A stretch of 64,000 bases of DNA from Flavobacteriaceae bacterium. Lineage in GTDB: Bacteria; Bacteroidota; Bacteroidia; Flavobacteriales; Flavobacteriaceae. Positions 1 to 64,000 of this stretch are shown here, in pieces. The stretch spans positions 124,001 through 188,000 of the forward strand of contig JAGYIX010000003.1 in the NCBI GenBank assembly GCA_018402205.1, read 5' to 3'. The notes below the pieces were generated by a model, which was not told the DNA's origin, searched no databases, and saw only the letters and a program-made list of their open reading frames with translations. Position numbers and translations under genes: made by a program. The first letter of the stretch is position 1. Each line of letters starts with the position of its first letter.

Positions 1-2
1 AT

Positions 3-701
3 GTCCGCAATAAGGTACTTACAGATATAGAGGAGCAAATTCCTAATACTAAGGCTCGTCTTTTGCACAGTCTAGGGTATTTCAAGCAATTGAATGAGTT
101 AACTATTGCTTATCGAAAACACTTAGAAAAAACTATCGTACGAAGCAGATCTAATTGTCAGGCCTATGCCATTAATGGTATAGTTGAATTGCACCCTTTA
201 AGTCTTCATTTAAGGCTATTATTTGAGCCATTTGGATTTGCTGATTTTTCTACTATTGAGCATTTGTTAGTTGCTGAAAACGGTAAAGAGATTCTTTCGG
301 CTACCTATAGATTGGTGAAATTTGAAGAAGAACTGCTTCTTGGAAAAATAGATTCGTTAAAGCCTAGGCTTAGGGCTAATTTTAGGGATGTACTCCCACG
401 AGATATAGCGCAATCGCAAGTGGTTTATACTCTAGAAGTAAGAGACAGTATTGCAGCAGCATCTACTTTAGAGGTGCGCTTATGGAATTCAGAAGACAGC
501 ATTAAACTAAAAGGACAAGACAAAACCAAAAAGGTATCCAAATATTTGCGAGACTTAAAGATCGACCCAATTACCAAATCATCCGTTCAGATACTCCTAA
601 GCGAAGACCGTTTAGTGGCTATTCTGGGATTTGCTATAGATGCAGATTTTAGTCCTCTTTCAACAGACTCTTCTAAAGTTATCAAGATATGGCACGAATA
701 A
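3..701 (+). CDS. tilS: tRNA(Ile)-lysidine synthase, C-terminal part (cut by window edge)
   Basis: The reading frame is open from the window's first bases, so the N-terminal ATPase domain with its SGGxDS loop lies outside. The ORF track begins at a TTG (63), which is internal. TilS places lysidine at C34 of the AUA-reading tRNA-Ile. What remains matches the substrate-binding and C-terminal parts: an N-terminal RNKVLTDIEEQIPN stretch that resembles the usual 'IRxxVxPxLExxNP', a middle 'ATYRLVKFEEELLLG' strand typical of the family, and a C-terminal domain with a KKVSKYLRDLKID segment followed by an 'LGFAIDADF' strand. It overlaps the next gene by 13 bases, so the two are probably co-transcribed. 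The assignment rests on pattern recognition of the C-terminal domain only. Confidence 0.85.
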   Translation, partial: VRNKVLTDIEEQIPNTKARLLHSLGYFKQLNELTIAYRKHLEKTIVRSRSNCQAYAINGIVELHPLSLHLRLLFEPFGFADFSTIEHLLVAENGKEILSATYRLVKFEEELLLGKIDSLKPRLRANFRDVLPRDIAQSQVVYTLEVRDSIAAASTLEVRLWNSEDSIKLKGQDKTKKVSKYLRDLKIDPITKSSVQILLSEDRLVAILGFAIDADFSPLSTDSSKVIKIWHE

Positions 702-2626
702 TACAGCTTTGTATAGGACTGTTTTTTTCAGCCCAGTTAGTTGCCCAATTTAGCGCACCACAAGTGCAGTGGAATACTTATAGTGTTTTACAAGACGACA
801 CGAGCTATCTACTTGTTTTTGAAGCTAGTATAGATAAAGATTGGTATATATTTTCTCAAACATCTCCTGAGGGAGGTAGCCAGCCAGCTTTTTTTGATTT
901 TACAGAAAATAAGAGGTATAGACGCATCGGAAAAGTGGAAGAAACAACACCCGAACCTTATTACAATGCGGTTTTTGGAGTTACCGAGCAAATTTTTAGA
1001 GAAAGCGCTCGTTTTGAGCAACGAATAGAAATCATAGATCCGATCGACCGCATTGAAGTATCCCTTTATTTTCAGGTGTGCAAAGAAGTGTGTATTTCTG
1101 CGGCAGAAGATTTTGTGTTCATTTTAAACGATACTGCGCCATTAGATCAGACGAATATATCTGTAGACGACACCCTTAAATCTTCGGACGAATTGCTGAT
1201 CGAAGTAAAAAATAAATCTTTATTAACCATTGGCAATCCTGAGGCCACTTCTTCATTATGGAAGCTTGTTCTTTTCGGATTTCTCGGAGGACTAATCGCT
1301 CTATTTACCCCGTGTGTTTTACCACTAATTCCTTTAACCGTTTCGTACTTTAATCAACGTACAACACTAAAAGGTTTGGCTTTCTTTTATGGCTTAGCTA
1401 TTGTTGTATTATACCTACTTGTGGGTCTTCCTTTTGTGCTGGGTAATCAGGCTGATCCACAACTTTTTAATGAAGTGGCCAGTCATCCAGTGACTAACTT
1501 TTTACTCTTTAGCATACTGCTGGTTTTTGCATTATCCTTTATCACCGGGGTGGATATTACTTTGCCTCAACGATGGATTAATTTTACCGATCAACGAAGT
1601 GAACGCTCTAAAGGACTGCTTTCTGTTTTCTTTATGGCTGCCACCTTGGTATTGCTATCCTTTTCTTGTACCGGTCCGATTTTAGGAGGGGTATTAGGTA
1701 CTCTAGCTACTCAGTCTATGTCTGAGTCGTTTGGATTGAGCTTATTTGTTGTACTTGGTTCGTTTGGGCTAGCTCTTGCTATTCCCTTTGTTTTATTTGC
1801 GCTGTTTCCAAAGGCACTTCAAAGGCTCCCACGCTCAGGTACATGGATGGTTGATTTAAAATTTTTTCTAGGAATAGCCGAATTATTATTGGCATTTAAA
1901 TTTCTTTCAAATACCGATTTGGTCGCTCAGTGGTCGTTTTTTAAGTACGAGGTAATCATTTCTATTTGGATAGCGATTAGTCTTGTAGCGCTGATCTATC
2001 TCATCGTTCGATTTGTACATCGCCCTGAAGGACGATTTTTTAGAGGGGTTATTATAATCGTTCTTGGGTTCTTTCTAATTGTTAGTATCCGTGCCCTGAA
2101 AGAGCCAGTTTCTGGCGGCTATCTAAATACCTTTGCGCCTCCTTTGTACTACTCCCTTAATTCCTCAGCCAAAGAATGCCCATTGGGATTAGATTGTTAC
2201 CGCAGTTTAGACGAAGGTCTAGCTGCAGCCAAGAAATTATCTAAACCCTTGCTTCTCGACTTTACCGGTTACTCTTGTGTGAATTGCCGCAGAATGGAGA
2301 GTGAGGTCTGGAGTGATCCGCGGATTTATAAATTGCTCAAAGAACGCTTTGTTGTGGTGAGCTTATACGTCGATGATAGGTCGCCATTAGAGGCATCTAA
2401 AAACGGCCTATATCAATTGCCTAACGGAAGAACCAAAACCATTCGTACCCAAGGACAATACTGGTCCTTGTTTCAAGCAGTTAACTTTGAATCTATCTCT
2501 CAACCTTATTATATCGTTCTTTCAGACGATTTGGCACTGCTAAACGGAGCTATTCAATTCGCTTCTAAGCCACAGTTCTTGGCGTGGTTGACAGACGCAC
2601 TAGTAAATGATCTTAAAACCAATTGA
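689..2626 (+). CDS. dsbD: Thiol:disulfide interchange protein of the DsbD family
   Basis: This inner-membrane protein is predicted to carry reducing power from cytoplasmic thioredoxin to periplasmic substrates. It has a signal peptide (about residues 1-20), then a periplasmic N-terminal domain with a CKEVC cysteine pair (about 130). Next comes a polytopic CcdA-like core of about eight membrane segments with the cysteine motifs TPCVLP and SFSCTGP. The C-terminal thioredoxin-like domain has the active site SCVNCR. All three disulfide modules are present and the length of 645 residues is normal for Bacteroidetes forms. The ATG overlaps the end of tilS. The gap of 43 bases before the next ATG shows no clear terminator. 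Confidence 0.93.
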   Translation: MARIIQLCIGLFFSAQLVAQFSAPQVQWNTYSVLQDDTSYLLVFEASIDKDWYIFSQTSPEGGSQPAFFDFTENKRYRRIGKVEETTPEPYYNAVFGVTEQIFRESARFEQRIEIIDPIDRIEVSLYFQVCKEVCISAAEDFVFILNDTAPLDQTNISVDDTLKSSDELLIEVKNKSLLTIGNPEATSSLWKLVLFGFLGGLIALFTPCVLPLIPLTVSYFNQRTTLKGLAFFYGLAIVVLYLLVGLPFVLGNQADPQLFNEVASHPVTNFLLFSILLVFALSFITGVDITLPQRWINFTDQRSERSKGLLSVFFMAATLVLLSFSCTGPILGGVLGTLATQSMSESFGLSLFVVLGSFGLALAIPFVLFALFPKALQRLPRSGTWMVDLKFFLGIAELLLAFKFLSNTDLVAQWSFFKYEVIISIWIAISLVALIYLIVRFVHRPEGRFFRGVIIIVLGFFLIVSIRALKEPVSGGYLNTFAPPLYYSLNSSAKECPLGLDCYRSLDEGLAAAKKLSKPLLLDFTGYSCVNCRRMESEVWSDPRIYKLLKERFVVVSLYVDDRSPLEASKNGLYQLPNGRTKTIRTQGQYWSLFQAVNFESISQPYYIVLSDDLALLNGAIQFASKPQFLAWLTDALVNDLKTN

Positions 2627-2669
2627 TACTGCACATTTAATGCGGTAGATCGAGATTAATTTGCACTAT

Positions 2670-4076
2670 ATGGTGCATAAAGTTAAAACCTTTGTTAAGG
2701 TAGATCTCGATTTACGATCAAGCCTTATGTCGTTAACCCTAACGAAGGGTTTTGGAGCTAAGTGTTCAGGTATGCCTCAACATATGCTTCGCGACCAATT
2801 TGATCGCTTGAGGGTTTTATTGCATCAGCGAAAACAACAGTTGAAAGGGATGAGATATGTCTTTCAAAGCCAAATTACCGCATCGGCTAAACACCATCAA
2901 ACATCAGAAATGGCAATAGCTGCTCTGCTAATAGCCTCTTGTGCAAAAGAAGCGGTGAATCACATAGAACAGACATATTTTGTAGGCTCATTTGATTTAC
3001 AAGGAAGAGCAATACCTTTAGATTACCCTCATGAATATTATGTCGCGGCACTGAGTGTGGGTTGCGAATATTTTGTTCTCCCACTAGAAAATATTAAGGA
3101 TCTTCCTGTCGAAATAGCGCCTAAATCTATAGGTATTCAATCAATAGATGAGCTAATTAATTACGTGTTAAGGTGCTCATATTCTTCGGTTTACAAAGAA
3201 TCCGAATGTATAAATACCACACATGAAAGTGTGTTTTATTACGATCAACCCCATGCTTCACGCGCATTAGAACTTTCGATTGTTGGCCGTCATCATTTAT
3301 TGCTATTCGGTGAACCAGGAATCGGCAAGTCAACATTGATTGATCATTATGCTAAAACGCTTCCGCTTTTAACTAGGGAGCAAAAGTTGAGTTTATGGCC
3401 CATTCAGGTAAAGCGTATGAAACGATTGTCGTATCAACTACCAGTAGAGCACATGAAGGTAAATACCTCTATAGCTGAGCTCTATGGAGGAGGGGTGAAG
3501 CCTTATCCGGGTTACATATCTCTAGCGCACCATGGAATTTTAGTGGCAGATGAAATTGATCAATATTCGCGATCTGTATTAGAGGCTCTAAAGCCTTCAT
3601 TAGAATGGAAAGAGGTGCTATTAGAAAGAAATAACTACTCCATTTCCTATCCTTCCGAGTTTACCTTAATAGGAAGTTGCAATACCGATCTTGAAAATAC
3701 CCACAATGGTCTTTTCTCTGACTCTTTTATAGATCGTATAGACCTCATGGTTAAACTGCAAAAGCCCGACATTGGTCAGAAACCAAAACCCTTCAATTAC
3801 ACTCAAATTTCTCAACGCCTCGAACAAGCGTTACTTTATAAAACATCTATTACCTCTAGTTTTGGGGGCGCTCAACCGCTAGATTGTTTGCATAGAATAC
3901 CCATCACGAAAGAAGGAATGAAAATGGTGCAGCAACTCAAAAGCAGAGATAAAACCTCCGTTCGGCGCATTAACCGTTGGCTGTCTACGGCTCTTTCACT
4001 GCTCTATATAGATCAGCTAAGCAGTTTAAATGAAGGAATACTTTCTGAAGCTTTGAGTTTTAGAAAATGGAATTAA
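2670..4076 (+). CDS. Diverged YifB/ComM-like (Mg-chelatase type) AAA+ ATPase
   Basis: The family (YifB/ComM) has a Lon-like N-terminal domain, a Mg-chelatase-type AAA+ core and a C-terminal lid; ComM is a helicase that helps branch migration in natural transformation. Here the AAA+ core is clear: Walker A GEPGIGKST (about 220), YGGGVKPYPGYISLAHHG, Walker B ILVADEID, and FIDRIDL. The N-terminal domain is recognisable only by its end, VGSFDLQGRAIPLDYP and VLPLENIKDL. The usual NLAPADL block and the NPCPCG cysteine motif are replaced. The ORF track begins at TTG 2661; I prefer ATG 2670, which gives the family-like start MVHKVKTFVKV. The stop overlaps that of recG by four bases, tail to tail. Family placement is good, but the precise role is uncertain because of the divergence. 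Confidence 0.75.
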   Translation: MVHKVKTFVKVDLDLRSSLMSLTLTKGFGAKCSGMPQHMLRDQFDRLRVLLHQRKQQLKGMRYVFQSQITASAKHHQTSEMAIAALLIASCAKEAVNHIEQTYFVGSFDLQGRAIPLDYPHEYYVAALSVGCEYFVLPLENIKDLPVEIAPKSIGIQSIDELINYVLRCSYSSVYKESECINTTHESVFYYDQPHASRALELSIVGRHHLLLFGEPGIGKSTLIDHYAKTLPLLTREQKLSLWPIQVKRMKRLSYQLPVEHMKVNTSIAELYGGGVKPYPGYISLAHHGILVADEIDQYSRSVLEALKPSLEWKEVLLERNNYSISYPSEFTLIGSCNTDLENTHNGLFSDSFIDRIDLMVKLQKPDIGQKPKPFNYTQISQRLEQALLYKTSITSSFGGAQPLDCLHRIPITKEGMKMVQQLKSRDKTSVRRINRWLSTALSLLYIDQLSSLNEGILSEALSFRKWN

Positions 4077-6184
4077 CTGATATAACTCCATAGAATTTTA
4101 CCCTTGAGCATCATGTGCATAGGCTTTAGCATACAATCGTGAATACTATTTTTTAAATCAGGGTCGTTTTCTAATATTTGCTGCACTTGAGAGCGAACGG
4201 TAAAAAGCAGTTCACCATCTTCAATGAGATCTGCAAACTTCAGTTGAAGACTGCCACTCTGCTGAGTTCCCATAATATCTCCTGGCCCCCTTAAACGCAA
4301 ATCAATTTCAGAAAGCTCAAATCCACTGCTGTGCTTTACCATACTAGTCATGCGCACCATTGCGTCGTCAGAAAGTTGCTTTTTGGTCATCAGTAAACAA
4401 TAGGATTGATTAGTTCCACGCCCCACTCTTCCTCTAAGCTGATGCAGTTGAGCTAATCCAAACCTTTCGGCACTTTCAATAACCATTACCGTGGCATTTG
4501 GCACATTTACACCTACCTCAATAACCGTAGTGGCTACCATAATCTGAGTAACACCCCTTTCGAATTGACGCATTTCATAGTTCTTGGCTTCAGCGCTCAT
4601 TTGGCCATGAAGAATAGAAATTGCGTATTGCGGAGCTGGAAATTCGCGACTTATACTCTCGTATCCGTCCATTAAGTCTTTATAATCTAAAGCTTCGGAT
4701 TCTTTAATGAGCGGGTACACTACATAAATCTGACGTCCTAATGCAATCTGTTCCTTTAGAAAAGAGAAGATCCTTAGTCGAGCACCATCGTTTCTATGCG
4801 TAGTGATAATTGGTGTTCTGCCAGGAGGCAACTCATCAATTACAGAAACATCTAGGTCACCATAGACACTCATCGCAAGGGTGCGAGGTATTGGTGTTGC
4901 GGTCATTACCAATATGTGAGGAGGTATGTGGGCTTTTCGCCAAAGCTTAGAACGCTGAGCTACACCAAAACGGTGTTGCTCATCTATGATCGCAAGTCCG
5001 AGGTCGCAAAACACCACTTGTTCTTCAAAAATAGCATGTGTTCCTATCAACAGATGTAGAGCTCCACTCAAGAGTGCCTGATGTATTTCTTTTCGATCTT
5101 TTTTTGAAGTAGACCCGGTTAAAAGCTCCACTTTAATTCCTAAAGGAACTAATTGGCTACTCAAATCTTCAAAGTGTTGTTGGGCTAGAATTTCAGTTGG
5201 TGCAACTAAACAAGCTTGAGACTTGTTACCAATGGCTATTAAGCATGAAAGTAGAGCCACCATGGTCTTTCCCGATCCCACATCTCCCTGAAGTAATCGA
5301 TTCATTTGGAGACCGGATCCTATATCATTGCGAATTTCGCGTAAAACTCTTTTTTGAGCACTAGTGAGTTCGAAGGGCAATGCAGTTTGGTAGTACTTTA
5401 GAAATAATTCGCCAACGATTTCAAACTTTCTACCCTTTATGGACTGTTTTCGATGTTGCTTTTTGATAAGCAATCCAAGCTGCATATAAAAAAGCTCTTC
5501 GAACTTAAGTCTGTCTAACGCCGATTGGGTCTGCTCTAGGGTTTCGGGACGATGAATATGCCTAAGTGCCAGGGTCTTTGAAGTATAGTTATGTGCTTTT
5601 AATATATACTCAGGAAGTGTTTCGGCTAAGGCAAAATCTTTAGCCTCTACAATAGATTGTAAAATAGTGCGAAATAAGCGCTGAGAAATTCCCACCTTCT
5701 GAAGTTTTTCAGGAATGGGGTAGATGGGCTCAATATCTCCTTTAAATATTTCGGTTGGCAGCTCACTGATTGGAGAAAGTTCAGGGTGTACTATAGAAAA
5801 GCGATCATGAAAGCGATTGACCTTTCCAAATACCCTGACACGCTGATTCTCTCTTAACTGTTTTTCTATGTACTGATATCCTTTAAACCAAACAAGTTCA
5901 ATTTGGTCGGTATTATCAACGAGATCGGCGGTTAATCTATAGCCCTTTGATTGCGGAATAAGACGAATATTGGATAGAATCCCTGCAGTTTGCACTACTG
6001 TGTTTTCAAGCTTTATGGCCGAAATAGGACTAAGGGATCTTTTGTCAATGTAGCGGGAGGGGGTGAAGAGTAATAGGTCGTAGATGGAAGATATATTCAA
6101 TTCGCTCCTAATCATTGCAGCACGCTTTGGCCCTAAACCTTTAATCGTCGAAATAGGAAACTCTAAGAACGAAGAAGTGCGCAT
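4073..6184 (-). CDS. recG: ATP-dependent DNA helicase RecG
   Basis: RecG is a double-strand DNA translocase that reverses stalled forks and moves branched junctions. The protein has the N-terminal wedge/OB-fold domain (about 1-240). The helicase core follows, with Walker A GDVGSGKT, DEQHRFG (DExH box), MTATPIPRTL, and motifs V and VI as TTVIEVGVNVPNA and QLRGRVGRG. The C-terminal extension is complete. The track start at 6190 is GTG; ATG at 6184 gives MRTSSFLEFPISTIKGLGPKRA and fits better. A TAAGTTTG -7 element ends just before it, so the transcript would have almost no leader. The gene is divergent from the patatin gene. Confidence 0.96.
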   Translation of the reverse strand: MRTSSFLEFPISTIKGLGPKRAAMIRSELNISSIYDLLLFTPSRYIDKRSLSPISAIKLENTVVQTAGILSNIRLIPQSKGYRLTADLVDNTDQIELVWFKGYQYIEKQLRENQRVRVFGKVNRFHDRFSIVHPELSPISELPTEIFKGDIEPIYPIPEKLQKVGISQRLFRTILQSIVEAKDFALAETLPEYILKAHNYTSKTLALRHIHRPETLEQTQSALDRLKFEELFYMQLGLLIKKQHRKQSIKGRKFEIVGELFLKYYQTALPFELTSAQKRVLREIRNDIGSGLQMNRLLQGDVGSGKTMVALLSCLIAIGNKSQACLVAPTEILAQQHFEDLSSQLVPLGIKVELLTGSTSKKDRKEIHQALLSGALHLLIGTHAIFEEQVVFCDLGLAIIDEQHRFGVAQRSKLWRKAHIPPHILVMTATPIPRTLAMSVYGDLDVSVIDELPPGRTPIITTHRNDGARLRIFSFLKEQIALGRQIYVVYPLIKESEALDYKDLMDGYESISREFPAPQYAISILHGQMSAEAKNYEMRQFERGVTQIMVATTVIEVGVNVPNATVMVIESAERFGLAQLHQLRGRVGRGTNQSYCLLMTKKQLSDDAMVRMTSMVKHSSGFELSEIDLRLRGPGDIMGTQQSGSLQLKFADLIEDGELLFTVRSQVQQILENDPDLKNSIHDCMLKPMHMMLKGKILWSYIS

Positions 6185-6189
6185 ACGCA

Positions 6190-6197
6190 CAAACTTA
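6190..6197 (-). promoter_or_regulatory. Putative -7 element of the recG promoter (TAAGTTTG)
   Basis: Read on the minus strand the sequence is TAAGTTTG, a match to the Bacteroidetes sigma consensus TAnnTTTG. It ends six bases before the chosen recG ATG, so transcription would start at or next to the ATG. No good TTG -33 element was picked out, so this is a consensus match only. Confidence 0.45.
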
Positions 6198-6233
6198 TCT
6201 ATTTTAGTGCATGGAATAAAATCCTAGCCATTT

Positions 6234-7118
6234 ATGCGTGCAATAGTTATTTCGGGAGGTGGAAGTAAGGGCGCATTTGCAGGAGGTGTTGCTCAGTATC
6301 TGATTGAGCGCCAACAAAGAAATTACGATCTTTTTGTAGGAACGTCTACAGGAAGCTTGCTATTAATTCATTTAGCGCTGCATAAAATCGAGAAGCTACA
6401 TTCGGTCTACAAAGAGGTGAATGCGACTAAAATATTCAATTTAAATCCTTTTTATACCCATAAAAAAGGGGGAATAGTGCAATTGCATATCAATCACTTT
6501 AATGTGCTTAGAAGTTTTATTAGAGGAAACAAAACTTTTGGCGAGAGTAAAAGTTTAAGAGAATTTTTAGGGCAGCATATTACGGCGTTTGAATTTGAAT
6601 CGGTAAAACAAAGTGATAAAGAGATTCTAGTAACCGTTTCTAATCTCAGTAAAAATCAAGTAGAGTACAAGTCAATTAAGGACTGTAGTTATGACGATTT
6701 TCTAGACTGGATATGGATTTCGGCCAATTATATTCCGTTCATGTCTTTAGTCTCTAAAGAAGGGTACGAATATGCTGATGGGGGTCTAGGAAGTATAGTT
6801 TCTGTTGAAAAAGCAATAGAAGCTGGGGCAACAGAGATAGATGTCATTGTTTTGCGCCAAGAGAACAAACAGAGATACCGACTTCCCACAACTAACGCTT
6901 TTGACCTTATGCTCAGCATGTTTGGATTTTCTTTGGATCAAATAGAAGAACACAATATCTCCTTAGGATCTCTTAAAGCCAAATCCGATGGGGTTAAACT
7001 TAATTTTATTTATACCCCAACATTACTTACTCAAAACCCATTGCTGTTTGATCAAAAAAGAATGGTGCGATGGTGGCAGCGCGGATTTCTTCATGCACAA
7101 AAGCAGTTCGAATCTTAA
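6234..7118 (+). CDS. Patatin-like phospholipase
   Basis: This is a single-domain patatin-type lipid acyl hydrolase with a Ser-Asp dyad. Visible are the oxyanion-hole motif GGGSKG (residues 8-13), the nucleophile elbow GTSTG (Ser38) and the catalytic Asp in ADGG (Asp182). There is no signal peptide, so it should act in the cytoplasm or at the inner face of the membrane. The length of 294 residues is normal for stand-alone patatins of Bacteroidetes. It is divergent from recG (49-base gap) and convergent with the next gene, so it is a single-gene unit. The substrate cannot be told from sequence. Confidence 0.88.
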   Translation: MRAIVISGGGSKGAFAGGVAQYLIERQQRNYDLFVGTSTGSLLLIHLALHKIEKLHSVYKEVNATKIFNLNPFYTHKKGGIVQLHINHFNVLRSFIRGNKTFGESKSLREFLGQHITAFEFESVKQSDKEILVTVSNLSKNQVEYKSIKDCSYDDFLDWIWISANYIPFMSLVSKEGYEYADGGLGSIVSVEKAIEAGATEIDVIVLRQENKQRYRLPTTNAFDLMLSMFGFSLDQIEEHNISLGSLKAKSDGVKLNFIYTPTLLTQNPLLFDQKRMVRWWQRGFLHAQKQFES

Positions 7119-7119
7119 A

Positions 7120-7845
7120 TTACTTTATAAGCTCTCTAATCGTAAGGTAGAATTTTTCGTGATTCGGGTGGAGTCTAATGTATAATGTGTCTGAACTAGA
7201 ATGCGGAGAAAACAGGAATCGCTCAGGGGTGTGCTCAAAATTACCAGTAAAAAGGGTATAAATACGCTCAGCTAAGGGGAGTGTTTTAGAGTTAGTAAGA
7301 AATCTGAGTTGATAAAACTCATGTGCTCTAAGCGCTGAATCCAAACTTTTAATGCGACTATCTAAATGCAAGGAATCTAGGGACGTTTCGCGATTGACTA
7401 TGAAGGGAAACTTAAGACCTCCTACCTCTAAAACCATTCCTCTGGCCTTTGAAATAACCGGACGCAACTTTTTAAGCGTTTCAATGAGAACAGAATCGTG
7501 TTGGGTAATTGTTCCTTTAAGTTGTTGATTTTGTTTTTCAAGCGACCTCATACTTTCAATTTGGTCTCCGATATTCATAATATTTGCCACTGACTGATTA
7601 GTGAATTTGCTCAGCCGGTCCATGAGGGCCTTATTGGTTGACTTTAAGTTATCCGTTTCGAACTTATAGGTTTCATTCAACGACTCTACACGCGTGATCT
7701 GCTGCTTAAGTTCGCGAATAGTAGACTCGTTTCTTTCTACTAGGGCATTTAAAGATTTATTGTCTTCTAGTAAATCCGATTTTTTTTGGGCAGAGCCTGC
7801 TTCAAAAACAAGAAAGAAAAGTGTAAAAAGTATAGAGTAGCGCAT
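7120..7845 (-). CDS. Secreted coiled-coil protein of unknown function
   Basis: I do not recognise a named family. The first 19 residues form a signal peptide ending in AGSAQ. Residues about 20-120 are rich in Glu, Lys, Gln and Leu with heptad-like spacing, so a long coiled coil is likely. The C-terminal half (about 125-241) looks globular, with the ending LRLHPNHEKFYLTIRELIK. It would be exported to the periplasm or cell surface. It lies directly after the M20 amidohydrolase gene on the same strand: its ATG abuts the hydrolase stop, so the two are probably co-transcribed. Confidence 0.7.
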   Translation of the reverse strand: MRYSILFTLFFLVFEAGSAQKKSDLLEDNKSLNALVERNESTIRELKQQITRVESLNETYKFETDNLKSTNKALMDRLSKFTNQSVANIMNIGDQIESMRSLEKQNQQLKGTITQHDSVLIETLKKLRPVISKARGMVLEVGGLKFPFIVNRETSLDSLHLDSRIKSLDSALRAHEFYQLRFLTNSKTLPLAERIYTLFTGNFEHTPERFLFSPHSSSDTLYIRLHPNHEKFYLTIRELIK

Positions 7846-9134
7846 TTATGATTTCGCGTTTAAAAAGTCTAAAGATAATTGAGTTAATAGCTGTACCCCG
7901 TAAATCATTCCTGATTCATCAATTAAAAAATCTGGCGTGTGATGCGGATAAGGCGTGGTATTTTCTGGAGTCATACCCCCCAAGAAAAAGAAAAAGCCGG
8001 GAACTTCTTTAACGAAGTACGAAAAATCTTCTGCCCCTGTGGTGGCTTTGGTAAGTTGAATGTTTTTTGGCCCAAGAACAGCCTCCATGGTAGGGAGCAT
8101 TTGAGCCACTAGATCAGCATCGTTGTAAGTTATGTCGGTCATTTCTGTGATTTCTATTTGAGCACTTCCTCCAAATGCTTCAGCAATAGCAGGAACCATT
8201 TCGTTTAAACGTTGTTCTATCAAGTCGCGCATATCATAGTCAAGTGTGCGAATAGTACCAATGATTTCGGCTGATTCAGGAATGATATTGAATCGCAACC
8301 CGGCTTTAATTTTACCTACACTTATTACTGCTGCCTCTTTGAGTAGATTAGATTCTCTACTGACTAGCGATTGCAAGCCATTTATAATCTGAGAACTGAT
8401 ATATATGGGGTCTACTCCAGACCATGGCTGAGATCCGTGGGTTTGCTTTCCGTTTACTTGAATAACAAATCGTTGTGCAGAGGCCAACAATCCGCCAGTC
8501 TTGTAACGCACAACTCCGACAGGGGTTTCGGAATTGATATGAAGCCCAAAGATGGCATCTACTTTTGGATGCTCTAAAACGCCCTCTTTAACCATAAGTA
8601 ATGCTCCGCCATCTTCTCCTGGAGGAGGCCCTTCCTCTGCTGGCTGAAAAATAAACTTAACAGAACCTTTGATTTGATCTCTATGAGCAGAGAGAATTTC
8701 AGCTACACCCATAAGAATAGCAGTGTGTGTATCGTGCCCGCAAGCGTGCATTACGCCCGTCTCTTCCCCAAGAATTGAGCCTTAACTGTCGACTTAAAGG
8801 GGAGATCGTTACGCTCTGTTACCGGCAATGCATCTATATCTGCCCGAAGGGCAATAACGGCTCCAGGCATATCGCCTTTTAAAAGGCCAACCACTCCTGT
8901 ATGCGCAACTCCTGTCTGCACCTCAATGCCCAATAATTCCAAGTGTTGAGCTATTTTTTTTGCAGTTTCAAATTCGCGATTGCTCAATTCTGGGTGTTCA
9001 TGAAAATCTCTTCTCCACTCAATTACTTTCGACTCGATTTGATTAAATTCTTCTTGGTCAATTAGTTGCGCGTTAAGTAGGTTTAAACTTATTAGGGCAA
9101 TCAATACTAGAGGTAGGTGCTGAAGTCTGTACAT
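7846..9134 (-). pseudogene. M20-family amidohydrolase (peptidase M20D) split by a -1 frameshift
   Basis: The ORF track shows two ORFs, 9134-8751 and 8751-7846, that together make one normal M20D hydrolase of about 430 residues (hippurate/indole-acetyl amino acid hydrolase type). The first part holds a signal peptide ending in LLNAQ and the ALRADIDALPV metal motif. The second begins at MHACGHDTHTAI, the next metal-binding motif, and ends normally. Between them the first frame runs into QFLGKRRA and stops, while the other frame gives the expected LGEETGVMHACGHD. The shift lies at a run of four G (C on the plus strand, 8766-8769); one more G would restore the frame. It is either a real inactivating deletion or a homopolymer sequencing error. 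Apart from this the gene looks intact. Confidence 0.85.
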
Positions 9135-9232
9135 TTAAAAAACGGTTAAAACTTGTTACTAAATATATAAAGAAGAAAGAGCAAGGCCTCAGCAAATTCA
9201 ATAAATTCACGAGTATAAAGCGAATTTGATTG

Positions 9233-11557
9233 ATGAAGTATTTAGAAGCTTTAAACCAAGCCCAAAGAGAGGCGGTATTACATAAAGAAGGGCCGTTGAT
9301 AGTTATCGCAGGGGCCGGGTCGGGTAAAACCCGAGTGTTAACCTATAGAATTGCTCATCTAATAGATTCTGGGGTTGATGAATTCTCTATTCTCGCCTTA
9401 ACCTTTACTAATAAGGCCGCTAAAGAGATGAAAACCCGTATCGCCTCATTGGTTGGCGAAAGTGAGGCTAAAAATCTTTGGATGGGAACATTTCATTCGG
9501 TTTTCGCACGCCTGCTAAGGGCCGACGGTCATTACCTTGGCTTTCCGAGTAATTTTAGCATTTACGATACACAAGATTCACAGCGACTTATTAGTTCTAT
9601 TATAAAAGAAATGGGGCTAGACAAAGATGTCTATAAGTACAAGCAGATTCAACAGCGAATATCTTCTTTTAAAAATAACTTGATTACGGTTAAGGCCTAT
9701 TTTCAAAACCCTGAGCTGCAAGAAGCAGATGCGATAGCGCGTAGGCCTCGAATTGGAGACATCTATAGAGAGTATGTAGATCGTTGTTTCAGGGCAGGAG
9801 CTATGGACTTTGACGATCTTTTGTTGCGAACAAATGAGCTTTTAAGTCGATTCCCAGAGGTTTTAATCAAATATCAAGAGCGTTTCAGATATATTTTGGT
9901 AGACGAGTACCAAGATACCAACCACTCGCAGTATTTAATAGTTAGGGCCTTGTCAGATCGATTTCAAAACATCTGTGTAGTAGGAGATGATGCTCAAAGC
10001 ATATATTCTTTTAGAGGAGCAAATATTGATAATATGCTCAATTTTCAGCGAGATTACGATGGGGTTGCGGTATATCGTTTAGAGCAAAATTATCGGTCAA
10101 CTGCTACCATTGTAAGTGCAGCAAATTCAGTAATAGCGAAGAACAGAGACCAATTAGAAAAAAATGTTTGGACACATAATACCCTTGGAAATAAGATAAT
10201 TGTTCATCGAAGTCCGACCGATGCTGACGAGGGTCGTTTTGTAGCGAGTACCATCTTTGAAAGTAAAATGAATGAACAGCGATACAATCATGACTTTGCA
10301 GTGTTGTATCGAACCAATTCGCAATCTAGAGCGATTGAAGATGCCTTGAGAAAAAGAGATATACCTTATCGTATATATGGAGGCTTATCGTTCTATCAAC
10401 GCAAAGAGATTAAAGATTTACTAGCTTATCTCAGGTTAGTTGTTAATCCAAACGACGAAGAGGCTTTTATGCGGGTAGTTAATTTTCCGGCGCGAGGAAT
10501 TGGTCAATCAACACTGGAGAAAATAACGGTGGCCGCAAATGCTAAAAGTATAAGTGCGTTTGATTTTATTGAAGACCCCATCTCACTTTCTGCTGCCTCT
10601 GTAGGCGCGTCAATACGCAACAAGTTAAGTCAGTTTTGCACCATGATTCGAAGTTTTCAGGTGGTTAATGCCCAACAGAATGCCTTCGAAGTCGCTGAGC
10701 ATGTAGCACGTAAGACCGGCCTTATTCAAGAATTCAAGAAAGATGGCACACCTGAAGGAGTGGCGCGATTAGAGAATTTAGAGGAGCTCTTAAATGGTAT
10801 GCAAGATTTTGTAGAAGGACAAAAAGAACTAGATGAAGCGACGGGTTCGTTAAATGAATTTCTGGAAGATATAGCGTTAGCTTCTGACTTAGATAAGGCA
10901 ATAGATAATGATGATCGCGTAGCCCTAATGACCATTCACTTGGCTAAAGGATTAGAGTTTAAACACGTTTTTGTGGTTGGCTTAGAAGAAGATTTGTTTC
11001 CGTCAGCAATGAGTATGAATACCCGATCAGAGTTAGAAGAAGAGCGGCGGTTATTCTATGTAGCGCTCACTCGGGCAGAAGAGCAAGCATACCTCACTTA
11101 CACTATCAATAGGTATCGCTGGGGTAAATTAATTGATGCTGAGCCCAGTAGATTTATCAGTGAGATTGATTCCCAATACATTGATAACCGTGTGGTAGAT
11201 GCGGGTGGATCTTACAGAAGGTTTGTAGACCCCTCTTTGTTTGGAGAAGTGGATCATTCTAAATTAAGACAAATGAAGCCTCAGGGCGACCGTTCCACAG
11301 TTCGAAATAAGCCTTCGGAGGAGCAGTTAAGAAAATTAAGAAAGATAAAGCCTCAACATGCTTCTGCTGCTGTGGAGAATGCCCTTTTATATAACCATTT
11401 ATCTATAGGTGCCCAGGTTAGTCATGAGCGCTTTGGCAGGGGTATTGTAAAGGCTATAGAGGGCGTCGGAGCTGAGAAAAAGGCAGAAATTGAATTTGAA
11501 ACCGGGGGTATCAAGAAATTGTTACTGCGATTTGCTAAACTTCAAGTAATATCATAA
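9233..11557 (+). CDS. uvrD: UvrD/PcrA-type ATP-dependent DNA helicase
   Basis: This is a superfamily 1A 3'-5' helicase used in excision repair, mismatch repair and replication restart. All helicase motifs are visible: the Q motif LNQAQREAV, Walker A GAGSGKT (about 28-34), LTFTNKAA, DEYQDTN, VVGDDAQSIYSFRGA, LEQNYRS, and the C-terminal LMTIHLAKGLEF and VALTRAEE. The last 60 residues (VSHERFGRGIVKAIEG...) form the Tudor-like domain that binds RNA polymerase in PcrA. The ORF track starts at TTG 9230; the ATG at 9233 is better. The gene is followed by a strong intrinsic terminator. Confidence 0.95.
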   Translation: MKYLEALNQAQREAVLHKEGPLIVIAGAGSGKTRVLTYRIAHLIDSGVDEFSILALTFTNKAAKEMKTRIASLVGESEAKNLWMGTFHSVFARLLRADGHYLGFPSNFSIYDTQDSQRLISSIIKEMGLDKDVYKYKQIQQRISSFKNNLITVKAYFQNPELQEADAIARRPRIGDIYREYVDRCFRAGAMDFDDLLLRTNELLSRFPEVLIKYQERFRYILVDEYQDTNHSQYLIVRALSDRFQNICVVGDDAQSIYSFRGANIDNMLNFQRDYDGVAVYRLEQNYRSTATIVSAANSVIAKNRDQLEKNVWTHNTLGNKIIVHRSPTDADEGRFVASTIFESKMNEQRYNHDFAVLYRTNSQSRAIEDALRKRDIPYRIYGGLSFYQRKEIKDLLAYLRLVVNPNDEEAFMRVVNFPARGIGQSTLEKITVAANAKSISAFDFIEDPISLSAASVGASIRNKLSQFCTMIRSFQVVNAQQNAFEVAEHVARKTGLIQEFKKDGTPEGVARLENLEELLNGMQDFVEGQKELDEATGSLNEFLEDIALASDLDKAIDNDDRVALMTIHLAKGLEFKHVFVVGLEEDLFPSAMSMNTRSELEEERRLFYVALTRAEEQAYLTYTINRYRWGKLIDAEPSRFISEIDSQYIDNRVVDAGGSYRRFVDPSLFGEVDHSKLRQMKPQGDRSTVRNKPSEEQLRKLRKIKPQHASAAVENALLYNHLSIGAQVSHERFGRGIVKAIEGVGAEKKAEIEFETGGIKKLLLRFAKLQVIS

Positions 11558-11588
11558 AAAAAGCCCTCCATTAAGAGGGCTTTTGTTT
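11556..11588. terminator. Bidirectional intrinsic terminator between uvrD and the OmpA-like gene
   Basis: A perfect GCCCTC/GAGGGC stem with a six-base loop is flanked by a run of seven A on one side and four T on the other; the A/T flanks extend the stem. It sits directly after the uvrD stop and before the stop of the convergent ompA-like gene, so it can end transcripts from both strands. Confidence 0.9.
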
Positions 11589-11604
11589 AATAAAAACGAC
11601 TACT

Positions 11605-12468
11605 CTATTGAATAGACGGATCTTTCATGCCATCTTCAATCATAGAATAGAACTGATCTAGCTTAGGCAACACAACAATGCGCGTTCTTCTGTTACGAGA
11701 TCTATTCTCTGTAGAATTGTTCTCAACTAAAGGAACATAGTAGCTTCTTCCAGCAGCAGTCATACGCTTAGGATCAACTTTAAACTCGTTTTGAAGAATA
11801 CGAACAATAGCTGTAGCTCGTTTAACTGATAAATCCCAATTGTCTTTAATTTCGACATTCGTCTTATAGGGTACGTTGTCGGTATGCCCTTCAACCATAA
11901 ATTCAAAATCAGGCTTTGCATTAACTACTGTGGCCACTTTTCCTAAAACACGCTTAGCCTCGTCAGAGACATTGTAGCTACCACTTCTAAATAAAAGCTT
12001 GTCTGCAATAGAAACGAATACAACCCCTTTCTCTACATTGATCTCTATATCTTGATCGTTGAGGTTTCCAAGAGCTCCTTTGAGACTAGCAACAAGGGCA
12101 AGGTTCACTGAATCTCTTCTTGTAATTGCATTTTGAAGTTTATTGATAGTAAGGCCTTTCTCTTTAAGACTTTCAAGAGTCATTTCGAGATTTTCCGCTC
12201 CCTTAGACGTTAAAGTGGTAAAGTTGTCTAGGTTAACAATTAGGTCTTGATTGTTTGACCTTAAAAAATTGTTTTGCTCGGAAAGAGCTTTGACTTGAGC
12301 CTCATACTTTCCAATCTCTGAGGCGTAATCATTCATTGTTCGTTTAGTAGAGGCTAATTCAGCCTTCGCACTTTCGAGATCTTTATTTACCGTATTAAAC
12401 CTTTTAGACGATACACATGATCCCAAGGTAAGTGCTATAAAAGCAATAGATAAAAGTTGTAATTTCAT
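11605..12468 (-). CDS. OmpA-family peptidoglycan-binding lipoprotein
   Basis: The leader ends in a lipobox (LGSC, Cys at about residue 18), so this is a lipoprotein, probably in the outer membrane. A long coiled coil rich in Lys, Glu and Asn follows (about 25-125). The C-terminal OmpA/MotB domain has FMVEGHTDNVPY, LSVKRATAIVRIL and NRSRNRRTRIVV, the residues that hold peptidoglycan diaminopimelate. The likely role is a structural tether between outer membrane and cell wall. It stands alone, convergent with uvrD across a terminator. Confidence 0.9.
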   Translation of the reverse strand: MKLQLLSIAFIALTLGSCVSSKRFNTVNKDLESAKAELASTKRTMNDYASEIGKYEAQVKALSEQNNFLRSNNQDLIVNLDNFTTLTSKGAENLEMTLESLKEKGLTINKLQNAITRRDSVNLALVASLKGALGNLNDQDIEINVEKGVVFVSIADKLLFRSGSYNVSDEAKRVLGKVATVVNAKPDFEFMVEGHTDNVPYKTNVEIKDNWDLSVKRATAIVRILQNEFKVDPKRMTAAGRSYYVPLVENNSTENRSRNRRTRIVVLPKLDQFYSMIEDGMKDPSIQ

Positions 12469-12531
12469 AATTATTGGTTTTTCAACATTAAAAGTAGCAA
12501 ATACTTTGCCAAACCGCAGAATGATTGCCTA

Positions 12532-13527
12532 CTATTTTTGAATCTTTTTTCTAGCGCATATAAAGTGTTCATATACTATTGAAAACGGAGTGCGCTTAGT
12601 TTTCAATGGGCGTAATTGCTTTCTCTTCTTTAATAATTCAGGTAGCGAACAGTAAAATTTGAAGTGCGCCCTTATAACTGCTAAAGTGTGTAGGGGCTTG
12701 CCCTGGAACACAAACAGGAGCCCGGCTATTCCATCGAGAATCAATCGAATAGACAGAACAGAAAAAAATTCTAAATAAGGAAGGTTTTTAAATAAGGTAA
12801 ATAGGGAGTTTCGGAAATTGAGATACGTTTTGAAAGGGTTTGAATTGGTCAGGGTTGATCCTCCGAGATGGTAAACGTGGCTTTTCGAGGTATACCATGA
12901 TTCTAAATTCTTGTGCCGGGCTCTCCAACAAAAGTCAATTTCTTCTTGGTGCGCGAAATATGAAGGATCAAATTGACCTACGAGGTAAAAAACCTCTTTT
13001 TTCATAAATAGGCATGCACCAGTGGTCCAAAATACGGGCAACTCGTCATCGTACTGACCCTGGTCTTTTTCTATAGATTGAAATAACCTTCCTCTGCAGT
13101 AAGGATAGCCTAGCCAATCTAAAAATCCGCCAGCAGCACCAGCATATTCAAAGTATTCGTGATGATGTTCGCTCAAAATTTTTGGCTGAACAAGTCCGAT
13201 TACAGGATTGTTTTTTAAAAGCTCTATTGGTCTTTTTGTGTAATCAGGGGTTACCCGAATATCCGAGTTAAGCAGACACCAAAAAGGCTCTTGGATTTGC
13301 TGTAGCCCTCTGTTATACCCTTCAGCAAATCCATAATTTTGGTCAAGAATTATACATTTCACAGAAGTATTGAAATGATCAGCTAACCATTCTATCGAGT
13401 CGTCGTTGGAGTGGTTGTCGATTACATATATCTGAGCATTAGTTGAAAATTCGATAACCGAGGGCAGAAAACGCTCTAATAAGGATCGGCCATTGTAATT
13501 TAAGATGACCACTGCAAGCTCTTTCAT
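12532..13527 (-). CDS. Family 2 glycosyltransferase
   Basis: This is a GT-A fold glycosyltransferase of family 2. It opens with VVILNYNG, has VIDNHSNDDS for nucleotide binding, LNSDIRV as the DxD metal site, and the acceptor-side block WTTGACLFMKKEVF...PSYFAHQEEIDFCWRA. This arrangement is typical of rhamnosyltransferase-like GT2 enzymes for surface polysaccharide. The C-terminal 80 residues carry a hydrophobic, basic stretch that may sit on the membrane. The gene ends up near the ompA-like gene and starts just after the small PD-(D/E)XK gene, so the two may share a transcript. The sugar and acceptor are unknown. Confidence 0.88.
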   Translation of the reverse strand: MKELAVVILNYNGRSLLERFLPSVIEFSTNAQIYVIDNHSNDDSIEWLADHFNTSVKCIILDQNYGFAEGYNRGLQQIQEPFWCLLNSDIRVTPDYTKRPIELLKNNPVIGLVQPKILSEHHHEYFEYAGAAGGFLDWLGYPYCRGRLFQSIEKDQGQYDDELPVFWTTGACLFMKKEVFYLVGQFDPSYFAHQEEIDFCWRARHKNLESWYTSKSHVYHLGGSTLTNSNPFKTYLNFRNSLFTLFKNLPYLEFFSVLSIRLILDGIAGLLFVFQGKPLHTLAVIRAHFKFYCSLPELLKKRKQLRPLKTKRTPFSIVYEHFICARKKIQK

Positions 13528-13533
13528 TAAACG

Positions 13534-13983
13534 CTATAAATTTTCAGGTAAATATTTGATTTGATGATAATTAGACTCTAAAATATGCCATTGAAAAATG
13601 AGGTGTTGTAAGCCGTTGGTTAAAACTAAAAACTCGGGTTTCAATTCATAGGCATAGCGCTGCATTTGATAAGCAGCTTCTTCGTTTAATTTAATTTCAC
13701 TCGACTTACATTCAACAACGATTGAAAAGTTTTCGGAATCGGCGATTACAGCAATATCAAATCGTGATCGCTTTTGGGCCGTACGCACCTTTCGCTCTAT
13801 AAGAATTCGGCTTCTAGCTACACTTTTGTGATTTATTAGGTAATGCACAAAATGCTGTCTTACCCATTCTTCAGAGGTTAGAGGAAGGTATTTTTTTCTA
13901 ATTATATCCCATATTAGCCAGTGGTTTTCGGTATTTTTAACCTTTAGACTAGCGGGAGGTAAATTGAGTACAGTTTGCTCCAT
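13534..13983 (-). CDS. Small PD-(D/E)XK protein (HSDR_N-like, type I R-subunit N-terminal domain)
   Basis: This 149-residue protein matches the stand-alone HSDR_N_2-type domain related to the nuclease domain of type I restriction R subunits. The catalytic pattern is present: RFD (Asp76), ECK (Glu91, Lys93) and a downstream Gln (Q106 in YQMQRY). It opens with WxIWDIIRKKYLPLTSEEWVRQ, which is typical of the Bacteroidetes family. There is no methylase or specificity subunit near, so it is not part of a restriction system here. It is divergent from holA with only 27 bases between the two ATGs, so any promoters must lie inside the coding regions. The biological role is unknown to me. Confidence 0.85.
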   Translation of the reverse strand: MEQTVLNLPPASLKVKNTENHWLIWDIIRKKYLPLTSEEWVRQHFVHYLINHKSVARSRILIERKVRTAQKRSRFDIAVIADSENFSIVVECKSSEIKLNEEAAYQMQRYAYELKPEFLVLTNGLQHLIFQWHILESNYHQIKYLPENL

Positions 13984-14010
13984 ACATGCCTACAATATTA
14001 CCAAATTCCT

Positions 14011-15012
14011 ATGCGATTCGAACGCCTTAAGTCTCATTTAATCCATGAAAAGTTTGCTCCCTGCTATTTTGTTTATGGGGAGGAGTCGTTTTTTATTGAT
14101 GAAGTAGGTTTATGGTTTGAACAGGTAGTAATATCTGAAGATTTGCGTGACTTCAATCAAACTATTCTATACGGACCTGATAGCAGCATGTCTGAAGTTA
14201 TTGAGCGTGCAAGACAGCTACCTATGATGTTTCAAAGAACACTGGTACTTGTGCGTCAGGCGCAGTCACTTTTGCGTCAGTTAGCAGAATTAGAATCGTA
14301 TATAAATCATCCTAACCCCCAATGTGTATTAGTGTTTTTAATGCACAACTCTGGCCTTGACCGAAGGAAAAAAGTTATTAAAGTAATTGAAAGTCATGAA
14401 GGGCTATATGAGTGTAAAAAGTTATATGAAAACGAATTAGCGGGTTTTTTAGATAACGAACTTCATAGGTCTGGAATTTATTTTGAGGATAAAGCAAAAC
14501 AGCTTTTTTTGGCTGCTATTGGTAATGACCCAAGGAGGTTAAAAAGTGAACTTGAAAAAATTCAACTCGCCCAAGAAGGCATTAGGCAGATTGAAGTTGA
14601 ACATGTAGAAAAGTATACAGGCATTCATCGTACGTTCAATGTTTTTGAGCTACAAAAAGCTATAAGTACTGGAAAAATGGACAAGGCTTCTGGAATTTTG
14701 GCCTTTTTTGCAGATAACGCAAAAGATCACCCAATACAGATGACTATTCCTGTACTGTTTTCTTTTTTTAGTAAAGTTTTTAAGTACCACGCTGTCAAAA
14801 ACAAGTCTGAAGCTGCTAAGGCTTTAGGTGTTTCGCCTTATTTTCTTAAGGATTATCAAACTGCGGCTAGAATATATTCTATGAAACGCTTAACTGTTTT
14901 GATAGCTGATCTAAAACGTATCGATCTTAGGTCAAAAGGGGTAGGACAACTGTCTTCTGCGCACATAACGGCAGAATTATATCAGGCACTTGCGATAGCT
15001 CTTATTCCTTAA
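14011..15012 (+). CDS. holA: DNA polymerase III delta subunit
   Basis: HolA is the clamp-loader subunit that opens the sliding clamp. The sequence shows the N-terminal CYFVYGEESFFIDE, then the degenerate AAA+ domain with RQLPMMFQRTLVLVRQA, LVFLMHNSGLDRRKK and the VxKYTGIHRTFNVFELQKAI collar region. The last helix bundle ends at residue 334. The ORF track starts at 13975 with TTG; I prefer ATG 14011, giving MRFERLKSHL, because the earlier start would overlap the divergent gene. The stop overlaps the convergent E1 stop by four bases. Confidence 0.92.
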   Translation: MRFERLKSHLIHEKFAPCYFVYGEESFFIDEVGLWFEQVVISEDLRDFNQTILYGPDSSMSEVIERARQLPMMFQRTLVLVRQAQSLLRQLAELESYINHPNPQCVLVFLMHNSGLDRRKKVIKVIESHEGLYECKKLYENELAGFLDNELHRSGIYFEDKAKQLFLAAIGNDPRRLKSELEKIQLAQEGIRQIEVEHVEKYTGIHRTFNVFELQKAISTGKMDKASGILAFFADNAKDHPIQMTIPVLFSFFSKVFKYHAVKNKSEAAKALGVSPYFLKDYQTAARIYSMKRLTVLIADLKRIDLRSKGVGQLSSAHITAELYQALAIALIP

Positions 15013-17405
15013 AAAATAAGCGGATAGCGCTGAGGATTTGATTCGTGCATCATGTTGTAAAGTGTTCTAAAGATATCTTCTGCATTGGGTTTGGAGAAGT
15101 AATCCCCATCAGAACCGTAAGCTGGACGGTGTTCTTTGGAACAAAGGGTCACGGGTTTGCTGTCTAAGTAGCGATAACCCTCTTGCTTTTCTAATATTTG
15201 TTGAAGAAGATAACCGGAGTATCCTCCCGGAACATCTTCATCAATAATTGCAAGTCGATTGGTTCTTTTAATACTTTTTACACAATCGTTAGCGATGTCA
15301 AAGGGCCAAAGCGTTTGCACGTCTATTAAATCGATAGAAATTCCTTTTGTCTCTAGTAACGGAATAACCTCTTGAACAATGCGCAAAGTAGAACCGTAAC
15401 TCACCACGGTGATATCTGATCCTTTTGATAAAAGCTCGACCATCCCAATAGGTACCGTAAATTTTCCTAGATTTTCGGGCAATTTTTCTTTTAATCTGTA
15501 AGCGTTAAGGGGTTCGATTATAAGTCCGGGTTCGTTGGCCATGAGTAGCGCATTATACATGCCAGCCGCCTGCGTCATATTTCTAGGAGACAGTATATAA
15601 ATACCTCTGAGTAGGTGTACGAGTGCTCCCATCGGAGAACCTGAATGCCATATACCTTCTAAGCGATGTCCTCGGGTACGTATAATTAATGGAGCAACCT
15701 GCTGACCAACAGATCTATACCTAAGGGTTGCTAAATCGTCAGTTAAGATATTTATAGCGTAAAAGATGTAATCTAAATACTGGATTTCAGCTATGGGTCG
15801 CAGTCCGCGCATTGCCATACCTATACCTTGGCCTATAATGCTTGCTTCTCGAATACTAGTATCAAATACGCGACTTTCTCCAAATAACTCTTGAAGCCCT
15901 TCTAAAGCCTTATTAACACCACCTATTTTGCCGGTATCTTCTCCAAAAATAAGTACCCTAGGATCATTGTGCATGAGCTCTTTAAAGTTTTCTAGCAGAA
16001 TCTGTCTTCCGTCTACAAGAGGAGCATTCGCTGCATATGTAATTTCAGTTCCCGCAATACGACGAAGCGAATTAGCAGAATCATCGATTAGTTCTGAGCT
16101 ATAGTTATTAGCCTCTACATTCTTTATGTTTTCAATTAATCGAACTATATCAGACTTCCACTTTAGGCTATTTTCAGCTTGAACATGGGTTAATACTCCC
16201 TGAGCTAACGAAAGAACATCTCTTTTTAAAACCAGCTTCTTAACCTTTAGAGACCTGTAGGCGTCTATCAAGCTTAGCGGTAACTTAAGAGAATGATCGT
16301 TAATAATTTGATGCAGTTGGTCTCTGTATATTCTAGCTGGCTCTTGGAACTCTTCAAAAGCATCTTTTTTGGCTGAGGTCACCATTAGTGTTAAATCGTT
16401 CTCTAGCTGCTGTAACTCATGTTCTGAAGAAAATTCTTTAGCAATAATCCATTCCTTAAACCTTTTCAAGCAATCGTTATCTCGCTCCCATACTAAACGC
16501 TTTTCCGTTTTATAGCGTTCGTGAGAACCAGACGTGCTGTGTCCTTGAGGCTGAGTTAGTTCAGTAACATGAACCAAAACTGGTGTATGGGATGTTCGGC
16601 ACCAATTCTCGGCTTGTTGATAGGCTTGAATAAGCGCCCCGTAATCCCAACCTTTAACCTCTATAATTTCTAGACCGGCAGATTTATCTGTGCGTTTAAA
16701 GCCTTTTAAGGCTTTAGAAATACTTTGTTTTACCGTGTGGTATTCTGACGAAACAGAGATGCCGTATTCGTCATCCCATACACTCATTATTATGGGTACC
16801 TGCATAACCGCCGCCGCATTCATCACTTCAAAAAAGAGTCCTTCCGATGTAGAGGCGTTTCCAATAGTACCCCAGGCTATTTCATTCCCTTCAACAGAGA
16901 ATTTATCGGGTTTTAATACCTCGTAGTGCTCCCTGTAAAAAGAAGAGGCTTGTGCAAGACCTAAAAGCCTAGGCATTTGTCCAGCCGTTGAAGAAATATC
17001 GGAAATAGAGTTATAGCGATCTGTTTGATTGAGCCATCCTTTTTCTTTATGCCACATTGCACTAGAGAAATGACCCGTCATTTGACGACCACCGTGCATA
17101 GGTTCTAGAGCAGTGTCGGTAGTGCCAAAAAGAGTGTGAAAAAAAGATTTTGGATCAAGAAGTCCCTGGGCAAGATGTAAGGTTTGATCTCTGTAGTATC
17201 CGCTTCGGTAATCTCCTTTTTTAAAAAACTTACTCATAGCAATCTGAGGTAGTTCTTTTCCGTCACCGAATATGCCAAATTTTGACCTTCCTAGAAGCAC
17301 TTCTTTGCGTCCGAGGACACTGCATACACGACTAGTATAAGCTATCCTATAATCATTGAGAATTTCGCTTTGAAATTCCTGGAATGTAATCTCGCTATTT
17401 CCCAT
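15009..17405 (-). CDS. 2-oxoacid dehydrogenase E1, fused alpha and beta subunits
   Basis: The N-terminal half is E1 alpha: PMHGGRQMTGHFSS, the thiamine-diphosphate motif GNASTSEG and WDDEYGISVS. The C-terminal half is E1 beta: FGEDTGKIGGVNKAL, SIREASIIGQGIGMA, YLDYIFYAINIL and the ending IDEDVPGGYSGYL. It decarboxylates a 2-oxoacid and passes the acyl group to an E2 lipoyl carrier, most likely for branched-chain oxoacids, but pyruvate cannot be excluded. Such fused E1 genes are common in Bacteroidetes. No E2 or E3 gene is in the window. The track start (17441) is TTG; ATG 17405 gives MGNSEITFQEF and 798 residues. Confidence 0.9.
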   Translation of the reverse strand: MGNSEITFQEFQSEILNDYRIAYTSRVCSVLGRKEVLLGRSKFGIFGDGKELPQIAMSKFFKKGDYRSGYYRDQTLHLAQGLLDPKSFFHTLFGTTDTALEPMHGGRQMTGHFSSAMWHKEKGWLNQTDRYNSISDISSTAGQMPRLLGLAQASSFYREHYEVLKPDKFSVEGNEIAWGTIGNASTSEGLFFEVMNAAAVMQVPIIMSVWDDEYGISVSSEYHTVKQSISKALKGFKRTDKSAGLEIIEVKGWDYGALIQAYQQAENWCRTSHTPVLVHVTELTQPQGHSTSGSHERYKTEKRLVWERDNDCLKRFKEWIIAKEFSSEHELQQLENDLTLMVTSAKKDAFEEFQEPARIYRDQLHQIINDHSLKLPLSLIDAYRSLKVKKLVLKRDVLSLAQGVLTHVQAENSLKWKSDIVRLIENIKNVEANNYSSELIDDSANSLRRIAGTEITYAANAPLVDGRQILLENFKELMHNDPRVLIFGEDTGKIGGVNKALEGLQELFGESRVFDTSIREASIIGQGIGMAMRGLRPIAEIQYLDYIFYAINILTDDLATLRYRSVGQQVAPLIIRTRGHRLEGIWHSGSPMGALVHLLRGIYILSPRNMTQAAGMYNALLMANEPGLIIEPLNAYRLKEKLPENLGKFTVPIGMVELLSKGSDITVVSYGSTLRIVQEVIPLLETKGISIDLIDVQTLWPFDIANDCVKSIKRTNRLAIIDEDVPGGYSGYLLQQILEKQEGYRYLDSKPVTLCSKEHRPAYGSDGDYFSKPNAEDIFRTLYNMMHESNPQRYPLIF

Positions 17406-17450
17406 AACGTCGCTTGCGATGCGCCACGCAAAAATAAGCAAATAAAGGGC

Positions 17451-20249
17451 TTAGAATAGGGAGCGTGTGAACAATCTACTTAGGGTTTCAAACTGTAGAG
17501 TTAGAACAAAGCGGATCTTGCTAGAATAGTCTGCATCAAAGGTTTCAAATCCATTATGACTGTGAACGGGAAAATAAATCTCCAGGTAGTCAGGCACTAA
17601 GTTTAATCTAAAACCTGATCCATATAAGTACTGTGCCGCTTGGTCTTGATTCTTGATCAGGCCCAGTTCTGTATATATCTCAATGAAACGCCATAAATTA
17701 ATGGCAGCGTTGGTAGAAAGGATAGCCCGGTTTGAAAGTCCCTGATCTACTTTGGCTACAAACCCGCCCTCGGCACGGATCAATTGTTGGGCAGAAAAAC
17801 CTTCAGTTTCAGAGCGCCCGATAAGGCTATAATCATAGAGGTAGTCGTTTGGCCTACCAATAGAAAAACTAAAGAAATCATTAGGGTTGGTATTTCTTAA
17901 AAATAAACCTCCAAAGAACCTCAAACTGATTTGCGTATTGTTATCAAAAAGTCTTCTATACTCTGCAGAAGAAGTTACTTTTATAAAGGATTCAGAGAAC
18001 TGCAAGTCAGCCAGCAAGCTTTTAAAGTTAAAGAGGCTTTGTTTTACTTTTTGATAGCGAAAATTGAGGACTACATAATCTGGGTTCTCTAGGGTAAGCA
18101 TGCCTTGAGCCTCTCGATCAAGCGATCTTGAAACTGCTCTTACTCTTGCAAAAAAGGATTGATTGGTCCGAGAAGTTATGCCCTCAACATTTTGGTTCAA
18201 TCTTAGGTACGGGGTAACTGTAGTGTATCGTGAGTTTATATCAAAATGCTGAGTCAATCCAAAAATTCCTGCGGTTAAGCGACTGCGATTTTCATCATTT
18301 AACCAGTGGTTTGAGGCGATATTAAAGGCTCCTATAAGCGATTTTTCTTTACTGGAATAAAAAGGGGAAAATTGATATTCAATAGGTTTAGTAACTAGAG
18401 ACTCGTTGGTAATTTGTGCACCAAAAGAAACCCCGTCGTATATATTAAAAAGTGTCTGTGGCGTAACATAAAGCTGAGCGTATCTCAAGTCGTCAAGATC
18501 AGTAAACGGAAGTATCTTAATAGGGCTTTTGAACAAACTGCTTCGCGGGTTGTACCTATTATTTGAGCTATTAAATTCGGGAGTTTCTAAATAGGGATTT
18601 ACAATGTATCGCGCTTTAGAATTAGAATCAAAGCTCACCCAAGTTTCATGGGAAGAATTATTGACCCATTGATGTGCCACTTCTTTAGAGCTGACAAATT
18701 GAGAAATTTTAACAGGCATTGGGTAAATACCGGTATAACTAACAAGTAACGAATCTACTTGATTAGAGCGCTTAAAATCTTTAATTCTAAAATCAGTGCG
18801 TTCGCGAGAAGTGATCAAGCGATCAGACACTATGGGAGCGTTGGTGCCAGGAGGTAAAAACCATTTTAGGTCAAAACCTGATACGCCAGATCTCAAGTAG
18901 GATGATTTTTGAAAGTCTTGAATAGCTTTTAAGTTGTCTGAAGCATTACTCGGATTAAAGCTCATGCGAAACAACTGAGAAGCCTTAATGGGGTTGGCAA
19001 TGCTGTAATTGTAATTCAAAAGCTTAGTCGAGGGCGTAAGAAGGGGTTGATCAAGATTCTGGTTATCAATAAATCTACCCAACCACTTGAAATGCTCATT
19101 AACAGTGATTTCTCCTAGACGATAACGATTAAAGGGCCAGATATCACCGAATTTCCCTATCAATTTTAGGTTTTCGTATCTAAGGGCTATATAATTCTCT
19201 AGTTGATACTGAACAAATCCATCGAGATAAAAGTGTTCTCTTTGCATGTTACTATCAAAGCCTAGTAACAACTGTTTGCGCATAAGGGTTTTCAACACCC
19301 TTAACTCCTGCACAAACTCATCAGGATACGGAGATAAAATGCTCGGAAAGTCAGTCACTAATTTAATGGGGCTTTCATTGTATTCGCTATAAGTAAGAAC
19401 CAGATTACTGGTATCGAGCATAGGAGATACTTGATTGGTAAATGCTATTAATCTCTCTAAGGTCTGAATGGGGTCAGCTAGATTTTTAGCCATTTTAGAA
19501 TCTAGGTGAACCGACCATTTTGGAGTTGTGTAATGAAGTAAACTGCTATCGTTATGATCGATAACGAAAATAGGGGGGGTGGCTGTTATTCCTGAAAAAT
19601 CAAAGTAGGAATTAGACTCTAGGTCGCTATGAATAAAGTGATTGTCGCCACGATCAAATGAAATACTATAATGCACCAAACCAGTGTGTTGATTGCCATG
19701 GTTGTTATTATGATATATTTCGTGTTTTGCTCCCTCAAGCGGAATGGGAAGAATAAAACTGTTCTTTAACCACAACGCTTCGTTTTGATCTATTCCATAT
19801 CCATTGAATTTAGTAGACGGAAGTTTGAGCGTATACGTAAGGTTTAAGGTTATAGAATCGCTTTTTACACGCTGAGGAAGAGCCACTTCAATAACATCGT
19901 AATTTATACGTCTGTAATCAAGAGTTTCTGAGTCAAGTGCAATGATTAAGTCATTAGTAACGCCTCTATCTTCCTCTTTAGCTAAATGAAAACTGCGATC
20001 AAAGCGTTGTTGAAAAGAAATGCCTATTGGGCTATTCTTAGACGAAAAAGAGTGATTCCAGTCGTATAAATAGAGAGTGCGAGATTTGGCGAAATCATTT
20101 TTATTAAAAGTAAGTTTGCTTTTAACAGAAAGACTGCTGTTGGCATGATTCCAATAAAGGTGAGCGCTTATTTTAGACGGCGCGTTTTGGGAGAATAAAA
20201 GCGTAGTACTAAGAGAAAAAACAACGTAAACGAAAAGCCTAAAGTGCAT
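17451..20249 (-). CDS. Secreted gluzincin-like (M1-like) protein with a possible outer-membrane barrel, probably not an active peptidase
   Basis: The protein has a signal peptide (MHFRLFVYVVFSLSTTLLFSQ). The N-terminal 250 residues are beta-rich, like the M1 aminopeptidase N-domain. A middle region resembles the M1/gluzincin core in its second helix (FYLDGFVQYQLENYIALRY, then LIGKFGDIWPFNRYRLGEI), but I find no HExxH zinc motif where it should lie (ELRVLKTLMRKQLL). The last 350 residues are alternating aromatic beta strands ending in VLTLQFETLSRLF, as in outer-membrane barrels. The gene starts one base inside the end of the LOG gene, so it is in the uvrA-LOG operon. Family is inferred from pattern memory and function is unknown. 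Confidence 0.6.
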   Translation of the reverse strand: MHFRLFVYVVFSLSTTLLFSQNAPSKISAHLYWNHANSSLSVKSKLTFNKNDFAKSRTLYLYDWNHSFSSKNSPIGISFQQRFDRSFHLAKEEDRGVTNDLIIALDSETLDYRRINYDVIEVALPQRVKSDSITLNLTYTLKLPSTKFNGYGIDQNEALWLKNSFILPIPLEGAKHEIYHNNNHGNQHTGLVHYSISFDRGDNHFIHSDLESNSYFDFSGITATPPIFVIDHNDSSLLHYTTPKWSVHLDSKMAKNLADPIQTLERLIAFTNQVSPMLDTSNLVLTYSEYNESPIKLVTDFPSILSPYPDEFVQELRVLKTLMRKQLLLGFDSNMQREHFYLDGFVQYQLENYIALRYENLKLIGKFGDIWPFNRYRLGEITVNEHFKWLGRFIDNQNLDQPLLTPSTKLLNYNYSIANPIKASQLFRMSFNPSNASDNLKAIQDFQKSSYLRSGVSGFDLKWFLPPGTNAPIVSDRLITSRERTDFRIKDFKRSNQVDSLLVSYTGIYPMPVKISQFVSSKEVAHQWVNNSSHETWVSFDSNSKARYIVNPYLETPEFNSSNNRYNPRSSLFKSPIKILPFTDLDDLRYAQLYVTPQTLFNIYDGVSFGAQITNESLVTKPIEYQFSPFYSSKEKSLIGAFNIASNHWLNDENRSRLTAGIFGLTQHFDINSRYTTVTPYLRLNQNVEGITSRTNQSFFARVRAVSRSLDREAQGMLTLENPDYVVLNFRYQKVKQSLFNFKSLLADLQFSESFIKVTSSAEYRRLFDNNTQISLRFFGGLFLRNTNPNDFFSFSIGRPNDYLYDYSLIGRSETEGFSAQQLIRAEGGFVAKVDQGLSNRAILSTNAAINLWRFIEIYTELGLIKNQDQAAQYLYGSGFRLNLVPDYLEIYFPVHSHNGFETFDADYSSKIRFVLTLQFETLSRLFTRSLF

Positions 20250-20932
20250 TAGAAGTTTGGTCTTAAATCTCGCCCTTTATAGAATGCCAAAACAATAGAA
20301 ACTACCTCTTCTGCAGTGTCAACTACTTTAAATAAATCGAGATCTTCTTTAGAAATCGTTTTTTCTCTGACTAGTGTTTCTTTAATCCAGTCTATAAGTC
20401 CACCCCAAAACTTAGTTCCGACCAAAATAATAGGAAAGCCTTTTATTTTATGTGTTTGAATCAAAGTTAACGCCTCAAATAACTCGTCTAAAGTTCCGAA
20501 ACCACCCGGCATCACCACAAAGCCCTGGGCATATTTCACAAACATGACTTTGCGAACAAAAAAATAATCAAAGGAAAGACTTTTATCTGCGTCAATGAAT
20601 TCGTTGGGATACTGCTCAAAAGGAAGTTTAATATTTAAACCTACCGATATGCCTTTTGCTTCTTGCGCCCCCTTGTTAGCAGCTCTCATTACTCCGGGCC
20701 CACCACCCGTTATAATTCCAAATCCTTGCAAAGAGAGCTTATTCGCAATTTCAACAGAAAGATCAAAAGTCGATTGGTCTTCTCTTGTTCGTGCAGAGCC
20801 GAAAATAGATACACATGGCCCTATCTTTGCCATTCTATCATATCCTTCTACAAATTCTCCCATAATCTTGAAGAGGGCCCAGGAATCGTTAGACTTAATG
20901 TCGTTCCAAGTTTTTGCTGAATGCGATATCAT
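20249..20932 (-). CDS. LOG-family (TIGR00730-type) Rossmann-fold protein
   Basis: The protein carries the two LOG signatures: GGGPGVMRAANKGA (about 80) and PGGFGTLDELFE (about 140). LOG proteins are nucleotide 5'-monophosphate phosphoribohydrolases, first known from plant cytokinin activation and once misnamed lysine decarboxylases. The likely bacterial role is hydrolysis of nucleoside monophosphates, possibly in nucleotide salvage. It overlaps the uvrA stop by the four bases ATGA, so it is translationally coupled to uvrA. The length of 227 residues is normal for this bacterial subfamily. Confidence 0.92.
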   Translation of the reverse strand: MISHSAKTWNDIKSNDSWALFKIMGEFVEGYDRMAKIGPCVSIFGSARTREDQSTFDLSVEIANKLSLQGFGIITGGGPGVMRAANKGAQEAKGISVGLNIKLPFEQYPNEFIDADKSLSFDYFFVRKVMFVKYAQGFVVMPGGFGTLDELFEALTLIQTHKIKGFPIILVGTKFWGGLIDWIKETLVREKTISKEDLDLFKVVDTAEEVVSIVLAFYKGRDLRPNF

Positions 20933-23766
20933 GATACTTCAAGCGATTTAAACGAAACTAATTCATTTTTTAGGAACGCGGCAGTCAAACCCTCAGAAGA
21001 TGCTGAAATTTGTTCAGGTGTTCCTTTGGCTACAATACATCCTCCTGCATAACCTCCTTCTGGTCCTATATCTATGATGTAATCGGCTTGCCTAATTACA
21101 TCGAGATTGTGTTCGATAACAACCACTGTATTTCCTTTGTCTACAAGCTTATTTAAGACATCTAATAAGATGCGAATATCTTCAAAGTGTAAGCCTGTAG
21201 TGGGCTCATCTAAAATATATATAGTGTTTCCGGTATCTCTTTTTGCAAGTTCGGTAGCGAGCTTTACCCGCTGCGCTTCACCTCCTGATAAGGTGGTTGA
21301 CGATTGCCCTAGAGTTATATATCCAAGACCTACTAAATCTAAGGTTTTTAGAATGCGATGAATTTTTGGAATAGCGTCAAAAAAAAGACTTGCCTCTTCA
21401 ATAGTCATTTTCAATACATCGGAAATAGTTTTCCCTTTATATCTAATTTCAAGTGTCTCGCGATTAAAGCGCTTACCTCTGCAGGTTTCACAGTCTACCA
21501 AAACATCGGGCAAAAAATTCATTTCAATGACTTTTTGACCACCACCACCGCATGTTTCACACCTACCTCCAGCTACATTGAAACTAAAACGCCCTGCCTT
21601 ATACCCTCGAATAACTGCTTCAGTTGTTTTTGCAAACAATGCCCTTATCTCTGAAAAAACACCAGTGTAGGTTGCCGGGTTAGAGCGAGGGGTTCTTCCG
21701 ATGGGAGATTGATTCACGTCAATAACTTTGTCGCAATAGTTTATTCCTTTTACGCTCTTATAGGGCAATGGCTTCTGCACCCCATTAAAGTATTCTGCAT
21801 TTAGGATAGGGTATAGAGTTTCATTGATCAAAGAAGATTTTCCGCTACCCGACACCCCTGTAATTAGAGTTAGGGTGCCCAATGGAATTTTAAGATGGAC
21901 TTCTTTTAGGTTATTGCCAGAGCATCCAAGTACTTCAATATACTTCTGAGTTCCCTTTCGTCTTTTCAATGGGGTAGGAATGCTTTTTTTGTATTGCAAG
22001 TATTCTGAGGTTAAAGTGTTTTGATTTTTCATCAAATCTGGACTTCCTTCGAAAACAATTTGTCCGCCATGTCTTCCAGCACCTGGACCAATATCAATAA
22101 CGTGATCAGCACACTGTATCATATCGCGATCATGTTCTACCACAATTACCGAGTTGCCAATATCTCTTAGCTCTTCTAAAGCTTTAATAAGGCGCATGTT
22201 ATCTCGCTGATGTAGTCCTATACTGGGTTCGTCTAAAATATAGAGTACACCCATCAATTGAGATCCAATCTGCGTAGCCAAACGAATGCGTTGTGCTTCA
22301 CCACCAGACAACGAGCGTGCAGTGCGATTTAAGGTTAAATAGTTGAGTCCTACATTATCTAAGAATGCCAGACGAGAGCGAATTTCTTTAACCACTTCAC
22401 TGGCGATTCTAGCTTTAGTTGGCTCTAATCGCTCTTCAATTGCATCAAAAAATTGCAAGAGTTCGGCTACAGAACAATTTACTAAAGAGGAGAGGGTTTG
22501 CTCGTCTATCTTAAAGAATTTTGCTTCAGGTTTAAGCCTTGAGCCGTTGCAGCTATGACAAATTTTATCCTCAAGAAAGTCTGCCGCCCATCTTTTGATG
22601 GTGGCCGAGCCAGACTCATTATACTGATAAAGGATGAATTTCTCTATGCCGTCGTAATCAATCGCGTATTCTCGAGAGACGCCGAGAGATTTAGAAGGGA
22701 TAACTACGCGCTGTTTTAGTCCAGTTAGAATAGCGTTTCGGGCTTCCTCTGAAAGAGATTTAATTGGGCTGTCAAGGGTGAAATCAAAAAGATATCCGAT
22801 ATGCTCTATTTGTGTGAAGGCCCAATTTTTCTTGTATAAACCAAGCGGTGCTATTCCTCCTTTTCGAATAGTTAACGATTCATCTACAAATATTTTTCGC
22901 AGATCTAACTCCTTTAGTTGTCCAAGACCCTTGCACTCAGGACACATGCCTTTTGGAGAATTAAAAGAAAAGCTATTGGGCTCAGGTAGGTCTAGGGAGA
23001 CTCCAGATTCAGGACACATTAAAGCAGAACTATAGTAGTGTATTTCTCCTTCAGCTGTTTCTACCATCAGCACTGAATTTCCGCGTTTTAAGGCGAGCTC
23101 GACACTTTGCCGCAATCGCTTATTATCTTGACTAGGAGAAACAGTTAGCCTATCAATGACAATCTCTATATCGTGTATTTTATAGCGATCAAGTTTTAAT
23201 CCTGGCTCAATAGAACGAATTTGTCCGTCTACCCTAACTCTTAAAAATCCTTGTTTTTGAACAGTTTCGAAAAGCTCTCTGTAGTGTCCCTTTCTAGACC
23301 TAATGATGGGAGCCAACAGCGTAATAGTTTGCCCGCTAAATTGTTCACTCAATAACTGAATAATCTCTTCATTGGAATAGCTCACCATTTGCTTGCCAGT
23401 TACCGGTGAGTAGGCCTCAGATGCTCTTGCGTAGAGAAGACGCAAAAAATCATAGATTTCTGTTATAGTTCCGACCGTAGAGCGCGGAGATCTCGAAGTT
23501 GTTTTCTGTTCGATAGCAATAACCGGAGAAAGCCCTTCGATAGAGTCAACATCAGGTCTCTCTAAATTGCCTAAAAATTGACGGGCGTAGGCAGAGAATG
23601 TTTCTATATAGCGCCTTTGACCTTCTGCATAAATAGTGTCAAAGGCAAGAGAAGATTTACCACTACCTGATAATCCAGTAATAACCACTAATTTCTCGCG
23701 TGGAATCTCCAAAGAAACCCCTTTTAAATTGTGGGTTCTGGCATTATTAATCACAATTTTCGACAC
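20929..23766 (-). CDS. uvrA: Excinuclease ABC subunit A
   Basis: UvrA is the damage-sensing ATPase of nucleotide excision repair. Both ABC halves are complete: Walker A GLSGSGKSSL (about 31-40) and GVSGSGKSSL (about 640), with signatures LSGGEAQRIRLATQ and LSGGEAQRVKLATE, and Walker B ILDEPSIGLHQRDN and ILDEPTTGLHFEDI. The zinc modules are CPESG/CPECKGLG and CETCGGGG...CETCRGKRF. Length is 945 residues, normal. The start is GTG 23766, giving MSKIVINNARTHNLKGV; the GTG follows a TATTTTTG promoter element by about 18 bases. It is first in an operon with the LOG gene and the gluzincin-like gene, and is divergent from the S24 regulator. Confidence 0.98.
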   Translation of the reverse strand: MSKIVINNARTHNLKGVSLEIPREKLVVITGLSGSGKSSLAFDTIYAEGQRRYIETFSAYARQFLGNLERPDVDSIEGLSPVIAIEQKTTSRSPRSTVGTITEIYDFLRLLYARASEAYSPVTGKQMVSYSNEEIIQLLSEQFSGQTITLLAPIIRSRKGHYRELFETVQKQGFLRVRVDGQIRSIEPGLKLDRYKIHDIEIVIDRLTVSPSQDNKRLRQSVELALKRGNSVLMVETAEGEIHYYSSALMCPESGVSLDLPEPNSFSFNSPKGMCPECKGLGQLKELDLRKIFVDESLTIRKGGIAPLGLYKKNWAFTQIEHIGYLFDFTLDSPIKSLSEEARNAILTGLKQRVVIPSKSLGVSREYAIDYDGIEKFILYQYNESGSATIKRWAADFLEDKICHSCNGSRLKPEAKFFKIDEQTLSSLVNCSVAELLQFFDAIEERLEPTKARIASEVVKEIRSRLAFLDNVGLNYLTLNRTARSLSGGEAQRIRLATQIGSQLMGVLYILDEPSIGLHQRDNMRLIKALEELRDIGNSVIVVEHDRDMIQCADHVIDIGPGAGRHGGQIVFEGSPDLMKNQNTLTSEYLQYKKSIPTPLKRRKGTQKYIEVLGCSGNNLKEVHLKIPLGTLTLITGVSGSGKSSLINETLYPILNAEYFNGVQKPLPYKSVKGINYCDKVIDVNQSPIGRTPRSNPATYTGVFSEIRALFAKTTEAVIRGYKAGRFSFNVAGGRCETCGGGGQKVIEMNFLPDVLVDCETCRGKRFNRETLEIRYKGKTISDVLKMTIEEASLFFDAIPKIHRILKTLDLVGLGYITLGQSSTTLSGGEAQRVKLATELAKRDTGNTIYILDEPTTGLHFEDIRILLDVLNKLVDKGNTVVVIEHNLDVIRQADYIIDIGPEGGYAGGCIVAKGTPEQISASSEGLTAAFLKNELVSFKSLEVS

Positions 23767-23783
23767 TGTACCCGATTAAAATT

Positions 23784-23791
23784 CAAAAATA
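23784..23791 (-). promoter_or_regulatory. Putative -7 element of the uvrA promoter (TATTTTTG)
   Basis: On the minus strand TATTTTTG matches TAnnTTTG. It ends 18 bases before the uvrA GTG. A TTG lies about 24 bases upstream as a possible -33 element, and operator O1 (23805-23815) lies in the spacer between them. A repressor bound there would block this promoter. Confidence 0.6.
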
Positions 23792-23804
23792 CGCCATATA
23801 CATT

Positions 23805-23815
23805 GGAATAATTCC
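23805..23815. promoter_or_regulatory. Palindromic site O1 (GGAATAATTCC), candidate operator
   Basis: This is a perfect 11-bp inverted repeat, GGAAT-A-ATTCC. A near copy, O2, lies 21 bp away centre to centre, that is two helical turns. O1 lies within the predicted uvrA promoter spacer. Binding by the divergent S24 regulator is inferred from position and symmetry only. Confidence 0.6.
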
Positions 23816-23825
23816 CAATTGATTA

Positions 23826-23836
23826 GGAATTAATCC
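23826..23836. promoter_or_regulatory. Palindromic site O2 (GGAATTAATCC), candidate operator
   Basis: This matches O1 at nine of 11 positions and is also roughly dyad-symmetric (GGA...TCC). It lies between a TTG at 23819 and the TACTTTTA element that may drive the S24 regulator gene, so it could mediate autorepression. Confidence 0.55.
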
Positions 23837-23837
23837 T

Positions 23838-23845
23838 TACTTTTA
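23838..23845 (+). promoter_or_regulatory. Possible -7 element for the S24 regulator gene (TACTTTTA)
   Basis: TACTTTTA differs from TAnnTTTG at one position. It ends four bases before the ATG at 23850, which would give a nearly leaderless transcript. A TTG lies 16 bases upstream. Consensus match is imperfect. Confidence 0.35.
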
Positions 23846-23849
23846 ACCC

Positions 23850-24620
23850 ATGAGTAAATTTAATACCGCGCAACGTTTTGCTTTGCTTCGCAAAGAATTA
23901 GGTTTTACTCAAACTGAGTTTGGAGCCTATTTAGGTTTGTCTGGATCTAGTGCAGACATAGAGCGCGGCAAGACCAAAGTACCAGGCTTTGTGGTAGCTA
24001 AGTTGTTCGAAGAACACCAAATTAATCCTTCATGGCTTTTCGAATCTAGTGAACAGATGCGTTTAGTTAACGAATCGCTCTCGTTCGTTCCAAAAGTAAT
24101 TACGGTTAATTCAGAGAACAAAGAAAATGTATTACTAGTTGAAACTAAAGCGGCAGCAGGCTATCCGCAAAATATCTTAGATAGAAGTTGGTACGAAAAA
24201 CTCCCTGCATTTGACCTGCCGCTAAAAGAGTTTAGAAATGCCTCTTATCGCGGCTTTCAAGTCGAGGGTGAAAGTATGCTTCCGTCACTAAACCCTGGCG
24301 ACTGGGTGTTAGCTAGAGCCGTAGAATCTATTCATTCTTTGCGTTCATCAAAAATTTATGTGGTAGTTCTCGAAGACAGCGTTATGGTAAAAAAGATAGA
24401 GGTGAAACCAAATAGCAACCGACTATCTCTGATATCGGTAAATCCAAATTATGAATCTTACGATATACACGCTTTTCAAATTCAAGAATTATGGGAGGTC
24501 AGCAGTAAGATAACCTTTGTTATCGAACAAGACCAAAGCCTACAATTACTCAATGATCTAAAAGATTCTATGCGTGAATTAAAAGACCGCCTTTCTTCTA
24601 ATAAATTAAAGCAAGCTTAA
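23850..24620 (+). CDS. XRE-family transcriptional repressor with S24 (LexA/CI-type) peptidase domain
   Basis: The N-terminal helix-turn-helix (about 5-60, LLRKELGFTQTEFGAYLGLSGSS) binds DNA. The C-terminal S24 domain has the catalytic Ser142 in VEGESM, and Lys181 in VMVKK (39 residues on; LexA has 37, lambda CI 43). An Ala-Gly pair (A103-G104 in KAAAGYP) lies 39 residues before Ser142, close to the spacing in CI (38) and LexA (35), so damage-induced self-cleavage is plausible. A short Glu/Lys-rich tail follows. The gene is divergent from uvrA and the shared 83-base region holds two palindromes, so I infer control of itself and the uvrA operon. No bona fide LexA was seen in the window. Confidence 0.88.
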   Translation: MSKFNTAQRFALLRKELGFTQTEFGAYLGLSGSSADIERGKTKVPGFVVAKLFEEHQINPSWLFESSEQMRLVNESLSFVPKVITVNSENKENVLLVETKAAAGYPQNILDRSWYEKLPAFDLPLKEFRNASYRGFQVEGESMLPSLNPGDWVLARAVESIHSLRSSKIYVVVLEDSVMVKKIEVKPNSNRLSLISVNPNYESYDIHAFQIQELWEVSSKITFVIEQDQSLQLLNDLKDSMRELKDRLSSNKLKQA

Positions 24621-24626
24621 ACCGAT

Positions 24627-26306
24627 CTAAAACCCAGATGCGGCTTCATCACCTCTAGAATCAGCTCCGGCTTCTAGGCCTTTAGTTGGGTGTACTTTAA
24701 TGGCGTTTACCTTTCCTATAATTCGGTTCGTTTGCTCTGAAATAGTATGGCCTTTTTCTTTCAATCGATCTACCAGATATTCCTCATATCGATTGGGTTC
24801 GAGTATAAGTCGATCGGGCATCCATTGGTGATGAAAGCGCGGAGCATCTACTGATTCTTGCATGGGTTGATCGTAATAAGCTGCGCGCATAAATGTTTGG
24901 GCCACAGCCGTTATAATGGTAGATCCTCCAGGGGTTCCTAGCACCATGAATAGTTCACCTTCTTTTTCTACAATTGTAGGAGTCATACTGCTTAACATTC
25001 TCTTTCTAGGAGCAATCTCATTAGCGCTAGATCCGACCAATCCGAACATATTTGGCACTCCGGGCTTTGCGCTGAAGTCGTCCATTTCGTTGTTGTAGAA
25101 AAACCCTAATTCTTCGTGGTAAAGTTTAGACCCGTATCCTCCATTTAGGGTGGTGGTTACTGAAACCGCGTTACCAAAAGAATCGATAATAGAATAGTGT
25201 GTGGTTTCTTCCGATTCTAAACCGTAAAACTCTCCGTGACTGATTTCTTCTGAAGGGGTAGCTGTCTCGGGGTCAAATGATTCCATACGAGACTTTAAGT
25301 AGGTTGTAGCGGTAATTTTGTCCTCTGGAATAGCAACAAAGTCTGGGTCTCCTAGAAAGTGATTTCTGTCGGCATAAGCTCTTCTGAACGTTTCTGTAAG
25401 TAGATGTATGTATTCCTCGCTGTCTAGAGTAAGATCGTCCGTTACAAAAGGTTCTAACATGCCAAAAATTTGCTTCATAGTTAAACCTCCGCTGCTGGGC
25501 GGAGCCATTGAAATAAGATCAAAGTTTTTGAATGAGAATAGGATAGGGTCTCTAAATACAGCGCGATAGGCCTTTAAGTCTTCTAGTGTAATAACCCCGC
25601 CATTACGTTGAATAAAAGAAGTTATTTTTTCTGCCATTTTGCCTTCGTAAAAACCTGCTCTTCCCTTATCTCGTATCAATTCTAGTGTTTTCGCAAGTTC
25701 GATGTGTTTAATGGTATCGCCGGCTGAGACTCCTGAAAACTTATGGAGTACCCGCTGATTAACGAGCGTAAAAAGAGAGTCGTAATAAGCTAATCGCCTA
25801 GATTGGTTTGTGGTAACCACAACCCCCTTTCTTGCCAAGTCTATAGCCGGCTGAATGAGTCTTTCAAAAGGCAAGGAGGCTAGTGAATCGTATACGGCAA
25901 ATATTCCGGCTACTGTACCTGGAATGCCTACGGCATTGGCTCCGAGAGTGCTTTTATCTGTAATTACACTTCCCTCAGCATCCAGAAAGAAATCAGATTT
26001 TGCCGCCATGGGGGCCATTTCACGATAATCTAGGCTACCTGCTGATCCGTCTGCTTTTCTGAAAACCATGAATCCTCCGCCCGAAATGTTGCCAGCGAAT
26101 GGGTAGGCTACTGCTAAAGCTAATTCAGTGGCAATCATAGCGTCAAAAGCGTTACCGCCTTCTTTTAGAATCTGCACACCTATTTCAGAGGCTTCTATAC
26201 GTGAGCTAACCAATGCTGCCTTTTTGAAATACACATATTCAGAGGGTGACTTTTGTTGACAACTAGATAAGAGAAGTACCCACAGAGCACAAAGTAAAAC
26301 ACGCAT
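24627..26306 (-). CDS. ggt: Gamma-glutamyltransferase (lipoprotein form)
   Basis: This Ntn-hydrolase cleaves gamma-glutamyl bonds of glutathione and similar peptides, after self-cleavage into two subunits. The nucleophile is Thr368 in EETTHYSIID, which would become the N-terminus of the small subunit. The region around NGGYGSKL, NNEMDDFSAKPG and MLSSMTPTIV is intact, and the end has DSRGDEAASGF. The leader ends in a lipobox, LSSC (Cys16), so the enzyme should be anchored on the periplasmic face or outer membrane. Length 559 is normal. It is divergent from glmM; its end is convergent with the S24 regulator gene with a six-base gap. Confidence 0.95.
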   Translation of the reverse strand: MRVLLCALWVLLLSSCQQKSPSEYVYFKKAALVSSRIEASEIGVQILKEGGNAFDAMIATELALAVAYPFAGNISGGGFMVFRKADGSAGSLDYREMAPMAAKSDFFLDAEGSVITDKSTLGANAVGIPGTVAGIFAVYDSLASLPFERLIQPAIDLARKGVVVTTNQSRRLAYYDSLFTLVNQRVLHKFSGVSAGDTIKHIELAKTLELIRDKGRAGFYEGKMAEKITSFIQRNGGVITLEDLKAYRAVFRDPILFSFKNFDLISMAPPSSGGLTMKQIFGMLEPFVTDDLTLDSEEYIHLLTETFRRAYADRNHFLGDPDFVAIPEDKITATTYLKSRMESFDPETATPSEEISHGEFYGLESEETTHYSIIDSFGNAVSVTTTLNGGYGSKLYHEELGFFYNNEMDDFSAKPGVPNMFGLVGSSANEIAPRKRMLSSMTPTIVEKEGELFMVLGTPGGSTIITAVAQTFMRAAYYDQPMQESVDAPRFHHQWMPDRLILEPNRYEEYLVDRLKEKGHTISEQTNRIIGKVNAIKVHPTKGLEAGADSRGDEAASGF

Positions 26307-26349
26307 AACAGAACAGATTTAAGTCTCCTAAAATAATTGAAAACTAAGG

Positions 26350-26357
26350 TATCTTTG
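26350..26357 (+). promoter_or_regulatory. Putative -7 element of the glmM promoter (TATCTTTG)
   Basis: TATCTTTG fits TAnnTTTG and ends 18 bases before the ATG at 26376. This supports the ATG at 26376 over the earlier TTG start in the ORF track, which lies upstream of the predicted transcription start. Confidence 0.6.
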
Positions 26358-26375
26358 AAAGAATTTCTATGGATT

Positions 26376-27764
26376 ATGACATTAATTAAATCAATTTCTG
26401 GGCTTAGAGGCACTATTGGTGGAAAGCCCGGAGAAAACCTCACGCCATTAGACATCGTTAAGTTCACTTCGGCCTATGGCCAGATGATAAGAAAGTCTTG
26501 GTCCGAAACCTTTTCCCCTAAGGTGGTGGTAGGTCGTGATGCACGCATTTCTGGCGAAATGGTATATGAGTTAGTAATTCAAACTCTTTTAGCCCAGGGT
26601 ATTGATGTAATAGATCTAGGCCTGTCTACCACACCTACGGTTGAATTTGCTACGGTTAACGAGAAAGCTCAGGGGGGTATTATTTTAACTGCTAGTCACA
26701 ATCCTTCTGAGTGGAATGCGCTCAAATTACTAAATGATCAAGGTGAATTTTTTAGCGCAGAAGACGGCAAACATCTTCTTGAGCTTGTGGATCTTCTCGC
26801 TTTTGATTACGCCACAGTAGATAAGTTAGGTACCCGTTATCGGATTGCTGATTACATTCAAAAGCATATAGAAAAAATTAAAGGTTTGCGCTTTATAGAT
26901 GCGGATATAGTTCGTAAAAAAAAGCTCAAAGTTGTTGTAGATAGTGTGCACTCTACTGGGGGAATTTCTGTACCTCCTTTATTAAAAGCTTTTGGTGTAG
27001 AGGTCGTAGAACTCTATTCGGAACCTCACGGAAGATTTCCGCATGATCCTGAACCTTTAGAGAAAAACTTGGGCGAACTGATGAAAAGAGTTGTCGTTGA
27101 AAAGGCAAATTTTGGTATTGCTGTTGACCCAGATGTAGATAGATTGGCCTTTGTCGATGAAAACGGCGCTATGTTTGGCGAAGAGTACACCCTTGTTGCC
27201 TGTGCCGACTTTATACTTTCAAAAACACTCGGTCCTTGTGTCTCTAATCTATCTTCAACACGAGCCCTTAGAGATATCGCGGGCCACTATGGTGTCGCCT
27301 ATTATGCCGCCGCAGTAGGAGAGGTCAATGTGGTTAATAAAATGAAGCAGGTGGGTGCGGTGATCGGAGGGGAAGGAAATGGCGGAGTAATTTACCCTGA
27401 GAATCACTATGGTCGAGATGCACTAATGGGAATCGCATTGTTTTTAATGCTCATAAGCGAAAGAAACATATCTGTCTCTGCACTGCGTAAAACCTACACC
27501 AGCTATCACATGGCTAAAGAAAAAGTCATTTTGCAGCTTAACGACAGTGAATTAGATGTTGTTTTAGGTCAAATAGCAGACAAGTATTCAAAATGGTCTC
27601 CTAATTGTATAGACGGTGTAAAGATTGATTTTGAAGCATCATGGGTTCACCTGAGAAAGTCAAACACAGAACCCATTATACGTATATACACCGAAGCCAA
27701 AACGGCTAAAGAAGCAACTACATTAGCCACTCGATTTATAGAAGAGCTTAGCGCGTTATCTTGA
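26376..27764 (+). CDS. glmM: Phosphoglucosamine mutase
   Basis: GlmM turns glucosamine-6-phosphate into glucosamine-1-phosphate for peptidoglycan and lipid A. The phosphoserine loop is TASHNPSEWNALK (Ser in ASHNP), the metal site is DPDVDRLAFVDE, and the sugar-binding loop is GGEGNGGVIYP. The C-terminal phosphate-binding motif is RKSNTEPIIRIYTEA. Bacteroidetes GlmM are usually about 462 residues, as is this one from ATG 26376. A phosphomannomutase or phosphoglucomutase role is the alternative within this superfamily. It is divergent from ggt and convergent with the LpxL-like gene. Confidence 0.88.
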   Translation: MTLIKSISGLRGTIGGKPGENLTPLDIVKFTSAYGQMIRKSWSETFSPKVVVGRDARISGEMVYELVIQTLLAQGIDVIDLGLSTTPTVEFATVNEKAQGGIILTASHNPSEWNALKLLNDQGEFFSAEDGKHLLELVDLLAFDYATVDKLGTRYRIADYIQKHIEKIKGLRFIDADIVRKKKLKVVVDSVHSTGGISVPPLLKAFGVEVVELYSEPHGRFPHDPEPLEKNLGELMKRVVVEKANFGIAVDPDVDRLAFVDENGAMFGEEYTLVACADFILSKTLGPCVSNLSSTRALRDIAGHYGVAYYAAAVGEVNVVNKMKQVGAVIGGEGNGGVIYPENHYGRDALMGIALFLMLISERNISVSALRKTYTSYHMAKEKVILQLNDSELDVVLGQIADKYSKWSPNCIDGVKIDFEASWVHLRKSNTEPIIRIYTEAKTAKEATTLATRFIEELSALS

Positions 27765-27776
27765 AGTTCTGCGCAG

Positions 27777-28655
27777 TTAAAGAGGCTTTTCGTGTTTAAA
27801 GCGTCTGTGTGTCCATAAGTAATATTCTGGCTGCTGATATATGCTCTGCTCTGCTATGGCCAAAAAATCTTTGGTTATTTGAAAGGGGGCTTTAGAAACT
27901 GCATTATCGGTAAGTAAAGTGAATGACGCTTTGTAATGAGATCGCTTTACTTTTTCTAGATGCATATAGAATACAGCCATATCGTGTTCTCGCGCTAGTT
28001 CTTCTGCCCCAGTATGCGCAGGTACATGTCGATTTAAATAAGTAGTCCACAATTTGGTCTTTTTAAGCGTTGGAGATTGATCACTAAGAAACCCGTATAG
28101 GGCTACCTTTCTATCTTCTTGATGTTGCTTTAGGGTTTCTTTTGTAAGGTAGGTCGGAAGCAGATGAAGACCCGTTCTAGCTCTATTTCTGCGCATAAAA
28201 GAGTCAAAGTACTTATTATTTAATTGCTGATAAATAGCGTAAAATGGATACTTCGTGTATAAAGAGAGTGCTGAAGTCCATTCCCAATTATTGAGGTGCG
28301 CGGCCATAATGATCACTGATTTTCCACTATTCAAAATGCGCTCTACTTCTTCAAGTGTTTCCACTTCAAAGCGACGTTTGAATTCTTTGTTACGCATCGT
28401 GATTCCTTTTAAGATTTCTATAAATAAATCGGCGAAGTGCTTATAAAAAGATTGAGAAATTGTTTTGATGTCGTTGCTGTTGATACCAGGAAAAGCCTTT
28501 TTAATATTTTCCTCCACTAATGCCCTCCTATATTTAAAAACGTGGTAAAAGAATATAGATACCGCAGAAGAGAGCGCATGTAAAAGACGAAAGGGTAATA
28601 AAGACCAAAAATACACCCAAGGAATTACCGCAATAAAGAGAATTAGTGCCCCCAT
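27777..28655 (-). CDS. Lysophospholipid/lipid A acyltransferase (LpxL/HtrB family)
   Basis: The enzyme adds secondary acyl chains to lipid A, at the inner face of the inner membrane. A hydrophobic N-terminal segment (about 1-40) anchors it. The catalytic HX4E motif is His120 and Glu125 in AAHLNNWEW. Also typical are the segment FLSDQSPT, and AHTGAEELAREHDMAV. Length 292 is normal. The ATG at 28655 lies next to a divergent promoter for the rhomboid gene. A TATCTTTA element (one mismatch from TAnnTTTG) lies just upstream. Confidence 0.9.
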   Translation of the reverse strand: MGALILFIAVIPWVYFWSLLPFRLLHALSSAVSIFFYHVFKYRRALVEENIKKAFPGINSNDIKTISQSFYKHFADLFIEILKGITMRNKEFKRRFEVETLEEVERILNSGKSVIIMAAHLNNWEWTSALSLYTKYPFYAIYQQLNNKYFDSFMRRNRARTGLHLLPTYLTKETLKQHQEDRKVALYGFLSDQSPTLKKTKLWTTYLNRHVPAHTGAEELAREHDMAVFYMHLEKVKRSHYKASFTLLTDNAVSKAPFQITKDFLAIAEQSIYQQPEYYLWTHRRFKHEKPL

Positions 28656-28674
28656 ATAAGGCCTTAAAGATAAG

Positions 28675-28682
28675 TATATTTG
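28675..28682 (+). promoter_or_regulatory. Putative -7 element of the rhomboid gene promoter (TATATTTG)
   Basis: TATATTTG fits TAnnTTTG and ends 24 bases before the TTG start at 28706. It lies in the 50-base region shared with the divergent LpxL-like gene. Confidence 0.55.
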
Positions 28683-28705
28683 CTACCTAGATACCGAGCT
28701 TTCAT

Positions 28706-29344
28706 TTGATACCGCCTTATATACTTTTACTTATTTTAATTGCGTTAATCTCCTTAAAAGGCTTTAACGATAAAGAATGGTTTGAACGTTATTCGTTTCA
28801 GATCAACGAAATCAAAACCGGTCAGTGGTATCGCATGATTACTTCTGGGTTTCTTCACGTAGGGTTTTGGCATCTACTAGTAAATGGTATTAGTTATTAT
28901 TTCTTTGCTCCAACGGTTTATCAATTATTGGGCAGTGTTTCCTTTTTTCTCTTGTTTTTATGTGCGCTTATCGCAGGCAACCTATTTACTCTATGGGTGC
29001 ATAAAAACGAGCCCTATTACGCTGCTGTCGGCGCCTCAGGGGCTGTGTCGGGTATTGTTTATTCTTCTATTTTGCTCTATCCAGGAATGCAATTGATGAT
29101 CTTACCTATTCCCATACCTATTCCGGCTCCTTTATTTGGCTTTGGCTTCTTGATGTATTCTGTATATGGAATGTATAAAAACAGTGATAAAATTGGACAT
29201 GCGGCCCACTTCGGTGGCGCTATTGGCGGATTTGTGCTTACCGCAGCTCTAAAACCCAATCTCTTTTTAAATAACCCCACCTTAATTTTAGCATTACTTA
29301 TACCTTTATTGCTATTTATTTGGGTTTTAAAGCGCCGCAATTAA
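28706..29344 (+). CDS. Rhomboid intramembrane serine protease
   Basis: A six- to seven-helix membrane protease that cuts substrates within the membrane. Catalytic Ser111 lies in GASGAVSG and His168 in GHAAHFGGAIGGF; the supporting Asn60 is in HLLVNG. Start is TTG (28706): no in-frame ATG precedes it, and the first later ATG (WYRMITSG) would remove the first membrane helix. Homologues as I recall begin at about this point with a hydrophobic segment followed by KGFNDKEWF. It is one base from the next gene, so the two are a likely operon. Substrate unknown. Confidence 0.9.
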   Translation: MIPPYILLLILIALISLKGFNDKEWFERYSFQINEIKTGQWYRMITSGFLHVGFWHLLVNGISYYFFAPTVYQLLGSVSFFLLFLCALIAGNLFTLWVHKNEPYYAAVGASGAVSGIVYSSILLYPGMQLMILPIPIPIPAPLFGFGFLMYSVYGMYKNSDKIGHAAHFGGAIGGFVLTAALKPNLFLNNPTLILALLIPLLLFIWVLKRRN

Positions 29345-29345
29345 A

Positions 29346-32240
29346 ATGATACAGTCTGTCTTGTTTAATGATCTGAAACCTAGATTTAAAGGTGAGTTGC
29401 TTGAGGATGAACTCTATAGAGCCATATACGCAACAGATGCCTCGGTATACCAAATGAGCCCTTTGGGAGTGGCGTTTCCAACAAACGAAAGCGACCTTCA
29501 AGAGATTGTTAAATGGGCTAATACCAACGAGATAGCATTAATTCCTAGGGCTGCAGGCACCTCTTTAGCAGGACAATGCGTAGGTGAGGGCGTGGTGGTA
29601 GATACTTCAAAGTATCTTAATAAAATTCTCGATTTTGATGAAAAAGGCCGAAAAATTAGAGTTCAACCCGGGGTTATTAGAGACGAGCTTAATGCCTACC
29701 TAAAACCTTATGGATTATTTTTTGGCCCTAATACGTCTACAGCTAATAGGTGTACAATGGGCGGAATGGTGGGTAATAATAGTTCAGGAACCACCTCTAT
29801 TCGTTACGGAGTTACTCGCGACAAGGTGTCTGTTTTAAGGGCTGTTTTGTTTGATGGGTCTATTCATGAATTTGGTAGAGATTCGTCTGGATTACAGCAA
29901 AGCGAACAAGGAATAGCCATTGAGCAGCAACTGCTAGAAATGCTTTCTCAGCCAGGGGTAAAAGAAGAAGTACATGCACATTTTCCAAAAGCAGAAATCC
30001 ACAGAAGAAACACTGGATACGCGATAGATGCTCTTTTAAACGATCTTGATCTAGTAGATGGTAATAAACATTGGAATATCGCTAAACTATTATGCGGAAG
30101 CGAGGGAACTTTAGCGTTTACCTCAGAAATTGAACTTGATTTAGACGAAATACCTCCAGTACATGGCGCTATGGTGGTTACCCATTACAGCTCTTTAGAA
30201 GGTTGCCTAACGGATGTAGAAACAGTTATGAAACATCAGCTCTATACCTGTGAGATGATGGATAAGGTTATTTTAGATTGTACTAAAGGAAATAAACTGT
30301 ATAGTAGTACGAGAGATTTCGTCGAGGGAGACCCTCAAGCCCTGTTAATGCTCGAGATAAGAGCTCACACACACGAGGATCTAGAACTGCAAGTTGCTAG
30401 TTTATTAAGTTACCTAAAGCAACACAGCGCCAGTTACGCCTCTCCGGTACTCCAAGGAGAGTCTATCCAAAAGGCACATGAGTTACGAAAAGCTGGGCTG
30501 GGCCTATTAGGAAATATGATCGGTGATCAGAAGGCTGTTGCTTGCATAGAAGATACAGCTGTTGCGCTGTCTGACCTTAAGCCATTTATCATGGAGTTCT
30601 CTGCGCTTATGGAACGCCACAAACAACGCGCGGTTTATTATGCGCATGCTGGTGCCGGAGAATTACACTTAAGGCCCATACTCAATCTTAAAAAGTCTGA
30701 AGATGTCGTCCTTTTTAGGGCCATCACAACCGATGTCATGCATTTGACTAAAAAATACAAGGGCAGCTTTAGTGGTGAGCATGGAGACGGAATTGTTCGA
30801 GCTGAATTTTTACCTGAACTTGTCGGAGAAGCTAACTATCAATTATTCCAAGACATAAAGCGCTTATTTGACCCTAAGGGTATATTCAATCCAGGTAAAA
30901 TTGTGAACCCTTATCCAATGGATAAGTCACTTCGCTATGAGCCAAATCGTCAAGAGCCCAAACTAGAAACCTTTTTAGATTTTTCAGATTCACAAGGGTA
31001 TTTAAGAGCTATAGAGCAGTGTAATGGCAGTGGAGATTGTCGAAAAACCGAAGAGTCTCATGGAGGTATGTGCCCTAGCTATCACGCGAGTAGAGATGAA
31101 AAAGACACGACAAGAGCCCGCGCTAATGCTCTGCGCATGTTTATCACCCAACCAAACGAGCTGAGTGCCTTTGCCCATGAAGAGGTGGTGGAAGCCCTAG
31201 ACCTCTGCCTCAGCTGTAAGGCATGTGCAAGTGAGTGCCCATCTAATGTAGATATGGCCACTCTTAAGGCAGAATATCTATTTCAATATCAAGAAAAAAA
31301 AGGGTACAGTCTTCGAAGCCGCTTCTTTGCCTACAGTACGCATCTAAACAAGTTAGCTTCAAAGGTGTCTGTTATTTCTAATGCTCTATTTGCTAGTCCA
31401 GCGAGCTATCTGCTCAAAGGGTTATTGGGGGTAGCCAAAGAGCGGTCGCTGCCAAAGGTCTATTCCTTTAACTACCAAGAATATTACAGACAATTAACAC
31501 CGCCGGTAACTCCAGTAAAAGAAGTAGTGCTTTATATAGATGAGTTCAGTAGATACCTAGACGCCCCTTTGGTAAGAGCGGCTATAGAAACTTTAAATAG
31601 ACTAGGGTATAAGCTTCATTTGATATACACCGAAAGTGGAAGGGCTTTTATTTCTAAAGGATTCTTAAGACAGGCCAAACAATGTGCTCAACAAAGTATA
31701 GACGTGTTTAAGCCCTATCTCGATCAGCATTTAGAAATTATTGGATTAGAGCCTTCTGCTATTCTTAGTTTTAGAGATGAGTATGCCCGTTTGCTCCCAG
31801 AAGATCTGTACATTAAAAAACTGGCGACTAGCAGCCTTCTAATAGAAGAATTCTTGGTGAGAGAACTAAATGAAGGCCGAATAGACCCTTCTATTTTTAC
31901 CAAAGAGTCGAAGATTATTAAGGTGCATGTACATTGCCATCAAAAGGCGCATTCTAATCAAAAGGTCACTTTTGACCTGATTAATGCCGTACCTAATTAT
32001 AAGGTCACACTGATGGCAACAGGCTGCTGCGGTATGGCCGGATCTTTCGGTTATGAAAAAGAACACTACGACCTATCTATGCGCATTGGTGAATTAAAGC
32101 TGTTTAAGGCAGTGAGAAAAGCCAATAAAGACACACTAATTGTTGCTAACGGCACTAGTTGTAGGCATCAAATAAAAGATGGGGCGCAACGGCTTGCTTT
32201 ACATCCTATTGAGGTAATTGCTCAGGCTATCAATTCCTAA
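29346..32240 (+). CDS. FAD-linked oxidase/Fe-S dehydrogenase fusion (GlcD-GlcF, YdiJ-like)
   Basis: The N-terminal 540 residues are an FAD-binding PCMH-type oxidase of the D-lactate/glycolate/D-2-hydroxyglutarate dehydrogenase type: PRAAGTSLAGQCVG, NRCTMGGMVGNNSSGTTS, and YAHAGAGELHLRPIL, GSFSGEHGDGIVR. The C-terminal part binds [4Fe-4S] clusters, CLSCKACASECPSNVD, followed by CCG domains, GCCGMAGSFGYE. The whole layout matches the roughly 1000-residue YdiJ-type enzymes. It oxidises a D-2-hydroxy acid and passes electrons to the quinone pool; the exact acid is not clear. The gene is one base after the rhomboid gene and its stop touches that of the convergent LpxH-like gene. Confidence 0.9.
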   Translation: MIQSVLFNDLKPRFKGELLEDELYRAIYATDASVYQMSPLGVAFPTNESDLQEIVKWANTNEIALIPRAAGTSLAGQCVGEGVVVDTSKYLNKILDFDEKGRKIRVQPGVIRDELNAYLKPYGLFFGPNTSTANRCTMGGMVGNNSSGTTSIRYGVTRDKVSVLRAVLFDGSIHEFGRDSSGLQQSEQGIAIEQQLLEMLSQPGVKEEVHAHFPKAEIHRRNTGYAIDALLNDLDLVDGNKHWNIAKLLCGSEGTLAFTSEIELDLDEIPPVHGAMVVTHYSSLEGCLTDVETVMKHQLYTCEMMDKVILDCTKGNKLYSSTRDFVEGDPQALLMLEIRAHTHEDLELQVASLLSYLKQHSASYASPVLQGESIQKAHELRKAGLGLLGNMIGDQKAVACIEDTAVALSDLKPFIMEFSALMERHKQRAVYYAHAGAGELHLRPILNLKKSEDVVLFRAITTDVMHLTKKYKGSFSGEHGDGIVRAEFLPELVGEANYQLFQDIKRLFDPKGIFNPGKIVNPYPMDKSLRYEPNRQEPKLETFLDFSDSQGYLRAIEQCNGSGDCRKTEESHGGMCPSYHASRDEKDTTRARANALRMFITQPNELSAFAHEEVVEALDLCLSCKACASECPSNVDMATLKAEYLFQYQEKKGYSLRSRFFAYSTHLNKLASKVSVISNALFASPASYLLKGLLGVAKERSLPKVYSFNYQEYYRQLTPPVTPVKEVVLYIDEFSRYLDAPLVRAAIETLNRLGYKLHLIYTESGRAFISKGFLRQAKQCAQQSIDVFKPYLDQHLEIIGLEPSAILSFRDEYARLLPEDLYIKKLATSSLLIEEFLVRELNEGRIDPSIFTKESKIIKVHVHCHQKAHSNQKVTFDLINAVPNYKVTLMATGCCGMAGSFGYEKEHYDLSMRIGELKLFKAVRKANKDTLIVANGTSCRHQIKDGAQRLALHPIEVIAQAINS

Positions 32241-33116
32241 TCAATCGTCATCGACCGAGCTGTCTTCGACGATTTCTATGTCACGTAGTCCTTCTTCTTT
32301 TTTTGTGATAGAAGCAATTAGTTCTTCTATATTCATTTCTTTGAGATCTTCATCTACAAAGAATGGCGAGAGCTTATCCTCACTGTACTGATATAATTTC
32401 CACCGCTTAAAGCTGTATTCTAACGCGGTTAGATTCTCTACCCAATCGCCGGAGTTTAAATAGGTGGTTTTTCCTTTGCTGTTTTGAAATACCTCCTTTT
32501 TTGGTTGATGAATATGGCCGCAAATCACATAGTCGTATTCGTTATCAATGGCCAATTCTGCAGCTACCCGCTCAAAGTTTTGAATGTATTTAACGGCTCC
32601 TTTTACGCTATTTTTAATGCGTTTAGATAGGGAATATTTTTCTCTACCCAACTTCAGTAAAGCCCAATTGACCGTCTGATTAAGAACAATTAGCAAATCG
32701 TAGCCCCATCCGCCTAGTTTAGCTAGCCACTTTGCGTTTTGTATAGAAATGTCAAAGACGTCTCCATGAAAAATCCACGCTTTTTCATTTCCAAGATCTA
32801 AGACCAGTTTATCACATATTTTAAAGCGCCCCATGGTATTACCTGAGAATTTTCGCAGCATTTCATCATGATTTCCTGTGATGTAATAAACGTCTGTGCC
32901 TTTAGAAGCCATTCCTATTATCTTTTTAAGCACTTTAAGGTGCGAAGACGGAAAGTAGCGCTTGCGAAATTGCCAGATATCGATGATATCTCCGTTCAAT
33001 ATGAGCTTTTTGGGCTCGATACTATTTAGATAGGTGATAAGTTCATCGGCGTGGCATCCGTAGGTTCCCAAATGAACATCTGAAATAATAGATATGTCAA
33101 TTTTTCGTTTCTTCAA
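32241..33116 (-). CDS. LpxH-like metallophosphoesterase (putative UDP-2,3-diacylglucosamine diphosphatase)
   Basis: The calcineurin-type phosphoesterase motifs are all visible: SDVHLGTYG, NGDIIDIW, TGNHDEMLR, FHGDVFD and CGHIHQP. The protein has the LpxH-family insert with helix-rich basic residues (WALLKLGREKYSLSKRIKN). LpxH hydrolyses UDP-diacylglucosamine in lipid A synthesis, but several paralogues in Bacteroidetes share this layout. The start is TTG 33116 (MKKRKIDISIISDVHLGTYG), the position expected from the family; I see no ATG upstream. Its end abuts the YdiJ-like gene. The last 30 residues are an acidic tail. Confidence 0.82.
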   Translation of the reverse strand: MKKRKIDISIISDVHLGTYGCHADELITYLNSIEPKKLILNGDIIDIWQFRKRYFPSSHLKVLKKIIGMASKGTDVYYITGNHDEMLRKFSGNTMGRFKICDKLVLDLGNEKAWIFHGDVFDISIQNAKWLAKLGGWGYDLLIVLNQTVNWALLKLGREKYSLSKRIKNSVKGAVKYIQNFERVAAELAIDNEYDYVICGHIHQPKKEVFQNSKGKTTYLNSGDWVENLTALEYSFKRWKLYQYSEDKLSPFFVDEDLKEMNIEELIASITKKEEGLRDIEIVEDSSVDDD

Positions 33117-33262
33117 AACAAACTCGTGTCTACCTACGAATGTAAGGCAGTCTTTGGTACATAAAACTTAACTAATCGTGAACACTGTGATAATAAAAGG
33201 TTAAGGATAAAGTCTAGAAAAAGAGCGCTATTTTAGCCGCACAATCCTTAAATTCAAGGAAT

Positions 33263-34327
33263 ATGGCCTCAAATAGTTTCGGTTCTATCTTTAAATTAAC
33301 CTCTTATGGCGAATCTCATGGTCTAGCATTAGGAGGAATTATTGACGGTTGTCCGGCAGGTGTGCCAATCGATGAAAGTTTAGTGCAAATAGATCTAGAT
33401 CGCCGAAAGCCTGGCCAATCAAAAATAACCACCCAGCGAAAAGAGGCAGACAAAGTGGTTTTTCACTCAGGTATATTTGAAGGAAAAACTACCGGAACTC
33501 CTATTGGCTTTAGTATAGAAAACACGAATCAGCGCTCTAATGACTATTCGCATATTAAAGATTCCTATCGACCTTCTCATGCCGATTTTGTTTACGATAA
33601 AAAATATGGGGTGCGCGATTATAGGGGTGGAGGCCGCTCTTCGGCTAGAGAAACAGTTGCTCGGGTTGTTGCCGGCTCTATTGCTAAACAATTTATTGCT
33701 CCCATACATATTCAAGCCTACGTAAATCAAGTGGGGACACTACGACTAGATCAGCCATATACTACCCTAGATATAACCCAAGGAGAAGAAAACATAGTAA
33801 GGTGTCCTGACCCTATTATGGCCGAAAAAATGATCAATTATATCAGTGAGATCAAGAAAAAAGGAGATACCGTAGGCGGGGTGATTCGCTGTGTGGTTAA
33901 ACACGTTCCAGTTGGGCTAGGGGAGCCCGTTTTTCAAAAACTTCACGCTAATCTAGGGGCCGCAATGCTCTCTATCAATGCCGTCAAGGCCTTTGCTTAC
34001 GGAAGTGGTTTTGAGGGTGCTGCCATGTTCGGAAGTGAGCATAATGACTATTTCAATGCCGACGGAACCACAAAGACCAACTACAGCGGAGGTATTCAAG
34101 GAGGTATATCTAATGGTATGGATATTTATTTTGATGTGGCATTTAAGCCAGTTGCTACTATTTTACAGCCCTATGAATCGCTAACCACTGAAGGAACTTT
34201 AGAAGAAACCCACGGCAAAGGAAGGCATGACCCTTGTGTTGTGCCCAGGGCGGTTCCGATTGTTGAGGCAATGGCCGCACTCGTTTTCGCTGATCATTTG
34301 CTTATGAACAGAAATACAAAAATCTAG
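33263..34327 (+). CDS. aroC: Chorismate synthase
   Basis: AroC converts 5-enolpyruvylshikimate-3-phosphate to chorismate with reduced FMN. Signatures seen are [58 protein letters not shown] and [13 protein letters not shown]. The length of 354 residues is normal. It follows a 146-base gap from the divergent LpxH-like gene; the gap has no RNA gene I can recognise and no clear TAnnTTTG match, only TATTTTAG with one mismatch. Six bases separate it from the symporter gene. Confidence 0.97.
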
Positions 34328-34333
34328 CGTACT

Positions 34334-35653
34334 ATGGCACTGCATTGGAAGATAGTTATTGGAATGGTAATGGGACTGCTTTTCGGGTTTTCCATGACTT
34401 TTTTCTCTTGGGGTAATGGTTTTGTGACCAATTGGATACTACCTATTGGAACCATTTTTGTACGGCTTCTTAAGCTCATTGCAGTACCTCTTATTTTGGC
34501 CTCTTTAATAAAGGGCATCTCAGATTTAAAAGATATCGCCAAATTTAAAGACATGGGGCTAAAAACCTTTGGCCTTTACATGATGACTACGCTAGTGGCT
34601 ATTTTTATAGGCCTTTCACTAGTAAACATTTTTGTTCCTGGTGATGGTATTAGTCCAGAAACCGTTGAAAAATTGACTGCCACCTACGCAAACGATAGTG
34701 GAGTCACTTCAAAAATCGCTTCGGCCAGCGCCCAACAACAAGCAGGGCCGTTGCAGTTTGTGATAGACATGGTACCTGATAATGTCTTTTATGCGTTATC
34801 CGATAATGGATTGATGTTACAGGTTATCTTTTTTGCTATTTTCTTCGCTATTTCTATGCTACTAATTGGCGAACAGAGAGCTAAACCTATCAAACAGTTT
34901 TTTGACACTCTAAATGAGGTAATTCTTAAAATGGTAGACTTAATAATGCTTACAGCTCCTTATGCTGTTTTTGCCTTACTTTCAAGTGTTGTCGTTTCTA
35001 GTAATAACCCGGAATTGTTAATAGCACTCATGAAGTATTCCGGTCTTTTAGTATTCGGATTGTTCTTGATGATTCTGTTTTACATGATGCTCATAAAGGT
35101 GGTGGTGAAAATGGATCCGTTTTGGTTTATTACTAAGATTAGTCCAGCTCAATTATTGGCGTTTTCAACTTCATCTAGTGCAGCTACACTACCGGTTACC
35201 ATGGAGCGCCTTGAGGAGCACGTAGGTGTAGACCAAGAGGTTAGCAGTTTTGTTTTGCCGGTAGGAGCAACCATAAATATGGATGGAACAAGTGTATATC
35301 AGGCTATTGCAGCTGTTTTTATTTCTCAAGCGCTTGGCTTTGATTTAACCTTGGGAAATCAATTAACCATTATCTTAACGGCGTTGTTAGCCTCTATTGG
35401 TGCTGCTGCAGTTCCAGGTGCGGGCATGGTAATGTTGGTTATTGTATTAGAGTCTGTGGGGTTTCCGGCAGATAAGTTAGCTATAGGATTGGCGCTAATT
35501 TTTGCCGTTGATCGCCCATTAGACATGTGTAGAACAGTAGTCAATGTTACAGGAGACGCTACGGTGGCGACAATAATTGCAAAGAAATTAAACAAATTAA
35601 ACACCCCTAAACCCAAAAATTGGGATGATCACCTAGACGGCCTTAAGAATTAA
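34334..35653 (+). CDS. Dicarboxylate/amino acid:cation symporter (DAACS family)
   Basis: This inner-membrane transporter takes up glutamate, aspartate or C4-dicarboxylates with Na+ or H+. It has about eight membrane segments and two re-entrant loops with the signature motifs FSTSSSAATLPVTM (HP1) and INMDGTSVYQAI (the NMDGT cation site), then the HP2 loop ASIGAAAVPGAGMVML and the substrate-binding DRPLDMCRTVVNVTGD. The end is a normal soluble tail. It is six bases after aroC and 18 bases before the ATP-grasp gene, so the genes from aroC to the QEGLA gene may be one transcript. Confidence 0.94.
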   Translation: MALHWKIVIGMVMGLLFGFSMTFFSWGNGFVTNWILPIGTIFVRLLKLIAVPLILASLIKGISDLKDIAKFKDMGLKTFGLYMMTTLVAIFIGLSLVNIFVPGDGISPETVEKLTATYANDSGVTSKIASASAQQQAGPLQFVIDMVPDNVFYALSDNGLMLQVIFFAIFFAISMLLIGEQRAKPIKQFFDTLNEVILKMVDLIMLTAPYAVFALLSSVVVSSNNPELLIALMKYSGLLVFGLFLMILFYMMLIKVVVKMDPFWFITKISPAQLLAFSTSSSAATLPVTMERLEEHVGVDQEVSSFVLPVGATINMDGTSVYQAIAAVFISQALGFDLTLGNQLTIILTALLASIGAAAVPGAGMVMLVIVLESVGFPADKLAIGLALIFAVDRPLDMCRTVVNVTGDATVATIIAKKLNKLNTPKPKNWDDHLDGLKN

Positions 35654-35670
35654 AATTAACCTTTCACCCT

Positions 35671-36702
35671 ATGCATATTTGTTTTCTGATGTACCCTTGG
35701 GAGAACATCAATCCAGAAAGAGACACTACACTCACTTTCATTCATGAGTGCGTGCTCAGGGGGCATAAAGTTGCCCTTTGTACACCAGGAAACCTTACCA
35801 TTCGCGATAGAGTCACCTCGGCCTTTTGTCAAGTGATTAACCAACCCGCCAAAGTTTCTCTAAGTATTAAGAACTTTTACAAGGGGTGCACGTTTAAACA
35901 TCAAATGCTTCCTTTAGCAGGTTTTGATTGCATTTTTATGCGGGCTAATCCGCCCATGGACCCTTTAATGTTGAACTTTCTAGACAGTGTTAAAGACGAT
36001 GTATTCATTTTAAATTCTATTGAAGGCTTAAGAGAGGCGAACAATAAGTTATATACAGCTGCTTTTGGAAATATTCACGAAGATATTATTCCCAATACAC
36101 ACGTTTCTAAAAATAAAGAATACCTCATTCGACAAATTGAAGATTCGCCGTCGGACAAGATGATTCTTAAGCCGTTAAATGGGTACGGTGGTTCAGGAGT
36201 GATTTTAATAGAGAAATCAGCCATGAAAAACATCAATTCCCTGTTAGACTTTTACCTGACCAACTCAGACGGATCGGTTAATTATGTCATTTTACAGGAG
36301 TATGTAGAAGGAGCAGAGAAGGGAGACATTCGTATTTTATTATTAAATGGAGAGCCCATTGGGGCGGTTAGACGTGTTCCGGATGCTAATGATTACAGAT
36401 CAAACCTTTCGGCGGGTGGGTCTTACCAAAAGCACACCTTAACTAAACACGAAATCAATATTTGTAAAAGAATTGGCCCAAAGCTGGTTAATGACGGACT
36501 CTACTTTGTTGGCATTGATGTGATAAACGGAAAATTGATTGAAGTAAATGTGCTGTCACCTGGTGGGGTAGTGCCTGTGAATAAAATGAACAAAACTAAA
36601 GTACAACGCAAAGTAATAGATTTCATAGAGGAGAAGGTCAATGATATGCTTTTTAAAATTCATCGCCGCTCTAAGTTGCGTTCAGAGGTTCAAGATTCTT
36701 AA
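35671..36702 (+). CDS. GshB-like ATP-grasp ligase (glutathione synthetase family)
   Basis: The ATP-grasp fold is clear: LKPLNGYGGSGVILI (ATP loop), ILQEYVEGAEKGDIRILLLNGEPIGAV, the SNLSAGGSYQKH loop, and the metal/ATP site GIDVINGKLIEVNVLSPGGV. This pattern is that of glutathione synthetase GshB, and the length of 343 residues is close. No gamma-glutamylcysteine ligase is seen in the window, and the two genes downstream are an N-formylglutamate amidohydrolase-like protein and a QEGLA metallopeptidase. I therefore do not call it glutathione synthetase: it could join amino acids onto a different acceptor. The gap to the next gene is 15 bases. Confidence 0.85.
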   Translation: MHICFLMYPWENINPERDTTLTFIHECVLRGHKVALCTPGNLTIRDRVTSAFCQVINQPAKVSLSIKNFYKGCTFKHQMLPLAGFDCIFMRANPPMDPLMLNFLDSVKDDVFILNSIEGLREANNKLYTAAFGNIHEDIIPNTHVSKNKEYLIRQIEDSPSDKMILKPLNGYGGSGVILIEKSAMKNINSLLDFYLTNSDGSVNYVILQEYVEGAEKGDIRILLLNGEPIGAVRRVPDANDYRSNLSAGGSYQKHTLTKHEINICKRIGPKLVNDGLYFVGIDVINGKLIEVNVLSPGGVVPVNKMNKTKVQRKVIDFIEEKVNDMLFKIHRRSKLRSEVQDS

Positions 36703-36717
36703 GCCTATGAACTTGGG

Positions 36718-37524
36718 ATGGTAGCAGCGTTGAACATAAAAGAGATAATAGCGCTTATAGATAGAAAAGTACCCTTCGAGGCCATTGAAGAAAGTGGTTG
36801 CTTCTATATCAAAATCGATCGTTATGTTCCGATGTTAGCTGCCGCTATTCACGACGGGCATCATTTACCAGAAGATCTTAGCAAACAATGTGCATTATCA
36901 GAGGTCGAGCGGTTATATGAAGAAGATCCGCATACTGCGACCTTTATTAAAGATTGCCCTATTGTTTTTGTTGGGCTTGATAGTCGGTACTATTATGATC
37001 TCAACCGAATGCCCAATGAAGCTCTTTATGAGGTAGCTTGGGGAAAGCCTGTTTGGAAGATTCCCTTAAGCGAGGCTCAAAAAACTGAAGCAATGGAACG
37101 CTATTTTCGATGCTACCGCGTTGTTCACCATCTTATTACTTCTTTGGAGCAGGTTTTTGTCGATCAACCACTGTTAGTATTTGATATCCATAGCTACAAC
37201 TATAAACGCTGGGAGAGGAAAGTTCCAGAAATAAATATAGGCACTTCTCAAATTGACCATGCCCGCTGGGGGCATTATATTGAGCGTTATATAAACCTAT
37301 TATCTAATGCTTTTGACTCCTTTTGGGTAGCAGAGAATAACACCTTTTTTGGTAAAGGTGCATTTTTAAAACAATTAATGGATCAGCACTCTAGTTGCTT
37401 GGTATTCGCCACCGAGTTTAAAAAATACTTTTGTGACGAGCTAACAGCAGTGGTCTATACCGATAAAGTAGAAGAAACCACGTTTAGACTTAAAAGCGTT
37501 ATTGACAAAATGCTTACACCCTAA
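36718..37524 (+). CDS. N-formylglutamate amidohydrolase-like protein
   Basis: The family removes a formyl or other N-acyl group from glutamate-like molecules with a metal site. Motifs seen are AAIHDGHHLPED (metal residues), VGLDSRYYYDLNR, VFDIHSYNYKRW and a late ATEFKKYFCDE. The length of 268 residues is normal. Its place between the ATP-grasp ligase and the QEGLA peptidase argues for a role in the same pathway and against histidine degradation: no hutHUI genes are near. The start is ATG 36718; three bases separate its end from the next start codon. Confidence 0.84.
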   Translation: MVAALNIKEIIALIDRKVPFEAIEESGCFYIKIDRYVPMLAAAIHDGHHLPEDLSKQCALSEVERLYEEDPHTATFIKDCPIVFVGLDSRYYYDLNRMPNEALYEVAWGKPVWKIPLSEAQKTEAMERYFRCYRVVHHLITSLEQVFVDQPLLVFDIHSYNYKRWERKVPEINIGTSQIDHARWGHYIERYINLLSNAFDSFWVAENNTFFGKGAFLKQLMDQHSSCLVFATEFKKYFCDELTAVVYTDKVEETTFRLKSVIDKMLTP

Positions 37525-37527
37525 CAT

Positions 37528-38676
37528 ATGAGTGCATCATTTACAAAACTTCATCAAATTGATCTACGACTTTACCAATTACTAAATAAAGTCGAATTAT
37601 TGCTCTACATAAACCCTATAAATGCAGAAAAAGAGCGGCAAAAATTTTACAAGAGCAAGTACCATACAAACCCTGTTTTTAGATACCCCAAATGCACATT
37701 AAACGTGCGTGCTATCCGAAAGGAGCTATTTAAACTCAAAATGCAAAATATTGAAAATGAAGCTATTGCAGAGATGTATGAGCAAGTTCGTTGGTATTTT
37801 AGCGGTATTCTGGATTGTATTGAGCATGTAGGCAAAACCGAACTGTTTCTGCGTTCGAGTCTAAAAACATTTGGCGCACCCTCTGAATTAGACATCAAAC
37901 GGGCAAGGATAATTATAAAGGCGTCCATGAATAAGTTAGATTCAAAGCGCGATAATAGCCTTCATTCTACCGAAGAAGCGCTACACTATATGAAGGCGTT
38001 TGTGAATAAATATGGTTTTGAGGTGAGTGTTAAGTCGGCTATGCACATAAGCTCCAAGGCTATGGTAAGTAATAGTAAAAAGTCAGTGATACTTAAAAGA
38101 GGTGAGCGCTTTTCGGCTTTAGAGCTAGAGGCTCTAGCCAACCACGAAATTGGCGTGCATTTAGTAACCACCTTTAATGCGGATAATCAGAAGCTTAAAC
38201 TATTTAGTTTGGGATTTCCGTTCAATGTTCAAACACAAGAAGGTTTGGCTGTTTTGGCGGAGTATAACGCGGGTACCTTAGATTTTAATAGAATTTTTGA
38301 ATTAGCTGTAAGGGTAGTACTTGCAGACAATGTTATTAAAGGACACTCGTTTGCTAAAAGTTTTGATCAACTAGTTGAAGACTTCAAACTTCCTAGAGAC
38401 CATGCCTTTAAACTTGTAACACGTCTATACAGAGGTGGAGGATTTACAAAAGATCGTTTGTATCTACCTGGTTTTCTTGACCTGTTTCACCAAGGTGTAG
38501 ATAGTAAATTTATAGATTGGTTACTGGCCGGTAAGACCGCTTCTGAATACTATTACGTCAAGCCTATTTTAGAGGAGCATGAGTTACTGCTTCCCAATAA
38601 ATACCAAAGTGGCTCCTTTACCACCGTAAAAGCACTAAACAAAGAAGTAACTCAATTACTCCATCGTCTGAAATAA
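37528..38676 (+). CDS. QEGLA-motif metallopeptidase (DUF1704/MATCAP-like)
   Basis: The protein carries the HExxxH zinc motif (His206-His211 in ANHEIGVH) and the QEGLA motif (residues 237-241), which supplies the third ligand. This arrangement is that of the DUF1704 family, whose eukaryotic members (MATCAP) remove the C-terminal tyrosine of tubulin; bacterial members have been named flavohaemoglobin expression-modulating proteins. The length of 382 residues is near that of bacterial members. It has no signal peptide. Last in a tight run with the ATP-grasp and N-formylglutamate amidohydrolase-like genes. I infer peptide C-terminal processing but the substrate is unknown. Confidence 0.85.
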   Translation: MSASFTKLHQIDLRLYQLLNKVELLLYINPINAEKERQKFYKSKYHTNPVFRYPKCTLNVRAIRKELFKLKMQNIENEAIAEMYEQVRWYFSGILDCIEHVGKTELFLRSSLKTFGAPSELDIKRARIIIKASMNKLDSKRDNSLHSTEEALHYMKAFVNKYGFEVSVKSAMHISSKAMVSNSKKSVILKRGERFSALELEALANHEIGVHLVTTFNADNQKLKLFSLGFPFNVQTQEGLAVLAEYNAGTLDFNRIFELAVRVVLADNVIKGHSFAKSFDQLVEDFKLPRDHAFKLVTRLYRGGGFTKDRLYLPGFLDLFHQGVDSKFIDWLLAGKTASEYYYVKPILEEHELLLPNKYQSGSFTTVKALNKEVTQLLHRLK

Positions 38677-38698
38677 GACACTAGCATGTAGCCCAAAT

Positions 38699-38998
38699 CT
38701 AAAAAGAATAAGGGAACACACTAAAGAGAAAAGACCACCATGGCTTAGGGCTCAAGTGCCTGCAAATTTCACTTATAGCCTCGGATCTTATAAACCAGCC
38801 CTCGCCGGGTTTAATAAGTATTAATGTTTTATCTGCCAATCGTGCGTCTATTCCCCTTTCTTTTAACCATATAGCTGTTTGATTAGAGCCTGAAGACTCG
38901 AATGCAAAGTGCTGTCTCTGATCTCTTTTTGCCACCCAATCTATAGATGCGGTACAAAAGTTGCATTTCGCATCGTAAATAATAGTGGGCTTGTTCAT
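38699..38998 (-). CDS. DCC-family thiol-disulfide oxidoreductase, short form
   Basis: The DCC family is marked by the YDAKCNFC motif with a CxxC pair (Cys12 and Cys15), followed by the WxAKRDxR region. Most members run to 120-140 residues and end in an RxxxYxxIAxNRYxxFG motif. This protein stops after LFSVFPYSF at residue 99, so the C-terminal motif is missing. Downstream in the same frame, after the stop, only IWATC and another stop follow. The gene is transcribed after mutS2 with a six-base gap. It may be a truncated or decaying gene, or a genuine short variant. Confidence 0.75.
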   Translation of the reverse strand: MNKPTIIYDAKCNFCTASIDWVAKRDQRQHFAFESSGSNQTAIWLKERGIDARLADKTLILIKPGEGWFIRSEAISEICRHLSPKPWWSFLFSVFPYSF

Positions 38999-39004
38999 GG
39001 TGAC

Positions 39005-41158
39005 TTAATGTTTTTCCAATTTAGATAGATGCACTTTGGTAGTAAACATTCCGTAATTGACTGTGGCAATCTCTTTTTCAATAGTGTCTATGGTTCCTGT
39101 AGATTTACTGTCTTCTAAACGCACTTTATCACCCACTTTAAAACTAGAAATATCTGGTTTCGCCTTAACTTTTTTCTTAACTACGGCGTTTTTAGTAACT
39201 GGTAAAGTCTTTAAATCGTCTTTAAGTTCAGATTCTTGTGCTTGTTTTGATTTACGCTCGTTTTTGACCGTCTCGACATTCTTTTTCTTTCGCTTGCTAT
39301 TTTCAGTCTCTACTAGGTGAATAAGGCTACCTATTAAGTTGCGCTTCTTTTGATCTACAAAATAGCGCTCTGATAGCTCATCGAGTTTTTGACCAAGCTG
39401 TATCATGCGCTGGTGGTAATCGTAAAGCTGCTGGTAGTTTTTTAATTTGTCGTCTAATTTTTCATTTAGTTTTTCGAGTTTTTCAGCTTCACTCTTGGCG
39501 CGTTTAGATTGCTCTTCTAAAACTGACTCTGTTTTGGTCATTTTAGACCGCTCTTTTTGCAGCTTAGCAATTGTCTGATCAAATCGAACTTTACCGCCTT
39601 CAATCTTTTTCTTGGCTCGATTTAAAAAGCGATAGGGAATGCCATTCTTTTCAGCCACCTCGAAGGTAAAAGAACTTCCGGCTTCTCCAAGAACGAGCTG
39701 GTAGGTGGGCTCTAAACTGGAATTATCAAAAAGCATGTTTGCATTAGTAGCGTGTGCTAATTCATTGGCTAATAGCTTCAGATTAGAGTAATGCGTGGTT
39801 ATAACACCGTATGCAAGACGTTCATAGAATTCTTCAAGAAAAACCTCAGCTAAAGCTCCACCTAACTCTGGGTCAGAGCCCGTACCAAACTCATCGATTA
39901 AAAACAAGGTAGTGTCGTCACACTTATGCAAAAATTGCCGCATATTCTTTAAGCGGTAGCTATACGTGCTTAAGTGGTTCTCAATAGATTGATTATCCCC
40001 TATATCTGTCAAAAAATTCTCAAATAAACAAACTGTGCTTGCCCGGTGAACCGGAATTAGAACCCCCGCCTGTAACATAAGCTGAAGTAAGCCCACAGTC
40101 TTTAAAGTGATGCTTTTTCCTCCTGCATTTGGCCCTGAAATAACAATGATTCGGTTCTCTGGGTGCAGTTCAATGGTTTGTGGCTTGGTTAATCGATTTT
40201 CTTTTTTATTCTGAAGCAGTAGTAACGGGTGGTAGGCATCTTTTAAAAACAGTCTACGCCCATTATTTAGCGTGGGCATAATACCTCCAATTTTTTGCCC
40301 GTATTTGGCTTTAGCGGCAATGACATCAGTATGCACTAAGTAGTCAACATAAAGCTCAATATCGCGTTTTGAAGGGCGGATAAAATTGGTAAGTTCCACT
40401 AAAATTCTGCGGATCTCTTGTGTTTCTTCGTAGACTAAATCAGCGAGATCTCTAGAATACTTCTGTGTAGATTCGGGTAAAATATATACTATAGAGCCTG
40501 TTTTTGAATTCCCTAAAAGCGACCCCTTTACCTTTCGTCTATACATAGATTTAACCGCGAGAACACGTTGATTTTCGATAACCGATTCACGAATTTCATC
40601 TAAATAGTCTAGCTTGGTGTACTGATTAAGGGCAGCGCCAAAGCTTTGATTGATCTTTGATCTTACCTCATTTATACTTCGTCTTAAGTCTATTAAAACC
40701 GGAGAGGCATTGGATTTAATTACCCCAAAACGGTCAATCACCAAGGCGATTTGCTTTTTTATCTCTGGTTGATACACTAATGCATCTAATCGCGTAGACA
40801 GGGTAGGATAGTAGTCGTTAAACTTTTTAAAGAACTTGTGATGCGCCTCAAAAAGTTCGCAAACCTGAGCTATGCGCTGAAACCCTTCGGGCTCTATCGC
40901 GGTATTTTCTATTCTAAGTAAACTTAATTCTTCATTTATGGGCTCAAAACCATGATTGGGGATGCGATTTTCATTATCAAAACTCGACAAGTATTCCGAA
41001 CTGTAGCTCAGTGCCTGAAACACTTCAGATTCCGAAAAATAAATAGGCAAATCTTTTACTAAATCACGCCCCTTCTCGGTGTGACAAAGTAAAGCGATTT
41101 GTTCACAGACCGTAGTGAATTCGAGATCGGCTATCGCCTTATGAAAAAGTGAGTTCAT
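39005..41158 (-). CDS. mutS2: MutS2-family ATPase without Smr domain
   Basis: MutS2 suppresses homologous recombination and, in some bacteria, rescues collided ribosomes. The ATPase core is intact: Walker A VISGPNAGGKSITLKTVG, Walker B FLIDEFGTGSDPELG, and ITTHYSNLK. The coiled coil (about 510-650) and a KOW-like end (VGDKVRLEDSKSTGTID) follow. The usual C-terminal Smr nuclease domain is absent. The track start (41170) is GTG; a TATCTTTG promoter element ends there, so the true start should be ATG 41158 (MNSLFHKAIADL). The DCC gene follows on the same strand. Confidence 0.93.
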   Translation of the reverse strand: MNSLFHKAIADLEFTTVCEQIALLCHTEKGRDLVKDLPIYFSESEVFQALSYSSEYLSSFDNENRIPNHGFEPINEELSLLRIENTAIEPEGFQRIAQVCELFEAHHKFFKKFNDYYPTLSTRLDALVYQPEIKKQIALVIDRFGVIKSNASPVLIDLRRSINEVRSKINQSFGAALNQYTKLDYLDEIRESVIENQRVLAVKSMYRRKVKGSLLGNSKTGSIVYILPESTQKYSRDLADLVYEETQEIRRILVELTNFIRPSKRDIELYVDYLVHTDVIAAKAKYGQKIGGIMPTLNNGRRLFLKDAYHPLLLLQNKKENRLTKPQTIELHPENRIIVISGPNAGGKSITLKTVGLLQLMLQAGVLIPVHRASTVCLFENFLTDIGDNQSIENHLSTYSYRLKNMRQFLHKCDDTTLFLIDEFGTGSDPELGGALAEVFLEEFYERLAYGVITTHYSNLKLLANELAHATNANMLFDNSSLEPTYQLVLGEAGSSFTFEVAEKNGIPYRFLNRAKKKIEGGKVRFDQTIAKLQKERSKMTKTESVLEEQSKRAKSEAEKLEKLNEKLDDKLKNYQQLYDYHQRMIQLGQKLDELSERYFVDQKKRNLIGSLIHLVETENSKRKKKNVETVKNERKSKQAQESELKDDLKTLPVTKNAVVKKKVKAKPDISSFKVGDKVRLEDSKSTGTIDTIEKEIATVNYGMFTTKVHLSKLEKH

Positions 41159-41169
41159 CTTTGAATTCA

Positions 41170-41177
41170 CAAAGATA
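41170..41177 (-). promoter_or_regulatory. Putative -7 element of the mutS2 promoter (TATCTTTG)
   Basis: On the minus strand TATCTTTG matches TAnnTTTG and ends 12 bases before ATG 41158. The GTG at 41170 used in the ORF track overlaps it, so this element rules out the GTG start. Confidence 0.6.
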
Positions 41178-41199
41178 AAGGCTTTGGCTATCTTTAAGT

Positions 41200-41901
41200 A
41201 TGATTTTTACATTTCCGACTTCCGGATGGGAGGGGCTCTTTAAACAAGCAGAGATCGATCAAATTATCGGCTCTTTATCCTCTTGGCTAATCAAAGAATA
41301 TGACGAAGATCTATGCACCCCAAATCAAGAACACATATTTAGCGCTTTTCAAAATTGCCCTGAGCAGAAGGTAAAAATCGTAATTATAGGACAAGACCCT
41401 TATCCGGCTAAGGGAGTGGCTGACGGAATGGCTTTTTCTACTCAAAAATCAGCGCTTATTCCTGCCTCGCTTAGAAATATCTTAACCGAAAGCAAAAATA
41501 CGCAAGCGAAAAATGGCCATTTAAATTTTTGGGCGAGCCAGGGTGTTCTTTTATTGAACACGGTGCTTACCACTCGGGTCAATAAGGCTAATAGCCATCG
41601 AAATAAGGGTTGGGAGGTATTCACCGAGGCTGCAATTCGCTATTTAGCTGCGAAAAAGCAACCGATGGTTTTTATGCTCTGGGGAAATCAAGCTAAAAAA
41701 CTAGCTAAACCATTAAGAGCGCTAAGTCATATTTTAGTGCTAGAGAGCGGTCATCCTTCGCCCTTGAGTGCCAATAGAGGGCATTGGTTTGGAAACAATC
41801 ACTTTCAACTAGCGAACGATTTTTTACTAAAAAAAGGTTTGGAACCGGTCGAGTGGAACTTATCCGCCGACCCGCTTAACCGTGAACCCACACTCTTTTA
41901 A
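41200..41901 (+). CDS. ung: Uracil-DNA glycosylase (family 1)
   Basis: The enzyme removes uracil from DNA. The catalytic motif is IIGQDPYPAKGVADGMAFS (Asp in GQDPYP) and the second motif LESGHPSPLSANRG with the catalytic His in HPSPLS. Length 233 residues. The last 14 codons overlap the end of the SUI1-like gene on the other strand by 42 bases; the extra C-terminal tail (NLSADPLNREPTLF) is beyond the usual family end. A TATCTTTA element lies shortly before the ATG on the plus strand, one mismatch from the consensus. Confidence 0.96.
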   Translation: MIFTFPTSGWEGLFKQAEIDQIIGSLSSWLIKEYDEDLCTPNQEHIFSAFQNCPEQKVKIVIIGQDPYPAKGVADGMAFSTQKSALIPASLRNILTESKNTQAKNGHLNFWASQGVLLLNTVLTTRVNKANSHRNKGWEVFTEAAIRYLAAKKQPMVFMLWGNQAKKLAKPLRALSHILVLESGHPSPLSANRGHWFGNNHFQLANDFLLKKGLEPVEWNLSADPLNREPTLF

Positions 41902-42198
41902 ATAGCTCATTATCGCATCTCTATAATCCCCTTGAATAATAATACTTTCGTCGCTTACACCTCCACCTACATTAAATTTAGCCTTTAGAGCGCTGCTTAG
42001 GGCTTTGAAATCACTGGCAACACCCTGGTAGTTTTTAATCACCGTGGTAGGTTTTCCTTTGCGCTTTTCGTAAACACAATGCAGTTCTGGGCGTTGATGA
42101 ACATAAAAAGAAAGAGGAGTGCTAGACTTTTCAGGCTGAGCTGATTCGCTTTCTATGTGATCAGGAAATAACTTTTTTAGCTGCTCAGACAAATCCAT
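41860..42198 (-). CDS. SUI1/YciH-like translation initiation factor homologue
   Basis: The protein is a small SUI1-domain protein similar to eIF1 and bacterial YciH. The C-terminal 80 residues have the KxKGKPTTVIKNYQG strand and the NVGGGVSDESIIIQGDYRD core that form the SUI1 fold. YciH is thought to affect start-site choice or translation in stress, but its role is unsettled. The 42-base tail overlap with ung on the opposite strand is unusual. It follows the oxygenase gene by seven bases on the same strand and may be the last gene of that transcript. Confidence 0.86.
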   Translation of the reverse strand: MDLSEQLKKLFPDHIESESAQPEKSSTPLSFYVHQRPELHCVYEKRKGKPTTVIKNYQGVASDFKALSSALKAKFNVGGGVSDESIIIQGDYRDAIMSYLKECGFTVKRVGG

Positions 42199-42205
42199 AG
42201 TTAGC

Positions 42206-43144
42206 TTATTTCAGTAACCCAAGCTCTCTAAGACGCTCATCTAGAAAGGCTCCTGCGGTTATGTCTTCAAATAATTTAGGCGCTTCTTCACTAATGCAGT
42301 GTTCTAAGACATTCAAGGGCATAGTCATTTTAGGATGCATAAAAAACGGTATCGAATAGCGCGATTGATTCTGTGATTGTTCTGGATTTACTACGCGATG
42401 TATGGTAGATTTCAAACGATTATTGGTGTGACGCGAAAGCATATCTCCTACATTAATCATTAGTTCATCTGGGGCGGCAATTGCATCGATCCACTCGCCG
42501 TCTAAGCGCTGCACCTGCAGTCCTTTGCCGTGAGCGCCCATTAATAGGGTGATCAAATTAATATCGCCATGCGCAGCAGCGCGCACTGCTTTATGCTGGT
42601 TTTCTAGAACAGGAGGGTAGTGAATAGGACGTAAAATGGAATTACCGCCAGTAATAAAGGGATCAAAATAATCCTTTGGTAATGCTAGGTATTCAGACAG
42701 GGCTCTCAACAGCTCTAATGCTGTGTTTTCAAGTGCCTTATACACCAACTCTCCGTATAGATTGAATTCAGGCACTTCATATACCTCTATGTTTGGCGGA
42801 TAGATGGAGTCTGGGTCATAATACTGTCCGAAATGCCAAAACTCTTTTAAATCTGCCACCTTTTGCCCTTTAGCGGTTTCTTTACCGAATGATGTATAAC
42901 CACGTTGCCCGGCTAGTCCTTGAATTTCGTATTTTATTTTCACCTCTTTAGGAAGGGCGAAGAATTGTTTTACGGCCGAATAAAGGTTCTCGCTTAGCTG
43001 TTTGTCTAGATAATGGCCAGAGAGTGCCACAAAACCAATGGTAGAGAATGCTTCGCCAATAGTAGACACGAAATGGTGCTGCTGTGTTTCAGTTCCATGC
43101 GTGTAATGGGAGAGGTTAACAGAAGGTACTTGCAGTAATGACAT
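42206..43144 (-). CDS. 2-oxoglutarate/Fe(II)-dependent dioxygenase (isopenicillin N synthase family)
   Basis: The jelly-roll dioxygenase has the N-terminal DIOX_N segment (VPSVNLSHY, IGFVALSGHYL) and the Fe(II) ligands in HGDINLITLLMG (His, Asp) and a later His in STIHRVV, with the RYSIPFF motif binding 2-oxoglutarate. The length of 312 residues is normal. Members act on many small molecules and the substrate is unknown. The start is ATG 43144; the upstream DMT gene ends 35 bases away on the same strand. Confidence 0.88.
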   Translation of the reverse strand: MSLLQVPSVNLSHYTHGTETQQHHFVSTIGEAFSTIGFVALSGHYLDKQLSENLYSAVKQFFALPKEVKIKYEIQGLAGQRGYTSFGKETAKGQKVADLKEFWHFGQYYDPDSIYPPNIEVYEVPEFNLYGELVYKALENTALELLRALSEYLALPKDYFDPFITGGNSILRPIHYPPVLENQHKAVRAAAHGDINLITLLMGAHGKGLQVQRLDGEWIDAIAAPDELMINVGDMLSRHTNNRLKSTIHRVVNPEQSQNQSRYSIPFFMHPKMTMPLNVLEHCISEEAPKLFEDITAGAFLDERLRELGLLK

Positions 43145-43179
43145 ATTTTCTATTTTACATAATATAAATTATAGGACAA

Positions 43180-44112
43180 CTAAATATTTTTAATCCTGCG
43201 CATAGCCCTTCGCCTTAGGTAAACCGCGGGGCTGCGTCGCATATTTATAAAGTACACCCCGGTAAGTAATACTAATGCCGCAACGATACTTTGCAGGGTA
43301 ACCACTTCATCGAGCACGACTGCACCCAGTATTAAAGCTACAATCGGATTAATATAAGTTGAAGTAGCCACCTTTTCAGGACTTACGGTTTTTAACAAGT
43401 AATTGAAAGAAGTAAATGCTACTAAGCTGCCAAATACAATGAGCCCCAGCATAGACCAAACAACCTCAATGCTCCAGAGCTTTGGATTAATCCATTGTTC
43501 TCTTTTAATGAAACTCATGAATACCAAGGCGCATCCTCCGAAAACCATTTGATAACCTGAATTGACTAGGTAATTCTTGGGCAAGTCTGCTTTACCCACA
43601 AATATGCTAGCATAACCCCAAGTAATAACACATCCTATAATCATAAATATACCGACAAGACTGCTAGCGTCTTGCCGAATCTGTTGCTGGCTAACTAATA
43701 ATGTCATTCCGAACAGGCCAATTGCAACACCTATCCACGATAGTTTTTTAACCGGCTTTTTCTCTACCACTCTTAAAAGCAATAAAACTATTAGAGGCTG
43801 TGAAGCAATAAGTAAAGCAGCAAACCCAGTATCCACATAAGTTAATGCCCAAACAACAACCCCGTTTCCAATGGCTAAAAATAAAAAGCCCGCAATAATA
43901 CTATTCTTGAGCTGTCCTTTACTCATTGAGATACTCTTTCCGAACAGTTTGGCCAGGGTTAGCATAAGACTGCCCGCCACTGTAAACCTAATTCCTGCCA
44001 ACATAAAGGGTGGTAATTCTGATACAGCCACCTTATTTAACATATAGGTTGAACCCCAGATTAAATAGATTGAAAAAAAGGCTAAATACTTGATAATGTT
44101 TGGGTTATTCAA
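43180..44112 (-). CDS. DMT-superfamily EamA-type transporter
   Basis: Ten predicted membrane helices in two EamA repeats: the first with YLIWGSTYMLNKVAV and LPPFMLAGIRF, and the second with ITWGYASIFVGKADLP and a GSLVAFTSFNYLLKTVSPEKVATSTYINPIVALILG signature. It probably exports an amino acid, purine or metabolite. Start is TTG 44112: the frame has a stop three codons upstream and no ATG before the first helix. The C-terminus has an Arg-rich tail. The upstream gap of 55 bases is very AT-rich, with no clear signal. Confidence 0.9.
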   Translation of the reverse strand: MNNPNIIKYLAFFSIYLIWGSTYMLNKVAVSELPPFMLAGIRFTVAGSLMLTLAKLFGKSISMSKGQLKNSIIAGFLFLAIGNGVVVWALTYVDTGFAALLIASQPLIVLLLLRVVEKKPVKKLSWIGVAIGLFGMTLLVSQQQIRQDASSLVGIFMIIGCVITWGYASIFVGKADLPKNYLVNSGYQMVFGGCALVFMSFIKREQWINPKLWSIEVVWSMLGLIVFGSLVAFTSFNYLLKTVSPEKVATSTYINPIVALILGAVVLDEVVTLQSIVAALVLLTGVYFINMRRSPAVYLRRRAMRRIKNI

Positions 44113-44167
44113 TTTTATTTAATAAAAGGTTTATATTAAATTATAAGATTAATTATTAAACTATAAA

Positions 44168-45580
44168 TTATTCATTATCAGGTATTTCTAAAATTTGACC
44201 ATTAATAATTGCCTTGGATATAACCCCATTGGATTTTAGCAAAAAGGTGCTCTTGTCAAAGGATGTCTCTAGAGAGGGGTATTGGTTATCAATTAACGTA
44301 AGTGCGTACGACTGCCCCCTCCTGCTTTTGAGAGTAAAAGCGAAGCCGTTACTCAATAGCTTATAGTAATGTTCTTCTGAACGGATCTTTTTATTGTAAA
44401 CCTTTGGAACCACTAGTTTATAGCCAGAAGCGTCAAAAGTTTGATACCCATAATACGTGCTCAAATCTCCCCTATCTGCTACGCTTGCCAGCACGCTAAA
44501 CCCTTGATTATTATTAATTTCATTGAGATTGATACCAATATCTAACACATAGGGTGTTCCGTTGTAATCCACCGAGATCTTTTCAATTTTTAAATCAAAC
44601 AACTTGCGATCATTCTCTGGAATACTCCAATAAACTTCTTCAGTCACATTTTTGAAAGAATTCGAGACGATAGATTCCAGAGCAGAACCTATAAGCACAT
44701 AATTCATTAGTCTACCTGTATTCTTTTCGCGATCTCCGGCAAATCCTCCGGTTTCAATAAGCAAAAGACGGGTACCCCAGAGCTGTATGTTGTCTCCAAA
44801 GGCTCTAGGCTCAAAATCATCGCTGTATCTACCTGTGTGACCTGGTATAAATAGTTCGTTAATGTGACGCAAGTAGCCTATAAGTTGAGCAGCATCTCTG
44901 CGCTTTTCATTCATTTCTTTTTCATAGTTATAGGCAGTGGCTAGAAAAGAAATACTTGCCTGCTTTGGCGTTTTATTTACATTGTAATAGCGGCTCTGAT
45001 CGTGTAGATTAAATCCGTAATCTGCATCTAGACTATCTCTAATTCGTTTGAGCATTTGTGCCTCTGGAGAAACTAAACGCAAGGCGTCGCGATTGAGATC
45101 AATTCCTAAAGCATTCTCTCGCTGAAAGTTTTCAGCGCCATCGGGATTAAGCATAGGAATAACGTGAATGCTAAGGGCAGAAAGTATTTTTTGAACTTCG
45201 TCTGAAGAACTATTCAGTGAAAAATAATTAAGAAGGTCAAATAAGGCTCTCGTTGCGGTCGACTCGTTTCCGTGCATTTGTGACCAAAGAAGCACGTTGA
45301 TTGGACCTTGACCAAAACTGATCATTTGAATCGAGCGCCCTTCAACAGAACTGCCAATAAGATTAACTTTGTAAAAAGAAGGATTCTCTTCTTTAACCCG
45401 ATTTATATTTTTAATGACCTCGTCGTGCTTAATGCGCCTTGTGTCAAGGCCTGCAACCTTGTACTCAACGTGATTATTGTGGAGCTTTTTTGCAAAACTG
45501 AAGTCTTGAGCATTCAAGGTAAAAGCGAATACTAAACCGACTAAAAAGGCTGTTCTTTTAAGGCACATCACGAAATCCAT
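44168..45580 (-). CDS. Secreted M14-family zinc carboxypeptidase
   Basis: The leader (up to about residue 24, ...FTLNAQ) is a signal peptide. The zinc site is His103 and Glu106 in QMHGNESTA, with a third ligand likely in FNLHDQSRYY. The supporting motifs NPDGAENFQRENALGIDLNRD and LLLIETGGF are also present. The C-terminal 170 residues are a beta-rich region not seen in typical carboxypeptidase A. It cuts single residues from peptide C-termini in the periplasm or outside. ATG 45580 or ATG 45568 (MCLKRTAF) could be used; the latter overlaps the menB stop as TGATG and suits translational coupling. Confidence 0.9.
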   Translation of the reverse strand: MDFVMCLKRTAFLVGLVFAFTLNAQDFSFAKKLHNNHVEYKVAGLDTRRIKHDEVIKNINRVKEENPSFYKVNLIGSSVEGRSIQMISFGQGPINVLLWSQMHGNESTATRALFDLLNYFSLNSSSDEVQKILSALSIHVIPMLNPDGAENFQRENALGIDLNRDALRLVSPEAQMLKRIRDSLDADYGFNLHDQSRYYNVNKTPKQASISFLATAYNYEKEMNEKRRDAAQLIGYLRHINELFIPGHTGRYSDDFEPRAFGDNIQLWGTRLLLIETGGFAGDREKNTGRLMNYVLIGSALESIVSNSFKNVTEEVYWSIPENDRKLFDLKIEKISVDYNGTPYVLDIGINLNEINNNQGFSVLASVADRGDLSTYYGYQTFDASGYKLVVPKVYNKKIRSEEHYYKLLSNGFAFTLKSRRGQSYALTLIDNQYPSLETSFDKSTFLLKSNGVISKAIINGQILEIPDNE

Positions 45581-46407
45581 TTGTCCTGATCAAAATTTGG
45601 TTTTCTTTTTTCTAAAAAAGCATCTCTTCCTTCTTTTGCTTCATCGGTCATATAAGCTAAACGCGTTGCCTCGCCCGCAAATAACTGCTGGCCTACAAGA
45701 CCGTCATCTGTTAGATTCATCGCGTATTTTAACATTTTTATAGAGGTGGGCGATTTTTCTAAAATTTGCTGGGCCCAAATAACTGCTGTAGGCTCTAATT
45801 CTTGGTGTGATACCACTTTATTTACCATACCCATATCAAAGGCTTCATCTGCAGAGTATGTTTTACCTAGGAAAAAAATCTCTCTCGCCCTTTTTTGTCC
45901 CACCATTTTAGCGAGATACGCAGAACCGTACCCTCCATCGAAAGAGGTGACGTCAGCATCGGTTTGTTTGAATTTGGCATGTTCTTTACTGGCTAAAGTA
46001 AGATCACAGACTACATGAAGGCTGTGACCTCCACCTACTGCCCATCCAGAAACTACTGCGATAACCACTTTAGGCATGAAACGTATAAGACGCTGAACTT
46101 CTAAAATATTCAATCGGTGGGCGCCATCTTCTCCTACATAGCCGCGTTCTCCCCTAGATTTTTGATCTCCACCGCTGCAAAACGCGTAAACCCCATCTTT
46201 AGGTGACGGACCTTCTCCGGTCAATAAAACCACTCCGATAGTTGGATCTTCAGCTACTAGATAAAAAGCATCAACTAGTTCGCTAGTTGTTTTTGGTCTA
46301 AACGCGTTTCTAACCTCTGGGCGATTGATAGCAATTCGAGCAATAGCACCCGAACGCTTAAACGTAATGTCTTCATAAGACTTGACTGTCTCAAAGGATA
46401 TACTCAT
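45568..46407 (-). CDS. menB: 1,4-dihydroxy-2-naphthoyl-CoA synthase
   Basis: MenB closes the ring of o-succinylbenzoyl-CoA in menaquinone synthesis. It has a crotonase fold with RNAFRPKTTSEL, FCSGGDQKSRGERGYVG, GWAVGGGHSLHVVCDL and FDGGYGSAYLAKMVGQKRAREIFFLG, all typical of MenB. Length 279 residues. Other men genes are not in the window. Its end overlaps the M14 carboxypeptidase start region; it follows the helicase gene by 54 bases. A weak TACTTTAA element lies in that gap. Confidence 0.96.
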   Translation of the reverse strand: MSISFETVKSYEDITFKRSGAIARIAINRPEVRNAFRPKTTSELVDAFYLVAEDPTIGVVLLTGEGPSPKDGVYAFCSGGDQKSRGERGYVGEDGAHRLNILEVQRLIRFMPKVVIAVVSGWAVGGGHSLHVVCDLTLASKEHAKFKQTDADVTSFDGGYGSAYLAKMVGQKRAREIFFLGKTYSADEAFDMGMVNKVVSHQELEPTAVIWAQQILEKSPTSIKMLKYAMNLTDDGLVGQQLFAGEATRLAYMTDEAKEGRDAFLEKRKPNFDQDKWIS

Positions 46408-46461
46408 ACCGTTGCTTTCTTAGTGATAGTTAAAGTAAGTAATATCTAGCGTTCAATGAAT

Positions 46462-47973
46462 CTAGGATTCGATCCGGGCATAACATTGTGCCAGCTTGGT
46501 TCTCAATTTTCTGGTGTAATCTTCTTCGAGCCACTCCTTATAATTTTTTGTGGTGTTCATTATGCAATAGGTGTACTGGCGTACTCGATTTTTTACATCG
46601 TCTTCAAGCAATATCATAAGCTGTCTAGCCTCTGTAATACTTTTGCTATTTTCAATGCATATTTGAGCGTGCTGCTCTATACTTTCTTCGAGCACTACTT
46701 TTGGTCGTTTACCCATCGAAAACAATTCTTTATATCGCTCTTTAATATCAAAATCTACTGACTTAGAGTTTAAAAATTTATCCCTTAGCTCTTTAGGCAT
46801 GGAGTACTCGAAGTTGCGCTCAATTTCTTCATCACTTTTAATACTTTCAAGGTAGAAATCGGGGAAGTAAAAGATGTCGTTCCAATCAATTGGATCATTC
46901 CATGCACCAAATCTCAAGGTGTTATTGCCCAGATCAATCACGTTAAATTGCTTTTTATGCTTTAATACTCGAGACCCCCTTCCGATCATTTGAAAATAAA
47001 GAGTAAGTGAGCGCGTTGCACGATTAAGAATTACCGTTTCTACGGTTGGCTCATCGAAGCCCGTAGTTAAAATACTCACAGAGGTAAGAATAGCATCAGG
47101 TGTATTTTTAAACCATAATAGAATCTCCTGTCTTTCGTTAGCCGAATGCTTATTATCTAAATGGCGTACGGGTAAGCCTGCCTGCTTAAAGCTTTCATAT
47201 ACCGCATACGATGCGTTAATACCATTATTGAAGATCAAGGTTTTACTTCCCTTTGCCACCTCATTGTACACACCAAGAAGTTTACCAAGCATGCTGTAGT
47301 TTGAATAAAAGGCATCACTACTTTTTACCGTATAATCGCCATTTATACCAAGTTTTAATCCTTGTAAGCTTAAATCGTATCTATGAACTGAGGCCTGCGC
47401 TAAAAATCCTTTGTCAATTAGAGATTGTATAGATTCTCCTATGATTAATTTCTTGTAGAAATCTTTCATGGGAAGCTTTATGTTTGAGCTCAAAGGGGTA
47501 GCGGTCACTCCTAAAACATAAGGGTGTTCAAAGTATTTAAATAGTTTTCTAAACGAATTATAGTGGGCTTCATCAATAATCACTAACCCTATATTTTCTA
47601 AAACAATTTTATCGTCACTTAAACGGTTATTTAGGGTTTCTACCATAGCGACATAACACATATGGCTATCGTTAGGCTCAATCTCTTTGACCGATGAATT
47701 AATCACTTTATTATTCACGCCGAATTCATCTAGCATCTTTGAGGTCTGGTTGCTAAGCTCGATTCGGTGCGTTAAGACCACCACTTTCTTGTCTCGACTT
47801 TCTATAAATCGCTTAGCAATCTCACTAAACACTACAGTCTTACCTCCGCCAGTAGGAAGTTGATACAATAAATTTGCACCATCCTCTACCTGGTCTAGTG
47901 CATCAAAGATGCGCTGAAGGTCTTTCTTTTGATAAGCATATAGCTCTTTAGTATTTGAACTATTCGTTAGCAT
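46462..47973 (-). CDS. RadD-like SF2 DEAD/DEAH-box helicase
   Basis: A superfamily 2 helicase with Walker A LPTGGGKT, DEAH box IIDEAHYNSF, motif III VTATP, and C-terminal SVSILTTGFDEP and QMIGRGSR motifs. The C-terminal 120 residues are a separate helical region ending in KNYKEWLEEDYTRKLRTKL. It is similar to RadD (YejH) and to Bacteroidetes homologues annotated as DEAD/DEAH helicases. The track start is 48006; a TATTTTTG -7 element lies between it and ATG 47973, so I choose 47973 (MLTNSSNTKELYAYQKK). The role in DNA repair is an inference from the family. Confidence 0.87.
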   Translation of the reverse strand: MLTNSSNTKELYAYQKKDLQRIFDALDQVEDGANLLYQLPTGGGKTVVFSEIAKRFIESRDKKVVVLTHRIELSNQTSKMLDEFGVNNKVINSSVKEIEPNDSHMCYVAMVETLNNRLSDDKIVLENIGLVIIDEAHYNSFRKLFKYFEHPYVLGVTATPLSSNIKLPMKDFYKKLIIGESIQSLIDKGFLAQASVHRYDLSLQGLKLGINGDYTVKSSDAFYSNYSMLGKLLGVYNEVAKGSKTLIFNNGINASYAVYESFKQAGLPVRHLDNKHSANERQEILLWFKNTPDAILTSVSILTTGFDEPTVETVILNRATRSLTLYFQMIGRGSRVLKHKKQFNVIDLGNNTLRFGAWNDPIDWNDIFYFPDFYLESIKSDEEIERNFEYSMPKELRDKFLNSKSVDFDIKERYKELFSMGKRPKVVLEESIEQHAQICIENSKSITEARQLMILLEDDVKNRVRQYTYCIMNTTKNYKEWLEEDYTRKLRTKLAQCYARIES

Positions 47974-47993
47974 GTACAACGAGACTAATTTTG

Positions 47994-48001
47994 CAAAAAT
48001 A
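47994..48001 (-). promoter_or_regulatory. Putative -7 element of the RadD-like helicase promoter (TATTTTTG)
   Basis: On the minus strand TATTTTTG matches TAnnTTTG. It lies inside the upstream extension of the ORF and 21 bases before ATG 47973, so it decides between the two candidate starts in favour of 47973. Confidence 0.6.
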
Positions 48002-48131
48002 GCCATAAAACCATGCGTATTGGTCGACTTTTCACAATTATATTCTTGGTGATAACTTCTTGATAAACGGAAATCTCACATATTGTCTACCCATTAAGAG
48101 GGTTGTAATATGTATAAAAATTTTAAAACCT

Positions 48132-48995
48132 ATGAGACAGCTTAAAATAGTTAAACAGGTCACCAACAGAGAGTCCAAATCTTTAGATAAATACCTTCAA
48201 GACATTAGTCGTATCGAACTCATAACGGCAGAAGAGGAGGTTGAACTAGCCCAAAGAATAAAAAAAGGAGAACGCGTGGCGTTGGAGACTTTAGTAAACG
48301 CCAATTTAAGATTTGTTGTTTCTGTGGCCAAGCAATACCAAAATCAAGGCCTTACATTACCCGATTTAATCAATGAAGGCAATTTCGGATTGGTAAAGGC
48401 TGCTCAACGTTTTGACGAAACAAGAGGGTTTAAATTTATTTCGTACGCCGTTTGGTGGATTCGTCAAAGCATACTTCAGGCATTAGCTGAACAATCAAGA
48501 GTGGTGCGCTTGCCCTTAAATAAAATAGGTTCAATTAATAAAATCAACAGGACTTTTTCATACCTCGAACAAGCACACGAAAGGCCACCCTCTGCAGAAG
48601 AAATCGCTGAAGAGCTAGGAATGACAGTTACCGAGGTTAAGCAGTCATTAAAGAATTCTGGCAGACATATCTCAATGGACGCCCCTTTTGAAGAAGGAGA
48701 AAATTCTAATTTATACGACGTTCTTTCTTCAGAGGGCTCACCCCTACCAGATAATGATTTAATTAACGAATCTTTGTGTACAGAGATTCATCGTGTTTTA
48801 GAGACTTTGTCTGAACGAGAAGCGAATGTAGTTAGACTGTACTACGGTATTGGGCAAAGTACCACCATGACTTTAGACGAAATAGGTAATGCATTTGATC
48901 TAACGCGCGAACGTGTGAGACAGATACGAGAGAAAGCGATAAGAAAGCTCCGAAAGTCAGGTAAAAACGAGCTGCTTCAATCTTATTTAGACTAA
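48132..48995 (+). CDS. rpoD: Primary RNA polymerase sigma factor (short Bacteroidetes form)
   Basis: The housekeeping sigma factor has regions 1.2 ([10 protein letters not shown]), 2 ([53 protein letters not shown]), 3 and 4 ([18 protein letters not shown]). At 287 residues it lacks region 1.1 and most of the non-conserved insert, as expected for Bacteroidetes, whose sigma reads TAnnTTTG-type promoters. The ORF track begins at TTG 48060; the family start [15 protein letters not shown] is ATG 48132. The gene is divergent from the helicase gene, and the small protein gene follows 45 bases on. Confidence 0.96.
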
Positions 48996-49040
48996 GCCTT
49001 AATTTTTATACCTCTTGCCTAAACTTTAATATTGATCTAA

Positions 49041-49457
49041 ATGTCTACTCGTACAGAAAAACTGCTGCAACAGCGGCCACAAATACCAAATTCTAAAATT
49101 CATGACAATATGAGTCGTGACGAATACTTTCAAAATGCCGTAATTAGGCCAATTTTAAAACTGCAAAACGATTTATTTATTGAGGTTTTCAAAAATTATA
49201 TACGCAAACACAAAAACGTCTTTCACGATCTCAGTATTCTTAAAAAATTCCAGTATATAGAAAATAGTGTACAACGAGATGTTAAATTTAGAAACAACCT
49301 TAAAGGAATGATCTTAGGGCTATTGACCCTTGAAGAATTTGAAGTTTATACCGAAAATTCATCTGCGCTAAATAAACGTATGATGAATTTGCTCATTGAG
49401 CGCCTCAAAGATCAAGTGCAGCTCTTAGAAAAAGATAATCCGGCGCTATCGGCTTAA
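49041..49457 (+). CDS. Conserved Bacteroidetes protein of unknown function
   Basis: I recognise the family as conserved in Flavobacteria, where it has been labelled glyoxalase; I see no glyoxalase fold here. The 138 residues are mostly alpha-helical, with no signal peptide and no membrane segment. The N-terminal half (NMSRDEYFQNAVIRPILKLQNDLF) and the middle (NSVQRDVKFRNNLKGMILGLLTLEEFEVY) look most conserved. It follows rpoD by 45 bases and has a convergent neighbour 12 bases away. Function unknown. Confidence 0.7.
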   Translation: MSTRTEKLLQQRPQIPNSKIHDNMSRDEYFQNAVIRPILKLQNDLFIEVFKNYIRKHKNVFHDLSILKKFQYIENSVQRDVKFRNNLKGMILGLLTLEEFEVYTENSSALNKRMMNLLIERLKDQVQLLEKDNPALSA

Positions 49458-49469
49458 GAGTGCTCGCGC

Positions 49470-50933
49470 CTACTCCGCCCCTGAAAAGTAGCTATTGTAC
49501 AAATCATTAAAGGTTGTTTTGTCATCAATACGCGAGCTATTCAACTTATCTTTTGCGACTAAACCCCATAAAATAATCTCTTTATAGAAGTGGATTTCAG
49601 TCTTTGGGCAGTCGGAAAAGTGGGCCTTAAGCAAATCATTTAAAGGTTCTATGCGATCGAGTTCACTTTGAAAAAACTCGTCAGGTGCATCATCTAGCAG
49701 TTCTATGGGATCGTTTTCAAAAAACCATGTGTACAAATTGTCATAGGCCGAAGGACTCCCCTTTTTCTCTAGTTTTTCAATTTTTGGAAAATGCTGCTCA
49801 AACGTTTTAAGTACGGCTTTTTTTATCAATTCTTGAGCCACAAAATCTGCACCCTCTTGCTCTCCTTCATAAACTAATTCTACTTTTCCTGTAATCGCAG
49901 CAGAAATATTCATGATATCTAATACCCTAAGTGCGGTAGTAGACTCGTTGTTCTGAATCATGCGCAGCTCTGCGCCGCTTATAGCATTTTCAAAAGCACT
50001 AATGCTCAGTCTAGCCGACACTCCACTTTTCGAGTCTACATATTCACTTTTTCGTGCTTCAAATGCAATGGCTTCAATGAGGTCACGGGCCGCCTCACTA
50101 ACAAAAAGCCCCTTTACAGGTTGCTTCGCTTCTTGTCTAGTGATTTCTTTGGCAATCTCTATAGATTTCGGATAATGGGTAATTATCTGCGACCCAATGC
50201 GGTCTTTTAAGGGCGTTACAATACTCCCTCTATTGGTATAATCTTCTGGGTTCGCAGTAAAAACAAAGGCTACGTCTAAAGGCAGTTTCATTTTAAATCC
50301 CCTTATCTGAACCTCTCCTTCTTGAAGTATAGAAAATAGGGCGACCTGTATTCTTGCCTGTAAATCTGGAAGCTCATTAATTACAAATAGACAACGATTA
50401 GCCCTGGGAACCATGCCGTAATGGATGACTTCTTCATCTGCATAAGAAAGTTTCAAATTAGCCGCCTTAATTGGATCTATATCGCCGATTAAATCGGCAA
50501 CACTTACATCGGGAGTAGCTAGTTTCTCAAAAAATCGTTCTGAGCGCTCAAGCCATTCAATTGGCGTATTATCTCCTTTTTCAGCTATAAGATCTTTCGC
50601 AAATTTTGAAATAGGTTTAAACGGATCGTCATTTATAGTAGATCCTTTAACCACCGGAATAAATTCATCCAAAAGGGTGGTCATTAGTCGCGCTATACGC
50701 GTTTTTGCCTGACCTCTTAACCCTAACAAATTAATATTGTGTTTGGCTAATATTGCCCGCTTTAGTTGAGGAATTACTGTGTGTTCATATCCTATGATTC
50801 CTTCAAAAATGGGTAGATCGGCTTTTACTTTAGCAATAAGATTGTTTCTGAGCTCATCTTTGATTGACGTATACGCATAACCATGAGCCTTTAGTTCTCC
50901 AATAGTTGTAGGCATTTTAGTAGGTGTACTCAT
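49470..50933 (-). CDS. MoxR-type AAA+ ATPase
   Basis: This is an AAA+ ATPase of the MoxR/Mg-chelatase type. Walker A is GLRGQAKTR (about residues 71-79), Walker B and the neighbouring pore region are CLFVINELPDL, sensor 1 is FVFTANPEDYTN, and the arginine finger is in PLKDRIGSQI. The length of 487 residues is longer than most MoxR proteins because of a C-terminal helical region. Its start overlaps the VWA gene stop by ATGA, so the pair forms an ATPase/VWA chaperone unit. The client is unknown. It is convergent with the rpoD-linked gene. Confidence 0.85.
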   Translation of the reverse strand: MSTPTKMPTTIGELKAHGYAYTSIKDELRNNLIAKVKADLPIFEGIIGYEHTVIPQLKRAILAKHNINLLGLRGQAKTRIARLMTTLLDEFIPVVKGSTINDDPFKPISKFAKDLIAEKGDNTPIEWLERSERFFEKLATPDVSVADLIGDIDPIKAANLKLSYADEEVIHYGMVPRANRCLFVINELPDLQARIQVALFSILQEGEVQIRGFKMKLPLDVAFVFTANPEDYTNRGSIVTPLKDRIGSQIITHYPKSIEIAKEITRQEAKQPVKGLFVSEAARDLIEAIAFEARKSEYVDSKSGVSARLSISAFENAISGAELRMIQNNESTTALRVLDIMNISAAITGKVELVYEGEQEGADFVAQELIKKAVLKTFEQHFPKIEKLEKKGSPSAYDNLYTWFFENDPIELLDDAPDEFFQSELDRIEPLNDLLKAHFSDCPKTEIHFYKEIILWGLVAKDKLNSSRIDDKTTFNDLYNSYFSGAE

Positions 50934-52075
50934 CTTATTTTTCGTTTTCGATTTGCATTGTAATCTTCAAATATCATTTCGCCAAGATGATCTAAGCCAG
51001 TATAAAAAGCTTTGCCGCGGTTGGCCTCCGTGAATTCTCTTACAAACTGCATCAAATACGGATCTTGAGCGATCATAAAAGTGGTGATCTGAATATTGTT
51101 TTTATGGGCTATGCGAGCACGGTTATAGCATTGAGCAACAATGTCAGGATCTAATCCTGCACTATTCTTATAATAAGAGCCGTCTGCTAAATGTAAACAA
51201 CTTGGTTTTCCATCAGTAATCATAAAAATTTGCTTATTCGAATGCTTTTTTCGTGCAAGCATCTTCATGGCAAGATCAAGTCCGGCCACTGTATTGGTAT
51301 GATACGGACCCACATTAAGATATGGAAGTTCTGCTATTTTTATTGGCCAGGCATCGTTGCCAAAAACTAGAATATCCAAGGTGTCTTTGGGATAGCGGGT
51401 GGTAATCATTTCGGCAAGTGCCATGGCTACCTTTTTAGCTGGCGTAATGCGATCTTCGCCATAAAGAATCATGCTGTGGCTAATATCAATCATCAACACC
51501 GTACTCATTTGTGACTTGTGCTCTGTTTGCCTCACTACTAGATCGTCTTCTTGCAATTGGCTTAAATCGAGTCCGTGATTACGCATGGCATTATTAACGG
51601 ATGCTGCCATGTCAATATGTTCTATAGAATCTCCAAAACTGTACGAACGCAAATCGCCAGAATAGTGATCCCCTTGACCTAATATGGATGTTTTATGAGC
51701 GCCTGTTCCCTTCTTTTTGAGATTTCCGAAAAGTTGTTCCAGAGCTCTTTTTCTGAGCTCTCTTTCTAGCTTAGCCGTCATTTTAAGAGCTCTTTTTTGC
51801 TCTTCAGAAGGTTCGGCCCCAGGTGAAGATTTCGTAGGATCAATTTCTTCTTTTAAATAGCCTTTATCTAGCAGATCTTCTACAAAATTGTCAATGGTAT
51901 AATTTTCGTCTGTGAGTTCGTATTCCCTATCTAACTCACGTAACCAATCTATGGCTTCGTCAACGTCGCCAGAGGTGTGTGTGATTAGTTCTTGAAAAAT
52001 ATCATAAAGCTTTTCAAAAGGGGTTTTTTCTTCTGTACCTCCAAGTGTAAAGCGATACCCAGTGTTCAAATTCAT
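50930..52075 (-). CDS. VWA-domain protein, partner of the MoxR-type ATPase
   Basis: The C-terminal half is a von Willebrand A domain with the metal-binding DxSxS motif D197-S199-S201 (MIDISHS) and ITDGKPS further on. The N-terminal 190 residues are a charged helical region (EEQKRALKMTAKLERELRKR). MoxR/VWA pairs act together as metal-insertion or complex-assembly chaperones, and here the four-base overlap supports that they act as one unit. It lies 31 bases after the hisIE stop on the same strand. A weak TAATTTAG element is the only possible separate promoter. Confidence 0.85.
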   Translation of the reverse strand: MNLNTGYRFTLGGTEEKTPFEKLYDIFQELITHTSGDVDEAIDWLRELDREYELTDENYTIDNFVEDLLDKGYLKEEIDPTKSSPGAEPSEEQKRALKMTAKLERELRKRALEQLFGNLKKKGTGAHKTSILGQGDHYSGDLRSYSFGDSIEHIDMAASVNNAMRNHGLDLSQLQEDDLVVRQTEHKSQMSTVLMIDISHSMILYGEDRITPAKKVAMALAEMITTRYPKDTLDILVFGNDAWPIKIAELPYLNVGPYHTNTVAGLDLAMKMLARKKHSNKQIFMITDGKPSCLHLADGSYYKNSAGLDPDIVAQCYNRARIAHKNNIQITTFMIAQDPYLMQFVREFTEANRGKAFYTGLDHLGEMIFEDYNANRKRKIR

Positions 52076-52106
52076 AGCAACCTCTAAATTACAACTTTGA
52101 TAGGGT

Positions 52107-52700
52107 TTACTTATGGCGCGATGCCAATATTTTAGTCACGTCTGAAAGAGTGAATTTTTTAGCTTCTAAAAGAACCATAAGATGAAAAACTAAATCAGCT
52201 GCTTCGTTTAAAAAGAGGTCGTCTTTATTGTCTTTAGACTCTATAACCACTTCAACTGCCTCTTCTCCTACCTTTTGCGCAATTTTATTAAGACCTTTTG
52301 CAAATAACTGACTGACATAACTGTTAGATGAAGGATGCAAATGACGCTCTCGTATAACGTGCGTTAGTTCTGATAGAAAATATAGTGAGTCTGTGTTGTT
52401 TTCGTCAAAACAAGTTTCCTTTCCTGTATGACATACCGGGCCTGTCGGTCTAGCGTAAATTAGTATACTGTCTGCATCGCAGTCTATCTTATAATGACTA
52501 AACTCTAGAGTGTTTGAGCTAGTTTCGCCTTTCATCCAGAGGCGATCTTTAGATCTGGAATAAAACCAAACTTTTTTTGTTTCTAGCGTCTTGTCAAATG
52601 CCTCATTATTCATGTATCCCTGCATGAGTACCACACGTGTGTCAGGATCTTGAACAATAGCAGGCAGTAAAGAATGTTTAGTAAAATCAGGATTACTCAT
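52107..52700 (-). CDS. hisIE: Bifunctional phosphoribosyl-AMP cyclohydrolase / phosphoribosyl-ATP pyrophosphatase
   Basis: The N-terminal half (about 1-110) is HisI, with [25 protein letters not shown]-type metal and Zn residues and [10 protein letters not shown]. The C-terminal half (about 115-197) is HisE, with [19 protein letters not shown] and [17 protein letters not shown]. It catalyses steps 2 and 3 of histidine synthesis. Its start overlaps the hisF stop by four bases. It is the last his gene of the operon before the VWA gene. Confidence 0.97.
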
Positions 52701-53452
52701 AATCGAACAGGTATTTGTGCATCAGCGAGAAACCGTTTAAGCGAGGTTATTTCTATTTCTGAAAAATGAAAAACACTTGCAGCTAAAGCAGCATCTGCCT
52801 TACCTTTTAAAAATACGTCTTTAAAATGGGTTGGTGTTCCAGCGCCGCCAGAGGCAATTATTGGTATACTCAAGGTTTCAGCTAGAACGGCTAACATGTC
52901 ATTTGCAAAACCATTTTTAGTACCGTCGTGATCCATAGAGGTAAATAGCAACTCCCCTGCCCCGCGCTCTTGACACTCTATTGCCCACGCTAACAGAGTG
53001 TATCGTGTACGTATCTTACCACCTGTAGTATAGACCCACCATTCGCCTTCTTCTTGTTTTGCGTCAACGGCTACAATCAAGCATTGTGATCCGTATGTAT
53101 TCGCTATTTTACTAATAAGTTCTGGATCATTTACAGCAGACGAATTAATCGAAACCTTATCTACCCCATTATGCAATAGACGTGCTACTTTTTCGGTAGA
53201 GCGAATTCCTCCCCCAACAGTGAAGGGTATAGAGAGCTTTTTGGCGACATCGTAAACCAGAGGTTCAAATGCATCTCTTTGCTGTTCTGTTGCTGAAATA
53301 TCTAAAAATACTAGTTCATCGGCTCCCTTTTTACTGTAAAGAGTAGCCAGCTCTATCGGGTCTCCAGCGTCAATGAGATCTATAAAATTCACTCCTTTTA
53401 CCGTTCTTCCCCCCAAAATATCCAAGCAAGGAATGATTCTTTTCGTGATCAT
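52697..53452 (-). CDS. hisF: Imidazole glycerol phosphate synthase, cyclase subunit
   Basis: HisF is the beta/alpha-barrel cyclase that uses ammonia from HisH. The start is [12 protein letters not shown] at 53452, and motifs [17 protein letters not shown] and [13 protein letters not shown] are present. The ORF track begins at 53530, 26 codons upstream, but those residues overlap hisA in another frame and do not belong to the family. From 53452 the length is 251 residues, as usual. The start overlaps the hisA stop by four bases. Confidence 0.97.
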
Positions 53453-54180
53453 GTAAGGTGGTATTTTTTGATATCTTCTAAAGAAAGCGTGTGTTCGTAA
53501 ATAGCTTTTCCAACAATAGCGCCGTAACAACCAAGCGCACTGAGTTGCTCTATATCTGAAAGAGATCTGACCCCACCGCTAGCAATAAGATTCCAGTCTG
53601 TCCCCAAAGCCTGAATCAGTTTAGCATAAAGTTCAATAGACGGACCTTGGAGCATACCATCTTTGGCGATGTCAGTAGCTATAACTGTGGTTATTTTCTT
53701 CTGTAAAAAATGTCTTATGAAAGGCTCAATAAACAACGTGGATTGCTCTTGCCAGCCAGATACAGCGATATATTCATCCTTAGAATCGGCACCAAGAATA
53801 ATTCGTTCTGGGGTATATTTATCAATCCAGCGTTCAAATAGCTCAGGATCATTTACAGCTACACTTCCGCCGGTCACTTTCTCAGCCCCGCTTTTAAAAG
53901 CTATTTCAATGTCGGCATCACTTTGGATTCCACCACCAAAATCAATATGCAGTTGTGTTCTAGAGGCTAATAACTCCAGTACCTTATGGTTAATAACTCT
54001 TTTTTCTCGAGCTCCATCAAGATCTACCACATGCAGATGGGTCACGCCTAAATCTTGAAACCGCAGCGCCACATCAAGGGGTTGATTGTCGTAGATCTTT
54101 GCTGATTCATAAGCGCCTTTTGTAAGTCGAACACACTTACCTTCAATAAGATCAATAGCTGGAATAATTTGGGTTTTCAC
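53449..54180 (-). CDS. hisA: ProFAR isomerase
   Basis: HisA is the beta/alpha-barrel isomerase of step 4. It starts [19 protein letters not shown] with catalytic Asp in AIDL, has [12 protein letters not shown] and [14 protein letters not shown], and ends with [13 protein letters not shown]. Length 243 residues. Its start overlaps the hisH stop by four bases. Confidence 0.97.
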
Positions 54181-54761
54181 AAGGCTAAAAAGTTTTTAAG
54201 TATCTGCTCCCCATCTTTACCGCTTCGCTCTGGGTGAAATTGCACCCCAAAGAAATTATCTTTTTGCAAAGCGGCACTGTAAGTCGTGCCATAGTGTGTA
54301 CTGGCTATTGTTTGAGTAGACAGAGGTGCAAAATAACTGTGAACAAAGTAAGTGTAGACCGAATTCATCCCTTTAAATAAGGGAGACTTTAGTTCGTCTA
54401 TTTTATTCCATCCTACACACGGAATTTTAGGTACCTCATGAAACTTAATAACATCCACATTAAAAATACCCATCCCAGAGGTATCTCCCTCTTCGGTTTT
54501 TTGACACATGAGCTGCATGCCTAAGCAGATTCCGAGAACCGGCTGTTTCAAATTGGGAAGTAAGGTGTCTAGGTCAAGTCTGGCTAAATATTTAAATGCC
54601 ATTTCTGCATGCCCAACACCTGGAAATATAACATGGGATGCTTGTTGAATACGTTTATGGTCTGACGTTAAAACACCAGAAGACCCTAAACGATCTAAGG
54701 CGAAACTAACACTTTGTACATTACCTAGACCATAGTCAACAATAACTACTTCTTGTCTCAT
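54177..54761 (-). CDS. hisH: Imidazole glycerol phosphate synthase, glutaminase subunit
   Basis: HisH is a class I glutamine amidotransferase. The nucleophile Cys is in LGICLGMQLM, and the catalytic His and Glu are in GVQFHPERSGKDG. The opening VIVDYGLGNVQSV is typical. Length 194 residues. It overlaps hisB by four bases upstream and hisA by four downstream. Confidence 0.97.
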   Translation of the reverse strand: MRQEVVIVDYGLGNVQSVSFALDRLGSSGVLTSDHKRIQQASHVIFPGVGHAEMAFKYLARLDLDTLLPNLKQPVLGICLGMQLMCQKTEEGDTSGMGIFNVDVIKFHEVPKIPCVGWNKIDELKSPLFKGMNSVYTYFVHSYFAPLSTQTIASTHYGTTYSAALQKDNFFGVQFHPERSGKDGEQILKNFLAL

Positions 54762-55888
54762 AATACTCCTTTAGTGCTTGGTAGCTGCAGATGATTTATG
54801 TCTTTTCTTAAAGCCATTTTTATCGCCTTTGCAAAGGCTTTGAATATAGCCTCTATCTTGTGGTGCTCGTTGGTTCCACTAGCTTGAATATGCAGATTAG
54901 CGCCAGAGGCGTCAGCGAATGATTTGAAAAAATGATAGAACATTTCTGTCGGCATTTCTCCTACCTTTTCACGTTTAAACTCAGCCTCCCAAACCAACCA
55001 TGGCCTACCGCCGAAATCAATAGCAACTTGAGCCAGACAATCGTCCATAGGTAGGCAATACCCGTAGCGTTCGATACCGGCTTTGTTACCTAAAGCCTTC
55101 TTAAAAGCCTCCCCAAGAGCTAAGGCGCAATCTTCAATAGTGTGATGTTCATCAATATGCAAATCTCCTTTACAGCTCAAATCAAGAGCAATTTGTGCAT
55201 GCTTCGCTAGTTGTTCGAGCATATGATCGAAGAAAGAAATCCCTGTATTTATAAGTCCTTCATCTTGTCTATCTAAATCCAGAAATACACAGATATCGGT
55301 CTCTTTGGTGGTGCGCTTGTGCTGTACACTTCGATTCAATCGCGCTAAAGCACTAAAAATAGTGCTCCAGTCGGCAGTCTTTTCATAAATACCCGCCTTC
55401 AGCGCATCTGAAGAAGCTTTAGTTTCTGAAGCTCCATTATTATTAAGATTGAGCGTAATTGCTTGGATACCCAAATTAAGAGCGAGTTCTACATCAGTCA
55501 TGCGATCTCCTATAACAAAGCTATGAGCGCGGTCAAAACCTTCGTGTATATATCCCGACAGCATAGCCGGTGAGGGCTTTCTATTTGGCGATGGTTTTGA
55601 TGCTAAGCTTTCGTCTATAAATACATTTTCAAAGAATATTCCTTCACTTTCAAAAACTCTCATCATTGCATTGTGGGTGGGCCAAAAAGAATCCGCAGGA
55701 AAACTAGCAGTACCTAATCCGTCTTGATTGGTAATCATAACTAGCGTATAACCCAATTGATGCTGAATCTTTTTCAAATTGGAGATTACCCCTTCTAAAA
55801 AATCAAGTTTATCTACCTGATCAATTTGATAATCCTTTGGCTCTTTTATAAGAGTTCCGTCGCGATCTATAAATACGATCTTTTTCAT
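54758..55888 (-). CDS. hisB: Bifunctional histidinol-phosphatase / imidazole glycerol phosphate dehydratase
   Basis: The N-terminal 170 residues are a HAD phosphatase, with FIDRDGTLIKEP and VIGDRMTDVELALNLG. The C-terminal 195 residues are the dehydratase with FDHMLEQLAKHAQ, DEHHTIEDCALALGEAF and the closing EHHKIEAIFKAFAKA. This two-domain HisB is the form of enteric bacteria and many Bacteroidetes. It catalyses steps 6 and 8 (dehydration and phosphate removal). Four bases separate it from hisDC upstream. Confidence 0.97.
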   Translation of the reverse strand: MKKIVFIDRDGTLIKEPKDYQIDQVDKLDFLEGVISNLKKIQHQLGYTLVMITNQDGLGTASFPADSFWPTHNAMMRVFESEGIFFENVFIDESLASKPSPNRKPSPAMLSGYIHEGFDRAHSFVIGDRMTDVELALNLGIQAITLNLNNNGASETKASSDALKAGIYEKTADWSTIFSALARLNRSVQHKRTTKETDICVFLDLDRQDEGLINTGISFFDHMLEQLAKHAQIALDLSCKGDLHIDEHHTIEDCALALGEAFKKALGNKAGIERYGYCLPMDDCLAQVAIDFGGRPWLVWEAEFKREKVGEMPTEMFYHFFKSFADASGANLHIQASGTNEHHKIEAIFKAFAKAIKMALRKDINHLQLPSTKGVL

Positions 55889-55892
55889 CTAA

Positions 55893-58232
55893 TTACTCAA
55901 TTAAAAATTGCAGAAGACGTTTGTTTTCTTCAGGAGTACCTACAGATATTCGCAAGGTATTCTCGCATAAATGTTGCGTGCTTCTGTTTCGCACTACGAA
56001 TTTGTTTTCTAATAGTTCTTGGTACCTTCTATCGGCATCATCAACCTTAATAAGAATAAAGTTAGCGTCTGATGGAAAAACTTGTTTTACCCAAGAAATT
56101 GTTTTTAAGGCCTCAGAAAGCAAATTGCGCTGAACGATTATTTCGTTGATTTCTTTATCTATTATTTCAGGGGATTGAAGTCGATCTAGTGCCTGTTGTT
56201 GACTTAGGCTATTAACGTTGTATGGTGGTTTTATGCGATTCAGCCATTCGATAAGCGTTTTTGAACTTGCGCCCACACCTAATCGAGCACCGGCCAATCC
56301 GTAAGCTTTGGATAGGGTTCTAACCACTATTAAATTCGGATATTGATCAAGCATGTCTATCATCGATTCTTGCTGGCTAAAATCAATATATGCCTCGTCA
56401 ACAACCAATAAAGTGTTTAATACCCCTAGCAATTTTTTTATTACGGTAATGTCAAGGCTATTTCCGGTTGGATTATTGGGCGAGCAAATAAATACCATCG
56501 CCGTCATAGGATCTACCTCCTCTAAAAGCGCATCTATGTCTAATTCAAACATTGGAGACAGTGATGCCGATCTATAGGTCACATTGTATTTATCGGCCAA
56601 AACTTTATACATACCGTAAGACGGATCAATAGCCACTACATTGTGCTGTTTTGGAGTGCAGAGTAACTGAAAAAGCAATTCAAGTAGTTCGTCACTTCCA
56701 TTGCCTATAAATAACCTATCGGGTTCCGTATTCCAAAGTAATCCAATACGTGCTTTTAGGGCTTTTTGATAGGGATCAGGATAGCGATTATACGCTGTCT
56801 TAAAGGGATTTTCATTGGCATCTAACCAAATAAAAGCGCCATTTTCTTGTTCGAACTCATCACGTGCAGAACGATACGGCTTAGCCCCTTTAAGGTGGGG
56901 TCTTACCCTATCATTTATATCGAATAATTCCGTCTTACTTTCTAGTTCTTTTAAAAAGTCTAGTCGAATACTCACGGCGTTTTCGTGAGCTGTTAATCCC
57001 TCTGCTTTGGCCATCAACTCAACATCGGGCCCCATTAGGCGGATACCCTTTGGAGATATGTGCTGAAACGTTATCGATTTCAGGTAGCTATCTAGATTAA
57101 CTCCGCTGTATTGACGCGCAAAACCGTTGGTGGGTAGCGTGTGATTGGTTCCTGAGGCATAATCACCTGCGCTTTCAGGAGTAAAATTTCCTACGAACAC
57201 AGAGCCAGCATTAACTACTGAACTAAGCATAAATTCGGGCTCTTCACTAGCAATTATATAGTGTTCGGGAGCGTAATGGTTAATAAATGCAGCCGCCTCT
57301 TTTTGTGTATCAAATAGCAGTGTGCGACTGTTACTAAGGGCGTCTGTCGCAAATTGCTTTCGATGGAGCTTTTCTATCTGCTTGATTAGTGCAGACTCCA
57401 CAGCATCGGCCACTTTAGAATTAGTGGTAACCAACAAAACTTGACTGTCAGATCCGTGCTCTGCTTGACTCAAGAGGTCAGCAGCTACAAACGATGGAAC
57501 GGAGGTGTCGTCTGCAAAAACAAGCAATTCACTTGGCCCAGCAGGCATATCAATGGCCACTAACGCTCTTGAGGCATACTGTTTTGCTGCCGTTACATAT
57601 TGGTTTCCAGGTCCAAAAATCTTGTACACTTTCGAAATAGTCTCGGTACCTATGGCCATTGCCGCAATCGCTTGAATCCCACCAATAGGGTGAATAGAAG
57701 AAACTCCGCAAATTGAAGCTGCGTATAGAATTTCAGGTGCTATAGAACGATCAGATTGCTGAGGCGTACAGAGCACGATCTCTTTACATCCTGCCAATTG
57801 GGCCGGAATTGCAAGCATTAATACTGTAGAGAATAAAGGTGCTGTACCCCCTGGTATGTAAATGCCAACTTTTTCAATAGGCACTTTTCGCTGCCAACAG
57901 CGAACGCCGGGCTGGGTTTCGACAAATACCTCTTCGGTTCGTTGGGCACTGTGAAACGATCGGATGTTTAGCGCTGCCTGTTGTATTGCTTTTTTCAAAG
58001 GCTCTGATAAAGCGGCTTGCGCCTGATCAATCATCTCATCAGCGATACAAAGTTCTCTGAGATTTGCCTGATCAAACTGTTTCGCAAATTTTAAGAGTGC
58101 TTTATCTCCTTCGAGTTCAACAGCATCGAAAACACTTTTAACCAGCTCATGGTGAACACTATACTCTAGGGTAGGTCTTTGAGCAAGCCTCGGCCAATCT
58201 GCTTGTAATGGATTAGTAAATCGCTTCATCAT
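55893..58232 (-). CDS. hisDC: Fused histidinol dehydrogenase - histidinol-phosphate aminotransferase
   Basis: A single 779-codon ORF without internal stop carries two enzymes. Residues 1-433 are HisD: Zn ligands Gln256, His259, Asp357 and His416, and catalytic Glu323-His324 in APEHYII, are at the spacing of E. coli HisD. Residues about 435-779 are HisC: LDANENPF, SPNNPTGN, and the PLP Lys642 in TLSKAYGLAGARLG, then YNVNSLSQ. They are usually two adjacent genes. The junction (...LKELESK/TELFDINDRVRPH) has no start codon or ribosome site of its own. It overlaps the hisG stop by four bases. Confidence 0.95.
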   Translation of the reverse strand: MMKRFTNPLQADWPRLAQRPTLEYSVHHELVKSVFDAVELEGDKALLKFAKQFDQANLRELCIADEMIDQAQAALSEPLKKAIQQAALNIRSFHSAQRTEEVFVETQPGVRCWQRKVPIEKVGIYIPGGTAPLFSTVLMLAIPAQLAGCKEIVLCTPQQSDRSIAPEILYAASICGVSSIHPIGGIQAIAAMAIGTETISKVYKIFGPGNQYVTAAKQYASRALVAIDMPAGPSELLVFADDTSVPSFVAADLLSQAEHGSDSQVLLVTTNSKVADAVESALIKQIEKLHRKQFATDALSNSRTLLFDTQKEAAAFINHYAPEHYIIASEEPEFMLSSVVNAGSVFVGNFTPESAGDYASGTNHTLPTNGFARQYSGVNLDSYLKSITFQHISPKGIRLMGPDVELMAKAEGLTAHENAVSIRLDFLKELESKTELFDINDRVRPHLKGAKPYRSARDEFEQENGAFIWLDANENPFKTAYNRYPDPYQKALKARIGLLWNTEPDRLFIGNGSDELLELLFQLLCTPKQHNVVAIDPSYGMYKVLADKYNVTYRSASLSPMFELDIDALLEEVDPMTAMVFICSPNNPTGNSLDITVIKKLLGVLNTLLVVDEAYIDFSQQESMIDMLDQYPNLIVVRTLSKAYGLAGARLGVGASSKTLIEWLNRIKPPYNVNSLSQQQALDRLQSPEIIDKEINEIIVQRNLLSEALKTISWVKQVFPSDANFILIKVDDADRRYQELLENKFVVRNRSTQHLCENTLRISVGTPEENKRLLQFLIE

Positions 58233-59086
58233 AAAAACATTTTCTCGATACTACTAACTAAAATACCCTCGGCGCCATTTTCTTTTAGCTGTTCAATAAC
58301 CTCCCAAAAGGTATGTTCTTCAATTACCGTGTGCACAGAAACCCAGTTTTCGTTGGCCAATGGAAGCACACTAGGGCTTCGCATGCCCGGAAGAAGCCTA
58401 ATTACAGCTTCTAAACGATCTTTTGGCACATTCATTAAAACGTATTTATGACCTCTGGCTCTTAGTACGCCTCGTAATCTAAATAAGAAATCAGCTACTC
58501 GTTCATCTTCAGAATCAACTACAGGCGAAAGGGCCAAAACGGCCTGACTTTTAAGAAGTACTTCTACTTCTTTAAGATTGTTTTTAAACAAGGTACTTCC
58601 GCTACTAACTATATCACATACTGCATCAGACAATCCAATATTAGGCGCTATTTCAACAGAACCGTTGATGACATGAATGTCTGCTTTTATGCCCTTTTCA
58701 ATTAGAAATCGCTGAACGGTATTGGGGTAAGAAGTAGCAATTCGCTTTTGACTTAAATCATTTATAGATTCGTAACGTGTGCCCTTAGGTACCGCAATAG
58801 AAACCCTGCATTTTGAAAAGCCTAATTGCTCAATAACGGGAATGTGATCGCCTTTTTCTAGGAGTAAATTTTCACCAATAATGGCAAGGTCTACAACCCC
58901 GTCTTTCAAATAATTTGGAATATCTCCGTTTCTGAGGTAGTAGACCTCTAAGGGATAGGTATGAGACTGTACCTTTAGTTGATCTTTACCATTAAACAAA
59001 GAAATACCCGCCTCTTTGAGCAGGGAGATCGAATCTTCGTGAAGCCTGCCTGACTTCTGAATCGCAATTTTTAATCGTTCTTTCAT
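58229..59086 (-). CDS. hisG: ATP phosphoribosyltransferase (long form)
   Basis: HisG is the first enzyme of the pathway. The start is MKERLKIAIQKSGRLHED, with the PRPP-binding stretch DIVSSGSTLFKNNL and a C-terminal ACT-like regulatory domain (about 210-285, YVLMNVPKDRLEAVIRLLPGMRSP), so feedback inhibition by histidine is expected. The length of 285 residues is the long form. The ATG is five bases past a terminator that follows the his leader peptide. Confidence 0.97.
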   Translation of the reverse strand: MKERLKIAIQKSGRLHEDSISLLKEAGISLFNGKDQLKVQSHTYPLEVYYLRNGDIPNYLKDGVVDLAIIGENLLLEKGDHIPVIEQLGFSKCRVSIAVPKGTRYESINDLSQKRIATSYPNTVQRFLIEKGIKADIHVINGSVEIAPNIGLSDAVCDIVSSGSTLFKNNLKEVEVLLKSQAVLALSPVVDSEDERVADFLFRLRGVLRARGHKYVLMNVPKDRLEAVIRLLPGMRSPSVLPLANENWVSVHTVIEEHTFWEVIEQLKENGAEGILVSSIEKMFL

Positions 59087-59091
59087 GCCTT

Positions 59092-59130
59092 AAAAAATTA
59101 AGGCCCGAATGAGAAACTCAAACGGGCCTT
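59092..59130 (-). terminator. Intrinsic terminator of the his attenuator
   Basis: On the minus strand GGCCCG and CGGGCC pair around a loop whose inner GAG and CTC also pair, with a T-rich stretch (TTAATTTTTT) after. It lies between the leader peptide stop and the hisG ATG, five bases before it. This is the hairpin expected of an attenuator that stops transcription when histidine is plentiful. Confidence 0.85.
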
Positions 59131-59154
59131 TAGTGAATATCAAAAACAACACCA

Positions 59155-59208
59155 TTAACTCGCCTGAGCGCAGTAAAAAAAATGATGATGTGCGTGAATC
59201 ATAAACAT
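59155..59208 (-). CDS. hisL: His operon leader peptide
   Basis: This 17-residue ORF (MFMIHAHHHFFYCAQAS) was too short for the ORF track. Four of its residues are His, three in a row, and it lies just upstream of hisG and its terminator. The likely role is attenuation: a ribosome stalled at the His codons for lack of His-tRNA would let an antiterminator form. A second ATG (59202) would give a 15-residue form. A TAAATTTG promoter element ends five bases before the first ATG, so the leader transcript may be leaderless. Confidence 0.85.
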   Translation of the reverse strand: MFMIHAHHHFFYCAQAS

Positions 59209-59212
59209 GCTG

Positions 59213-59220
59213 CAAATTTA
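59213..59220 (-). promoter_or_regulatory. Putative -7 element of the his operon promoter (TAAATTTG)
   Basis: On the minus strand TAAATTTG matches TAnnTTTG. It lies in the 37 bases between the SPFH gene and hisL, so the his operon has its own promoter. The expected transcription start falls at or beside the hisL ATG. Only a weak T-rich -33 region is seen. Confidence 0.6.
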
Positions 59221-59245
59221 AACTTCTATTTCGATTTATAAAAGA

Positions 59246-60061
59246 TTAATTATTACCTAAAATTAAGGGCAGGCCACTTTCGCCAGAACCAACTATAACA
59301 ATCTTGCTATTGGGTGATTCTGAAAGCTTAATAGTGGCATCTATACCTTTGTCTTGTAGGATTTTATCGGTTAGTGATGCACTTAAAATAAGATTTGCAT
59401 CAGCCTTTCCCCTTGCCTCAATGCGTTGACGCTGGGCTTCTTTATCAGCAGTTACCAGCCTAAATTCATATTCTAATGTCTCTTGTTCTTGCTTTAATTT
59501 CTTTTCAATAGCCTCTCGTATAGTAGGTGGCAGGGTGACATCTCTAACCAATATTTCATTTAACTGTATATACTGGTCTTCTACATATATTTTGGTCTCG
59601 GCAAATATTTCTTGCTGAATAGCGTCACGTTTAGACGAATATAGTTGCTCTGGAGTGTATCTACCAACCACGCTGCGTGCTGCAGACCGAATAGCCGGAA
59701 GCAAAATACGATTCACATACTGCTCGCTCTTTTCTTGATGCAACTTTCCTAGTGACTCAAAAGTAGGTTGAAACCAGGCAGAGGCATCAATTTGAATTTC
59801 AAGTCCGTTTGAGGAAAGAACCTTCATTTTCTCAAATAACTCTTGCTGACGCACTTCGTAAATAAATACGCGGTTCCATGGGGCTACAACATGAAAACCC
59901 TCTCCTAGTGGTGCTTCGTCAGTAACTACCCCTCCGCCAAAAGTTTTGTACAATACGCCTGCCTGTCCAGATCCAATGGTAATAGCAGATTTAGAAATTA
60001 GAATTACCAAGACAAAAAATCCGAGTAATCCAGGTAATAAATATTTAGGTAATCTTTCCAT
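59246..60061 (-). CDS. SPFH/prohibitin-family membrane protein
   Basis: A single N-terminal membrane segment (about 7-26) is followed by an SPFH (prohibitin/stomatin) domain and a long coiled-coil, Glu/Gln-rich helix (about 190-235, KKLKQEQETLEYEFRLVTADKEAQ). The domain pattern YTPEQLYSSKRDAIQQEI and DVTLPPTIREAIEKKLKQEQE is typical of prohibitins. It probably forms a membrane-associated ring involved in quality control or membrane organisation. It follows fabG by 12 bases and may be co-transcribed with it. Confidence 0.88.
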   Translation of the reverse strand: MERLPKYLLPGLLGFFVLVILISKSAITIGSGQAGVLYKTFGGGVVTDEAPLGEGFHVVAPWNRVFIYEVRQQELFEKMKVLSSNGLEIQIDASAWFQPTFESLGKLHQEKSEQYVNRILLPAIRSAARSVVGRYTPEQLYSSKRDAIQQEIFAETKIYVEDQYIQLNEILVRDVTLPPTIREAIEKKLKQEQETLEYEFRLVTADKEAQRQRIEARGKADANLILSASLTDKILQDKGIDATIKLSESPNSKIVIVGSGESGLPLILGNN

Positions 60062-60073
60062 AGCATTATTTTT

Positions 60074-60817
60074 TTAAGTTAACATTCCTCCATCTACCAA
60101 CAATACCTGACCTGTCACATAAGACGATAAATCTGATGCGAAAAATAAGCAAGCGTTGGCAACATCTTCGACGGTTCCTCCTCGTTTCAAAGGAATACCA
60201 TCTCTCCACTGTTGAACAACGGCCTCGTCTAAACGATCGGTCATTTCGGTTTCAATAAAACCGGGTGCGATCGCATTGGATCGGATATTTCTCGATCCAA
60301 GCTCTAAGGCTATTGACTTGGTAAAACCAATAATACCAGCCTTAGATGCAGCATAATTAGCCTGACCTGCATTGCCCTTAACTCCAACAATAGAACTAAT
60401 ATTAATAATAGAGCCTGAGCGCTGCTTTAGAAAACCGCGCTGAAAAGCTTTTGTCATATTAAACACAGACTTTAAATTTACACGAATAACATCATCAAAA
60501 TCAGCTTCAGTCATGCGCATAAGCAAGTTGTCTTTGGTAATACCTGCATTATTAATGAGCACATCTACTTGGCCAAAATCTTGAGCAATGGCTTCCGCTA
60601 ATTGTTCACAATCTGTAAAATTCGATGCATCGCTTTTAAAAGCTTTGATCTTATTACCGTATTTCTTCAGCTCTGTTTCTAGTTGCTTTGCCGGGGCTTC
60701 ACTTGAACTATATGTAAATGCCACATGGGCTCCCTCACGTGCAAAAACCTCCGCAATTCCCTTACCTATACCTCTACTGGCGCCGGTAATAACCACAATC
60801 TTGTCTTTTAAAAGCAT
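60074..60817 (-). CDS. fabG: 3-oxoacyl-[acyl-carrier-protein] reductase
   Basis: FabG reduces 3-oxoacyl-ACP with NADPH in fatty acid synthesis. It is an SDR with TGASRGIGKGIA, NNAGITKDNLLMRM, Ser in INISSIVGVKGN, and the YAASKAG catalytic Tyr and Lys, followed by ETEMTD. Length 247 residues. It lies 9 bases after sucD. Confidence 0.95.
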   Translation of the reverse strand: MLLKDKIVVITGASRGIGKGIAEVFAREGAHVAFTYSSSEAPAKQLETELKKYGNKIKAFKSDASNFTDCEQLAEAIAQDFGQVDVLINNAGITKDNLLMRMTEADFDDVIRVNLKSVFNMTKAFQRGFLKQRSGSIINISSIVGVKGNAGQANYAASKAGIIGFTKSIALELGSRNIRSNAIAPGFIETEMTDRLDEAVVQQWRDGIPLKRGGTVEDVANACLFFASDLSSYVTGQVLLVDGGMLT

Positions 60818-60826
60818 CTATTTTCC

Positions 60827-61699
60827 TTAAGATAAGACTTCTTTAACCCTTTCTCCTATTAATGCTGGAGAATCAACCACATGAATTCCGCATTCGCGCA
60901 TAATTCGCTTTTTGGCCTGCGCTGTATCGTCACTTCCTCCTACTATCGCCCCTGCATGACCCATTGTGCGTCCAGCCGGAGCAGTTTCGCCAGCTATAAA
61001 ACCAATGATGGGTTTTTTAATTCCACTGTTCTTGTACCAATAGGCTGCATCTGACTCTAATTGACCACCAATTTCCCCTATCATAACTACAGCATCGGTT
61101 TGTTCGTCGTTCATTAATAATTCCAGTGCTTCTTTTGTGGTCGTTCCTATTATAGGATCTCCACCTATTCCAATAGCTGTAGATATACCTAGTCCTTGAC
61201 GTACCACCTGATCGGCTGCCTCGTAAGTAAGTGTGCCTGACTTCGAAACCACACCAACACGACCCTTTTTAAAAACAAAACCGGGCATAATTCCCACTTT
61301 GGCCTCATCGGGAGTTATTACTCCAGGGCAATTAGGTCCAATCATTCGGCAATCGTATCCTTTAATATAATCATAAACCTTGACCATATCAGCAACCGGT
61401 ATACCTTCGGTGATCGTAATAATAACCTTTATTCCGGCATTTGCTGCTTCCATAATGGCATCAGCGGCAAAGGCGGGAGGAACAAAAATAATAGAGGTGT
61501 CTGCTTTAGTAGATTCTACGGCCTCACGAACAGTATTGAATACAGGCCGGTCAAGATGCTTTTGCCCTCCTTTTCCAGGAGTAACTCCTCCAACTACTGG
61601 AGATCCATAGGCGATCATCTGTTCGGCGTGAAATGTACCTTCAGTTCCGGTAAAACCTTGCACAATTATTCTAGAATCTTTATTAACGAGTACACTCAT
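60827..61699 (-). CDS. sucD: Succinate-CoA ligase, alpha subunit
   Basis: SucD is the alpha subunit of succinyl-CoA synthetase of the citric acid cycle. It has the CoA-binding [20 protein letters not shown] and the phosphorylated His in [11 protein letters not shown], with IGPNCPGV. Length 290 residues. The beta subunit (sucC) is not in the window. The 56-base gap upstream carries a TATTTTTG promoter element. Confidence 0.97.
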
Positions 61700-61720
61700 A
61701 ATGCTAAATTAAATTTGATG

Positions 61721-61728
61721 CAAAAATA
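61721..61728 (-). promoter_or_regulatory. Putative -7 element of the sucD promoter (TATTTTTG)
   Basis: On the minus strand TATTTTTG matches TAnnTTTG and ends 22 bases before the sucD ATG. It suggests sucD-fabG-SPFH can be transcribed apart from the efp-lpxA unit upstream. Confidence 0.55.
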
Positions 61729-61755
61729 CGGAGTAACATCGGATTTAGGATATGA

Positions 61756-62325
61756 TTAAGAGTCTTTAACGCGTTCGATGTAAGTGCCTTTTTCGGTATC
61801 TACCTTGATCTTATCTCCTTCGTTTATAAAAAGCGGAACGTTTATACGAGCACCCGTTTCGAGAATAGCCGGTTTAGTAGCATTTGTTGCGGTATTACCT
61901 TTTACTCCAGGCTCTGATGAGGCTACCTGTAACACCACACTCGCCGGCATCTCAATACTCAATGGCATGTTGTCTTCGGCGCTAAACAATACGGATACTA
62001 CTTCACCTTCTTTAAGTAAATCTGAAGCGTCTAGTAAAGAGCGTTGAAACCCCATCTGATCGTAATCTTCGGTGTTCATAAAATGAAACGTATCTCCCTC
62101 GGCATATAAAAATTGGAAATTACGCGTTTCAACGCGCACGTCTTCAATCTTGTGCCCGGCAGAGAAAGTGTTGTCTAGCACTTTACCATTGGTTACGCTT
62201 CTGAGCTTGGTGCGCACAAAGGCTGGTCCTTTTCCTGGTTTTACGTGCAGAAATTCAATGATTTTATAGATATCATTATTGTAACGAATACATAATCCTT
62301 TACGGATGTCAGAGGTGCTTGCCAT
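61756..62325 (-). CDS. efp: Translation elongation factor P
   Basis: EF-P relieves ribosome stalling at polyproline stretches. The N-terminal KOW domain has the post-translationally modified Lys in HVKPGKGPAFVRTKLR, and two OB domains follow; the C-terminal TGARINVPLFINEGDKIKVDTEKGTYIERV is standard. Length 189 residues. It is two bases from lpxA on the same strand. Confidence 0.97.
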   Translation of the reverse strand: MASTSDIRKGLCIRYNNDIYKIIEFLHVKPGKGPAFVRTKLRSVTNGKVLDNTFSAGHKIEDVRVETRNFQFLYAEGDTFHFMNTEDYDQMGFQRSLLDASDLLKEGEVVSVLFSAEDNMPLSIEMPASVVLQVASSEPGVKGNTATNATKPAILETGARINVPLFINEGDKIKVDTEKGTYIERVKDS

Positions 62326-62327
62326 AG

Positions 62328-63113
62328 TTAGGAGTGATTAAAGTAACCTTTCATAATTCCGCGCTTTGAAGTGCGTATAAATTCCAATATTACATCGCGT
62401 TCATCGGTAGCCTCCATCTCGGCTTCAATGATTTGAACAGCTTGAGTATTATTATAGTTTTTCTGATATAATATGCGATAAATGTCTTGTATCTCTTTCA
62501 CCTTCTCAGTGGTAAACCCTTTTCTTCTTAAACCAACAGAGTTTACGCCAACAAAAGACAAGGGCTCTCTTGCAGCTTTCACATAAGGAGGAACATCTTT
62601 ACGCACTAAGGCTCCTCCGGTAACAAATGAATATGGTCCTATAGAAACAAATTGATGCACTGCTACCATGCCTGCCATGACTACATTTTTTCCTACATAA
62701 ACATGGCCGGCCAGTGTAGAGTTGTTACTAAATATGCATCCGTCTGAAACAACGCAATCGTGGGCAATATGACAGTAAGCCATAATTAAGCAATGCGAAC
62801 CTACTACGGTTTTATAGCGATCAGTAGTACCCCTATTAATCGTTACACACTCCCTAATAGTAGTGAAATCACCTATCTCTACTGTAGTATCTTCTCCACT
62901 GTACTTGAGATCTTGAGGCGGAGCAGAAATCACTGAACCAGGAAAAATAGTGCAGTTCTTTCCAATTCGAGCACCTTCCATGATGGTGACGTTTGAACCT
63001 ATCCAAGTTCCTTCTCCAATTTCTACGTTGTTATGAATCATCGCAAAGGGTTCGATCACTACATTTTTAGCGATTTTAGCCCCCGGATGCACATAGGCTA
63101 ATGGCTGATTCAT
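62328..63113 (-). CDS. lpxA: UDP-N-acetylglucosamine acyltransferase
   Basis: LpxA is the first enzyme of lipid A synthesis. It is a left-handed beta-helix made of hexapeptide repeats (IGEGTWIGSNVTIMEGARIGKN, SDGCIFSNNSTLAGHVYVGKNVVMAG), with the catalytic His in AHDCVVS. Length 261 residues. It sits just before efp and just after the lpxC-fabZ gene. Confidence 0.96.
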   Translation of the reverse strand: MNQPLAYVHPGAKIAKNVVIEPFAMIHNNVEIGEGTWIGSNVTIMEGARIGKNCTIFPGSVISAPPQDLKYSGEDTTVEIGDFTTIRECVTINRGTTDRYKTVVGSHCLIMAYCHIAHDCVVSDGCIFSNNSTLAGHVYVGKNVVMAGMVAVHQFVSIGPYSFVTGGALVRKDVPPYVKAAREPLSFVGVNSVGLRRKGFTTEKVKEIQDIYRILYQKNYNNTQAVQIIEAEMEATDERDVILEFIRTSKRGIMKGYFNHS

Positions 63114-63121
63114 AACTAAAT

Positions 63122-64000
63122 CTATTTGGTTTTAACAATTTGCGCCATGAGTTCAGCCTCTGAGACAAGGCGTTCACCCACAAATGCTGTGGCTCTCATA
63201 TGGCAAATTCCGCGTCTAATGGGGGTAATTAATTCACAATTAAAAATTAAGGTGTCTCCAGGGTTCACCTGGTGTTTGAAACGAACATTATCCATTTTCA
63301 TAAAAAAGGTCAAATAGTTCTCTGGGTCGGGAACCGTGCTCAGTACCAATATGCCTCCGGTTTGAGCCATGGCCTCTACCTGTAAAACTCCGGGCATCAC
63401 TGGAGCTCCTGGAAAATGACCGATAAAATAAGATTCATTCATCGTTACATTCTTGAGTCCCACCACATGGGTGCCACTGAGCTCTAAAATTTTATCAATT
63501 AACAAAAACGGTGGACGGTGCGGAAGCATTTCCATGATCTTCATTGTGTCCATGAGCGGCTCCGCGTAAATATCGATTCTCGGAACTCCTTTTCGCCTTT
63601 CTTCTTTGATTTTTCGATGCATTAATTTTGCAAACTCTGTATTCACGTAATGGCCAGGTTTACAGGCAATTATTCGGCCTTTAAATCGTGTTCCGACTAA
63701 TGACAAGTCGCCTATTACGTCTAATAATTTATGACGAGCAGCTTCATTAGAATACTTTAACTCTAGGTTATTTAAAATTCCATTGGGCGTTACTTCTATA
63801 TCATCGCGATTAAACGCTTTTTTAAGTTTGCTCATGGTAGATTCAGACAGATCTTTATCTACATAAACAATAGCGTTGTTTAGATCTCCTCCCTTAATGA
63901 GCCCGTTATCTAAAAGAGTTTCTATTTCGTGCAAAAAACTAAAAGTACGTGCGTCTGCAATATCGCGAGCAAAATCTCCTAGGTGGTTGAGTGTTGCGTT
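63122..64000 (-). CDS. lpxC-fabZ: Bifunctional UDP-acyl-GlcNAc deacetylase / 3-hydroxyacyl-ACP dehydratase (LpxC-FabZ), 5' part cut off
   Basis: The frame is open to the window edge (NATLNHLGDFARDIADARTFSFLHEIE), so the first 60% of LpxC is missing; the TTG start of the ORF track at 63934 is internal. LpxC deacetylates UDP-acyl-GlcNAc using Zn; its late Zn ligands are visible in AARHKLLDVIGDL, and KPGHYVN holds the catalytic His. The C-terminal 150 residues are FabZ: LPHRPPFLLIDKI (His) and GHFPGAPVMPGVLQVEAMAQTG (Glu). The fusion is standard in Bacteroidetes. lpxA follows eight bases away. Confidence 0.95.
   Translation of the reverse strand, partial: NATLNHLGDFARDIADARTFSFLHEIETLLDNGLIKGGDLNNAIVYVDKDLSESTMSKLKKAFNRDDIEVTPNGILNNLELKYSNEAARHKLLDVIGDLSLVGTRFKGRIIACKPGHYVNTEFAKLMHRKIKEERRKGVPRIDIYAEPLMDTMKIMEMLPHRPPFLLIDKILELSGTHVVGLKNVTMNESYFIGHFPGAPVMPGVLQVEAMAQTGGILVLSTVPDPENYLTFFMKMDNVRFKHQVNPGDTLIFNCELITPIRRGICHMRATAFVGERLVSEAELMAQIVKTK

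Follow-up and report, generated by a model that had tools for sequence, protein, structure and literature searches.

In the window, the 64,000-nucleotide stretch of DNA that we analyzed, uvrA (excinuclease ABC subunit A; 20929..23766, minus strand; 1344.7 bits against a cut-off of 1147) is read from a GTG start codon and lies divergent from a regulator gene (23850..24620, plus strand) encoding a 256-aa protein with HTH_3 and Peptidase_S24 domains. The pair is flanked by a gamma-glutamyltransferase gene (24627-26306) and a LOG-family TIGR00730 gene (20249-20932), and the same flanking gene order is also present in genomes G009 and G004. The region between uvrA and the regulator contains two short palindromes, GGAATAATTCC at 23805-23815 (site 1) and GGAATTAATCC at 23826-23836 (site 2), whose centers (23810 and 23831) are 21 bp apart, exactly as the sequence-only reading of this DNA had described them. 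GGAATAATTCC is a perfect dyad, and GGAATTAATCC, with 5-bp arms, is an imperfect one (4/5 pairs). Scored as GGA-N5-TCC, both are perfect.

Single sites of this type are at chance level. The window holds two matches to GGAWWWWWTCC versus 0.82 expected, at least two were found in 23 of 100 shuffles, and the whole genome (1.68 Mb) has 27 matches versus 31 for the reversed control pattern. The signal is the pairing. We defined a twin as two GGAWWWWWTCC-type sites lying 5 to 16 bp from each other and used the reversed pattern as the control. The window's genome has two twin pairs versus approximately 0.005 per genome expected by chance, and reversed-pattern twins occurred in none of 39 related genomes. 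The pattern GGAATNNATTCC was found in one place only, on another contig.

Next to the regulator, the sites are strongly conserved. The twin arrangement is present in 17 of the 39 related genomes, a set identical to that of the genomes encoding a close regulator orthologue (at least 40% identity). The 17 are not independent observations, because 11 of them belong to one genus, and a Fisher value for this co-occurrence is therefore no true probability, although six further genera agree. Whatever the neighboring gene, at least two GGA-N5-TCC sites lie upstream of the start codon in all close regulator orthologues (19/19), whereas the motif was absent from the stretches examined upstream of S24 proteins with less than about 35% identity. 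In the eight genomes in which uvrA and the regulator directly diverge, the window's genome among them, all 12 GGA/TCC columns of the two sites are invariant, and identity is 88% within the operators versus 60% across the remaining intergenic sequence. The comparison with related genomes that the sequence-only reading had proposed thus bore it out, with cores invariant in eight genomes and twins that track the regulator among 39 relatives.

The window's genome encodes no S24 protein besides the regulator. In a Pfam scan, Peptidase_S24 scored 46.4 bits (cut-off, 23.3) and HTH_3 scored 21.0 bits (E = 3.4e-4), slightly below its cut-off of 23.0; the LexA winged-helix domain (PF01726, LexA_DNA_bind) was absent, and no NCBIfam LexA family matched. 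Residues A103-G104, S142, and K181 are invariant in 13 aligned orthologues, and the same columns are invariant in 19. Such conservation of an Ala-Gly site and a Ser/Lys pair is as expected of a self-cleaving repressor. Foldseek searches with a structural model of moderate quality (mean pLDDT, 62.8) returned domains of LexA, lambda CI, P22 c2, and the 434 repressor, and the C-terminal part matched LexA/CI C-terminal domains, which from a model of this quality lends weak support. A PDB sequence search gave weak matches to the 434 repressor only.

A noncanonical type of LexA that combines these two domains was described in Bacteroidetes by Sanchez-Osuna et al. (PMC8565304). For one group, found mainly in Flavobacteriaceae, they showed binding to a GGA-N5-TCC motif by gel shift; changing either dyad or the spacer length abolished binding. 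Among the targets predicted for this group are dinB/dnaE, splB, umuDC, and a two-gene repair operon of UDG type, COG1573-COG4277. Mitomycin C induced selected genes. The main text of that paper does not mention uvrA. By the family descriptions, the COG1573-COG4277 operon probably corresponds to the TIGR03916/TIGR03915 gene pair discussed below. Like the S. agarivorans protein WP_075324850.1 and its relatives (PMC8565304), our regulator has a CI-type HTH and an S24 domain with the conserved Ala-Gly, Ser, and Lys. As in the GGA-N5-TCC group, it comes from Flavobacteriaceae without a canonical LexA, has several sites per promoter, and carries them upstream of its own gene as well as at dinB, which is paired with a DNA polymerase III alpha gene (PMC8565304). 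It agrees with the group in all testable features, and we therefore assign it to the Bacteroidetes noncanonical LexA proteins of the GGA-N5-TCC type. Judged by its sequence, the regulator is a LexA already described for Bacteroidetes, and the kind of system is known. The twin palindromes are almost certainly its operators.

Flavobacterial promoters carry a -7 box, TAnnTTTG, which occupies positions -12 to -5 (PMC9723704). On this basis, TACTTTTA (23838..23845, plus strand) is a putative -7-like box of the regulator gene, and TATTTTTG (23784..23791, minus strand), which matches the consensus, is a putative -7 box of uvrA. TACTTTTA lies 4 bp before the ATG, which predicts that transcription of the regulator starts at the ATG itself (23850) and yields a leaderless lexA mRNA. 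Other genomes of the clade appear to keep a similar distance from box to ATG. For uvrA, a transcript from TATTTTTG is predicted to start near 23779. Relative to these predicted starts, site 2 spans about -24 to -14 of the regulator and abuts TACTTTTA, and site 1 spans about -36 to -26 of uvrA (-45 to -35 relative to the regulator ATG). Site 2 would therefore be placed to block the regulator promoter, and site 1 to block the -33 region of the uvrA promoter. The usual spacer between a TTG and the -7 box is about 19 bp. Neither promoter has a TTG at this spacing (spacers of 16 and 24), and the -33 elements of both are therefore uncertain. The promoter placement originally proposed for the palindromes roughly holds: site 1 lies upstream in the uvrA promoter and site 2 abuts the regulator -7 box.

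Elsewhere in the genome, the twins recur at one more promoter. Throughout the genus (11/11 genomes), they occur at two promoters only, that of the regulator and that of dinB. At a distance of 3 bp after dinB, the window's genome has an alpha-type DNA polymerase III gene, dnaE (dinB, 1617-2831, and dnaE, 2835-5825, of locus L101). The sequence-only reading had pointed to other repair genes as places for further sites, and the dinB twins, present in 11/11 genus genomes, match this idea. Among exact matches to GGAWWWWWTCC or WGGAWNNNWTCCW in the window's genome, only the window pair and the dinB pair are clearly placed at promoters. The remaining matches lie inside open reading frames, except for one doubtful place (C2:564092) in a stretch without a confident open reading frame, and we rejected them as further targets. 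This search used exact motif matches, so that weak sites could remain, and since genome completeness is about 90%, some targets may lie in the absent part. Near the end of one contig, we also observed two 347-aa open reading frames, about 3.5 kb apart, with the same N-terminal sequence as far as examined (L070 and L071; G000:C5, about 299854 and 303357). They may reflect a recent duplication or an assembly effect, and they possibly encode an alkane monooxygenase.

recA was rejected as a target in the window's genome, as no GGA-N5-TCC lies upstream of it. In the branch formed by G003, G009, and G010 (L132, L136, and L135), a single extended palindrome, TTTGGAAATAGTCCAAA, is located about 44 bp upstream of the start of the recA match. 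Within the genus, TTTGGAAATAGTCCAAA upstream of recA is restricted to this branch. Its absence from recA in the window's genome means that the regulon differs within the genus.

The comparison of neighboring genes suggests how uvrA came to face the operators. In Croceivirga (L051), Aquimarina (L052), G011, G021, and G022, the gene facing the regulator across the GGA-N5-TCC sites is not uvrA; a TIGR03916 radical-SAM gene and a TIGR03915 gene occupy this position. In G011 and G021, uvrA comes next on the same strand, beyond these two genes. In G028, TIGR03915 alone is left before uvrA, and in G001, G005, and G006, only a shortened, diverged TIGR03915 relative is left (46 bits in G001, versus a cut-off of 112). 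This 207-aa relative lies between the operators and uvrA (L143:1238-1861, L144:1205-1828, and L145:3329-3952), its start codon directly adjoining the first operator, and could be a degenerating vestige of the repair operon that was lost. In the eight genomes that include the window's, no gene intervenes, and uvrA lies directly opposite the operators. In no genome of the genus does a TIGR03916 match exceed the cut-off. The regulator and UvrA trees both unite the eight genomes (support, 100/99), with G001, G005, and G006 as the sister group.

We found no GGA-N5-TCC close to uvrA in any of 11 genomes without the direct arrangement (G001, G005, G006, G011, G017, G020, G021, G022, G028, G032, and G047); the nearest match among them, 149 bp upstream of uvrA in G028, contains G/C and is at chance level. 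We therefore regard the association of uvrA with the sites as derived and rejected uvrA as an old target. The opposite order of events, insertion of the operon between the regulator and uvrA, is unlikely because the operon adjoins the regulator in several other genera. These arrangements are most simply accounted for if uvrA was captured once, through gene loss, in the common ancestor of the eight genomes. In its full form, this account holds that loss of the intervening TIGR03916 and TIGR03915 operon in one clade brought uvrA under the operators and reduced the SOS regulon to a minimal set of about two promoters (lexA/uvrA and dinB-dnaE); we lean toward it.

Taken together, the following circuit seems very likely: the regulator represses itself, uvrA, and dinB-dnaE, DNA damage relieves the repression, and uvrA joined by gene loss. 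In an undamaged cell, regulator dimers would sit on both sites. With site 2 occupied at the regulator -7 box and site 1 upstream in the uvrA promoter, both the regulator and uvrA would be repressed, and the dinB-dnaE unit elsewhere would likewise be held down. Upon DNA damage, RecA filaments would trigger self-cleavage of the regulator at Ala103-Gly104 by Ser142/Lys181, leading to induction of the regulator, uvrA, and dinB-dnaE. The operators would first have served the TIGR03916 radical-SAM and TIGR03915 repair operon on the uvrA side; after its loss in the ancestor of the clade, uvrA would have come to adjoin the operators and entered the circuit. The sites, their conservation, their co-occurrence with the regulator, the dinB sites, the catalytic residues, and the stepwise gene loss are read directly from the genomes, and binding, repression, and damage induction by this regulator are expected by analogy with the published group (PMC8565304). 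That uvrA transcription responds to the damage circuit is suggested by position and conservation. The claim of an SOS-like circuit without canonical LexA is supported, given that the twins track the regulator, recur at dinB, and equal the published motif (PMC8565304). The claim of an operator pair for two divergent genes is also supported, with invariant cores in eight genomes and a published motif, its uvrA side being argued from position.

We weighed three other explanations. A phage origin, which would make the regulator a CI repressor of the prophage type and the palindromes phage operators with no link to DNA repair, would fit the CI-like HTH and S24 architecture and the paired operators typical of phage switches. 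Yet the neighbors are nonphage genes (uvrA, the LOG-family gene, gamma-glutamyltransferase, and others) in a synteny kept within the genus, and the same twins stand at dinB in 11/11 genomes; we consider this origin highly improbable and reject it on neighborhood and synteny. Even less credible is that AT-rich inverted repeats arose here by chance or that the palindromes bind an unrelated factor. Single GGAWWWWWTCC sites are indeed no commoner than chance, but the twins are conserved, are absent from the controls, and follow the regulator across genomes, and the twin-site controls together with this conservation rule out a chance origin.

The remaining alternative concerns uvrA alone: the operators may serve only autoregulation, with uvrA a constitutive bystander that became a neighbor through gene loss. 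That every orthologue of the regulator has upstream sites, whichever gene lies opposite, agrees with this, as do the apparent -7 box that uvrA keeps for itself, with site 1 upstream of it, and the lack of a close site at uvrA in relatives where the genes are not adjacent. Against it, site 1 overlies the uvrA -33 region and equals site 2 in conservation (8/8 genomes), and the earlier divergent neighbor, the TIGR03916/TIGR03915 operon, is probably among the targets predicted for this regulator group (PMC8565304). We judge autoregulation alone to be unlikely, and control of uvrA by the twin operators to be probable from the sequence evidence.

uvrA is a classical LexA target in E. coli. The system described here resembles the canonical LexA SOS response of E. 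coli in having a self-cleaving S24 repressor, autoregulation, and an error-prone polymerase and uvrA as likely targets; it differs in its HTH_3 domain in place of the LexA winged helix and in its operator. HdiR of Streptococcaceae and UmuDAb of Moraxellaceae are likewise non-LexA S24 repressors, and they control minimal gene sets, mostly error-prone polymerases (PMC8565304), but they have separate origins and motifs and are not found in Bacteroidota. Compared with the rest of the GGA-N5-TCC group, the predicted regulon here is small (lexA/uvrA and dinB-dnaE only), the genus has lost the radical-SAM operon that ancestrally faced the regulator, and uvrA is divergent from lexA, with operators common to both. 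The new part appears to be this lineage-specific wiring of uvrA to the lexA operators.

These results extend a recently recognized, experimentally supported SOS system to uncultured flavobacteria with small genomes. They also offer a step-by-step view of rewiring, in which an operator pair stayed in place, the adjoining genes were lost, and the next gene inherited the operators. If this is true, the regulon was rewired by gene loss and not by the evolution of new sites, and uvrA would be damage inducible in the eight-genome clade and not in its sister group.
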